Part shown: piece by piece, positions 1-46,985 of the stretch | How the letters are laid out: each line of letters opens with the position of its first letter | Position numbering within the stretch: position 1 is the first letter of the stretch | Origin: Campylobacteraceae bacterium | GTDB taxonomy: Bacteria > Campylobacterota > Campylobacteria > Campylobacterales > Sulfurovaceae | NCBI GenBank assembly: GCA_027068975.1 | Contig: JALXFN010000056.1 | Coordinates: forward strand, 1 to 46,985 | DNA: 46,985 nucleotides | Direction of reading: 5' to 3' | Notes under the pieces: model-generated | The model's input: the letters and a program-made list of their open reading frames with translations, nothing else | What the model was told of the DNA's origin: nothing | Databases searched by the model: none | Translations under genes and position numbers: made by a program

Positions 1-2
1 TT

Positions 3-3000
3 TTAATGAAGAGGTTTAAAGAACTTGCCTACTTAAACCCAAAAATTACTATTGATTTTAGAGATGAGAGAGATGGGACAAAAGAGCTATTTCACTTTGA
101 GGGAGGGATTAAACAGTTTGTTGAAGACATGAATACAAAAGAGCCTCTCTCTTCAGCTCAATTCTTCCAAGGAAAGGCAGATGATATAGAGATTGATATT
201 GCACTCATGTACTGTAATGCCGACTCTGAAAAGTCACTCTCATTTGTAAACAATATTAAAACTCCAGATGGTGGAACACACGAAGCAGGATTTAGAGCAG
301 GACTTACCCGCTCAATGGCTAGTTACATTAGTAAAAATGCTAGTGCCAAAGAGAGAGGGGTAAAGATTACAGGAGAGGATTGTAAAGAGGGCTTAATAGC
401 CATTGTCTCTGTGCGTGTTCCTGAACCTCAATTTGAGGGACAAACCAAAGGAAAACTTGGCTCAAGCTATGTTCGTCCATTGGTTCAAAAGTTCTTCTCT
501 GAAAAGTTCAATAAATATTTAGAAGAGAACCCAATAGAGGCTAAAGCTATTATGGCTCAAATCCTCTTAGCTGCTCGTGGTCGTGATGCCGCAAAAAGAG
601 CTAAAGATTTAGTTAAACGTAAAGACTCTATGAGTGTTGGTACACTCCCTGGAAAATTGGCAGATTGTCAGAGTAAAGACCCCTCTGTATCGGAGATTTA
701 TTTGGTGGAGGGAGATAGTGCGGGTGGTTGTTTTACAGGAGATACAAAAGTCTCTTTAACAGATGGTAGAGAGCTATCTTTTTTAGAGTTAATAGAAGAG
801 GATAAATTAGGAAAAGAGAACTTCTGTTACACCATTAAAAATGATGGGACTATAGGTATTGAAAAGATACTACACCCAAGAAAAACAAAATCAAATGCAA
901 CTCTTGTAGAAGTAACATTAGATAATGGAAAAACTATTAGATGTACACCAGAGCATAAATTTATGATTAGAAGTGGAGAGTATATAGAAGCTAAAAATTT
1001 AAAATCTGGTCAGAGTCTAATGCCTCTGTATCGAAAACTATCAAAAATAGAGAATAGAATTACAATAGAAGGTTATGAGATGGTACAAAACCCTAAAGAT
1101 TCAAAGTGGATTTTTACACATCTATTAGCAAATAATTGGAATTTAGAGAATAATATCTACTCTAATATAGAAAAAGCTCATAAACATCATATAGATTTTA
1201 ATAAACTAAATAACAACCCTACCAATTTAATACTCCTATCTCCTGAAGAACATCTAAAGCTACATAGAGAACATATCTCAAAAACTCTACATACCACTGA
1301 AGCAAAAGAGAAATCAAGATTAGCTCATCAAAATCCTGAATATAGAAAACGAGCCAGTTTAAAATCAAAAGAGTACTCTAAAATGTTATCTGAAAAGGCT
1401 AAAAAGCAGTGGGAAGATGAAGAGTATAAAGAGTATATGAAAAATAGATATTTGACTTTTTACTATTCAAATAAAGAGTACAGAGAAGCAACTCTAAAAC
1501 GACTAGATATTGAACAGAAAAAGTATTGGGCAAAAGATAAAAATAGAGAAAAACAGTCTCAAAGAACTACTAACTATTATAAAAATAACCCTCAAGTAAA
1601 AGAGGAGTTATCAAAAAAAGCAAAAGAGCAGTGGAGCAATAAAGAGTTACGAATATGGCGTTCCCAAGAGACTAAAAGACAGATGTCTAATCCTGACAAT
1701 ATTAAAACAAAACTAGAAACAGAACGAGAGACTAGAATTAAAAACAGTTTAGAGCTTTTAAATAGAGTGGGAATAGATAACTATGAGAGAAGTAGAAGAG
1801 AGACTAAAAATAGAAAAGTATTTAAAATAGAAACTCTTTTATCTAAGATTGATGAGAGTAGTAACTACCCCTCATTTCAAAATCCAAATGAATTGACTCA
1901 AAGCAGTCTATATACCTATAATCATAAAGTTGTATCTGTTAAAAAGTTGTCTATTCAAGAAGATGTCTATGACATAGAAGTACCAAATACACATAACTTT
2001 GCTCTATCATCAGGTGTATTTGTTCATAACTCTGCAAAGCAAGGACGTGACCGAGTTTTCCAAGCAATTCTACCCCTAAAAGGTAAAATTCTTAATGTTG
2101 AAAAAGCACGTTTAGAGAAAATTTTAAAATCAGATGAGATTAAAAACATGATTACAGCACTTGGTTGTGGAATTGGTGATGAGTTTGATGAAGATAAGTT
2201 ACGTTACCACAAAGTCATTATTATGACCGATGCCGATGTTGATGGTTCTCACATTCAGACTTTGCTTATGACCTTCTTCTACCGTTTCTTAAAACCAATT
2301 ATAGAAAAAGGCTACCTCTACCTTGCTCAACCACCTCTTTACCGTTATAAAAAGGGCAAAAATGAAACCTATCTCAAAGATGATAAGGCGTTAAATGACT
2401 TCTTGATTGAGAACGGTATCTCTGTTTTAGAGTCTGAGAGTATGGGTAAAACTGACCTTACTGAACTCTTTAAATTGGTAGCTTACTACAAAATGACTCT
2501 TAGTGAGATAGAGAAGCGTTTTGCACTTCCTGAAGTGATTCGCTATATGATTGAAAATCCTGATATTATCTCTACAGACAATGTAACTTTGGCATCTAAT
2601 CTTGAAAAATATATTGCTCAGCTTGGATATAACATCTTAAGTAGTACGGTCAATGAAGAGGTTATTCACTACTTTGTTCAGACCAATGATGGGCTTGAGG
2701 AGCTTATTATTGATGATAATCTCTTTACCTCTCCTCACTACAATGAAGCGATTTACATGAATCAAAAGATTCAAGAGAGAATTACTGATGAGTTCAAAGA
2801 GAAAGACCTACTAGAACTCCTCTCTATGGTTGAAGCAAGTGCTAAAAAAGGTGCATATATTCAACGCTATAAAGGTCTAGGTGAGATGAACCCAGAACAG
2901 CTTTGGGAGACAACTATGAACCCTGATGACAGACGACTACTTAAAGTGGTTATTGACGATGATGAGACAGCATCAGATACATTTGTACTCTTTATGGGTG

Positions 3001-3068
3001 ACGAGGTTGAGCCAAGACGAGCTTATATAGAGACTCATGCTAAAGATGTAAAACATTTAGATGTATAA
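3..3068 (+). CDS. gyrB: DNA gyrase subunit B, C-terminal part, interrupted by an intein
   Basis: This is the ATP-hydrolysing, DNA-passing subunit of DNA gyrase. The frame is open to the left edge, so the first Met codon (base 6) is internal. The visible protein begins in the transducer region, and roughly the first 180 residues, which carry the GHKL ATPase core, lie outside the window. The TOPRIM metal-binding motifs are EGDSAGG (residues 235-241, counting that Met as 1) and DADVDG (742-747). The family C-terminal block QRYKGLGEMNPEQLW is also present. Between GDSAGG and SAKQGRD sit 434 foreign residues with complete intein motifs, so an active gyrase needs protein splicing. The extein joins without loss once the insert is removed. 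Identification is very secure. Confidence 0.97.
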   Translation, partial: LMKRFKELAYLNPKITIDFRDERDGTKELFHFEGGIKQFVEDMNTKEPLSSAQFFQGKADDIEIDIALMYCNADSEKSLSFVNNIKTPDGGTHEAGFRAGLTRSMASYISKNASAKERGVKITGEDCKEGLIAIVSVRVPEPQFEGQTKGKLGSSYVRPLVQKFFSEKFNKYLEENPIEAKAIMAQILLAARGRDAAKRAKDLVKRKDSMSVGTLPGKLADCQSKDPSVSEIYLVEGDSAGGCFTGDTKVSLTDGRELSFLELIEEDKLGKENFCYTIKNDGTIGIEKILHPRKTKSNATLVEVTLDNGKTIRCTPEHKFMIRSGEYIEAKNLKSGQSLMPLYRKLSKIENRITIEGYEMVQNPKDSKWIFTHLLANNWNLENNIYSNIEKAHKHHIDFNKLNNNPTNLILLSPEEHLKLHREHISKTLHTTEAKEKSRLAHQNPEYRKRASLKSKEYSKMLSEKAKKQWEDEEYKEYMKNRYLTFYYSNKEYREATLKRLDIEQKKYWAKDKNREKQSQRTTNYYKNNPQVKEELSKKAKEQWSNKELRIWRSQETKRQMSNPDNIKTKLETERETRIKNSLELLNRVGIDNYERSRRETKNRKVFKIETLLSKIDESSNYPSFQNPNELTQSSLYTYNHKVVSVKKLSIQEDVYDIEVPNTHNFALSSGVFVHNSAKQGRDRVFQAILPLKGKILNVEKARLEKILKSDEIKNMITALGCGIGDEFDEDKLRYHKVIIMTDADVDGSHIQTLLMTFFYRFLKPIIEKGYLYLAQPPLYRYKKGKNETYLKDDKALNDFLIENGISVLESESMGKTDLTELFKLVAYYKMTLSEIEKRFALPEVIRYMIENPDIISTDNVTLASNLEKYIAQLGYNILSSTVNEEVIHYFVQTNDGLEELIIDDNLFTSPHYNEAIYMNQKIQERITDEFKEKDLLELLSMVEASAKKGAYIQRYKGLGEMNPEQLWETTMNPDDRRLLKVVIDDDETASDTFVLFMGDEVEPRRAYIETHAKDVKHLDV
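729..2030 (+). mobile_element. GyrB intein with HNH homing endonuclease
   Basis: This is a self-splicing protein insert of 434 residues. It starts at Cys1 (codon 729-731) and ends His433-Asn434, followed by Ser+1 of the extein. Block A is CFTGDTKV, block B is TPEH (residues 73-76), and the C-terminal blocks read DVYDIEVP...THNFAL...GVFVHN. All catalytic residues expected for class 1 splicing are visible. An HNH-type endonuclease core lies at about intein residues 151-181 (HKHHIDF, PTNL, EEHLKLH), followed by a long Lys-rich helical stretch. The insertion point and splicing blocks closely match my recollection of the Synechocystis GyrB intein (about 435 residues), which suggests spread by homing. 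Splicing activity is inferred from intact motifs. Confidence 0.95.
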
Positions 3069-3194
3069 AATGGTAGGTTTACCCCTACCTCCTATAGCCA
3101 ATTTAAAATAAGGCAATCCCATTAACTTCATGTAAATCGTATCTAAAAAAAGAGTTAATTAACATCGACAGCACTTCACCTTTTCTTTTTTTTG

Positions 3195-3238
3195 GTTACT
3201 TTTATTTCTTTGTGGTGAAACAAAGAAAAAAAAGTGAC
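3195..3238 (+). repeat. Long hairpin upstream of queF
   Basis: A near-continuous inverted repeat. The inner arms 3205-3213 (TTTCTTTGT) and 3220-3228 (ACAAAGAAA) are perfect around a GGTGAA loop. The outer arms 3195-3203 and 3230-3238 pair throughout with one G:U wobble. No T-run follows on the plus strand, so it is not a classical terminator. The queF ribosome-binding site starts 13 bases downstream. Confidence 0.75.
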
Positions 3239-3260
3239 AAATAAACAATTAGGAACTAAA

Positions 3261-3635
3261 ATGAAATACGGTGAAAAAGAGATAGTAGAGTTTGACATTA
3301 ATGCAAAAGAACACTATTGGGACAATAACCACCAAAAAGATTACACTATAGATATAGAGCTACCAGAGTTTATGTGCAAATGCCCAAGAAGTGGTTACCC
3401 AGACTTTGCAACCATTAAACTAAGCTACTGCCCAGATAAAAAAGTCATAGAGCTAAAAGCCCTAAAACTCTACATAAACTCATTTATGAACCGATATATC
3501 TCTCATGAAAACTCTGCCAATGAGATTTTCGATACATTAAAAGAGAATCTAAAACCAAAATGGATAAAACTAATAGCCGACTTTAATCCAAGAGGTAATG
3601 TTCATACAGTCATTACCATAGACAGTAGGGTATAA
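3261..3635 (+). CDS. queF: NADPH-dependent 7-cyano-7-deazaguanine reductase
   Basis: It reduces preQ0 to preQ1 in the biosynthesis of queuosine, the tRNA wobble modification, in the cytoplasm. The protein has 124 residues and is the short, single T-fold form. The catalytic segment is CPRSGYPDFATI, with the thioimide-forming Cys at residue 41 and the partner Asp at 48. The QueF signature appears as ELKALKLY, followed by ISHE. The ATG at 3261 is chosen because AGGA lies at 3251-3254. The longer GTG frame from 3234 would begin inside the hairpin, and its extra residues are not QueF-like. It follows gyrB by about 190 bases and probably has its own promoter, though no clear one was seen. No preQ1 riboswitch was recognised in the leader. 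Confidence 0.93.
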   Translation: MKYGEKEIVEFDINAKEHYWDNNHQKDYTIDIELPEFMCKCPRSGYPDFATIKLSYCPDKKVIELKALKLYINSFMNRYISHENSANEIFDTLKENLKPKWIKLIADFNPRGNVHTVITIDSRV

Positions 3636-3642
3636 TCCCCTA

Positions 3643-3681
3643 ACTACACCGTCACAACCAAATGCTATAACATGGTGTAGT
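3643..3681. repeat. Inverted repeat in the queF/galU convergent gap
   Basis: The arms ACTACACC (3643-3650) and GGTGTAGT (3674-3681) are perfectly complementary across a 23-base spacer. The right arm can also pair with CACACC just beyond. The right-arm text ATGGTGTAGTC followed by GGAA recurs at 7186-7200, so this seems to be a small dispersed element. It lies between convergent genes, but no T-run supports a terminator call. Confidence 0.5.
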
Positions 3682-3694
3682 CAGGAACCACACC

Positions 3695-4522
3695 TTACGA
3701 TTTCATCTTATTATAAAACCAGTTCGTAGCCTCAACAAACCCCTCTACAGACCCACAATCAAAACGCTTACCTTTAAATTTAAAAGCAATCACTTTTCCC
3801 TGCTTTGCCTGTTCAAGAAGTGCATCAGTAATCTGAATTTCTCCCCCCTTACCGGCTTTAGTCTCTCTTAAAATATCAAAAATATCAGGAGTCAAAATAT
3901 AACGACCGATAATCGCTAAGTTACTTGGAGCATCTTTTGGGTCTGGCTTTTCAACCATATCAGTAATTCTATAAGTATCATCTGTACTGTCAACCAATTT
4001 TCCTGCTATTACACCATATTTATGCGTTTGATTCATAGGTATTTCTTCTATCGCAACTACTGAACATTGATATTTCTCATAGACCTCTTTCATCTGTTCA
4101 AGTACCCCTACTTCATCATTTTGACACAAATCATCAGCTAAGATAACAGCAAATGGTTCATTTCCAATAAGTGTCTCCCCTGTTAAAATAGCATGACCTA
4201 AACCTTTCATCTCTATTTGACGAGTATAAGAGAAGGTACATTTCTCAATAAGAGAACGTATCTCGGTTAAGAGTTCCTCTTTACTACCACCTTTAATTTG
4301 ATGTTCCAATTCATAACTTATATCAAAATGGTCTTCAATAGCACGTTTACCACGACCAGAAACAATTGCCATAGTTGTAATACCAGCCTCAACAGCCTCT
4401 TCAACACCATACTGGATAAGAGGTTTGGTTAAAATAGGAAGCATCTCTTTAGGAGTTGCCTTAGTTGCTGGGAGAAAACGTGTACCGTAACCTGCTGCTG
4501 GAAATAGACACTTTTTTATCAT
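3695..4522 (-). CDS. galU: UTP--glucose-1-phosphate uridylyltransferase
   Basis: It makes UDP-glucose from UTP and glucose-1-phosphate in the cytoplasm. UDP-glucose is the entry point for GalE and Ugd, encoded further along this window. The protein has 275 residues, the normal length. The nucleotide-binding signature AAGYGTRFLPATKATPKEM sits at the N-terminus (from residue 9), and the family ends with the CGSVEGF block. It starts at ATG with AAAGG upstream. It is the last gene of the gltX-mutase-pgi-galU set, 13 bases after pgi. The galU/pgi adjacency is also what I recall for Campylobacter jejuni. Confidence 0.95.
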   Translation of the reverse strand: MIKKCLFPAAGYGTRFLPATKATPKEMLPILTKPLIQYGVEEAVEAGITTMAIVSGRGKRAIEDHFDISYELEHQIKGGSKEELLTEIRSLIEKCTFSYTRQIEMKGLGHAILTGETLIGNEPFAVILADDLCQNDEVGVLEQMKEVYEKYQCSVVAIEEIPMNQTHKYGVIAGKLVDSTDDTYRITDMVEKPDPKDAPSNLAIIGRYILTPDIFDILRETKAGKGGEIQITDALLEQAKQGKVIAFKFKGKRFDCGSVEGFVEATNWFYNKMKS

Positions 4523-4535
4523 TTTTTTACCTTTA

Positions 4536-5771
4536 TTATTTATTTAAACTATTTTTTTTCAATTTTTCTTTTAAAATAATCTTACCAGACTCAACACCTG
4601 GCTGATTATAGGTATTTACATTAATAAGCTGACCAACAAGAGAAGTTAACAGCTCATAATAGTAAATTAGCTGTCCAATACACTCCTCACTCACCCGTTC
4701 AATAATAATTTCATCTAAAGGGATATCGCCTTGTAACTGTAGGGCTTCTATTACAGAATCACTTTGCATGGTAATCAAATCATGAAAAGTTATTCCATTG
4801 AGTATATCTAATGATTCCAAATGAGGCAATTTAACATCAGGAACTGTAAGCTCATTTTGAAAATCTTCTATCTTAATAAAAGTAATAGATTTATCTCGTG
4901 TACCCTCTACGATTAACTGTAAAAAAGAGTGTTGGTCTTTAGGTCCAATAAGCCCTATGGGTGTCACACCCACGTGAAATGCAGAGTTACACTGTTTTTT
5001 ACCCAAACTCTCACCCCATAACTGAACATACCATTCTGAAAAATAACGTAAAGTTTCAGAGTAAGCAAAGAGACAATTTATATTATAAGTCGTATGGTAT
5101 TTTGCATAAAATATTGCTTTATTTAAAAGAGACTCTTTTAGATATCCATCATTAAAAAAACTCTCTTTTACTTTGTCTGCTCCTGACAAAAGCTCCTTAA
5201 TATCAACCCCACAAAGAGCCAAAGGCAATAAGCCTACAACAGAAAGAACTGAGAATCGACCTCCTACATTAGCAGGTAAATAAAAAGTTTTTGAACCTAT
5301 CTCCTGTGCAAATTTATCTAAAGGAGAAGCTTCATCTGTTATAAATGTATAGTTTGAAGGAGAATTTTGTATGTTATATAGATATTTAAAAATAGAGATG
5401 GTCTCAACCGTCGTTCCTGACTTTGAGATAATTAAAAAATGAGACTTTTCTAAATCTATTTTCGAAAGTATCTCCATAATATTTAGAGGGTCTGTACTCT
5501 CAAAAAAGTAGAGTTTTCTTTTTGGAGTTTTTACAGGTTTTAAAAATTCATAAATAGCTTTTGAGCCTAGTGAACTTCCCCCTATTCCTAGAACTACTAT
5601 ATTCTCTGTTTCTCCATTAAAATGTGCTGTATACTCTAAGATATTATCTATATTTTGCTCAGGTAAATTATAGTACCCTATATGTAGCCTCTCTTCTTCT
5701 ATACGAGAAAAAAGTCGTGCTTTCTCAGCTTCTTCCCGTTCGCAAACATTAAAATGAATTCTATTTTTCAT
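4536..5771 (-). CDS. pgi: Glucose-6-phosphate isomerase
   Basis: It interconverts glucose-6-phosphate and fructose-6-phosphate, linking gluconeogenesis to sugar-nucleotide synthesis. At 411 residues it belongs to the short Campylobacter-type isomerases rather than the 540-residue enterobacterial form. Visible SIS-fold and active-site segments are GGSSLG, ISKSGTT, the catalytic Glu in WGESLGKK, DQHSFLQL, and the C-terminal QPGVESGK with the conserved Lys. It begins 6 bases after the mutase stop codon, so the two are likely co-transcribed. The ribosome-binding site is weak, which fits translation coupled to the upstream gene. Confidence 0.94.
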   Translation of the reverse strand: MKNRIHFNVCEREEAEKARLFSRIEEERLHIGYYNLPEQNIDNILEYTAHFNGETENIVVLGIGGSSLGSKAIYEFLKPVKTPKRKLYFFESTDPLNIMEILSKIDLEKSHFLIISKSGTTVETISIFKYLYNIQNSPSNYTFITDEASPLDKFAQEIGSKTFYLPANVGGRFSVLSVVGLLPLALCGVDIKELLSGADKVKESFFNDGYLKESLLNKAIFYAKYHTTYNINCLFAYSETLRYFSEWYVQLWGESLGKKQCNSAFHVGVTPIGLIGPKDQHSFLQLIVEGTRDKSITFIKIEDFQNELTVPDVKLPHLESLDILNGITFHDLITMQSDSVIEALQLQGDIPLDEIIIERVSEECIGQLIYYYELLTSLVGQLINVNTYNQPGVESGKIILKEKLKKNSLNK

Positions 5772-5777
5772 AAATCA

Positions 5778-7160
5778 TTACTCAACCAATGATTTAGCAT
5801 TTTTAATAAGCATATTTACCTTATCTTCATAAAGTTTTGCCATAGATTCTTCAGTAGATTCAAAACGGGTAACCAGCACAGGTGTTGTATTACTTGCACG
5901 AACTAACCCCCAACCCTTTTCAAAGTTTATTCTTACCCCATCTACATCTATAATATCAACAATTTTTGGAAACTCCTCAGGAGGATTTTCAAGTAGCTCT
6001 TTTACTTTATCTATAATCAAAAACTTCTGCTCTTCACTTGTCTCTACCTTAATCTCCTCTGTTGAAAACACTTGTGGTAAAGCATCAAGCTGGGCATCCA
6101 AATCAATACCATCTTGAAGCAGTTCTAACATACGTAAAGTTGCATAAATGGCATCATCATAACCAAAGTAACGGTGTTTAAAGAAGATATGTCCACTCAC
6201 TTCACAAGCCAAGTCTGCATTGGTCTCTTTCATTTTTACTTTTAAGTTCGAGTGACCTGTTTTATACATAATAGCTTTTGCACCACGACGTTCCAACTCA
6301 TCATACATCACTTGAGAACACTTCACTTCACCAATAACGGTTGGATTTTCCATCTTCATACTATACAAAAGTGCCATCTGGTCACCCTTTATATTGTATT
6401 TATGTGTTAAAACGGCAATTCTATCTGCATCTCCATCATAAGCAAAGGCAATATCTCCATCTTTTTCTAAAAGAGCTTTTATATCTACCAAATTCTCTTC
6501 TACCGATGGGTCTGGATGATGGTTAGGAAATGTTCCATCAGGCTCCATATAAAGTCCCTCATAATTAAACTCTAAAGCGTCAAAAATATCGGTTATAACC
6601 GTATCAACCACCCCATTACCACCATCTATAACTATCTTTTTATCAAATCCCTTAAGATGAGAAAAATTCTCTACCATATAGTCAATATACTGTTTTTTAG
6701 ACGCTATCTCTATACGCTCTGTGTTATCAGGAATCTCCATCTCTGCATTAGCAATTATCTCGTCACCTAAAGCATAAATATCTTCTCCAAAAAATGGAGC
6801 TTTATCTAAAGTTATCTTAAATCCATTATACTCACTTGGATTGTGTGAACCTGTTATCATAATAGAGCCATTAACTTGCTCTTTTACATTTTTTGGCTGA
6901 ACATAATTTGAAAAATAGTTTACAGGTGTTGCTACCATGCCCATATCTAACACTTTACACCCTGCAAAATTTAGCCCAGAAGCTAAGTAGTCACGTAAAA
7001 TAGGAGAGTGAGTTCTTGCATCGTAACCAATAGCTACTACACCACCTAAAGCTTTGATTTTTTTACCCAAAAAATAACCAATGAGTTTTACACTCTGCTC
7101 ATTTAGCTCTTCTTTATAAATCCCTCTTATGTCATATTCTCTAAAAATCGTTTTTGTCAT
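5778..7160 (-). CDS. Phosphomannomutase/phosphoglucomutase
   Basis: An alpha-D-phosphohexomutase that interconverts hexose-6- and hexose-1-phosphates, providing Glc-1-P for GalU and RfbA and possibly Man-1-P. It has 460 residues, matching the AlgC/ManB group. The phosphoserine loop is TGSHNPSEYNGF, with Ser105. The metal loop is DGDADR (242-247). The sugar-binding loop is CEVSGHIFF, and the C-terminal phosphate loop is RASNTTPVL. The start ATG at 7160 has AAGG upstream. It lies in the middle of the gltX operon, separated from gltX by a 49-base gap with a hairpin. Substrate preference (mannose, glucose or both) cannot be read from sequence alone. Confidence 0.93.
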   Translation of the reverse strand: MTKTIFREYDIRGIYKEELNEQSVKLIGYFLGKKIKALGGVVAIGYDARTHSPILRDYLASGLNFAGCKVLDMGMVATPVNYFSNYVQPKNVKEQVNGSIMITGSHNPSEYNGFKITLDKAPFFGEDIYALGDEIIANAEMEIPDNTERIEIASKKQYIDYMVENFSHLKGFDKKIVIDGGNGVVDTVITDIFDALEFNYEGLYMEPDGTFPNHHPDPSVEENLVDIKALLEKDGDIAFAYDGDADRIAVLTHKYNIKGDQMALLYSMKMENPTVIGEVKCSQVMYDELERRGAKAIMYKTGHSNLKVKMKETNADLACEVSGHIFFKHRYFGYDDAIYATLRMLELLQDGIDLDAQLDALPQVFSTEEIKVETSEEQKFLIIDKVKELLENPPEEFPKIVDIIDVDGVRINFEKGWGLVRASNTTPVLVTRFESTEESMAKLYEDKVNMLIKNAKSLVE

Positions 7161-7188
7161 TTACTATTACCTTGTTATTATTTAAATG

Positions 7189-7208
7189 GTGTAGTCGGAA
7201 GACTACAC
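7189..7208. repeat. Perfect 8-bp hairpin with GGAA loop between gltX and mutase gene
   Basis: The arms GTGTAGTC (7189-7196) and GACTACAC (7201-7208) flank the loop GGAA. It begins one base beyond the gltX stop codon. There is no T-run after it on the minus strand, so it could be an mRNA processing or stabilising element rather than a terminator. Its left half repeats the 3672-3687 sequence. Confidence 0.7.
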
Positions 7209-7209
7209 T

Positions 7210-8595
7210 CTACACGTTTATAAACTCTATGGCTTTATTAATTCGTTTTATTGTCTCATCTACGCCTAAAATAGCCATAATTTCATCAAGCCCTGAACCT
7301 GTCATAGAACCTAAAAGACTCACACGCAAAGGCATACCTATTTTTCCAAAACCTATCTCCTTTTGTTCAACCACAGCTTCCATAACTTTATGATAATCTG
7401 CCACCTCATTAAGATCTGCCTCTTTTAAAAGCTTCATAAAGGTATTTAAAATTTCAGGTGTATCCTCTTTAAATGCTTTTTTAAAGTTCTTTGCATTATA
7501 CTCAGTGGGAGCATTTAAAATCAAATTAATCTGACTCGCCAATTCTACTAAAGTTTTTCCACGCTCTTTTGTTGCATTTAAAATCAAATCTCTTTTATCA
7601 TTCTCTCGAATATCCACACCAAAATCTACTAAAAGTTCAGCCAACTCATCATGAGGTTTGTTTTTAATATAGTGGGCATTTAGCCATAACAATTTATCTA
7701 AATTATAATTTGAAGAACTCTTATTAATATCTTTTGGGTCAAAGAGTTCTATCATCTCTTCAACAGAAAATATCTCTTGGTCTCCATGACTCCAGCCCAA
7801 ACGTACCAAAAAGTTCAAAAGTGCTTCAGGGAGATACCCTAAAGTTTTATACTCCATTACATCGGTTGCTCCATCACGCTTAGAGAGTTTTTTACCTTTT
7901 TCATTGTTTATCATCGCTACATGGTAAAAGTTTGGTATCTTAAAACCTAACGCTTCATAAACTACTATCTGCTTGGGTGTGTTATAGAGATGGTCATCAC
8001 CACGAATTACATCAGTCAAGCCCATCTGAGCATCATCAATCGCCACTACAAAGTTGTAAGTAGGAACCCCACCTGCACGAGCAATAACAAAATCATCTAC
8101 TTCAGTTGCTGCAATATTGATTTCCCCCTTAACGCCATCGTTAAAACTTATCATCCCCTCTTGTGGAGCTTTTATTCGTATAACAGGTTCAACACCCTCT
8201 GGAGGAGTTCCAGTAAAGTCACGGTAACGACCATCGTAACGAGTTCTCTCACCCTTAGCCATCTGCTCTTCACGAAGTGCTGTTAGCTCATCTTTAGTCA
8301 TGTAACACTTATATGCTTTTCCTTCTTCTAGTAATTGTTCAATATATTTTTTATACAAATTAAATCGTTTAGATTGAAAAATAGCCTCACCATCATAAGA
8401 CATCCCTACCCAATCAAATGCTTTTAAAATAGCTTCTACAGCCTCCTCTGAATTACGAGCCAAATCTGTATCTTCAATTCTCAATAAAAATTGACCCTCA
8501 TTCTTTCTAGCCCAAAGCCATGAAAAGAGAGAGGTTCTAAGCCCTCCAATGTGCAAATAACCAGTAGGAGATGGTGCAAAACGTGTCGTTATCAT
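7210..8595 (-). CDS. gltX: Glutamyl-tRNA synthetase
   Basis: It charges tRNA-Glu with glutamate. The protein has 461 residues and is class Ic. The HIGH-type motif is TGYLHIGG (residues 11-18), and the KMSKS-type motif is KLSKR (236-240). The cysteine cluster used for zinc in some bacterial enzymes is absent; a single Cys sits at residue 97. Many Campylobacterota carry two GltX paralogues, and I cannot tell from this copy alone whether it is the discriminating or the tRNA-Gln misacylating one. It leads the sugar-phosphate operon on the minus strand and has an extended -10 promoter 34 bases before its ATG and a GAAGG ribosome-binding site. Confidence 0.96.
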   Translation of the reverse strand: MITTRFAPSPTGYLHIGGLRTSLFSWLWARKNEGQFLLRIEDTDLARNSEEAVEAILKAFDWVGMSYDGEAIFQSKRFNLYKKYIEQLLEEGKAYKCYMTKDELTALREEQMAKGERTRYDGRYRDFTGTPPEGVEPVIRIKAPQEGMISFNDGVKGEINIAATEVDDFVIARAGGVPTYNFVVAIDDAQMGLTDVIRGDDHLYNTPKQIVVYEALGFKIPNFYHVAMINNEKGKKLSKRDGATDVMEYKTLGYLPEALLNFLVRLGWSHGDQEIFSVEEMIELFDPKDINKSSSNYNLDKLLWLNAHYIKNKPHDELAELLVDFGVDIRENDKRDLILNATKERGKTLVELASQINLILNAPTEYNAKNFKKAFKEDTPEILNTFMKLLKEADLNEVADYHKVMEAVVEQKEIGFGKIGMPLRVSLLGSMTGSGLDEIMAILGVDETIKRINKAIEFINV

Positions 8596-8628
8596 AATAA
8601 ATTAACCTTCTAAAAAAATAATAGAAAG

Positions 8629-8637
8629 ATTATAGCA
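8629..8637 (-). promoter_or_regulatory. Extended -10 promoter of gltX operon
   Basis: On the minus strand the sequence reads TGC-TATAAT, a consensus extended -10 element, 34 bases before the gltX ATG. The predicted transcript would start near 8622 and carry the GAAGG ribosome-binding site. No convincing -35 was seen, which is common in Campylobacterota. Confidence 0.65.
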
Positions 8638-8701
8638 AAGTAACAAATTTTAATGGCTTATTTATTAAAAAAATATATATAAACAAATAATGATTTATTA
8701 A

Positions 8702-8725
8702 AAACAAAAATTATTATTTTTGTTT
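8702..8725. promoter_or_regulatory. AT-only palindrome in divergent gap
   Basis: The perfect inverted repeat AAACAAAAAT (8702-8711), TATT, ATTTTTGTTT (8716-8725) lies between the divergent gltX and polysaccharide-export operons. It could be an operator for a DNA-binding protein or an intrinsic hairpin. Its function is not known from sequence. Confidence 0.4.
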
Positions 8726-8827
8726 CATTGAGTAACATTATTTTCTCTTGAAATTATCTCATTAACGATGATTTAAAAACATATATTGTAAAATGTTACA
8801 CACTCAATTACATTAAGGACTTTACCT

Positions 8828-9592
8828 TTGAAAAAAATTTTTAATATACTATCTATTTTAAGCCTTCTTTTCATATCTCAAATCACCATAGGATGTAGTA
8901 TAAAAGAAGACTATATTCTTTTTAATAAAAGTGAAACTTTAAAAAATATTACAACCTCTACAATTCATAAAAATGTTAAATTTGAATATAAAATTGTTCC
9001 AAACGATAGAGTCTCACTTATAGTTTATCAACACCCTGACCTAAGTTCTGCTAACCCACTTGCAGCTACACAAGATAAAGGTCTGCTTGTCGATAGTGAC
9101 GGAGTACTCTCTCTACCATTATTAGAAGATGTACACATCGCTGGACTAACACAAAAAGAGGCTGCTAAAAAGATTCAAGATGGTTATGAGAGATATTTAA
9201 ACTATTCAAAAGTACGATTAGAAGTACTAAACAAACGTATTTATGTTATTGGTGAAGTAAAAAGACCAGGTAATTACAAACTAGAAAATGAACAGATTAC
9301 CCTACTTCAAGCCATTGCCCAAGCAGGTGACTTTACAAATACTGCAAATAGACAAAAAATTCTAATTATCCGTTCTCTACAAAATGGTGCAAAAACAATT
9401 ATGATAGACCTAACAGACATTAACTCCATTACCCATGCAAGATTAATGATTCAACCCAATGATATTGTCTATGTTCTACCTACCAGCATGAAGGCTATCA
9501 ATACCAATATCTCGGCCATTCGTCCTATATTTGGTCTCATTTCAAATATTCTAGCTCCATTTGTATCTTATACATACTTAAAAAATAACTAA
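8828..9592 (+). CDS. Outer-membrane polysaccharide export lipoprotein (Wza/OPX family)
   Basis: A predicted outer-membrane lipoprotein forming the exit channel or its periplasmic part. The protein has 254 residues. The signal peptide ends in the lipobox TIGC with lipidated Cys23. The poly-export domain follows (IVPNDRVSLIVYQHPDL, then LVDSDGVLSLPLL), then an SLBB-like segment around VYVIGEVKRPGNY. A hydrophobic C-terminal stretch (IFGLISNILAPF) could be the membrane-crossing helix. The start codon is TTG, supported by AAGGA about 9 bases upstream and by the correct signal-peptide length. It is the first gene of the plus-strand export operon, ahead of the co-polymerase. It is shorter than E. 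coli Wza (379 residues). Confidence 0.9.
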   Translation: MKKIFNILSILSLLFISQITIGCSIKEDYILFNKSETLKNITTSTIHKNVKFEYKIVPNDRVSLIVYQHPDLSSANPLAATQDKGLLVDSDGVLSLPLLEDVHIAGLTQKEAAKKIQDGYERYLNYSKVRLEVLNKRIYVIGEVKRPGNYKLENEQITLLQAIAQAGDFTNTANRQKILIIRSLQNGAKTIMIDLTDINSITHARLMIQPNDIVYVLPTSMKAINTNISAIRPIFGLISNILAPFVSYTYLKNN

Positions 9593-9601
9593 AGGTTCTT
9601 T

Positions 9602-11188
9602 GTGCAAAACAATAATCTACCACAATATATAGCAGAAGATAAAATCAATCTAAGAGAACTTTTTACAACAATTGGTCGTTATAAATGGTCTATCATTGTT
9701 TTTACCATATTAATTACTCTTGCTGTAGCAGTAAAAGTCTACTTGATGCCAAAATACTATAAATCAACCATTACCATAGAGGTAAAACCAGAAGAGCAAA
9801 ATGCAGGAGGTTTTTCCATGGGAGGAGCTGCAGCTATGCTACTTGGTGGAGATATGGGAGGTTCTACTGACTTAGAAAAAGACATAACTCTACTAAAAAC
9901 CTATCGAACCAATGAAAAAGTTTTAGAGAAAGTCAATGGCTATATGGTTCGTTATTTTATAACTGATGAGAAATATAAAGAAGTAGAAATAGACTCTAAT
10001 ATTTCAATAGAAGTTACAGATGTTCAGGTTAATGACTTTAGAGACTATGGAATGCGTCTTATCTTAGAACCTCTAAATGATACTCAATACAAATTATACG
10101 AACCAAGTACTTTTGGAAAACATAGTCTTGGAACCTACCACTACAGTGAAATGGTCTCTCATAAAAGATTCAACCTCATGATTCATAAAAAAACAGAATT
10201 TAAAAATTCCTATACCATTGAATTAGCAGGAACAAAACGTTATATTTTTGAAACAATTATCTCTAAAAACTTAAACATAGAAGCAGACAAAACTTCACCC
10301 TTTATTACCCTCTCTTTTTTAGATAATCTTCCTCATAGGGGTGAAGCTTATCTAAAAAATCTTATCGAGATTTACACCAAACAGAGTATAAATGATATTA
10401 AATCTGATGCATCTGTTATTATAAACTCTTATGATGCACAACTTAAAAAAGTTGAAGAGCGTGTTCAGTACAGTGCAAAAAAACTTGAAAATTTTAAAAC
10501 TAAAAACCATATTATTGCTCCAGAAATACAAGCCACAGCACTTGTAGAGGAGTTAAGCAAAGTTGACATAGAGATAGCTCAAAATAACTACAAGCAAGAG
10601 CTTATAGCCAACCTTATTAGATTCGTAAAATCAAATAGAAACATAGATGCCATAGCCCCTTCACTTGTAGACTTTAACGACATGCCAACCATAGAACTTA
10701 TTAAACTTATTCAACAGCAAGAGATTGTCCTTTCAGATTTACTACTAAAGTATAAACCTGAACACCCTACCATAAAAAGAGCTGACCAGACTATCTATAA
10801 CTTAAAAGCTAAAGTTCTCTCTAACTTAGAAAATTTACAAAAAACCCTAAAAGAGAAGACAAAGTCTCTTCGTCACATGAAAAGTGGTTACAACAAAAAG
10901 CTTAAATCAGCACCAAAGCAGGAGCAAAAGCTCATAAGCTTTTCACGAGACTATAAAGTCAATGAAAAAATGTATCTCTACCTTATGCAGGAGCGTTCTG
11001 CAGCACAGATAAAACATGACAAAGCACTCTCTCGCTTTAAGGTTATAGAGTCTATATATACATCAGATAGAGCAGCTAAACCTAAAAAAGCTCTTATTGT
11101 TATAATCACTTTTGTTACAGTACTAATACTAATGATAGTTATTGCATTTTTTAGAGAGTTTTTAAAAAAGGAAAATGAGAATGCATAA
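9602..11188 (+). CDS. Polysaccharide co-polymerase / chain-length determinant (Wzz-Wzc type, no kinase domain)
   Basis: An inner-membrane protein that sets chain length and connects to the OPX channel. The protein has 528 residues. TM1 is at about 30-48, followed by a Wzz domain, a Gly/Met/Ala-rich insert at about 68-88, and an extended coiled-coil region at about 290-450. TM2 is at about 497-516. The protein stops shortly after TM2, so it has no cytoplasmic BY-kinase domain and no Walker motifs like those of E. coli Wzc. A partner kinase is not encoded in the window. The start is GTG, with AAAGG at 9591-9595, 9 bases after the export lipoprotein gene. It overlaps the next gene by 14 bases. 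Confidence 0.88.
   Translation: MQNNNLPQYIAEDKINLRELFTTIGRYKWSIIVFTILITLAVAVKVYLMPKYYKSTITIEVKPEEQNAGGFSMGGAAAMLLGGDMGGSTDLEKDITLLKTYRTNEKVLEKVNGYMVRYFITDEKYKEVEIDSNISIEVTDVQVNDFRDYGMRLILEPLNDTQYKLYEPSTFGKHSLGTYHYSEMVSHKRFNLMIHKKTEFKNSYTIELAGTKRYIFETIISKNLNIEADKTSPFITLSFLDNLPHRGEAYLKNLIEIYTKQSINDIKSDASVIINSYDAQLKKVEERVQYSAKKLENFKTKNHIIAPEIQATALVEELSKVDIEIAQNNYKQELIANLIRFVKSNRNIDAIAPSLVDFNDMPTIELIKLIQQQEIVLSDLLLKYKPEHPTIKRADQTIYNLKAKVLSNLENLQKTLKEKTKSLRHMKSGYNKKLKSAPKQEQKLISFSRDYKVNEKMYLYLMQERSAAQIKHDKALSRFKVIESIYTSDRAAKPKKALIVIITFVTVLILMIVIAFFREFLKKENENA
9803..9865 (+). other. Gly/Met/Ala-rich insert in the co-polymerase
   Basis: Residues 68-88 of the co-polymerase run through GGFSMGGAAAML and LGGDMGG directly after the first beta strands of the Wzz domain. 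This resembles flexible Gly-rich loops seen in some PCP-2 proteins. It is not an indel artefact, since the frame continues cleanly on both sides. Confidence 0.7.
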
Positions 11189-12116
11189 CTTGTTAATCTT
11201 AGGAGAACAACATAGGTTTTCAAAATTAGAAATAGAAGAACTAGAAGAAAAGTTTCTAAATATTAATTTTATAGCCTACAAAGACATGGATACAGACTAT
11301 ATTATTCAACTTATTTCAGACCTTCTATCTGATTCAGAAAAAACCATTATTGTTCTCAATACAAAGTCTCTTATTCCTAATGAATTGCTAAAATACTTAA
11401 CCAACAACATCAAAAAAAACAATGTTGAATATAGAACGATTCAATCGTTTATGGAGAAGTATCTTCTAAAATCTTATATTCCTGATGATTTGGTTGATAT
11501 TAGTTTTCTAGAGAAAGTAAAACCTCTCTCTTTTATAGAAAAAACTATAAAATTTATCTTTGAATATGCTATTACCACTGTACTCATTGTTCTTACCTTA
11601 CCTCTTATGCTCTATGCTATCTATCGAATTAAAAAAGACTCTCCTGGATCTATTTTATTTAAACAAAAACGCGTAGGAAAAGATGGTAAAGAGTTTGATT
11701 GTATTAAATTCCGTTCTATGCATCTTGATGCAGAAAAAAATGGAGCCCAGTTTGCCACAGATGATGATGAACGAATCTACCCTTGGGGAAAAATCATGAG
11801 AACCACACGTATAGATGAACTACCCCAATTATGGAATGTACTTAGAGGTGATATGCACCTTATCGGTCCAAGACCAGAACGAAGAGTGTGGATAGAGCAA
11901 TTTGAAAAGGAGATTCCCTATTACAATGAACGTCATATCATCAAACCAGGTCTGACAGGCTGGGCCCAAGTCCTCTATCCTTATGGAGCCAATGCTTATG
12001 ATGCCCAACAAAAGCTTATGTATGACCTCTACTATATTAAACATTGGAGTCTATGGTTAGAACTAAAAACTATTTGGAAAACAATTATGGTTGTGTTGTA
12101 TAGGAAAGGGGTTTAA
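11175..12116 (+). CDS. Polyprenyl-phosphate sugar-1-phosphate transferase (WcaJ/EpsB-like initiating enzyme)
   Basis: It is predicted to start repeat-unit synthesis by moving a sugar-1-phosphate from a nucleotide sugar to undecaprenyl phosphate at the inner membrane. The protein has 313 residues. The first 125 form a small soluble domain in place of the multi-helix N-terminus of WcaJ. One hydrophobic helix sits at about 127-149, followed by the bacterial sugar-transferase domain: FKQKRVGKDGKEF, KFRSM, the acidic dyad in RIDELPQLWNVL, GPRPERR and PGLTGWAQV. The tail with GANAYDAQQKL and DLYYIKHWS resembles the EpsB-type transferases of exopolysaccharide and PEP-CTERM loci. The donor sugar cannot be told. 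Its stop codon overlaps that of the convergent GT2 gene. Confidence 0.9.
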   Translation: MRMHNLLILGEQHRFSKLEIEELEEKFLNINFIAYKDMDTDYIIQLISDLLSDSEKTIIVLNTKSLIPNELLKYLTNNIKKNNVEYRTIQSFMEKYLLKSYIPDDLVDISFLEKVKPLSFIEKTIKFIFEYAITTVLIVLTLPLMLYAIYRIKKDSPGSILFKQKRVGKDGKEFDCIKFRSMHLDAEKNGAQFATDDDERIYPWGKIMRTTRIDELPQLWNVLRGDMHLIGPRPERRVWIEQFEKEIPYYNERHIIKPGLTGWAQVLYPYGANAYDAQQKLMYDLYYIKHWSLWLELKTIWKTIMVVLYRKGV

Positions 12117-12886
12117 TAACTCCCTTTTCCTTTTTTAAGTATCTGAATAATTTTTGGAAAAAATCTATAAAGTGGATATAAAATTTTATTAACCTTTATA
12201 TGATTTTTATCAAAAGCTTTTAATATACTTCTATTCCCTTTAATAATATTTTTAATACTACTATTACTCTCTCCTCCCATACGCATTTTTACAATTACTT
12301 GAGGTATATATTTTGCAGAGATATTATACTTTTCTAAAAACCTTAACATTAACTCAAAATCAGCAGAGACTTCCATACTTAAATCAAAATAACCATATTT
12401 TTCATATATTTCTTTTTTAACAAAAAAAGTAGGATGTGCGGGATGCCATCCTTTTTTAAAACTCCCTTTTTTAAAAACAGATGATTTCCAATAGCGTACA
12501 ACATTGGTTAAATCATCTTCTTTAACATAATACAAATCACCATAAACACTATCACTATCTGTTTGGTTAAATATATCTACAACTTTTGCTACAACATTGT
12601 TATCACAATAGACATCATCACTATTTAATATTCCAACTACATCACCAGTTGCTAATTTTAAACCTTTATTCATAGCATCATAAATTCCATTATCGGGTTC
12701 AGAGATAAATTTAGATATTCTATCTCTATACTTACTAACTATTTCAATAGTTCCATCTGATGAATTACCATCAATAATAATATATTCAATATCTTTATAA
12801 GATTGAGAGAGAACAGACTTTATAGTCTCTTCTAGTGTCTTTTGTGAATTGTATGTAGTCGTTACAATACTGACCTTTAAACTCAT
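12113..12886 (-). CDS. Glycosyltransferase family 2
   Basis: A GT-A fold transferase predicted to extend the polysaccharide repeat unit on the cytoplasmic face. The protein has 257 residues. The N-terminus VSIVTTTYNSQKTL is the nucleotide-binding strand. IDGNSSDGT follows, and the metal-binding DXD-type motif is NSDD (in GILNSDDVY). The acceptor half contains HPAHPTFF and SADFELMLRF. It resembles the GT2 at 16516-17262 (shared DNGIYDAMNKG), so the two are probably distant paralogues adding different residues. It is the last gene of the minus-strand cluster, and its 5' end overlaps the preceding GT4 gene by 4 bases. Donor and acceptor are unknown. Confidence 0.88.
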   Translation of the reverse strand: MSLKVSIVTTTYNSQKTLEETIKSVLSQSYKDIEYIIIDGNSSDGTIEIVSKYRDRISKFISEPDNGIYDAMNKGLKLATGDVVGILNSDDVYCDNNVVAKVVDIFNQTDSDSVYGDLYYVKEDDLTNVVRYWKSSVFKKGSFKKGWHPAHPTFFVKKEIYEKYGYFDLSMEVSADFELMLRFLEKYNISAKYIPQVIVKMRMGGESNSSIKNIIKGNRSILKAFDKNHIKVNKILYPLYRFFPKIIQILKKGKGSY

Positions 12887-14034
12887 ATTTCTGAACCCAC
12901 TAAAATTTTTCTCATTTTTTCATAATGAATCTTCCACTGAAATCGTTTGTTATATAAATCAACAGATACCAAGGAAGCTTTTTTTAATTTTTCCTTATCA
13001 TTTAGCAACTCTTCTATTTTAGATGCTAGAGATAAAGGATTACCATATTCTGTATAAAATCCATTTTCATTCTCTACAATAATATCAGGGATAGAACGAT
13101 ATTTAGTAGATATAATAGCACATCCATATGCCATAGCTTCAATAATAGATACAGGTTGCCCCTCCACATGGTAGGATGTTGGCAAGATAAAAATATCGGA
13201 CTCCTTTAGAAGTGATTCTTTTTCTTCTCCTATAACAACCCCTCGATAAGTGATATACTCTTTTAATTTATCTGACTTTATCTTTTTTAAAAACTCTTCT
13301 TCAAAGACCGTGATGTCACTTCCTAAAGGGTCATCAGGACTAGCTATAAAAGAACCTGCAAATGTTAAGTGAAAATTAAATATTTCTTTATCAATTAAAA
13401 TCTCTACCGCTTTCAGCAAATCCATATAACCTTTTGTATAAATTAAATTAGACAAAAAAAGTAATTCAATCTTCTTTTTAGATAGATCAAAATAAACGCC
13501 TTGATTCTTTTCAATAGATGAGGTCAATGCATTTTCAACAACAATAATTTTATTTTTTAGCTTTGGACAAAAATCATACATTTTTACCAATGAATCACCA
13601 AGAGCAATAATTGTATCACTTTTATTTAGAAAAAAACGTATTAAAAGTTGCAAAAAACTATTTTGGCTCTCATAAAAAGTGTCATAATTACCACCTTTTA
13701 AATGAATTACAAATTTTGATTGAGGACTTAATAGCTTACTTATAGAGAGTGTTAAAAAGTCCCTAATAAAGCCTACAGTTGTTGAGCCTTTTGTAACATA
13801 TATTGTATTAGGTTTACTCTTTCTTAAAGAAGTCCATAGCTGTTTTAGAACAGAAAGATTTTCTTTAATCCTACTCCATGTTGCTTTACCTGTAATATGT
13901 TTATTTTTAGGAGCTGTATTTATATAAGAAACCTCTTGAATATCTTCCAAAAGTGCTTCATATAGTTTTAGAAAAGAGATTGAGTGCCCTGTATAAGGGG
14001 GAGGAACAGCCCCTATCATTACTATTTTATTCAT
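12883..14034 (-). CDS. Glycosyltransferase family 4
   Basis: A GT-B fold transferase with about 383 residues. The N-terminal glycine-rich segment is GAVPPPYTGHSISFL, and the donor-binding C-terminal half carries the E-x7-E motif in EGQPVSIIEAMAYG. I take the ATG at 14034, which overlaps the end of the polymerase gene by 8 bases, as is usual in this cluster. A GTG five codons upstream (14049) would add only MIKNR and has AAAGG directly before it, so the start is uncertain by five residues. It overlaps the GT2 downstream through an ATGA junction. Donor sugar is unknown. Confidence 0.86.
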   Translation of the reverse strand: MNKIVMIGAVPPPYTGHSISFLKLYEALLEDIQEVSYINTAPKNKHITGKATWSRIKENLSVLKQLWTSLRKSKPNTIYVTKGSTTVGFIRDFLTLSISKLLSPQSKFVIHLKGGNYDTFYESQNSFLQLLIRFFLNKSDTIIALGDSLVKMYDFCPKLKNKIIVVENALTSSIEKNQGVYFDLSKKKIELLFLSNLIYTKGYMDLLKAVEILIDKEIFNFHLTFAGSFIASPDDPLGSDITVFEEEFLKKIKSDKLKEYITYRGVVIGEEKESLLKESDIFILPTSYHVEGQPVSIIEAMAYGCAIISTKYRSIPDIIVENENGFYTEYGNPLSLASKIEELLNDKEKLKKASLVSVDLYNKRFQWKIHYEKMRKILVGSEI

Positions 14035-15370
14035 TCTGTTTTTTATCACCTTTTTGTGTATTTAACATTAAAAAATATACTCCTAATAATAAATATATAA
14101 TTATCATTGATAGTAATACGGAAAATAAAAAGGATACTGCCAATCCTGGATCATTTATTGTCGTACACATAGTATTATATAAAATATTATAATAGATAAA
14201 TCCTAAAATATTAGATTGAAAAATCATTGTTGACTTTTGTAAATATCCAATAAAAAAAGAAAGGGTAATAAAAATAACTGTCGTAAAAAAAAATCCAAAG
14301 TAGACAATTGAAAAAAAGTATAAGCGTATATTTGGTCCACCAACTTGATCACCAGAAAGAGAATAATAATAGTTATGTAACTGATCAGAGATAGAAATAG
14401 GCAAAGAGTCTCTGGGTATAACCCTAAGCGTTGCTAAAGGGTCTCCAAAAAGAGTTGCCCATAAAGGTGTTTGACTCAATTTATCTACTAAGACATCCAT
14501 ATTTGGGAAAAAAAGAACTTCCGTATCTCCTCTAAATAAAACAGCAACCATTGCTTTTATAGAACCTAACATTGCATCATTAAAGTTAAACATCAATATT
14601 AACAAAAATAGAATAACAGCTATAAAAAATATTTTATACTGTAAACGATATAAACTTTCAGGTAAATTTATAAGGTTTTTAAACCAATACACAGAAACCC
14701 CAAATGTTAAAATAATAGGCAAAATAGCACTTTTCGTCCCAGATAAAATAAAGGTAACTAAGAGAAAAAACATCATTAACCATGGAGCAATATACTCTCT
14801 CTTTCTCAATTTATTAATATAAATAATCATTAAGTTATAAACCAATAACAAAGAGAGAAGAAACTGAAGTCCAGGCAACAAACGATTGATAAATCCTAAA
14901 TCTCTAAAAAATTGATGATGAGGTAGAGCATTTTCAGTTAAAAGAGGTATTCCTATTTTATAATAAGCATACAGGGTAAAAAACATATAGATAAAAAAAA
15001 TACTATAAAGAAGAAATCTCATAACTTGAGAAGATTCAACTACTAATATTTTAAATTCTTGAAGTTGAGTTAAACTATATGCACCATCTAGTGATGAACC
15101 TATACGATAAAAAATCACAGATAATAAAAGAAAATAAAGTGGATAGTAGTAGTGAATATCAAAACTATTTTGATAAAAACTTGCATAAACTAAGTTTGTT
15201 GAACCTACTATCATTAAAAAAAGCATTAATGAAAAAGGTTCAAATAAAACTTTACCTTTTCCAAATTTTCCTGAAATTTTAAAAGTTAGAAAAGATATTA
15301 TTAATAAAAGAACAATATATCCCAAAGGGTTTAAAAGCACCATTGGAATAAAATCATAGTGAAAATGCAT
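14027..15370 (-). CDS. O-antigen/exopolysaccharide polymerase (Wzy-like)
   Basis: A multi-spanning membrane protein of 447 residues with about eleven hydrophobic segments and a large central loop at about 285-350, the layout typical of Wzy polymerases that join lipid-linked repeat units in the periplasm. Sequence conservation in this family is poor, so the call rests on topology and context: it sits among glycosyltransferases in the same operon as a Wzx flippase, opposite an OPX/PCP pair. A short loop near the C-terminus contains the motif NTMCTTINDPG. Start ATG at 15370 follows the previous stop by 9 bases. Confidence 0.8.
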   Translation of the reverse strand: MHFHYDFIPMVLLNPLGYIVLLLIISFLTFKISGKFGKGKVLFEPFSLMLFLMIVGSTNLVYASFYQNSFDIHYYYPLYFLLLSVIFYRIGSSLDGAYSLTQLQEFKILVVESSQVMRFLLYSIFFIYMFFTLYAYYKIGIPLLTENALPHHQFFRDLGFINRLLPGLQFLLSLLLVYNLMIIYINKLRKREYIAPWLMMFFLLVTFILSGTKSAILPIILTFGVSVYWFKNLINLPESLYRLQYKIFFIAVILFLLILMFNFNDAMLGSIKAMVAVLFRGDTEVLFFPNMDVLVDKLSQTPLWATLFGDPLATLRVIPRDSLPISISDQLHNYYYSLSGDQVGGPNIRLYFFSIVYFGFFFTTVIFITLSFFIGYLQKSTMIFQSNILGFIYYNILYNTMCTTINDPGLAVSFLFSVLLSMIIIYLLLGVYFLMLNTQKGDKKQNE

Positions 15371-15379
15371 CTATTTTAC

Positions 15380-16519
15380 CTATTTATCTATTAATAAATT
15401 TAATATTTTTTTAAAATCTTCTTGTTGTAATTCTTCAATCTTTTTGTATCGATTATAACCGTCTTTAACCAACTGTTCTCTATACTCAACATTTGAAATA
15501 AGGGTGTCAACTTTGAGCATAATATCATCTTTTTCTAATGGACAAAAATAAAGACTTCCTGAAGAGAGTACCTCTGCAATAGAAGAGATACTTGATGCAA
15601 CTACAGGTGTTCCTAGTTTCATCGCATATAAGGGAGGATATCCAAACCCTTCATTTAAAGAAGGATATACAAATAAAAAGGCATTTTTCATAACTACTTC
15701 AAAGTCTGCATCATCTAAGTAGTCAAAATATACTACCTTAAATCCATTATATCTCTCTACTGAATTTGATTTAGAACCTAAGACTAAAATATCTATTTCA
15801 TAATTTTTTTTCATAAATAGCTCAGAGATAGCATTAGTTACATATTTTGTATTTTTTGACCATCGTTCTGAACCTGTCATAAGAATATATTTTTTCTCTT
15901 TTATATTAATTTTTTTTAAAATATCATTATTCTTTTCTAACGAAGATAATAGTTCTTTTTGTGCAGGTGGATATATCTTTACAACATCTTTTGAATTATC
16001 CAAATAAAACTCAATGGATGATTTAGAATAAAAAGAGTCAGTAATAACATAAACATTCTCTAAGGCAACCAATTTGTTATATTTATTAACAAGTTTTTCT
16101 TTAAATTTTTTTATAAAAATAAATTTTATTAGCTCTTTATAAAAATTTCCATACTTAAGACGCTCAATAGTATTAGGGAGTTCAATATCCCTCAAACCAT
16201 GTATTACTATATAAAATTTTCCATGATTATGTGACTTTATAAATTGTTCTACATTATACGGCATTGGTTCAAAAAAAGTAAACTTTTTCTCTTTATTTAA
16301 TAAAAAACTAATCTCTTTTTCATTTGAAACCTTAATAAGTTCAAACCTATTATCTCTACATATTTCATCTATACCTTCAACATCCAAACTAAAAACGATT
16401 AGACTAAAATCTGCCTTACTCTCCTGCAGTTGATAGAGTAAATTATAAGCATAATCTAATCCTCCATTATATTTAATGCCAAGAGATTGAGCAAAAAATA
16501 GATTTATATAATATTTCAT
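15380..16519 (-). CDS. Glycosyltransferase family 4
   Basis: A GT-B fold transferase of 379 residues. YNGGLDYAYNLLYQL near the N-terminus and EGFGYPPLYAMKLG near the C-terminus (donor-binding E-x7 region) identify it. The start at 16519 (MKYYINLFF) is preferred over a frame open 23 codons further, because AAGGA lies 8 bases upstream and the ATG overlaps the stop of the preceding GT2 as ATGA, indicating translational coupling. The upstream extension has no GT character and would overlap the neighbour by 73 bases. Sugar specificity is unknown. Confidence 0.86.
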   Translation of the reverse strand: MKYYINLFFAQSLGIKYNGGLDYAYNLLYQLQESKADFSLIVFSLDVEGIDEICRDNRFELIKVSNEKEISFLLNKEKKFTFFEPMPYNVEQFIKSHNHGKFYIVIHGLRDIELPNTIERLKYGNFYKELIKFIFIKKFKEKLVNKYNKLVALENVYVITDSFYSKSSIEFYLDNSKDVVKIYPPAQKELLSSLEKNNDILKKINIKEKKYILMTGSERWSKNTKYVTNAISELFMKKNYEIDILVLGSKSNSVERYNGFKVVYFDYLDDADFEVVMKNAFLFVYPSLNEGFGYPPLYAMKLGTPVVASSISSIAEVLSSGSLYFCPLEKDDIMLKVDTLISNVEYREQLVKDGYNRYKKIEELQQEDFKKILNLLIDK

Positions 16520-17262
16520 GTTATTTTCCTTATTGTTTTTTTTATGAAAACTTTTAATATAGTAATAGATGGAACAAAGATATACCAAGTTAATCCATAT
16601 AACTCTATCGAAATCTTTATCTTTTCTATTTGGTGTTTTATAATATTTATTCTAGAAAAGCCAGTCTCATCATATTTTACAACAGAGACATTGACTTTTA
16701 AAGGATTATGATCACTTTTTTTGATTACTCTATTCAAAAAAAGGAAATCAGCTGAAATTGGATATTTCATAGAATATAATCCATATTTTTCATGTAGCCC
16801 TAAACGATAGAAACACGACTGATGATTAATTTCATATATATTAGCGCTTCTCTTTCGACTTTTATCATCTATATATACTGTTCCATCTTGACGTTCATAA
16901 ACCACATTACCATAAATAATTTCATTATCATGAGAAATAAGCTCTTTAGCTATATCAGTTAAGACATCATTCGAATAAAAACTATCTCCTGCATTCATGA
17001 AATTTATAAAACTACCAGAAGCTACTGAAATTCCTTTATTCATTGCATCATAGATTCCATTATCTTTTTCACTTACCCAATAAGTAATTTTATCTTCATA
17101 TTTTTTAATAATATCCACTGTACTATCAGAAGAGCCACCATCAATAATAATATATTCAATATTCTCATAATCTTGATTTACTATACTAAGTATAGTATTT
17201 TCCAGATATTGCTCTCCATTATAAACAACCGTTACAATAGAGAACAATGGTCTACTTCCCAT
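16516..17262 (-). CDS. Glycosyltransferase family 2
   Basis: A GT-A fold transferase of 248 residues. FSIVTVVYNGEQYLENTIL opens the protein. IDGGSSDST is conserved, and the position of the DXD motif reads NAGDSF rather than NSDD, a variant found in other members of this subgroup. The C-terminal third is basic and hydrophobic and may bind the membrane. It overlaps the GMD-like gene upstream by 11 bases and has GAGGAAG before its ATG. It is similar to the GT2 at 12113-12886. Donor and acceptor cannot be predicted. Confidence 0.86.
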   Translation of the reverse strand: MGSRPLFSIVTVVYNGEQYLENTILSIVNQDYENIEYIIIDGGSSDSTVDIIKKYEDKITYWVSEKDNGIYDAMNKGISVASGSFINFMNAGDSFYSNDVLTDIAKELISHDNEIIYGNVVYERQDGTVYIDDKSRKRSANIYEINHQSCFYRLGLHEKYGLYSMKYPISADFLFLNRVIKKSDHNPLKVNVSVVKYDETGFSRINIIKHQIEKIKISIELYGLTWYIFVPSITILKVFIKKTIRKIT

Positions 17263-18211
17263 ATTTCAACTCTTCCTCAATCAATAAATCCAATATATCA
17301 AAGAAAGAATATTCATATTCCCAATTTAATTCTTTCTTTGCCTTTGTATTGTCACCATAAATATTCTCTATTTCATTTGGTCTAAAAAGTTTTTCATCTT
17401 CAATAATAAGTTTCTTATTCAAGTTTAATTTATCAAAAATATACTCTATAATATCTCGAAGTAAAATAGATTTTCCTGAACAAATAATATAATCATCTGC
17501 TACATCTTGCTGAAGTAACTTCCACATTGCTTCTACATACTTTGGTGCATACCCAAAGTCTCTTTTTATATTTAAGTTTCCAACTACTAAGTTTGGTAAC
17601 TCATTATTTTTAATTTTAATTGCATTTTTAATAACTTTTTTTATAAAAAAATTATCACTTCGTAAAAAAGACTCATGATTAAACAGAATTCCATTACTAG
17701 CAAATAGATTATAAGACTCTCTATATGTGGCTACCATAAAATATGCTGACATTTTTGAAATACCATAAGGGCTAATGGGATGCATAGGAGTATTAGGTGT
17801 TATAGGCATACTTTCTACTTGCCCATACATTTCACTACTTGACGCCTGATAGAGTTTTGTATTTGGACTAAATAACCTAATTGTTTCTAACAAATTATTA
17901 ACTGACATTGTATTAAAAGAAAAAGTACCTATAGGCTGAGAAAAAGACAAGCCGACTGAACTTTGAGCAGCAAGATTATAAATTTCATCAATTTTGTGTT
18001 TTTGTAATAGCCTAATAATATTTGCCATATCTAAAAGCTCTAACTCTTCAATCATTATATCATCATCGATACCTAAATATTTAAAATTATTTCGATTTGC
18101 ACATCTATAACTTCGTACTGTACCTATTACTTTATATCCTTTTTCAAGCAATAATTTAGCTAAATAAGCTCCATCCTGTCCTGTTATTCCCGTAATTAAA
18201 GCTGTTTTCAT
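17252..18211 (-). CDS. gmd: GDP-mannose 4,6-dehydratase-like enzyme
   Basis: An extended short-chain dehydrogenase predicted to convert GDP-mannose to GDP-4-keto-6-deoxymannose. The protein has 319 residues, shorter than typical GMD (345-375). TGITGQDGAYLAKLLLEKGY is the NADP-binding loop and is diagnostic for the GMD branch. The catalytic Ser-Glu pair is in SSSEMYG and the Tyr-x3-Lys is in YGISK. FNHES and RDFGYAPKYVEAMW match family positions. No GDP-4-keto-6-deoxymannose reductase (Fcl or Rmd) is in the window, so the final product is open. A related activity on another GDP-sugar, such as the heptose dehydratases known in Campylobacter, is also possible. It overlaps the GT4 gene upstream by 4 bases. 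Confidence 0.8.
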   Translation of the reverse strand: MKTALITGITGQDGAYLAKLLLEKGYKVIGTVRSYRCANRNNFKYLGIDDDIMIEELELLDMANIIRLLQKHKIDEIYNLAAQSSVGLSFSQPIGTFSFNTMSVNNLLETIRLFSPNTKLYQASSSEMYGQVESMPITPNTPMHPISPYGISKMSAYFMVATYRESYNLFASNGILFNHESFLRSDNFFIKKVIKNAIKIKNNELPNLVVGNLNIKRDFGYAPKYVEAMWKLLQQDVADDYIICSGKSILLRDIIEYIFDKLNLNKKLIIEDEKLFRPNEIENIYGDNTKAKKELNWEYEYSFFDILDLLIEEELKYGK

Positions 18212-19308
18212 TCTATAATACCCTTATAAATTTTTAAAGTCTCTTTTGCTGTTTTTTCCCATGAAAATTTTGACAATTGATTATTTCCATTAAAAACAAG
18301 TTCTTCTCTTCTTTCTTTATTATCTAAAACATATTCTACAGATTTTTGAATAGACTCTATACTATCAGGATTAAAATATTCTGCAGCATCTTCAGCAATT
18401 TCGGATAAAGAACTAGTACCACTACATACCAAAGGACATTGACAAGCAAAAGATTCTAGTATCGGTAGACCAAACCCTTCATACAATGAAGGAAATACAA
18501 AAAGCTCAGCATTATTATAAAAATACGACAACTTATTATCTTCTAAGATATAATGAAATATTTGAGATTTTATATCTAAATCATCAAATAATAAAAGTTC
18601 TTCTTGAGTAAAGGCTCCTCCCCCAACGCACACAACAGATAAATCTTTATCCTTCGCTAAAAGATATCTCATACTTTTTATAAATTGATTAAAATTTTTA
18701 TATCCTCCACGAGAACCAACAAATAAAATATACTTTTCAGGTAAATCCATATTTAAGTTTGAAGAGCAGTTTACTAATGAATTTGCAAGATAAACAACTT
18801 CAATCTTAGACTCTTCAATACCAAAAAAATCAATTAAGTCTTTTTTGGTATTTTCTGAAATTGCAATTATCTTACTAGCCTTATTACATAAGATTTTTTT
18901 ATTTTCAGAAGTCTTATCATCAGCAGAAAATTTATCTCTAAATTTCTCATGTATCATATCATAAACAGTAAGAACAAATGGTTTATCCCCTATATAGTTT
19001 AAAAAATCTATATCAAAATATGTAGGATGAAAAATATCAAAGTTTTGTTGTTTTAATGCTCTTTTTGTACAAAAAGAATTAATTTCAATAATTATTCTAT
19101 CTCTACCTTTAAAGACTGTATTTGGAAAAAAACCTATCTTCTTTATTTGTTTACTATTTTTAAGATAATAGTTATTAGATAATAATAAAGCACTCTTATA
19201 CTCGATACTTTTTATATTATCAAATTGATTCATAAGTTCACAATAGTATCGTGATATTCCTCCATACCTTTGATTTGTAAAAATAGTGTGGTCATACAAT
19301 ACTTTCAT
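18208..19308 (-). CDS. Glycosyltransferase family 4
   Basis: A GT-B fold transferase of 366 residues. RYGGISRYYCELM near the N-terminus and EGFGLPILESFACQCP with SSLSEIAEDAAEYF near the C-terminus place it with the large GT4 group that includes many mannosyl- and rhamnosyltransferases. The sugar cannot be fixed from sequence. It starts 5 bases after the wzx stop and ends in an ATGA overlap with the GMD-like gene, consistent with one operon. The GMD next door hints at a GDP-sugar donor, but this is inference. Confidence 0.86.
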   Translation of the reverse strand: MKVLYDHTIFTNQRYGGISRYYCELMNQFDNIKSIEYKSALLLSNNYYLKNSKQIKKIGFFPNTVFKGRDRIIIEINSFCTKRALKQQNFDIFHPTYFDIDFLNYIGDKPFVLTVYDMIHEKFRDKFSADDKTSENKKILCNKASKIIAISENTKKDLIDFFGIEESKIEVVYLANSLVNCSSNLNMDLPEKYILFVGSRGGYKNFNQFIKSMRYLLAKDKDLSVVCVGGGAFTQEELLLFDDLDIKSQIFHYILEDNKLSYFYNNAELFVFPSLYEGFGLPILESFACQCPLVCSGTSSLSEIAEDAAEYFNPDSIESIQKSVEYVLDNKERREELVFNGNNQLSKFSWEKTAKETLKIYKGIIE

Positions 19309-19313
19309 CTCTT

Positions 19314-20642
19314 TTAACGTTCTCCTTCTTTTAATAATTTTATATTTAAAAAAAATATTGTTCTTGTCATCATTTTAAAAATTATCCTACTTTTGTTATA
19401 AAATGCATAAGCAAAATAACCTGTTATTGCCATAGAAATAACTGTTGCAATAGCAGCCCCTACAATACCATACTGAGGAATCAAAAAAAGATTTAAAATT
19501 ACATTTGATATTAACCCAAACAGTGTTTTAATTACCTCAAAATATTTATGATTTTCTGACATAACCCATGATTCACTAGGAATTCGTTGAAAAGCAAATA
19601 GTAAATTTACAATATGTATTTGTAGTACAACTATCGATAACATATAAGCCTCTCCATATAAAGACATAATCAAGAAATGACTTAAAAATAGTGTGGGAAT
19701 AATAATCAAAACAGCTATTAAATTACTCAATATAAACAACCTTTCTAATCGTTTATAATATAAATTATAAGAGACTTTTTTAGCATTTTCTATAGCAGGA
19801 TATAAAGAAGAAGAAATTATAACAGGTAAAAAATACCATAATTCACTTAACTTAGCAGCAACTGCATAATATCCAACTTGTGTACTATCCATCATCTCCT
19901 GTATCATAACCTGATCAATTCTCATATACATACCAATTATCATCGCTGTAAACATATAAAATAGAGAATCTTGTAAAAGACTTTTTGCTATTGCTTTATT
20001 AAACTTTAAATAGCTTAACTTAAATGTTGATTTTTTCAAAAAGAAATAAATATATCCAAGTCCTAAAATAAAACTGTCAAATAAGATAACAAATGCAAAT
20101 GCTTCAAGTGAAGCATTCGTCAAAATTAATACTATTTTTATAATGGTAGACAAAAATAGGCTTATAGAGTTTACATAAACAATATATTTACTCATAACCT
20201 TACTTTGAAAATAGAAATCTATAACATTGAGACTTTGAAAAATTGTTGCAGAACCTATAATAAATATTAAATTATTAGTATAGGTATCATTAGAGGTAAA
20301 TTGAATAGCCACCCATAAAATAATAAGTACTGCAATGGCACCTATAAGTTTTAAAAAGAAAACGGTACTAATGAGTTCATTTTCTTTATAGTTATCTTTT
20401 AGTAATTCCCTAACAACTAATGTATTGAGTCCTAATGTTGCAATAGCTGTAAATAATCCAACAAAACTTTGAGCATAAGAGAGTAAACCTAATTTTTCAG
20501 GTCCTAGATATCTTGCAACCCAAATACTTATTAAAAGACCAATAAGCATTCTTAAGATTTTTTCAAAAAAAAGCCATGAGGTATTTTTTAAATACCTCAT
20601 TAGACCTTTATTCTCTTTTATATTGTTTAATTTATCTCTCAT
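19314..20642 (-). CDS. wzx: Lipid-linked oligosaccharide flippase (Wzx, PST family)
   Basis: An integral membrane protein of 442 residues with about twelve hydrophobic helices. The N-terminal NTSWLFFEKILRMLIGL and ARYLGPEKLGLLSYAQSF are typical of Wzx/RfbX. It would move undecaprenyl-PP-linked repeat units to the periplasmic face. It is the first gene of the minus-strand polysaccharide cluster. The ATG at 20642 lacks a clear ribosome-binding site. The Met at residue 15 has AAAGG just upstream and is a possible alternative start. As the only flippase in the window, it could also serve the Pgl-type glycan, since no PglK-like ABC transporter is present. Confidence 0.88.
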   Translation of the reverse strand: MRDKLNNIKENKGLMRYLKNTSWLFFEKILRMLIGLLISIWVARYLGPEKLGLLSYAQSFVGLFTAIATLGLNTLVVRELLKDNYKENELISTVFFLKLIGAIAVLIILWVAIQFTSNDTYTNNLIFIIGSATIFQSLNVIDFYFQSKVMSKYIVYVNSISLFLSTIIKIVLILTNASLEAFAFVILFDSFILGLGYIYFFLKKSTFKLSYLKFNKAIAKSLLQDSLFYMFTAMIIGMYMRIDQVMIQEMMDSTQVGYYAVAAKLSELWYFLPVIISSSLYPAIENAKKVSYNLYYKRLERLFILSNLIAVLIIIPTLFLSHFLIMSLYGEAYMLSIVVLQIHIVNLLFAFQRIPSESWVMSENHKYFEVIKTLFGLISNVILNLFLIPQYGIVGAAIATVISMAITGYFAYAFYNKSRIIFKMMTRTIFFLNIKLLKEGER

Positions 20643-20824
20643 AGTTTTGCAACTTCTTCATTTACATATTTATATCATTCTACCCAAACCCCCATTCCAA
20701 AAAAGAACAATTGCTAAATAACACTATTTTTTTGTTACATATCATCTCTCAACATAAGGTATAATTTAAGATATTAAGTATTTTTACATAGAAGATAACA
20801 TGAGGAACGATTAAAAATTGATAT

Positions 20825-22510
20825 TTACAGCTCCAAAAACTCCACCCCATCTTTAGAGCCAATCAAAAGAAAGCTTCTAAGCTTAGGAATGCTTTTAACT
20901 TTGTCAAGTTGTTGATAGCCCTCAACTTGTTTCATTCCCTCTTTTTTTATAGTCTCATAATTATCTTTCTCTTTTTTCCATTTTAATTCAAACAGATAAT
21001 TATTTGGAACTTTATCATCTCTTCCTATGAGTAAAATATCAGGATATTTATTGTCAAGTTCAGGTTGTGAGTCTATAAAGTAAAAATCTGCAAAACTCAA
21101 AAGTGCCAAAGTAATGACATGAAAATGCTTCTCTGTAAATCCATAGTGGTCACGGTTAGAGAGGGTTTTTATGGCTATATCAAGCTGTCTCTTAAAGGAT
21201 TCAATATCTCCTAAAAGAAGCTTAATAGGCAGTTGTGAAAATGAGTCCTCTTGTTTAAAGTTATTGCGTCATTGTAGCTCAACAGCAAAGTAGTTAAAGT
21301 AGAGAATCTTTATGACATAGTTAGGTATCTCAAAAATATTTAACTCGCCTGTTATCTGCTCTTTTATGGTAATAAAACCCATTGAGTAGATAAGGGTAAT
21401 AAAGTCATCTTGTGTAAAATCTTGGTTTAGGTCATATCTGTCTTTTATAATTCCTGTCACAGTTCCATTTTCTATGAGCTTTTCTAAAATTTTATAGTTT
21501 CTGTCACTGTCACCTATGTTAAAAAGTTTCATAATGGCTTTGTAGTCAGAAGCTACATTACTGTCTAACATTTTAATAGGCATTTGACATCGTACTTCAT
21601 CATATTTGGAGATAAAGTAGTTTACTAGTGTTGCACTATAGACTCGCTCTGTAGCTTTTATATTAAATAGATAACCGTTATACCATGTTTTTAACTTCTC
21701 TTGTAGTGCCTCTTTATCTATATTTTTACACTGTTTAAAGATATATTGCTCTAGTGAGTAGTTAACCTCTTTTTGGCTAAACCCTGCCATTAGGTTAAAC
21801 TCTTCTTTATTGGAAATATTGGAGACAATGTTAAACCCAGAACTTAAACTATCGAGTGTTATAGGCGTTACTCCTGTAATGAACATCTTTTGCACTACCC
21901 CACTTTGAGTTGCACCCTTTAGCACTTCATAAAAGCTTCGTACAAATCCCCCTTTGCCAACTATTTGTAAAAAGTCTTGCATACTATGGGCGAGTATGGC
22001 ATTGGCAAATTGGTCATACTCATCTATAAGCACATAGACTTTGTCATTTTCTATAACATCAAAAAAGTATTTTATAAGTCCTGTTGGTGTTGGTATGTTA
22101 TTTAGGCTCTCTCTTGTAATATCATAACCATACTCTCTAAAGTATCTATAAATAGCCGATTTAATATTATCTTTAAAGCCTTCATAGATTATTTCTACTC
22201 CACCATCGGTATTAATACCAGAAAACTCAAAAAATAGAATACGAAAGCTATTTTTTAGAGGAGTAGGATTTTTTCCAATATAGGTGTCATTAAACATAGC
22301 ATCAAACTCATCAGCTGTATTTTCATCATAATAGTACTGCAAAGTAGAGAGAAAAAGAGACTTTCCAAAGCGTCTTGGGCGTAAAAAGATTAAAAAGCTC
22401 TCATTGGTCTTTTCTAATTTTTCTATATAGTTTGTTTTATCAATATATAAGTAGTCATTGTTTATCTTTACTTTTTTAAAGTTACTTTCACCATAGATTA
22501 TCTTTTTCAT
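20825..22510 (-). pseudogene. AAA-ATPase/PD-(D/E)XK nuclease gene broken by one in-frame TGA
   Basis: Belongs to the family combining an AAA-ATPase-like domain (PF09820) with a C-terminal PD-(D/E)XK nuclease-like domain (PF08011). The first 413 codons (22510 down to 21272) include a Walker A-like loop in RPRRFGKSL and Walker B in VLIDEYD. A TGA at 21269-21271 then interrupts the frame. Reading resumes in the same frame (RNNFKQEDSFSQLPIKLLLG), runs through ALLSFADF and the nuclease motif PDILL...FELKWKK, and stops at 20825. No frameshift is needed: one base change, for example CGA to TGA, explains it. A truncated ATPase-only protein may still be made. The cellular role of the family is unknown. 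It separates wzx from rfbB and has its own promoter. Confidence 0.85.
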
Positions 22511-22533
22511 ATTTGCTCTTATTTTTTAGTTTG

Positions 22534-22542
22534 ATTATAGCA
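22534..22542 (-). promoter_or_regulatory. Extended -10 promoter of the AAA/nuclease pseudogene
   Basis: On the minus strand TGC-TATAAT lies 24 bases before the ATG at 22510. The leader would be short and carries AAGAG as ribosome-binding site. The intact promoter suggests the inactivation is recent or the truncated product is expressed. Confidence 0.6.
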
Positions 22543-22594
22543 TAAATTAAAAGTCTCTTGAATTGGTTAATATTTTTGATTTGGTATCATAATA

Positions 22595-22619
22595 GGTAGA
22601 GACATCGCTCTGCCCCTAC
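22595..22619. repeat. Small inverted-repeat element between rfbB and the AAA gene
   Basis: This 25-base element starts GGTAGAG, ends GCCCCTAC, and has AGAG/CTCT and GTAG/CTAC as alternative pairings. It lies 3 bases beyond the rfbB stop codon. A related GGTAGG...CCTACC hairpin lies just after gyrB (3072-3089). It may act as a transcript end for rfb, though no T-run follows. Confidence 0.4.
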
Positions 22620-22622
22620 AGG

Positions 22623-23633
22623 TTAATACTTCTCCAAATACCACTCAACCGTCTTAACAATCCCCGAGTCAAAATCATCATCGGCTAACCATCCAAGTTC
22701 TGTTTCTAGTTTGGTAGCATCTATGGCATAACGTCTGTCATGCCCTGCTCTGTCTTCTACAAAGGTAATGAGTTCTTTATAGCTTTTTTCTGCTGGAACT
22801 TTTTGGTCTAAAATAGTACAGATGGTGTCAACTATTTGGAGGTTGGTTCTTTCGTTTCTTCCACCTACATTATAGATATTGCCCTCTTTACCTGTATGGT
22901 AGACCAAATCTATGGCTTTACAGTGGTCGAGTACGTAGAGCCAATCACGAATGTTTTTTCCATCACCATAGATAGGAATAGGCTCATGAGACAATGCTTT
23001 TCTAATGATGGTTGGTATTAACTTCTCATCATGCTGTTTTGGTCCATAGTTGTTTGAACAGTTGGTTATAACAGTGTTGAGTCCATAAGTCTCTTGGTAG
23101 CTTCTTACTACCATATCTGAACTCGCTTTACTTGCAGAGTATGGAGAGTTTGGAGCATAAGGAGTCTCTTCGGTAAAAAGGTCAGTCTCATTTAATGTTC
23201 CATAGACTTCATCAGTACTTATATGGTGAAATCTACACCCTTTATGGTTCTCTTTATAGGTAAATGGTTTTTCCATCCACTGTTTATAGGCTACATCAAG
23301 AAGTGTAAATGTTCCTGTTACATTGGTCTCTATGAAGACTCCTGGGTTTTTAATGGAGTTATCTACATGTGACTCAGCAGCAAAGTGAATTACCCCTTCT
23401 ATGTTATGTTTTTCAAAGATGTACTCTACAAGCTCACGATTACAGATGTTGCCTTTTATAAAGGTATAACGGTTATTTCCCTCTACCTCTTTTAAGTTCT
23501 CTAAGTCCCCTGCATAAGTTAATAAATCTAAATTTATGATGTTATAGTTTTGATACTTTTCTAAAAAATATGGCACAAAGTTTGAACCGATAAACCCTGC
23601 ACATCCTGTTACTAGAATATTTTTACTGTTCAT
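22623..23633 (-). CDS. rfbB: dTDP-glucose 4,6-dehydratase
   Basis: The second step of dTDP-sugar synthesis, converting dTDP-glucose to dTDP-4-keto-6-deoxyglucose. The protein has 336 residues and is an extended SDR. The NAD loop is GCAGFIGSNFV, the catalytic STDEVYG has the Asp-Glu pair, and Tyr-x3-Lys is in YSASK. AAESHVDNSI is also conserved in the family. It overlaps the end of rfbC by 11 bases and is last in the rfbA-rfbC-rfbB order. No rfbD follows. Confidence 0.96.
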   Translation of the reverse strand: MNSKNILVTGCAGFIGSNFVPYFLEKYQNYNIINLDLLTYAGDLENLKEVEGNNRYTFIKGNICNRELVEYIFEKHNIEGVIHFAAESHVDNSIKNPGVFIETNVTGTFTLLDVAYKQWMEKPFTYKENHKGCRFHHISTDEVYGTLNETDLFTEETPYAPNSPYSASKASSDMVVRSYQETYGLNTVITNCSNNYGPKQHDEKLIPTIIRKALSHEPIPIYGDGKNIRDWLYVLDHCKAIDLVYHTGKEGNIYNVGGRNERTNLQIVDTICTILDQKVPAEKSYKELITFVEDRAGHDRRYAIDATKLETELGWLADDDFDSGIVKTVEWYLEKY

Positions 23634-24201
23634 AATAGTCTACTCCATACTCAAATAAATCATCTGTTTCACTCAATAGAGGTTGATTTTTATCTTTATC
23701 TGAAAGATTGAGTATATCACTTTTTAAAGTCCAGTCAATCCCTAAAATTTTATCGTTAAAGAGTATACCTCTGTCGTTTTGGGGACTATAGTAGTTGTCC
23801 ACTTTATAAGCAAAAACGGTATCATCTTCTAAAACTACAAAGCCATGAGCAAACCCTCGAGGGACAAAGAGTTGTCTTTTATTTTCAGCAGAGAGTTCTA
23901 CTGCTACATGTTTTTCAAAAGTTGGGCTACCTTTTCTAATATCTACAGCCACATCAAGAACGCGTCCTTGAATAACACGTACCAGTTTAGTTTGTGCAGC
24001 AGGAGCAAGTTGATAGTGTAAGCCTCTAAGTACCCCTTTAGAGCTTTTCGACTCATTGTCTTGGCAAAAGTTTACTCTATAGCCCAAGAACTCTTCTAGT
24101 TTATCTTGACGAAAAGTCTCTGTAAAATAGCCTCTACTATCCCCATGCACTTTGGGTTCTATAACAATCACATCTGCAATATCTGTAGGTATAAACTTCA
24201 T
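23623..24201 (-). CDS. rfbC: dTDP-4-dehydrorhamnose 3,5-epimerase
   Basis: A cupin epimerase that turns dTDP-4-keto-6-deoxyglucose into dTDP-4-keto-L-rhamnose. The protein has 192 residues, close to the usual 180-185. HGDSRGYFTETFR opens the substrate site, the catalytic His is in LRGLHYQ, and AYKVDNYYSP has the conserved Tyr. It starts at an ATG behind a strong AAGGAGG and overlaps the rfbA stop by one base. Both catalytic positions typical of 3,5-epimerases are kept, which favours the L-rhamnose route over a 3- or 5-only epimerase. Confidence 0.95.
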   Translation of the reverse strand: MKFIPTDIADVIVIEPKVHGDSRGYFTETFRQDKLEEFLGYRVNFCQDNESKSSKGVLRGLHYQLAPAAQTKLVRVIQGRVLDVAVDIRKGSPTFEKHVAVELSAENKRQLFVPRGFAHGFVVLEDDTVFAYKVDNYYSPQNDRGILFNDKILGIDWTLKSDILNLSDKDKNQPLLSETDDLFEYGVDYYEQ

Positions 24202-25106
24202 TAACCCTCCTTAATAATAGCATCAAGTTTAGACTCATTGGCTCGGCGAATCATATATTGACCATATTGGTTTTTCTTTAATGGTTCAGCTAATCTTAAA
24301 AGCTCTTTTTTTGATATATAACCTTTATCAAAAGCTATCTCCTCTAAACATGCAATTTTAAGTCCTTGTCTATTTTCAATGGTTTGAATAAACTTACTAG
24401 CATCGAGCATAGATTCATGAGTCCCTGTATCAAGCCAAGCATAACCTCTTCCCATCAACTCTACCATTAAACGCTCTTCTTTTAAATAGTCTTGATTTAA
24501 AGAGGTAATCTCCAACTCACCTCTTGCACTGGGTTTTACCCTTTTTGCTTTTTTTATTACATCATTAGGGTAGAAATATAACCCTATAACAGCATAATTA
24601 CTTTTTGGAATATCTGGTTTCTCTTCTATAGAGATAACATTTCCATCACTATCAAACTCTGCTACTCCATAACGTTCTGGGTCATTTACATAGTAACCAA
24701 AAACGGTTGCTTTATTCTCTTTTTTAACATGATGAACAGATTTAGAAAAGAGTTCAATCAATCCTTGTCCATAAAAGATATTGTCTCCTAATACCAAACA
24801 GACATCTGATGAGCCTATAAACTTCTCACCCAATATAAATGCCTGTGCTAGACCATCTGGATTAGGTTGAACAATATATTCAAGTTCTATTCCTATCTCC
24901 GAGCCATCTCCTAAAAGTGCTTTAAATAGTGGTAAATCTTTTGGGGTTGAGATAATCAGTATCTCTCTTATACCTGCTAACATAAGTACAGATAGTGGAT
25001 AATAAATCATCGGTTTATCATAAATAGGTAGTAGTTGTTTTGAAACCCCTTTAGTTAAGGGGTAAAGTCTTGTTCCTGAACCACCTGCTAATATTATTCC
25101 TTTCAT
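24201..25106 (-). CDS. rfbA: Glucose-1-phosphate thymidylyltransferase
   Basis: It makes dTDP-glucose from dTTP and glucose-1-phosphate. The protein has 301 residues. The N-terminal signature [20 protein letters not shown] is full consensus. [21 protein letters not shown] and [10 protein letters not shown] follow in the right order. It is the first gene of the rfbACB operon, and the ATG is preceded by GAGG. The 158-base gap upstream contains an 8-bp hairpin (25136-25158) in the likely leader. No clean -10 was seen. Confidence 0.96.
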
Positions 25107-25135
25107 ATTGCATCCTCATCGTATATTTATGTTAT

Positions 25136-25158
25136 TTTTGGGGTATTCTACTCCAAAA
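25136..25158. repeat. Hairpin in the rfbA upstream gap
   Basis: The arms TTTTGGGG (25136-25143) and CTCCAAAA (25151-25158) pair with one G:T and a 7-base loop. It is either in the rfbA leader or a weak end signal for the epimerase gene transcribed towards it. No T-run is present on either strand. Confidence 0.4.
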
Positions 25159-25264
25159 TATATTTAAAAAGAGAATATTATCTTACAAAAATATACTCTC
25201 TATACAATATTTTGATAAGAATTGAAATATTCATGAAGATTAATAACAAATTAGATAAACAAAA

Positions 25265-26311
25265 CTAACTATAAAACTCTCTATACCACTTAACAAAACT
25301 AGCTACACCCTCATCAAGAGGAGTTGATGGACTATAGTTAAAATCATTCATTAGACCAGAAGTATCAGCATAGGTTGACTCTACATCCCCTGCTTGCATC
25401 TCCATAAAATTCTTCTCAGCTACTTGACCAAGAGAGGTTTCAATTTCGGTAATAAACTCCATAAGATTTACTGGAGCATTATTTCCAATGTTATAAATAC
25501 GATAAGGAGCAGAAGAACTACTAGGTGTTGGATTTTCAGGGCTCCAATTCTCATTAGGTTTTGCAGGGTTATCTAAAACTTTTATAATTCCATCTACGAT
25601 ATCATCTATATAAGTAAAATCTCTACTCATATTACCATGGTTAAATACTTTAATCGGTCGATTATTTAAGATAGCATCTGTAAATAACATAGGAGCCATA
25701 TCAGGTCGTCCCCAAGGACCATACACCGTAAAAAATCTCAATCCTGTAGTTGAAATATTATAAAGATGACTGTAGGTATGTGCCATCATCTCATTTGATT
25801 TTTTAGTAGCTGCATAAAGACTCACAGGGTGGTCTGTATGGTCGGTGGTTTTAAATGGTTGAGATTTATTAAGCCCATAAACACTTGAACTACTTGCATA
25901 GGCTAGGTTTTTTACACCATTATGTCTACATGATTCTAGTATGTTCATAAAACCCACTACATTTGAGTTAATATAAGCGTGAGGATTCTCTAATGAGTAT
26001 CGTACCCCAGCTTGAGCAGCAAGGTTACAAACAGCATCAAATTGTTCTGTTTCAAAAAGTTTTTCAACTGTCTCTCTATTAGCTAAATCTGCCTTTATAA
26101 ACTTATGTTTACTATCTATTGATTCTATTAATTGATTCTCTTGAATATTCTCTTGTTGGATTCCCAACTCTTTTAGACGTGCGTACTTAAGGTTTACATC
26201 ATAATAGTCATTAATATTATCAAGACCCACAACTTCATCACCACGCTCAAGTAGTTTTTTTGCCAAATGGAAACCAATAAATCCTGCTGTACCTGTTACT
26301 AAAACTTTCAC
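25265..26311 (-). CDS. UDP-glucuronate 4-epimerase-like (CapI/LpsL family)
   Basis: An extended SDR predicted to interconvert UDP-glucuronate and UDP-galacturonate. The protein has 348 residues. The NAD loop is TGTAGFIGFHLAKKLL, catalytic Ser is in YASSSSVYG and Tyr-x3-Lys in YAATK. The segments NPHAYINSN, TVYGPWGRPDMA and NHGNMSRDFTYIDDI are typical of the UDP-GlcA epimerase group rather than GalE. A Ser/Pro-rich loop (ENPTPSSSSAP) sits before the C-terminal domain. The start is GTG with GGAG 8 bases upstream, and an extended -10 promoter sits in the 52-base gap before it. Ugd encoded nearby would supply its substrate. Confidence 0.9.
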   Translation of the reverse strand: MKVLVTGTAGFIGFHLAKKLLERGDEVVGLDNINDYYDVNLKYARLKELGIQQENIQENQLIESIDSKHKFIKADLANRETVEKLFETEQFDAVCNLAAQAGVRYSLENPHAYINSNVVGFMNILESCRHNGVKNLAYASSSSVYGLNKSQPFKTTDHTDHPVSLYAATKKSNEMMAHTYSHLYNISTTGLRFFTVYGPWGRPDMAPMLFTDAILNNRPIKVFNHGNMSRDFTYIDDIVDGIIKVLDNPAKPNENWSPENPTPSSSSAPYRIYNIGNNAPVNLMEFITEIETSLGQVAEKNFMEMQAGDVESTYADTSGLMNDFNYSPSTPLDEGVASFVKWYREFYS

Positions 26312-26343
26312 TTATAAAACTCCATATTTTAACTTTTTTTAAC

Positions 26344-26352
26344 ATTATATCA
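26344..26352 (-). promoter_or_regulatory. Extended -10 promoter of the UDP-GlcA epimerase gene
   Basis: On the minus strand TGA-TATAAT lies 32 bases before the GTG start, inside the only gap (52 bases) between this gene and wecC. The element gives the epimerase its own transcription start although it follows wecC closely. Confidence 0.6.
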
Positions 26353-26363
26353 TAAAAAATGTT

Positions 26364-27611
26364 CTATTTTACTACTCCTGTTGTATCTATAACTGTTTTT
26401 TTAGATATTTTATCTGTTTCTATAGAAATAAACTCTTTATGCTTTACCAAAACCACCACAACATCAGCAACGTCTAAGGCATCATCTAAAGTACTAAACT
26501 CTACATTTTTTCGATTTTTAAGAACTTCAGGAAGTTCTTTAATGTTAGGTTCAACTGCTAAGATATTAAAGTTAGTATTATCAGACAACATTTTAGTAAT
26601 TTCTAATGCAGGAGACTCTCTAAGGTCATCTATATCTGGTTTAAAGGCTAAACCTAAACAGGCTATTTTTGGATTCTTTATAGCTTTTATTGCCTCTTTT
26701 ACTTTTGAAATTACAAAAAGAGGTTTACCATCATTAATCTCTCTTGCTGTTTTCATAAGCTGTGCTTCATTTGGAAAGGCATTTACTATGAACCAAGGGT
26801 CAACGGCTATACAGTGTCCCCCTACTCCACAAGCTGGTTGTAAAATATTAACTCTTGGGTGTCTGTTTGCTAAAGAGATAAGCTCCCATACATCTATACC
26901 CATCTTATCACATAGAATAGATAGTTCATTAGCAAAGGCAATACTCACATCTCTTGATGCATTTTCTGTTAATTTACTCATCTCAGCTGTTCGAGAGTTT
27001 GTTGCTATACAGTCACCTTTGACAAAAATTTTGTAAAGCTCAGTTGCAACTTCTGTACATTGGGGGGTCATTCCACCAATAATACGGTCATTTTCCACAA
27101 GTTCACGTATAACATGCCCCGGCAAAACACGCTCTGGACAGTGTGCAATACGTATATCAGACTCCTCACCTACTTGTTGAGGAAAGGTTAAATCTGGTCG
27201 CTCCTCTGCTAACCACTTTGCCATTTTTTCCGTAGCACCTACAGGTGAGGTTGACTCCAAAATAACCAAATTACCTTTTTCTAAAACAGTAGCCAATGAC
27301 CTTGTTGCTGATTCAATATAATCAAGATTTGGTTCATGGTTATCACCTTTAAATGGTGTTGGAACAGCCATTATAAATACATCCGCTTTTTCAGGTGCTG
27401 TGGTTGCTCTTAAATAACCCTCTTTTACTGTTGCTTGTACTAAAATATCTAATTCAGGCTCTACAATATGTATCTCACCTCGATTAATCGTATCTACTGC
27501 TTTTTGGTTAATGTCAACTCCTATAACATGAACCTTCCTTGATGCCAATACTGCTGCTGTGGGTAAACCTATGTAGCCTAACCCTATCATACATACTCTA
27601 TTAAACTCCAT
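26364..27611 (-). CDS. wecC: UDP-N-acetyl-D-mannosamine dehydrogenase
   Basis: It oxidises UDP-ManNAc to UDP-ManNAcA with two NAD. The protein has 415 residues. The NAD-binding loop is GLGYIGLPTAAVLASRK at the N-terminus, the catalytic Cys is in GVGGHCIAVDPWF, and SPVGATEKMA and GLAFKPDIDDLRESPA are typical of the WecC/TuaD-like superfamily. It pairs with wecB directly upstream (one-base overlap), which fixes the substrate as a UDP-HexNAc. It supports the idea that the polysaccharide contains an aminouronic acid. Confidence 0.93.
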   Translation of the reverse strand: MEFNRVCMIGLGYIGLPTAAVLASRKVHVIGVDINQKAVDTINRGEIHIVEPELDILVQATVKEGYLRATTAPEKADVFIMAVPTPFKGDNHEPNLDYIESATRSLATVLEKGNLVILESTSPVGATEKMAKWLAEERPDLTFPQQVGEESDIRIAHCPERVLPGHVIRELVENDRIIGGMTPQCTEVATELYKIFVKGDCIATNSRTAEMSKLTENASRDVSIAFANELSILCDKMGIDVWELISLANRHPRVNILQPACGVGGHCIAVDPWFIVNAFPNEAQLMKTAREINDGKPLFVISKVKEAIKAIKNPKIACLGLAFKPDIDDLRESPALEITKMLSDNTNFNILAVEPNIKELPEVLKNRKNVEFSTLDDALDVADVVVVLVKHKEFISIETDKISKKTVIDTTGVVK

Positions 27612-28744
27612 TAATTTACCCCTTTAATAAAATCAACAATTCTTGAACATGCTTTTCCATCACCATAAGGGTTATGTGCTTTACTCATTTTTTCATATGC
27701 CATATTATCATCTAAAAGTCTTTGAGCCTCTTCGATAATAATGTGCATATCTGTCCCTACCAGCTTAACCGTTCCAGCCTCTAAAGCTTCTGGTCTCTCT
27801 GTTGTATCTCGCATAACCAATACAGGTTTTCCTAGACTTGGAGCTTCTTCTTGAACCCCTCCACTATCTGTTATAATAAAATAGGATTGACTCATCAAGT
27901 AGATAAACTGCTCATATTGGAGTGGGTCTATTAAGTAAACATTTGATACATCCGAGAGAATCTCTTTAACAGGCTTTTGAACATTAGGATTAAGATGTAC
28001 AGGATAGACAATATCGATATCTGGATTGTTCAAAGCAAGACTCTTTAACGCTTCACATATGTTTATAAACCCTTGTCCAAAGTTCTCTCTTCTATGTCCT
28101 GTTACTAAAACTATTTTTCTATTCTCATTCATTTGATACTGACTGCTAATAGTTGCAATAATTTTATCTTTTAATGCTTTACTATTTTCTATCTTCTCTA
28201 GTGCTAAAAAGAGTGCATCGATTACCGTGTTACCAGTAACAATAATATCTTCACTCTTTTTATTCTCTTTTAGTAAGTTATCTTTACTATTGGTCGTTGG
28301 TGCAAAATGATAATTGCTCAAAATACCTGTAATTTGTCGATTTACCTCTTCCGGCCAAGGACTATAGATATCATGCGTTCTAAGTCCTGCTTCAACATGA
28401 CCTACTTTTATTTTTTGATAAAAAGTCGCTAAAGAGGTGGCAGATGTAGTGGTAGTGTCACCATGAACCAAAACAATATCTGGTTGAAAGTCACTTAATA
28501 CCTCTTTCATTCCTAAGAGTACATTGGCTGTTATATCGTATAAATCTTGCCCTGCTTTCATGAGATTCAAATCATAATCAGGCTCTATATCAAAGATTTC
28601 AAGGACTTGGTCCAACATCTCTCTATGTTGTGCTGTTACACATACTTTTAATTCAAGAAGCCCTTCTGCCTCTAATGCCTTTACCAGTGGTGCCATTTTA
28701 ATAGCTTCTGGTCTTGTACCAAATACAACCAATACTTTTTTCAA
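27611..28744 (-). CDS. wecB: UDP-N-acetylglucosamine 2-epimerase (non-hydrolysing)
   Basis: It converts UDP-GlcNAc to UDP-ManNAc. The protein has 377 residues, the standard WecB length. [16 protein letters not shown] opens the protein, and [25 protein letters not shown] with its active-site His, and SGGVQEEAP follow in order. No hydrolysing NeuC-type features are evident. It lies between galE and wecC on the minus strand and probably belongs to the ugd-galE-wecB-wecC transcript. Confidence 0.95.
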
Positions 28745-28784
28745 AATAATATTCTCTTTTCTATGATTTATTAAACTGTGTTTT

Positions 28785-29798
28785 TTAAATTATATACCCA
28801 TTTGGGTTTTGACTCTGCCATCGCCAGGTATCTTCACACATCTCATCTATACCTCTTGTAGCTTCCCAATCTAAAACCTCTTTAGCATAAGAGGGGTCAG
28901 CAAAACAAGTTGCGATATCACCTACTCTTCGTTCTACTATTTTATATGGAACTTTTTTAGCAGATGCCTTTTCAAAGGCCTCTACCATTTCCAAAACAGA
29001 ATAGCCATTCCCCGTTCCAAGATTAATCGTCATTGGTTCATTAAAATTTCTAATTCTATCTAAAGCATTCAAATGCCCTTGTGCCAAATCTATCACATGA
29101 ATATAGTCTCTAACTCCCGTACCATCAACGGTATCATAATCATTACCAAACACAGAGAGATACTCTCTCTTGCCTACTGCTGTTTGGGAGATAAATGGCA
29201 TCAAATTATTAGGTAAACCATTTGGGTCTTCTCCTATGGTTCCTGATGCATGAGCTCCTACAGGGTTAAAGTAACGAAGCAAAACTATTTTCCACTCATT
29301 GTCTGAGAGATATACATCACGTAGTATCTCTTCGACCATAAGCTTAGAACGTCCATAAGGGTTCGTAGCAGATAGAGGAAAGTCTTCTAAAATAGGTGTA
29401 GTATGGGGATCTCCATAGACGGTAGCAGAGGAAGAGAATATAATAGATTTACAATTATACTCTGACATCACTTCACATAACACAACTGAACCATTGACAT
29501 TATTATCATAATATCTGAGAGGTTGTTCTACTGACTCACCTACAGCTTTAAGCCCTGCAAAGTGAATAACAGCATCTATCTTATGGCTAGAAAAAACTTT
29601 AGCTAAATCTTCTCTATATCTAATATCACCCTCTACTACGACTATCTTTTTACCGACAATAGCCTCTACTCTACGTATACTCTCTTTTGAGGCATTAGAA
29701 AAATTGTCAAATACAACAACTTCATATCCTGCTTCAATGAGTAAAACTACGGTATGAGAACCAATATATCCAGCCCCACCTGTTACTAAAACTTTCAT
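28785..29798 (-). CDS. galE: UDP-glucose 4-epimerase
   Basis: It interconverts UDP-glucose and UDP-galactose (or the GlcNAc/GalNAc pair if bifunctional, as in Campylobacter). The protein has 337 residues. [14 protein letters not shown] is the NAD loop, SSSATVYG holds the catalytic Ser/Thr, and YGRSK holds the Tyr-Lys pair. [12 protein letters not shown] and YRRVGD-type segments fit GalE. It follows ugd by 12 bases. Substrate breadth matters because the PglA-like enzyme nearby would need UDP-GalNAc. Confidence 0.93.
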
Positions 29799-29810
29799 CG
29801 GTCTCCTTTA

Positions 29811-30992
29811 TTAACTATCCGAATTAAAAATATCTCTAGTATAAACTTTAGCCTCTACATCACGAATATCATCAGAGAGTCTATTGGCAACAATCACATC
29901 AGAGAGTTTTTTAAACTCCTCTAAATTATTAATCACTCTTGAGTTAAAAAAGAGTTCATCACTACAAGCAGGTTCATAGACAACCACTTCAATACCTTTT
30001 GCTTTAATACGCTTCATAATACCTTGAATCGCTGAAGCTCTAAAGTTATCTGAACCACTTTTCATAACTAACCTATAAATACCAACTATTTTCGGATTTT
30101 TAGCCAAAATAGAGTCTGCTATAAAATCTTTTCTTGTACTATTTGCATCTACAATAGCACCGATAATAGAGTTTGGAACATTTTTATAGTTTGCTCTTAA
30201 CTGCTTGGTGTCTTTAGGTAAACAATAACCACCATAACCAAATGATGGATTGTTATAATGAGTTCCTATTCTTGGGTCAAGCCCTACTCCTTCGATGATT
30301 TGTCGACTGTTTAAATTATGTGTCTCTGCATAAGAGTCCAATTCGTTAAAATATGCCACACGCATAGCAAGATAGGTATTGGAGAAAAGCTTAATTGCTT
30401 CTGCTTCAGTTGAGTCTGTATATAATATATCTATATTCTCTTTAATTGCTCCACCTGCTAAAAGATTGGCAAAAGTGGTGGCACGTTCCGAAATCTCTCC
30501 TACAATAATTCGAGAAGGGTAAAGATTATCATAGAGTGCTTTTCCCTCTCTTAAAAACTCTGGTGAAAATATAATATTTTCACTATTATATTTTTCTCTA
30601 ACACTTTTAGTAAAACCAACAGGTACTGTTGATTTTATAACCATAGGTAAATCAGGATTAAACGCGATAACATCTTGAATAACCATCTCAACCAAAGAGG
30701 TATTAAAATAGTTTGTCTCTGGGTCATAATCTGTAGGTGTAGCAATAATTACAAAGTCTGCATCTCTATAAGCTTCTTCTTTATTCAGTGTTGCTTTAAA
30801 ATCTAAATCTTTGTTTTTTAAATAATCTTCAATTTCCACATCTTCAATGGGAGACTCTTTTCTGTTAAGCATCTCCACTTTTTCTGGTATGACATCCAAT
30901 GCAACTACTTCATTGTTTTGTGCCAATAAAATTCCATTTGATAATCCCACATATCCTGTTCCTGCTATAGCTATCTTTATCTTTTTCATCAT
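29811..30992 (-). CDS. ugd: UDP-glucose 6-dehydrogenase
   Basis: It makes UDP-glucuronate from UDP-glucose. The protein has 393 residues, the length of E. coli Ugd. The N-terminal [19 protein letters not shown] closely matches that enzyme. The catalytic Cys is in [14 protein letters not shown], and [12 protein letters not shown] and [11 protein letters not shown] are conserved. The ATG at 30992 is followed directly by a second Met codon. TAAGGAG lies 12 bases upstream and a TATAAT lies beyond. It is the first gene of the ugd-galE-wecB-wecC group. Confidence 0.94.
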
Positions 30993-31026
30993 ATAAATAT
31001 TTACTCCTTAATTAAAATTAAAATAA

Positions 31027-31032
31027 ATTATA
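31027..31032 (-). promoter_or_regulatory. -10 element upstream of ugd
   Basis: A perfect TATAAT on the minus strand, 34 bases before the ugd start, in the 94-base AT-rich gap after the pgl operon. It supports a separate transcript for ugd-galE-wecB-wecC. Confidence 0.55.
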
Positions 31033-31086
31033 TCTAAGGTTTAATTAATGTAAAACCCTAAATAGAACATTTTTTAATATTATATA

Positions 31087-32031
31087 TTAAATTCCTAAAT
31101 CGTAGATTTGTACTACGCCAATAAAGCTATTATCATAGGTCACCAAAAGCGAATTAACCTTTAAATCTGTCATGAGTTTTTGAGCCATTGTCAACTTTTC
31201 TCTCTTATCTATCGTTTTTGGATTTTTAGACATAAGTTCTTGAGCAGTTAATTTAAAAAAATTCTCTTCTAAACTCTCCATTGAGCGTCTTATATCTCCA
31301 TCGGTAACAATTCCAACTATTTTTTCATTTTCCATTACTACTGCTAAACCTAAACGTGCTGTCGAAATAACTTGAATAAGCTCTTTTGTAGAGGTCTCTC
31401 TACTCACTTTTGGTAAATCTTTTTTTCGCATAACATCTTCAACTTTGGTTAAAAGTCGTCGCCCAAGCGTTCCTCCTGGATGGAACTGTGCAAAATCTGT
31501 ATCTTGAAAATCTCTCTGTTTCATTAAAGCAATAGCCAAAGCATCACCCATAACCAGTGTTGCCGTTGTTGAAGAGGTAGGTGCTAATTGCAAAGGACAT
31601 GCCTCTTTTTCTACCGATACATTAAGATGATACGTAGCGTTTTTTGCCAAAGTAGAGTTTTTATTTCCACTCATTGCGACTATTACATTTCCTTGATTTT
31701 TTAAAAAAGGGATTAGCCTTAAGACCTCATCTGTCTCACCAGAGTTTGAAATAAGCAAAACCATATCATCCCTCTCTATCATCCCTAAGTCACCATGATA
31801 AGCTTCTCCTGGGTGTAAAAAGAAAGAGGGGGTTCCTGTACTCGCCATAGTCGCAGCTATCTTTTTACCTATAATGCCTGACTTCCCCATACCTGAGATA
31901 ATCAACTTCCCATTACAAGCTAAAATATCTTTAACAGACTTTTCAAAATCTTCTGTTAAGTTATTTGATAAGTCTGCAATAACTTTTGACTCTATAGAAA
32001 AAACTTCCTTAGCTATATTTTTTATACTCAC
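31087..32031 (-). CDS. kdsD: Arabinose-5-phosphate isomerase (KdsD/KpsF)
   Basis: It interconverts ribulose-5-phosphate and arabinose-5-phosphate, the first step to Kdo. The protein has 314 residues: a SIS domain (SGMGKSGIIGKKIAATMAST, then HPGEAYHGDLGM) followed by two CBS domains in the C-terminal 120 residues. The GTG at 32031 is preferred because AAGG in the last codons of pglF is well placed and the protein then starts MSIKNIAKEV. A TTG seven codons upstream has no ribosome-binding site. It is the last gene in the pgl operon, 4 bases after pglF. No other Kdo gene is in the window. Confidence 0.92.
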   Translation of the reverse strand: MSIKNIAKEVFSIESKVIADLSNNLTEDFEKSVKDILACNGKLIISGMGKSGIIGKKIAATMASTGTPSFFLHPGEAYHGDLGMIERDDMVLLISNSGETDEVLRLIPFLKNQGNVIVAMSGNKNSTLAKNATYHLNVSVEKEACPLQLAPTSSTTATLVMGDALAIALMKQRDFQDTDFAQFHPGGTLGRRLLTKVEDVMRKKDLPKVSRETSTKELIQVISTARLGLAVVMENEKIVGIVTDGDIRRSMESLEENFFKLTAQELMSKNPKTIDKREKLTMAQKLMTDLKVNSLLVTYDNSFIGVVQIYDLGI

Positions 32032-32035
32032 AACA

Positions 32036-35301
<3,266 letters not shown>

Positions 35302-35302
<1 letters not shown>

Positions 35303-35907
35303 TATTTACTCCCTTCAAATTTTTCCATGGTCACAGAAGAGCTAGAGTTCACATCACTCCTCTTTATAACTTTTAAAAAAGTCATCCACATTATTTTCAT
35401 ATCAAGTAGAAAAGATTGGTTATCTACATACCAAACATCATACTCAAATTTTTGCTCCCAGCTTATGGCATTACGTCCATTGACTTGAGCCCAACCTGTT
35501 ATGCCAGGAGTAACAGTATGCCGTTTTTTCTGCTCATCATTATAGAGTTCTAAATACTCTACTAAAAGGGGTCTTGGACCTACAAAACTCATTTCACCTT
35601 TTAGTACATTAAAGAGTTGTGGAAGTTCATCTAAACTTGTTTTTCGTAAAAATAATCCAACTGCAGTTAAGCGTTTATCATCAGGTAAAAGCTCTCCATT
35701 TTCATCTTTTTCATTACTCATGGTTCTAAATTTATAGATACCAAAAAGTCTCTCTTTATATCCAGGTCGTACCTGTCTAAAAAAGATGGGTCTTCCTATT
35801 TTAAAAAATACCAAAAGGGCTGATAGAACTATAATCGGTAAAAAGAACCAAATTAATACCAATGCTAACATCTTATCTAACATAGGTTTAATAAGCATTG
35901 GGTACAT
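35302..35907 (-). CDS. pglC: Undecaprenyl-phosphate bacillosamine-1-phosphate transferase
   Basis: A small monotopic phosphoglycosyl transferase that puts the first sugar-phosphate (diNAcBac-type) on undecaprenyl phosphate. The protein has 201 residues, the same as C. jejuni PglC. A re-entrant N-terminal helix ([17 protein letters not shown]) is followed by [18 protein letters not shown], the Asp-Glu dyad in [16 protein letters not shown], and [17 protein letters not shown]. The C-terminal [10 protein letters not shown] is also as in PglC. It lies 9 bases after pglB. Compare the larger initiating transferase at 11175-12116, which probably serves the exopolysaccharide. Confidence 0.94.
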
Positions 35908-35916
35908 CTACAGAGC

Positions 35917-38076
35917 CTATTTTACTTTATAAATTTTACTGTATGGTGATGAGACTACTAACTCAAATAAATTCTTATCATACTTTCCAAGCATAAACAT
36001 CTGAACATAGGCAGAGTTGTATGTTTGTCTATCCATTACAACCATAACACCATAACTTTGTAAAAAGACCACACAAAACTCACCATCCATATGCATCAAT
36101 TGTGACTTAACTTTTGGCATACCATTGGCTCCTAAAGTAGCTACATCAAAACGTTGTACTTTTTTCGTTTTTCCTCCAAGCTCTATCTCTCCCTTTGCAG
36201 AATCGAAAACAATACCATTTTGAAGTAATAACTTAGCTCCACTTTGTTGTGCTATAGCAGAAGGATAAAAATGAATCTGACGTTCAGGCTTACCTGTTTT
36301 TAGGTTAATATTGCCAAACACACCAACAGTTGGGAAAATACGCATCATTCTAAATGGAAAATATAGATAAACATCTCTTGTTTTTTCTGGAAGTTTATAG
36401 TTTTCACTTTTCAAATCTTCCATAAACTGTTTTGGACTCTTTTTACTATCTTTAAAAAGTCTATCCGAAACAATTGAGTAATTAGAGTCAACATAAGTTT
36501 CAACAGCCAAACGACTTAAATTTGCTACTTGTTGAGGTGAATCTGAAAACATAAGTTTAGAGATAATATAGTTATCATGCGTATGCTTACCACCATCTAT
36601 AAGAGTATTGGTATCAGAGTAGTACCAAATAGGGTAACCATAATCCCACCAAGTTAAAGTATAGTCTTTATTTGAAGCTATATCATCAAGTTTGTCTAAA
36701 TCTGCTACTTCTGTTTTATTTAAAACTGTAGGAACCAAATAACCTTGAATATGTTTAATGTTTGGGTAAATCATGGCAACTGTAGCTAAAATAACAAATG
36801 TATATTTAGCTATATTTTGTTGCTTTTTATCTGCTACATTCTCTTTTAGCCTATCCCCTAAAAAGAAAAAGAGATAAACAGCAGAAAGAGCAGCCACAGG
36901 TACAGCATAAACAGTAAAACGCAACCCACCAACCATAGAAAATACACCCACACCTATTAATGGTAAGGCAATTAAAAATGCTTTATGTCGCATAACTAAA
37001 AGAACATAACCTATAAGACTTACTATCACACCAACCTCTGAACCAGAAATTCTATTTGCCATAGTAGCAAAAGGAATAGCCCCTGCCTCACGAACGGTTT
37101 GTACTACCTCATAAAATTTCAAAGACCCCTCTGCTACACCACGGTCAGCATAAGTAACAACATGAGACCAGATAACAGCAAAAACATTTCCAAAAAATAG
37201 AAAAGCTACAAAAGAGGCAACTGCCAAATATAATAACTGTTTCTCTTCTAATTTTTTAGCCAATATCACAGACACAAAAATGATAAAAAGTAAAATTCTA
37301 GTCTCTATAGGTAAGGTAATCATTAAAGGTATACTTAGCAGAGTAATACTACCATAAAGAGAGATAGCTCCATCTTTATAAGGAGCTGTCTCCTCATTAC
37401 TAATAACGCCTTTGTACTCTAAAACCATGTATAAAATCAACAAAATATACATAGCATAAACAAGTGTCATTCCTTGAGGATAAAAGTAAGGATAGATAAA
37501 TACAAGAAATGAAGCAAAAATTATACTCACAAAATTCTTTTTATAGACCACCGACAAAAAAGAGTAAAAAATCATAAATTGCAAAAAGACAGAAAACATA
37601 TCAGAGTCATAGTATCCAACCATAGTACGGTTATAGTAACTCCAAGCAATAGACCCCAAGAGTGCTGCTAAAAATCCTAACAATGTATTTCCAAGTAAAC
37701 GCCCTGTAAGAACAATAGGTATAACAATTAAAGAAGAAATGATTGCTGGTAAATATAGGGAAACTGTATCAAGAGAAAAAGAGGTAAACTTAGTAGCATA
37801 AGCAGTCAAGAGTACCAAACCAGGACTAGCATCTATAGCACTTGCTCTCTGCTTATCTTCTGCTATAACACCATCAATAATATCTTTAGCATTGGTTGAG
37901 AAGAAATACCCATCATTGGTATTTATCATCAACTCCCCAGCATAATGCATACTTTGTACATCTGCAAAATGTAAAGGCCAATACATTCTAACACCCATAC
38001 TAAACATGTATGCCAAAACAATAAAAAGTACTATTGCCAATATATTTTTTTCTATAAAATCTTCTATTTTTATCAC
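35917..38076 (-). CDS. pglB: Oligosaccharyltransferase PglB (STT3 family)
   Basis: The N-glycosylation enzyme that transfers a lipid-linked glycan to Asn of periplasmic proteins. The protein has 719 residues and aligns with C. jejuni PglB (713). About 13 transmembrane helices fill the first 440 residues. Catalytic acidic residues are Asp55 (NTNDGYFF), Asp157 and Asp159 (YYDSD), and Glu330 (TVRE). The acceptor-binding WWDYG is at 476-480. Arg342 (NRISGS) aligns by eye with the Arg that reads the acidic -2 residue of bacterial sequons. The start is GTG, sharing its G with the pglA stop, with AGGG upstream. All active-site positions I can place are intact. Confidence 0.96.
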   Translation of the reverse strand: MIKIEDFIEKNILAIVLFIVLAYMFSMGVRMYWPLHFADVQSMHYAGELMINTNDGYFFSTNAKDIIDGVIAEDKQRASAIDASPGLVLLTAYATKFTSFSLDTVSLYLPAIISSLIVIPIVLTGRLLGNTLLGFLAALLGSIAWSYYNRTMVGYYDSDMFSVFLQFMIFYSFLSVVYKKNFVSIIFASFLVFIYPYFYPQGMTLVYAMYILLILYMVLEYKGVISNEETAPYKDGAISLYGSITLLSIPLMITLPIETRILLFIIFVSVILAKKLEEKQLLYLAVASFVAFLFFGNVFAVIWSHVVTYADRGVAEGSLKFYEVVQTVREAGAIPFATMANRISGSEVGVIVSLIGYVLLVMRHKAFLIALPLIGVGVFSMVGGLRFTVYAVPVAALSAVYLFFFLGDRLKENVADKKQQNIAKYTFVILATVAMIYPNIKHIQGYLVPTVLNKTEVADLDKLDDIASNKDYTLTWWDYGYPIWYYSDTNTLIDGGKHTHDNYIISKLMFSDSPQQVANLSRLAVETYVDSNYSIVSDRLFKDSKKSPKQFMEDLKSENYKLPEKTRDVYLYFPFRMMRIFPTVGVFGNINLKTGKPERQIHFYPSAIAQQSGAKLLLQNGIVFDSAKGEIELGGKTKKVQRFDVATLGANGMPKVKSQLMHMDGEFCVVFLQSYGVMVVMDRQTYNSAYVQMFMLGKYDKNLFELVVSSPYSKIYKVK

Positions 38077-39224
38077 TATTTTTCCCTTTTACGTAACTGT
38101 TTATAGAGTTCTAAATACTGTTTAACAACCTGTTTAACATCAAACTCTTTAATGGCTAGTATTCTACCATTTTCACCCATAATCTTTCGTTCATTAAGAT
38201 CATTTACTAAAATTTCTATATTTTTTGCCAATAATTTTGAATCTCTCACTGGTACTAAAAAACCATTTTTACCATTTTTAACCACTTCTCTACACCCAAC
38301 GGTATTGGTTGTTATAATTGGTTTTGCCATAGAAGCTGCTTCAAGTAATGTACGTGGAACGCCCTCTCTATAACTTGGTAATACATAAATATCACTCATG
38401 GCGGTAAGTTCTAGTACATCATCTCGATGCCCTAACCAGAGAACATCTCCAGAGTTTAAAAATACTTTATTAACAGATGAAGGGTTACCATCATCTATAT
38501 CTCCTACTAAAATAAACTGTACATCTTTATAATTGGACAATAAAGCAGATGCTTCATAAAACTCACGAACCCCTTTATGCCATATAGCTCGTGCCACCAT
38601 TAAAACAACTGTTTTATTTTCAATATTTAATGATTTTTTTAACGTATCAATGGTCTCTACACTTACACATTTAGGGTTAAACTCTTTGGTATCTATACCT
38701 ACTGATTTTATAATTTTTATTTGACTCTCTTTTATAACCCCTTGACTCTCTAAATACTCAGGGTCATCAGAGTTTACAAACACCACTTTGTCAGACATTA
38801 CAAAGACCAATTTATATAACTTTTCTATAACGGTACGAACAGCTATGTTTTTTCGTGTATCTTCAATATAAAATGACCCTAAGCCTTCAACCAAGTTTAT
38901 AATGGTTGGAACTTTTGCCATCTTCCCTGCTAATGTTCCATAGATATTTGGTTTAGCAGTAAATGTATGAAGCATATCAAGTTTGAGTGGTTTGATGGCT
39001 CTATATATGTTATAAATCGCTTTTAGTTCTTTAAAAGGGTTCAAACTAGAACGCTCAATCTCATAAGCTACTGCTTCTATACCATCCTCAGTAAACAAAT
39101 CAAACTTATCACCTCTTGGACAAACAGCATAGACTTTATGCCCCTCTTCTACTAGTTTTTTCATAATGGGTAGACGAAACAGGTAAAGATTTAGGTCGAG
39201 GTGAGAGAGGAAGGCTATGGTCAT
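38076..39224 (-). CDS. pglA: GT4 glycosyltransferase, PglA-like
   Basis: Predicted to add the second sugar to the PglC product; in C. jejuni PglA adds alpha-1,3-GalNAc to diNAcBac. The protein has 382 residues. LSHLDLNLYLFRLPIMKKL, SSLNPFKELKAIY, LVEGLGSFYI, INSVGI-type and ARAIWHKGVREFYEAS segments match PglA in order. The C-terminal donor loop is SYREGVPRTLLEAASM, where C. jejuni has EGFPVSVLEA. GGAGG sits 6 bases before the ATG, which overlaps the preceding GT2 stop as ATGA. Orthology is good by eye, but the donor might be a different UDP-HexNAc or uronic acid. Confidence 0.86.
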   Translation of the reverse strand: MTIAFLSHLDLNLYLFRLPIMKKLVEEGHKVYAVCPRGDKFDLFTEDGIEAVAYEIERSSLNPFKELKAIYNIYRAIKPLKLDMLHTFTAKPNIYGTLAGKMAKVPTIINLVEGLGSFYIEDTRKNIAVRTVIEKLYKLVFVMSDKVVFVNSDDPEYLESQGVIKESQIKIIKSVGIDTKEFNPKCVSVETIDTLKKSLNIENKTVVLMVARAIWHKGVREFYEASALLSNYKDVQFILVGDIDDGNPSSVNKVFLNSGDVLWLGHRDDVLELTAMSDIYVLPSYREGVPRTLLEAASMAKPIITTNTVGCREVVKNGKNGFLVPVRDSKLLAKNIEILVNDLNERKIMGENGRILAIKEFDVKQVVKQYLELYKQLRKREK

Positions 39225-40144
39225 CTCAACCTCCTTCGTATTTTTTTAATAAACTCTAAAAGTCCTACTGGAACCAAATAGGCAGGATAAAGTAAAATAT
39301 AGAACAAATCTCTGTTTTTCTTCATGAGCTGTATAACAGCATCGATAGAGACATAGTTCTTACTCAAAGAAAAACCTCCATAGACAATAATAAAAATATT
39401 AGTGTAGATAAACTTTTTTAGACTTTTGTACTGTTTATGTTCTTTTAATTCTTGTTGGTTTTCATAAAACCATTTAATGGGGCAAGGTAAAATAGCTTCT
39501 TTATGCACAGTTGCACTTCTATTTGAAGCATTAAGACGATAGATAGACAAAGGTTTAGCAGAAAAAGCCAAACTTCCTTTTAGTCCTAGTCTTAGCCAGA
39601 CACAAATATCTTCTCCCTTTTTTTCATTTTTAGGAAACAACACTCCTGATGACTTCTTAACACAAACACTTGAAGAGTTTACCAAGGCATAATTGTTAGA
39701 AAATGTCTCTATAAAGTTTTCAATAAGACCCGTATACTCTCTTGAAAATGAAACTTTACCTTTGACTACATTACCTTTTTCATCTATGTATTTATGTGCT
39801 GTTGAGTAAAAAAGAGCATCAGGGTAATTTGTAATTAACCTTTGGATTTCTTCTAAAAAATTTTCTTCCCATAAGTCATCTCCATCAAGCAGACAAATAT
39901 ACTCATTTTTTGCCTTATCCATTCCTCTGTTTCTAGCCATAGAAACGCCTAAGTTTTTTTGTGAAACAACTTTTACTTTATCTTCAAATATCTTTTGAAC
40001 AACTTTAACTCCATTATCGGTTGAGCCATCATCCACGACAATAATCTCATCTGCTTTGTAGTTTTGATTTAGCACTGATTTTATAGTCTGTGCTATATCT
40101 TTTTCTTTGTTGTATAGGGGGATTACTACGGAGAATTTTATCAT
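39221..40144 (-). CDS. Glycosyltransferase family 2
   Basis: A GT-A fold transferase of 307 residues. FSVVIPLYNKEKDIAQTI is the N-terminal signature, and the DXD motif is DGDD in LLDGDDLW. The C-terminus is hydrophobic then basic (IKKIRRRLR), suggesting membrane attachment. The start is taken at the ATG (40144) that overlaps the preceding stop as ATGA. A TTG six codons upstream is less likely. It occupies a place where C. jejuni has other pgl transferases (PglJ, PglH, PglI), and may be a PglI-like branching enzyme, but this cannot be confirmed. Confidence 0.85.
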   Translation of the reverse strand: MIKFSVVIPLYNKEKDIAQTIKSVLNQNYKADEIIVVDDGSTDNGVKVVQKIFEDKVKVVSQKNLGVSMARNRGMDKAKNEYICLLDGDDLWEENFLEEIQRLITNYPDALFYSTAHKYIDEKGNVVKGKVSFSREYTGLIENFIETFSNNYALVNSSSVCVKKSSGVLFPKNEKKGEDICVWLRLGLKGSLAFSAKPLSIYRLNASNRSATVHKEAILPCPIKWFYENQQELKEHKQYKSLKKFIYTNIFIIVYGGFSLSKNYVSIDAVIQLMKKNRDLFYILLYPAYLVPVGLLEFIKKIRRRLR

Positions 40145-41112
40145 TTTGATAATACACTCCAAACTCCATAGAAAAAATATTTAGAGAAGATGGCTTTTAT
40201 ACTTTTTTTATAGTAAACATTCCAAAACCATTTTTTACCTAAAACTTTTTTTAGTTCTAAGTTATCAAATATTTTTTCTCTATTATTGGCTTCAATAATT
40301 TTAGAAAAATAGCTTTCTAAGCTAGAAAACTCTAGCTTATTGTCTCTTATTCTTATGTTTTCACTCAAATTAAAATGAAGTCTATTCTCCTCTTCACTGT
40401 TTTGAATATTTAACCTCTTTAAATAAAATTTAAAAATAGACTTAATCACTCTATATCTATTCTCTTCATCTATATTGGCTTCTCTTGTAATAGAATTTTG
40501 AACAATTCTATACTTCAATAATGGCATTTTTAAATTAGCAAACTTGGTATACTTTGCCATACGCGTCCAAAGTTCAAAATCTTCAGCATGTAAAAATTTT
40601 TCATCATAAAATAGCTCATTTTTTATCATAAGTTCTCTTCTTATCATAACCGTAGGGTGTGCAAAACATGACGAAAATAGAAGCTCTGTTTTAATAGTTT
40701 TATCAGTCTCAGAAAGCAACCAAGGTGTCTCTTTAATTTCTTCTCCAAAACCAATAACTCCAGTACCACAAATACCAACATCTGAATTTCTTTCCATAAA
40801 TATGACTTGCTCTTCAATCCTAGTAGCTAAAGATATATCATCAGCATCCATTCTAGCAATATACCTTCCTTTTGCTATTTCTATACCCTCATTTAAACTT
40901 GATACTAATCCTCTGTTTTCTCTACTGATAACAACGATTCTCTTGTCATCATAACTACGTATAATTTCTAAACTTTTATCGCTTGAGCCATCATCTATAA
41001 TAATAAACTCAAAGTTTTCATAACTCTGATTTAATATACTTTCAATGGCTTCATCTAAATATTTTTCTCCGTTATAGACAGAGAGTACTACCGAGACTAA
41101 GGGATTACTCAT
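40141..41112 (-). CDS. Glycosyltransferase family 2
   Basis: A GT-A fold transferase of 323 residues. VSVVLSVYNGEKYLDEAIES opens the protein, IDDGSSDKSL follows, and the DXD motif is DADD in ARMDADDIS. CFAHPTVMIRRELM and HAEDFELW are typical of the subgroup that includes many capsule and O-antigen enzymes. It is distinct from the neighbouring GT2 in sequence and C-terminal length. It overlaps the unknown 491-residue gene by 8 bases. AAGGG precedes its ATG. The added sugar is unknown. Confidence 0.87.
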   Translation of the reverse strand: MSNPLVSVVLSVYNGEKYLDEAIESILNQSYENFEFIIIDDGSSDKSLEIIRSYDDKRIVVISRENRGLVSSLNEGIEIAKGRYIARMDADDISLATRIEEQVIFMERNSDVGICGTGVIGFGEEIKETPWLLSETDKTIKTELLFSSCFAHPTVMIRRELMIKNELFYDEKFLHAEDFELWTRMAKYTKFANLKMPLLKYRIVQNSITREANIDEENRYRVIKSIFKFYLKRLNIQNSEEENRLHFNLSENIRIRDNKLEFSSLESYFSKIIEANNREKIFDNLELKKVLGKKWFWNVYYKKSIKAIFSKYFFYGVWSVLSK

Positions 41113-42580
41113 GATTACCCTTTACTTTTCTATATATCGTTCTTGCGACATCAAATAGACCCAGTTTTTGTAATGCTAAAAGTGCGTACTGACGGGTCTT
41201 AATCTGTTTATAGTAGATATTTTGTCGAAGTTGGCTAAGTACTATTTTTAATCTATCCTCTTCAATCAATGCTTCCATCATTTTACAATCATTTCTATCT
41301 TTTACTTCATCTCTTTTGGTTTTCATCTTATAGAGTTGAGAAAAAGAGATAAACTTTAAACCATTAAAATAAAAGTAAAACTTTTGATTATAAATCATCT
41401 CATTTTTTTGCTTATCATAATACTCTAAAACCTCATCATGCATATTTATCTCATCAAAATCAAACTTAACTGCACTGTTGTCACTACACAGATAGTCTGT
41501 ATCACTCGCCTCTCTTAACCCATAAGCAGAAAGAACAATGCTTGAATCTAAAAGAACATCATTACTCTTTAAACCATTTTTTTCTATAAAAAGTTTAAAA
41601 TTATCTATCTTTATATGGGTTGATACATATTTATTCGGCTTTGCATGGTTAAGAAAATGTAGTGAATTATCATTAAAAACCAATCTGGCTGATTCAATTG
41701 CTTCTTCTTTTGTATCGGTTATATGTACAGCATGTTTTCCTACTTTAAAAACATCTCGAATACGCTCTTTTATCTCTAAAACCTCATCTAAATTAGCTGC
41801 TTGAAAAGCTATAACTCTCACAGGGTCAAAGGTTTTAAAACACTCTACTAGTTTTCCTTTTGTTCCTTTAAAGTCATCTTCAATACTTCCTATCCACTCT
41901 TCGCCAGAGTACAAGCCAGAGAGTAAATTATGTGCCCCATTAACATTTAACTTTATCTCTTTCTTGTAGACAACATTAGGAACTATGGCTTCTATTTCAC
42001 TCTCCTTACCTACAGCTGTTGGCCAAATAAAAGCAATGTAAACATTTGAAGCATATTCTACAAATTTTGTAACTACAGTATCTAACATCGTTGTAGAGAG
42101 TGCTCTTTTATAGAAAAAATTATAATCATACAGATGGTCATAACTATTTAAAGCAACACATGCTACCTCTTTTTCTAAAAATATCGCAGAAGCTACCCTG
42201 TGTGCTCCATTTGCTATGGCACCATTTTGTGAAAGAGGGACTAAACTTTTAGATGAATCAAAGCCTTCGCTCTGAATCTCTTCAAACGTATCGTTAAATG
42301 CATCTATAAACTTATCTATACTACTTTTTTCATCATTACCTGGTTCTCTAAATGCTCCTAATGTCAAAGCTTTTATATGCTCTTTGTAGTACTCTTTAGC
42401 AAAGGTTACATTTTTCTCTTTCATCTCCAAATACAAAAGTTTAAATGCCAAATCCAATCTAAATGAAGTGAGTAAATTAACAGCTTTTATACTCTCAACC
42501 CTATACTCTTCAGATGTTAAATCACTGTAAAAATGTTCATCTATGAGTTTAGTTAGTTCAACCTTTGAGATTTTTTTCAC
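41105..42580 (-). CDS. Unrecognised 491-residue protein with ParB-like and nucleotidyltransferase-like segments
   Basis: I do not recognise this family. The N-terminal 100 residues look helical. Residues of about 110-145 read VPLSQNGAIANGAHRVASAI, resembling the ParB/Srx-type nucleotide-binding motif (NG.I.NGAHR). The middle has WPTAVGKESEIEAI and a segment HAVHITDTKEEAI. Near residue 345 DVLLDSSIVLSAYGLREASD is followed by TDYL and later MKTKRDEVKDRNDCKMMEAL, reminiscent of a nucleotidyltransferase fold. No signal peptide or TM helix was seen, so it should be cytoplasmic. The start is GTG with AAGG upstream. It sits mid-operon between a CgeB-like GT and a GT2, suggesting a role in glycan donor activation or modification, which is inference only. 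Confidence 0.8.
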   Translation of the reverse strand: MKKISKVELTKLIDEHFYSDLTSEEYRVESIKAVNLLTSFRLDLAFKLLYLEMKEKNVTFAKEYYKEHIKALTLGAFREPGNDEKSSIDKFIDAFNDTFEEIQSEGFDSSKSLVPLSQNGAIANGAHRVASAIFLEKEVACVALNSYDHLYDYNFFYKRALSTTMLDTVVTKFVEYASNVYIAFIWPTAVGKESEIEAIVPNVVYKKEIKLNVNGAHNLLSGLYSGEEWIGSIEDDFKGTKGKLVECFKTFDPVRVIAFQAANLDEVLEIKERIRDVFKVGKHAVHITDTKEEAIESARLVFNDNSLHFLNHAKPNKYVSTHIKIDNFKLFIEKNGLKSNDVLLDSSIVLSAYGLREASDTDYLCSDNSAVKFDFDEINMHDEVLEYYDKQKNEMIYNQKFYFYFNGLKFISFSQLYKMKTKRDEVKDRNDCKMMEALIEEDRLKIVLSQLRQNIYYKQIKTRQYALLALQKLGLFDVARTIYRKVKGNHE

Positions 42581-42584
42581 ACGA

Positions 42585-43577
42585 TTAACCTTTAATCTTT
42601 TCTACTTCTAACATAAAATCAACAATTCGATTTTTAAAAGTATGCTCTAACCTAGCTCTCTTGACTCCAGCTAACTTAATGGCTTCTCGTTCATCATCAT
42701 GTGCTAAATAATACTTGATTAAAAGTTCTGCTTCATCTATGTCTCTATAGCATGAAATCTCTTCCCCTATATTAAAGTAGTCCTCTAAACTGGGCACATA
42801 CTCTGTTAGCTCAAAACCACCTTGAACAGGTATTTCAAATATTCTAGCTTTTGTTTGACTCTTATTTTTTGCAGCCCGTAGGGTATTAATAATATTTCGT
42901 GGGTTAGCAAGTAAGTAACGTATATCGTACTGTGTACTGTTAGAGATATTTAAATTTATTTTTGAGGTTAGAAATATCTCTTCCATCTCTTCATAACTTA
43001 CGCGTCCATTATCCCAGTTAAATCCAAAACAGTGTACTTTTATGCCTCTTTTTTCTAACTCTTTAACAAACCATTGACGAAACCTACTAGCCCCTCCAAT
43101 AAACGTTACATCATATTTGTATTCTACTTTTTCATAATCAACAGTCGAAGGTAATGATGCCCATTGGCTTCGTATAATATTCTCTTGCCCTATCTCTTTA
43201 TATTTATCAACACTAAATTTATCGGTAGTAATGCATGCATCAAAATAGTTTGCATATTTAGAGCTAAAGTTGTCAAAACGCCACTGGTCATCACCAAACC
43301 AATTGACTGTAAAAAAATTCTCTTTTAAACTTTTTAAAGTCTCTATCTCTATTTGATTCTCTTGTAAAATACAAAAAACAATGTCAGGCTTTATATTTTT
43401 AGCTTGTGTAAGTATCTCTTTTTGTAAATCGGTAGAGTCATTGTCATACCATACAGGTATAACATCGTACCCCAACGCTACAAAGCTGTTATAAAAAGCC
43501 TTTTTGTTAAGGGCTTCTCCATTCTCTTTTTTTGAGTACTCATATTGCGAACCAATATACAATATTTTTTTAATCAT
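42585..43577 (-). CDS. CgeB-like glycosyltransferase
   Basis: A GT-B fold protein of 330 residues of the CgeB/DUF3880 type. ILYIGSQYEYS is the N-terminal strand, VNWFGDDQWRFD and VTFIGGASRFRQWF belong to the central region, and the C-terminal donor half has ARIFEIPVQGGFELTEY and NIGEEISCYRD followed by YYLAHDDEREAI. This last block is the clearest family mark. It overlaps the DUF268 gene by 8 bases. In other bacteria such proteins occur in spore-coat, flagellar and surface glycan loci. Donor and acceptor are unknown. Confidence 0.84.
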   Translation of the reverse strand: MIKKILYIGSQYEYSKKENGEALNKKAFYNSFVALGYDVIPVWYDNDSTDLQKEILTQAKNIKPDIVFCILQENQIEIETLKSLKENFFTVNWFGDDQWRFDNFSSKYANYFDACITTDKFSVDKYKEIGQENIIRSQWASLPSTVDYEKVEYKYDVTFIGGASRFRQWFVKELEKRGIKVHCFGFNWDNGRVSYEEMEEIFLTSKINLNISNSTQYDIRYLLANPRNIINTLRAAKNKSQTKARIFEIPVQGGFELTEYVPSLEDYFNIGEEISCYRDIDEAELLIKYYLAHDDEREAIKLAGVKRARLEHTFKNRIVDFMLEVEKIKG

Positions 43578-44367
43578 TTTTACTCTTTTTTCTTAATTCA
43601 AATATCCCACAACCATAATGACAAGCACAATTGCTTTCAATCAATTCATCAGTTAAAACAATGTTTTCATTCAAGTCACCCTTGTCATCAACAAAAGAGA
43701 AATCAACAATTTCAAACTTCCCTTCAAACATCTCTAAGAGATATTTTAAAGAGAATACTCTATGAGCATTAAACTCAATTCTTTGGCGTCCAATAGGTAC
43801 AGAAAAATAAAACACCCCATTCTCTTTTAAAATAGAGTACATATTGTTAAACCCTTTTAAGTGACCATGCACATCAATAGGGTCTCCATATCTTCCTAAA
43901 CCAAAATGTTCTAGTGCGTGTAGACTAGAAAGAGAGTCACAACTCTCTTTAAGCTCATCTCTCATCTCTATCATATTGGCTTGTAAAAACTCTATGTTTT
44001 CAGTTCTACTTGTCATCTCTCGAATGTCTATAATAACAACTTTTCTAAAAACAGCCAAATGAGCGATAAACCCATCTACTCTTGAACCAATATCCATATG
44101 GGTTGAAGGATTTGCATTATAAATCTTCTTAGCTACGACTAAATCTTGGTGAAAATAGTGACCCGTTGCTGTGCCTCCTTGCTTATACTTGTCATCTAAA
44201 ATAGGGTAAAGCTCAACAGGAAACAACTCTTGATTATTCTCTTTTTTTAACTTTATATAATCCTTAATAAAACTAGGTAGTCCTCTTGCAGTATTAACAA
44301 TCTTTATAAAATCTATTCCAGATAAACGAAAAAACTTTACAATCGTTTTTAGAATTTTCAATAACAT
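43570..44367 (-). CDS. DUF268 family protein (putative methyltransferase-like)
   Basis: A 265-residue protein matching the DUF268 family, a methyltransferase-like group often found beside surface-glycan genes. Residues 70-140 contain GHYFHQDLVVAKKIY, THMDIGSRVDGFIAHLAVF (a SAM-binding-like loop) and VVIIDIREM. Residues of about 150-180 have SLHALEHFGLGRYGDPID, and the end of the domain is FSVPIGRQRIEFNAHRVF. Four Cys residues are present, two near the C-terminus (CACHYGCG). GGAG precedes the ATG. Catalysis has not been established for the family as far as I know. Confidence 0.85.
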   Translation of the reverse strand: MLLKILKTIVKFFRLSGIDFIKIVNTARGLPSFIKDYIKLKKENNQELFPVELYPILDDKYKQGGTATGHYFHQDLVVAKKIYNANPSTHMDIGSRVDGFIAHLAVFRKVVIIDIREMTSRTENIEFLQANMIEMRDELKESCDSLSSLHALEHFGLGRYGDPIDVHGHLKGFNNMYSILKENGVFYFSVPIGRQRIEFNAHRVFSLKYLLEMFEGKFEIVDFSFVDDKGDLNENIVLTDELIESNCACHYGCGIFELRKKSKND

Positions 44368-44379
44368 ATTACATACTCC

Positions 44380-45111
44380 CTATTTAAATGATTTAGCAAA
44401 TTTATTATAAATCTTTTGCTTAAAAATATTTGGATTAAATTGAAGCATAATTTTTTGAAGATAATAGGTACAATCTTTATGCCATTTAATATCAAAACTT
44501 TTTACTTCTTTGTCTACTATTTCAAAAAAAGATTCTGCACTATCATGAATTTTGTAGTTTATTTTTTCATTAAATTCAAATCCAGCACCAAATACATTTA
44601 AATTTAAAGGGATAATCTTTTCATTGAATCTTAATTTAATAAATAATGCTCTTAGTTTTTCATAAGCAAAGCTTTTTAAATCTATATCCTCTTTAGACAA
44701 AAAATGAATGGTATTATTATTGTCTACATAGAGTAAATTCAAATGATATTCCAAAGCTGTAATAAGCTCAAACGTATATAACGGCACTTCTATATAGCCC
44801 TTTGAAGCCACTCTTTCTAATTCACTAATAAAAAGAGGTATCTCTTTTTTTGGTATATGCTCTAATACATGAGAGCATATTACATAATCAAACTCATTAT
44901 TTTCAAAAGGAAAAGTCTCTTCACTAAAATAGATAACCTCTTTGTTTAAATCTTTCTTTTCACTAGCACCTGTTTGTCTTAATGCTACATCTTCGTCATC
45001 AAAGACTTTTTCCAACAAAACATCTGACCTATAAAATGGTGAATACCCAGGACCAACATCTAAAACCTTATCTGTTTTTTTTATATTTTTTATTCGTTCA
45101 GGAAAAAACAT
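44380..45111 (-). CDS. Class I SAM-dependent methyltransferase
   Basis: A 243-residue protein. SAM motif I is VLDVGPGYSPF (about 17-27), and the post-I region and motif IV-like segment FDYVICSHVLEHIPKKE follow at about 85-101. The C-terminal 100 residues are unusual and have no clear family match. It is separated from DUF268 by 12 bases and from the GT10 gene by one base. The substrate is presumably the glycan or its precursor, judged from the neighbours only. Confidence 0.83.
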   Translation of the reverse strand: MFFPERIKNIKKTDKVLDVGPGYSPFYRSDVLLEKVFDDEDVALRQTGASEKKDLNKEVIYFSEETFPFENNEFDYVICSHVLEHIPKKEIPLFISELERVASKGYIEVPLYTFELITALEYHLNLLYVDNNNTIHFLSKEDIDLKSFAYEKLRALFIKLRFNEKIIPLNLNVFGAGFEFNEKINYKIHDSAESFFEIVDKEVKSFDIKWHKDCTYYLQKIMLQFNPNIFKQKIYNKFAKSFK

Positions 45112-45112
45112 T

Positions 45113-46141
45113 TTAATTCCCCCTCTTTTTTTTAATATTATCTACAACTATTTGAGCATTGTACTTTACGCAAAACTTATGCCCTTTTTCACTATTTAAA
45201 AATTTTTCTATATTAGTTAAATAGTTCCAGTAAATCTCATCACTCATATTTTTCATATACTTATACAACTCACTGTTTGAAGAAAAATCTCGTCTATCTA
45301 TAAAACACGCTTTGGGTATATAGTCCGAAACATTATTTGCTCCTAAGTAGACAGGAACACAACCTGCAAAGAGTGGGTCAAATATCTTTTCTGTAACATA
45401 ACCTGCTGTACCTTTAATATTTTCATAGGCAATAGCAAACTTATAATCTTGCATGGTTTCAAATTTATTAGCAATTTTACCTCTGTAAGAGGGATACTCT
45501 TCTCCAAAAAACTTAAACATAAGGCGTTTGGCTAAAGGTATACGGTTAAACGCTCTTATAAAAATGGAACCTTTAAAAAAGTACTCATTCCAGCCTACAC
45601 CATACAGAGAAAAATCATCAGGGTAATTCGTTTCAAACCAGCGTATTATACTTTTTCGTTCACTATAGAGTTCATTTGGATGGATCGATGTTTTATTGCC
45701 AACAATTAAACAGCAAAGTTTCTTCTTATCTATATTTTTAGGTATGCTCGTAGGTAAAGTAAAAGAGTAGTTAATTTTTATATACTTTTCATTATCCACA
45801 AAATCATCATGCCAAGTAAATACTTTATTAAAATAATCATGATTAGACTTATCATAATTATCAGGTTTAAACAGAGGACTTTCTATTAAAATAATATATG
45901 ATTTATATATATGTTCGGCTAATGGCATAGTCTTTGGCATATCCATATAAAGAATCACGTCTGACTCTTCTATACTGTTAATATCATTCGTAGCAATGTC
46001 ATATCCATGTTCTTTAAACGCATCATAGATGGCATAGTATTTATCTAAAGCATTATCTCTAATGGGTATTTTTGTTTGATACCTATCAAAAATAAGATTA
46101 TTCTGCCAATGTTTATCTACTACGAACGAGACTTTTTTCAA
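45113..46141 (-). CDS. GT10 fucosyltransferase-like glycosyltransferase
   Basis: A 342-residue protein of family GT10, the alpha-1,3/1,4-fucosyltransferases also found in Helicobacter. The family-defining C-terminal motif is FAIAYENI...GYVTEKIFDPLFAGCVPVYLG (residues about 230-272), followed by YIPKACFIDRRDF. The N-terminal acceptor half is variable as expected. It has no TM anchor. The heptad repeats seen at the C-terminus of some Helicobacter enzymes are absent. GDP-fucose synthesis is only half covered in this window (GMD-like gene but no Fcl). It overlaps the FkbM gene by 4 bases. Confidence 0.88.
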   Translation of the reverse strand: MKKVSFVVDKHWQNNLIFDRYQTKIPIRDNALDKYYAIYDAFKEHGYDIATNDINSIEESDVILYMDMPKTMPLAEHIYKSYIILIESPLFKPDNYDKSNHDYFNKVFTWHDDFVDNEKYIKINYSFTLPTSIPKNIDKKKLCCLIVGNKTSIHPNELYSERKSIIRWFETNYPDDFSLYGVGWNEYFFKGSIFIRAFNRIPLAKRLMFKFFGEEYPSYRGKIANKFETMQDYKFAIAYENIKGTAGYVTEKIFDPLFAGCVPVYLGANNVSDYIPKACFIDRRDFSSNSELYKYMKNMSDEIYWNYLTNIEKFLNSEKGHKFCVKYNAQIVVDNIKKKRGN

Positions 46142-46902
46142 GATAAAAAATCCTTTTTCACATAAATATCATCAAGTCCTACTAATCTTCCCCATAAAAT
46201 ATAGCCATTAGCTAACATAATATCCCTAATGCTATCATCTCCATAAATATAGTTACTTGAAGGATTATTTTCAATCGTTAAAACATTAATAGATACGGCA
46301 TTAAAATCAATACCCTTCAAAACATTAAGTTCATGTCCCTCAACATCTATGGACATATAATCAATATGTGTAATACCCTCGTTTTTAAATATATTTTTAA
46401 GAGCTACTGTCTCTACCGTAATCTCTTCTACTTCTTGACCATAATCTTCATCTCCAGTCTCTTTAATAAAAGACAACATATCTTCCCAGCCTGTTACATC
46501 CTTAACCATGGAAAAAGTCACTTTTCCCTCTGTATCAGATGCAGCATAAGGAAAAAACTTAGCTTTTCGATGCTCTTCCCAGAGTGTTTGCATATAAGGG
46601 AGTGGCTCAAACACATAACCACTCCACCCTAACTCTTCAAAGTATCGAGTATTATTTAAATTTAAAGGATGATTCCCCCCAACATCACAAAATATTCCAT
46701 CTTTTTTATCTTTAAAAAAATGGTTATAAACAATATAGTCTTGATTGTCTTGTGCATAAAGTTCTCGTTTAGATGCATAAAATATTTTTGTATTTGGATA
46801 TGCTTTTTTAAATTTATTCACAATTATTTCTTGTTTTATCTCAACCAATTTAGTATACACTTTTGGAAATAACTTATTAACTTTTTCTTTTATTTTTTTC
46901 AT
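46138..46902 (-). CDS. FkbM family methyltransferase
   Basis: A 254-residue SAM-dependent methyltransferase. The SAM loop is FCDVGGNHPLNLNNTRYF (about 91-108), followed by WSGYVFEP, which places the acidic ribose-binding residue. IDYMSIDVEGHELNVLKGID (about 179-198) is the FkbM family core. The family methylates oxygens, often on sugars. An N-terminal 60-residue Lys-rich extension precedes the domain. AAGGA lies before the ATG. It is the first complete gene of the long operon in this window. Targets are inferred from context. Confidence 0.88.
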   Translation of the reverse strand: MKKIKEKVNKLFPKVYTKLVEIKQEIIVNKFKKAYPNTKIFYASKRELYAQDNQDYIVYNHFFKDKKDGIFCDVGGNHPLNLNNTRYFEELGWSGYVFEPLPYMQTLWEEHRKAKFFPYAASDTEGKVTFSMVKDVTGWEDMLSFIKETGDEDYGQEVEEITVETVALKNIFKNEGITHIDYMSIDVEGHELNVLKGIDFNAVSINVLTIENNPSSNYIYGDDSIRDIMLANGYILWGRLVGLDDIYVKKDFLS

Positions 46903-46916
46903 CTAATTCCTTATTT

Positions 46917-46985
46917 TTAAAACTTTAGAGGAACAAAGCATTGAAGTTTAAGATAATAAAACTTATGCAAGTCTTTATCTAAAAT
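46917..46985 (-). CDS. Possible C-terminal tail of a further upstream gene
   Basis: On the minus strand one frame is open from the right edge for 22 codons and stops at TAA (46917-46919), 14 bases before the FkbM ATG. The other two frames close within the first few codons. The peptide (ILDKDLHKFYYLKLQC...) is compatible with a real protein end, and the spacing fits the operon. The evidence is weak because the stretch is short. Confidence 0.35.
   Translation of the reverse strand: MLDKDLHKFYYLKLQCFVPLKF

Follow-up and report, generated by a model that had tools for sequence, protein, structure and literature searches.

Sugar-1-phosphate nucleotidylyltransferases have a Rossmann-like fold, unlike the minimal, AbiE-type and ANT-type nucleotidyltransferases (NTases). 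The ParB/Srx fold includes known NTP binders and small-molecule kinases, and a 2025 survey of the ParB-CTPase fold gives the Arg of the GxxR motif as required for NTP binding (PMC12704722). In the NDP-kinase (NDPK), a His carries the phosphate, with Tyr, Arg and Asp residues near it (PMC11431768). For glycan assembly, the synthesis of MeOPN in C. jejuni from glutamine, ATP and CTP involves a kinase and a nucleotidyltransferase, which make an activated glycan substituent (PMC11800397). Here, a 491-aa protein encoded in a stretch of Campylobacteraceae DNA of 46,985 nucleotides (the window) was analyzed. That it joins three folds which handle nucleotides (ParB/Srx-like, NDP-kinase-like and nucleotidyltransferase-like) is well supported by structure models and comparisons, the fold evidence being strong for NDPK and NTase and moderate for ParB. 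The protein is probably a new enzyme that builds or decorates sugar chains, since marine viruses have these three domains together as well, beside sugar transferases or in a fusion with them. Each of the folds is known by itself, but not the combination or its proposed glycan role.

The gene occupies 41105..42580 of the minus strand as 491 uninterrupted codons with a GTG start, and it was delineated from the ORF, the AF2 model and the full-length relatives; the peptides QNGAIANGAHRVASA and DVLLDSSIVLSAYGLREASDTDYL both lie within its translation. One copy is present in its own 2.78-Mb genome. Single-sequence and profile searches of the protein against Pfam, NCBIfam, PHROGs and PDB sequences returned chance-level matches only, and the maximum 19-residue Kyte-Doolittle mean of 1.15 predicts a soluble protein. 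The AF2 model, which was built on a 31-sequence alignment, has a mean pLDDT of 93.3 and a pTM of 0.89. Foldseek detected no match of the whole model in the PDB at E ≤ 0.001; the NDPK domain was picked out by VIA-align of the whole model and the NTase domain by a separate model of its own. Conservation was scored over 36 full-length sequences with identities down to about 29%, and the catalytic-type residues of all three domains are invariant in 36/36 of them.

Residues ~36–176 (42053..42475, minus strand) may, with moderate confidence, be assigned as the ParB/Srx-like domain from a weak profile match and from Foldseek BFVD names. The hhalign comparison with ParB_N gave P = 0.0064, placing NGAHR over AGERR, while mismatched pairs gave 0.09–0.56. 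Several BFVD matches of the whole model are named ParB/Sulfiredoxin with high probability, and the PDB structure match lists for the whole model were taken up by the NDPK domain. Two motifs stand out, both on the minus strand: R41-x-D43-x3-K47 (42440..42460), which is invariant even in stand-alone ParB-like relatives, and N124-G-A-H127-R128 (42197..42211), which corresponds to the GxxR (P motif) of the ParB fold. The residues R41, D43, K47, Y65, K85, G125, H127 and R128 of this part are invariant in 36/36 sequences. A canonical ParB partition protein of the ParABS type was rejected, since NDPK- and NTase-like domains make up the remainder and the neighbors are glycosyltransferase genes, with no parA among them.

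VIA-align placed residues 178–306 (41663..42049, minus strand) on the C. jejuni NDK structure 3pj9 with a Z of 11.8, an rmsd of 2.7 and 22% identity over 115 residues, and all 50 of the matches listed were NDPK-fold chains or axonemal chains and assemblies. The ends of the structural alignment (178 to 1, 306 to 135) agree with a register that puts P187 over the Pro of NDK and H286 over its catalytic His. In the hhalign comparison of this region with a narrow NDK set, which is weak alone (P 0.018, probability 2.6%) and serves the residue register only, KVGKHAVHITDTKEEA lies over SIEANAVHGSDSLENA, which puts H286-x-x-D289 (41714..41725, minus strand; invariant in 36/36) on the catalytic HGSD, and Y224, R275, H286 and D289 on the NDPK Tyr, Arg, His and Asp that contact nucleotide phosphates or metal. 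Invariant in 36/36 sequences are K271, R275, H286, D289 and N303. Within the N-x-x-H-G-S-D signature, the His and Asp are kept in all 36, but the Asn and the Gly (Ile here) are not, and the active-site Lys of the NDK strand IIKPD, which assists in orienting the phosphate during transfer, is likewise replaced, by W186 in the window and by W, F or H in relatives. These replacements of the Lys by Trp or Phe and of the HGSD Gly by Ile suggest that ordinary NTP-to-NDP transfer may have been lost. Neither the 491-aa protein nor its relatives gave an NDK sequence match above the family cut-off, and an ordinary NDK gene is present elsewhere in the same genome. An ordinary NDK was set aside as an identity for the protein.

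The nucleotidyltransferase-fold domain covers residues ~313–445 (41246..41644, minus strand), and its separate AF2 model has a pLDDT of 94.7. The VIA-align Z values were 9.6 for TM1012, 8.3 for MenT1, 7.0 for ANT(2'') and 6.9 for JHP933; ranks 1–15 of its structure matches (Z 9.6 to 3.4) are all nucleotidyltransferase-fold or AbiE-system chains, and the toxins MenT1, MenT4 and TglT are among the closest folds. The active-site motif S347...GLRx3D360xD362 (41495..41542, minus strand) conforms to hG[GS]-x9-13-DxD: residue 347 is Ser or Gly, and D360 and D362 are kept, in 36/36 sequences; G354, R356 and K420 are also invariant in 36/36. In the AF2 model and the 36 sequences, no clear acidic residue takes the place of the third NTase acid, and a near-invariant H381 follows the next strand. 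A sugar-1-phosphate nucleotidylyltransferase was set aside for this domain, as the matches are of the minimal, AbiE and ANT types instead.

The sequence-only reading of this gene had called the protein unrecognised, which the searches of Pfam, NCBIfam, PHROGs and PDB sequences bear out. It had described two nucleotide-linked segments: a ParB/Srx-like NGAIANGAHR segment, whose GxHR proved invariant in 36/36 sequences with weaker structural support than the NTase, and a C-terminal nucleotidyltransferase-like block, for which the invariant G354, R356, D360 and D362 and the fold comparison agree. Both segments thus stood, although the count did not, as the third fold (NDP-kinase, residues 178–306) had been missed. 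The claim of one soluble protein inside a glycan operon is likewise consistent with the hydropathy and with the glycosyltransferase neighbors.

The gene is placed between two glycosyltransferase genes, a CgeB-like/GT1-type gene upstream (42585..43577; PF13524, E 1.2e-26) and an adjacent GT2 gene (40141..41112; PF00535, E 4e-35), whose first 8 bases overlap the end of the 491-aa gene. Downstream in the operon lies a PglB/STT3-like oligosaccharyltransferase gene (35917..38076; PF21436, E 9.5e-43), the product of which matches NF050801 at E 1.3e-139, under the model's own cut-off. It is adjoined by genes of the bacillosamine type, for a PglC-like glycosylphosphotransferase, a LegC/PseC-like aminotransferase and a PseB-like dehydratase, and these neighbors are the ones expected of a pgl-type N-glycosylation locus. 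Farther along the locus are GT4, FkbM and other methyltransferase genes and a GT10-like gene (45113..46141; PF00852), relatives of which were also detected beside phage and other bacterial family members in the neighbor survey. All four genes with coordinates given here are on the minus strand. In addition, the glycan region of the window contains a gene of 447 aa at 14027–15370 with no Pfam match at E ≤ 1e-3, and a predicted AAA-ATPase gene (PF09820) lies inside the glycan gene run at 21269–22510.

Full-length relatives were found in Sulfurovum (63% identity), other Campylobacterota (about 57%), a flavobacterium (45%), Ilyobacter polytropus (44%) and Jannaschia (29%), and the bacterial ones are located in glycan-type clusters. 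The protein family is rare, occurring in 2/175 genomes of the taxonomic family, in 5/397 genomes of the phylum with a deep profile and in 1/395 genomes of the flavobacterial class; one further match, in genome G258 (E 2e-4), was rejected as an ABC transporter with a chance match of 81 residues. A scan of IMG/VR viral sequences with the full-length bacterial alignment gave no match, and an alignment of the N-terminal domain then brought out a phage branch. With the N-terminal-domain alignment, a mixed alignment and a phage member as queries, 40 plus 14 IMG/VR loci were obtained, some contigs being repeated, and several contigs carry T4-like genes for a clamp loader, a translation repressor, PhoH and baseplate proteins. 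None of six family members used as queries found a match in cultured phages. Long runs of glycosyltransferase-like genes (GT25 and unnamed), together with methyltransferase and sugar-epimerase genes, surround the relative in uncultivated marine phage contigs such as L021, L042 and L064.

The gene context was surveyed in 36 non-redundant loci carrying relatives, as raw counts taken without a random-contig background. NAD-sugar epimerase/dehydratase relatives occur in 22/36 loci, a GT10-like gene related to that of the window in 11/36 and GT4 genes in 10/36, while no single conserved downstream transferase across the family loci points to the product. A link to glycans is drawn from the PglB-bearing locus with its bacillosamine-type genes, from the NAD-sugar enzymes in 22/36 loci and from the GT2 fusions: five surveyed phage members have an N-terminal GT2 domain (PF00535, E 1e-14 to 3e-22). 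These do not form one clade, and the fusion label requires four changes on the tree, which implies repeated gain or loss of the fusion.

Other natural variants show how the protein is divided. In the Paracoccus protein (L007), the ParB-like part and the tail are kept, while His286 and the NTase are both lost, and a further relative (L018) consists of the ParB-like part alone, the motifs of which are preserved. A 700-aa phage protein (L024:5001-7100, with L025) carries a second NDPK+NTase unit without ParB, and the NTase of its first unit lacks the KDxxD end, as if the second unit had taken over; a search for free-standing copies of this second unit gave nothing beyond that gene itself and a fragment of 20 residues. 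These variants thus divide the protein into two separable units, the ParB-like part and NDPK+NTase. The Campylobacterota genome G860 encodes an 849-aa relative with a C-terminal radical-SAM fusion (PF04055; L082:7775-10324), whose NDPK-like motif IHSSDS is nearer the classical HGSDS, along with a second copy of ordinary length (L083:7462-8844). Most bacterial members, and Paracoccus, end in a basic helical tail (41108..41245, minus strand, in the window) with a net charge of +7 to +14, which is retained even in the shortened Paracoccus protein (L007:12775-12900) and could contact a membrane or a partner.

Literature searches for the combination of ParB, NDPK and NTase found no description of it, and the main text of the 2025 ParB-CTPase-fold survey (PMC12704722) does not mention it; as far as the literature was searched, no characterized enzyme has this layout, as the sequence-only reading had supposed. 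That reading had also proposed an activating or sensing enzyme of glycan assembly. The genomic context fits this proposal, with glycosyltransferase and epimerase neighbors in bacteria and phages alike and GT2 fusions in phages, and searches for a known family that matches the full length but has an unrelated function found none. The conservation of catalytic-type residues in all three domains favors an enzyme, so the pure sensor appears the weaker half of that proposal.

We suggest, at a probability of roughly 0.38, a cytoplasmic glycan-assembly enzyme that would phosphorylate and then nucleotidylate a small acceptor (an alcohol, amino acid or sugar), yielding an activated donor that contains phosphate. 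Nucleotide binding and the kinase or acceptor site would fall to the ParB/Srx-like domain, as in SerK/SbnI of the same fold, the NDPK-like domain would shift the phosphate via His286, and the NTase domain would put a nucleotidyl group on the phosphorylated product, with D360 and D362 holding the metal. The NDP-activated group would then be used by a GT2-type transferase, neighboring here and fused in phages, so that a lipid-linked N-glycan is built or capped. This donor synthesis is supported by the folds, the invariant residues, the joint loss of His286 and the NTase in Paracoccus, the second unit of L024 and the link to glycans, and MeOPN synthesis in C. jejuni offers a precedent. Only tentatively can the protein be seen as representing a new class of enzymes, with a nucleotide relay that a single polypeptide would run (ParB-fold kinase, NDPK-like phospho-His transfer, NTase) to make a glycan block or cap, spread in bacteria, marine T4-like phages and giant viruses and sometimes fused to the glycosyltransferase that uses its product.

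Direct action on a glycan or lipid-linked glycan, in which the NTase would move a nucleotidyl or phosphoryl group to a sugar hydroxyl and the other two domains would hold the acceptor or provide the nucleotide, is rather unlikely. The structure matches include ANT(2'')-Ia (Z 7.0), a nucleotidyltransferase that acts on tobramycin, an aminoglycoside containing sugar, and the phage GT2 fusion and the bacterial basic tail would fit a membrane-bound sugar acceptor; that tail, however, is missing from the phage members, and the motifs are fully conserved in ParB-like copies that stand alone, which suggests that this domain has its own chemistry. Less probable again is a nucleotide-sensing regulator or scaffold of a glycosylation complex, with the ParB and NDPK folds binding ligands without catalysis. 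Many proteins with the ParB fold act as NTP-dependent switches and have diverse partner domains, according to the survey (PMC12704722), and a GT2 fusion would permit control in cis, but His286/D289 and D360/D362 are invariant in phage and bacterial members alike, which exceeds what ligand binding requires.

The recycling of sugar nucleotides, whereby the NDPK-like domain would remake NTP from the NDP released by the neighboring glycosyltransferases and the NTase would rebuild the NDP-sugar, would draw on the NDPK fold with its catalytic His and on the GT2 fusion. It is nevertheless improbable given the ordinary NDK elsewhere in the genome, the replaced NDPK Lys and the minimal/AbiE/ANT-type NTase matches in place of the Rossmann-like fold. 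A host-takeover or defense-type NTase, resembling AbiEii or MenT toxins, acting on RNA or protein and lying in glycan islands by chance, is very improbable: MenT1, MenT4 and TglT are among the closest folds and many members are phage-borne, yet no antitoxin-like partner was noticed, and glycosyltransferase and sugar-epimerase neighbors recur in four bacterial phyla and phages, along with the GT2 fusions. As a toxin-antitoxin pair of the AbiEii/MenT kind, the gene was set aside because no antitoxin gene adjoins it: its neighbors in the window encode glycosyltransferases, and those of the relatives are sugar genes.

The analysis maps the domains, and names catalytic residues that can be tested, in a family without a name in Pfam, NCBIfam or PHROGs, which recurs in the glycan clusters of four bacterial phyla and of uncultivated marine phages, and it extends the 2025 ParB-CTPase-fold survey by one fusion absent from its main text. 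If the proposed donor synthesis holds, a step would be explained in N-glycan assembly by bacteria and in the glycan synthesis that phages encode, and an unexpected use would be added for the NDP-kinase fold.

Among known systems, the MeOPN genes Cj1415–Cj1418 of C. jejuni follow the same logic, a small molecule being phosphorylated and then nucleotidylated for glycan transfer, although the MeOPN kinase and cytidylyltransferase are separate proteins and the likeness is one of analogy only, without a claim of homology. The giant-virus proteins A0A481Z0W0, A0A5K0UAL1 and A0A1V0SAX2 (LCMiAC01, Yasminevirus and Catovirus) resemble most of the model length, BFVD giant-virus matches covering 335–490 alignment columns with E down to 5.9e-15, but they are longer and only 13–21% identical, and those of Yasminevirus and Catovirus are named 'glycosyltransferase'. 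With NDK/NME (PF00334), the protein shares the fold, His286/D289 on the HGSD His and Asp, and Y224/R275 on the conserved Tyr and Arg, while it differs in having HI[TN]D for HGSD, a shorter loop before the His and a multidomain setting, and it falls under Pfam detection. The minimal nucleotidyltransferases (TM1012, MenT1, ANT(2''), AbiEii type and JHP933) share the fold (Z 6.9–9.6), a Ser-containing loop followed by DxD and a K/R-rich KDxxD helix, but identity to them is 7–13%, the NTase here is C-terminal to an NDPK-like domain and its third acid is not evident. The ParB/Srx fold, including the SerK/SbnI serine kinases, is approached through the profile match, the GxxR in register and the invariant GxHR; the HTH and dimerization domain of the ParABS ParB are both lacking in the 491-aa protein, and its family is set apart by the conserved R-x-D-x3-K element and by the fusion to NDPK and NTase domains.
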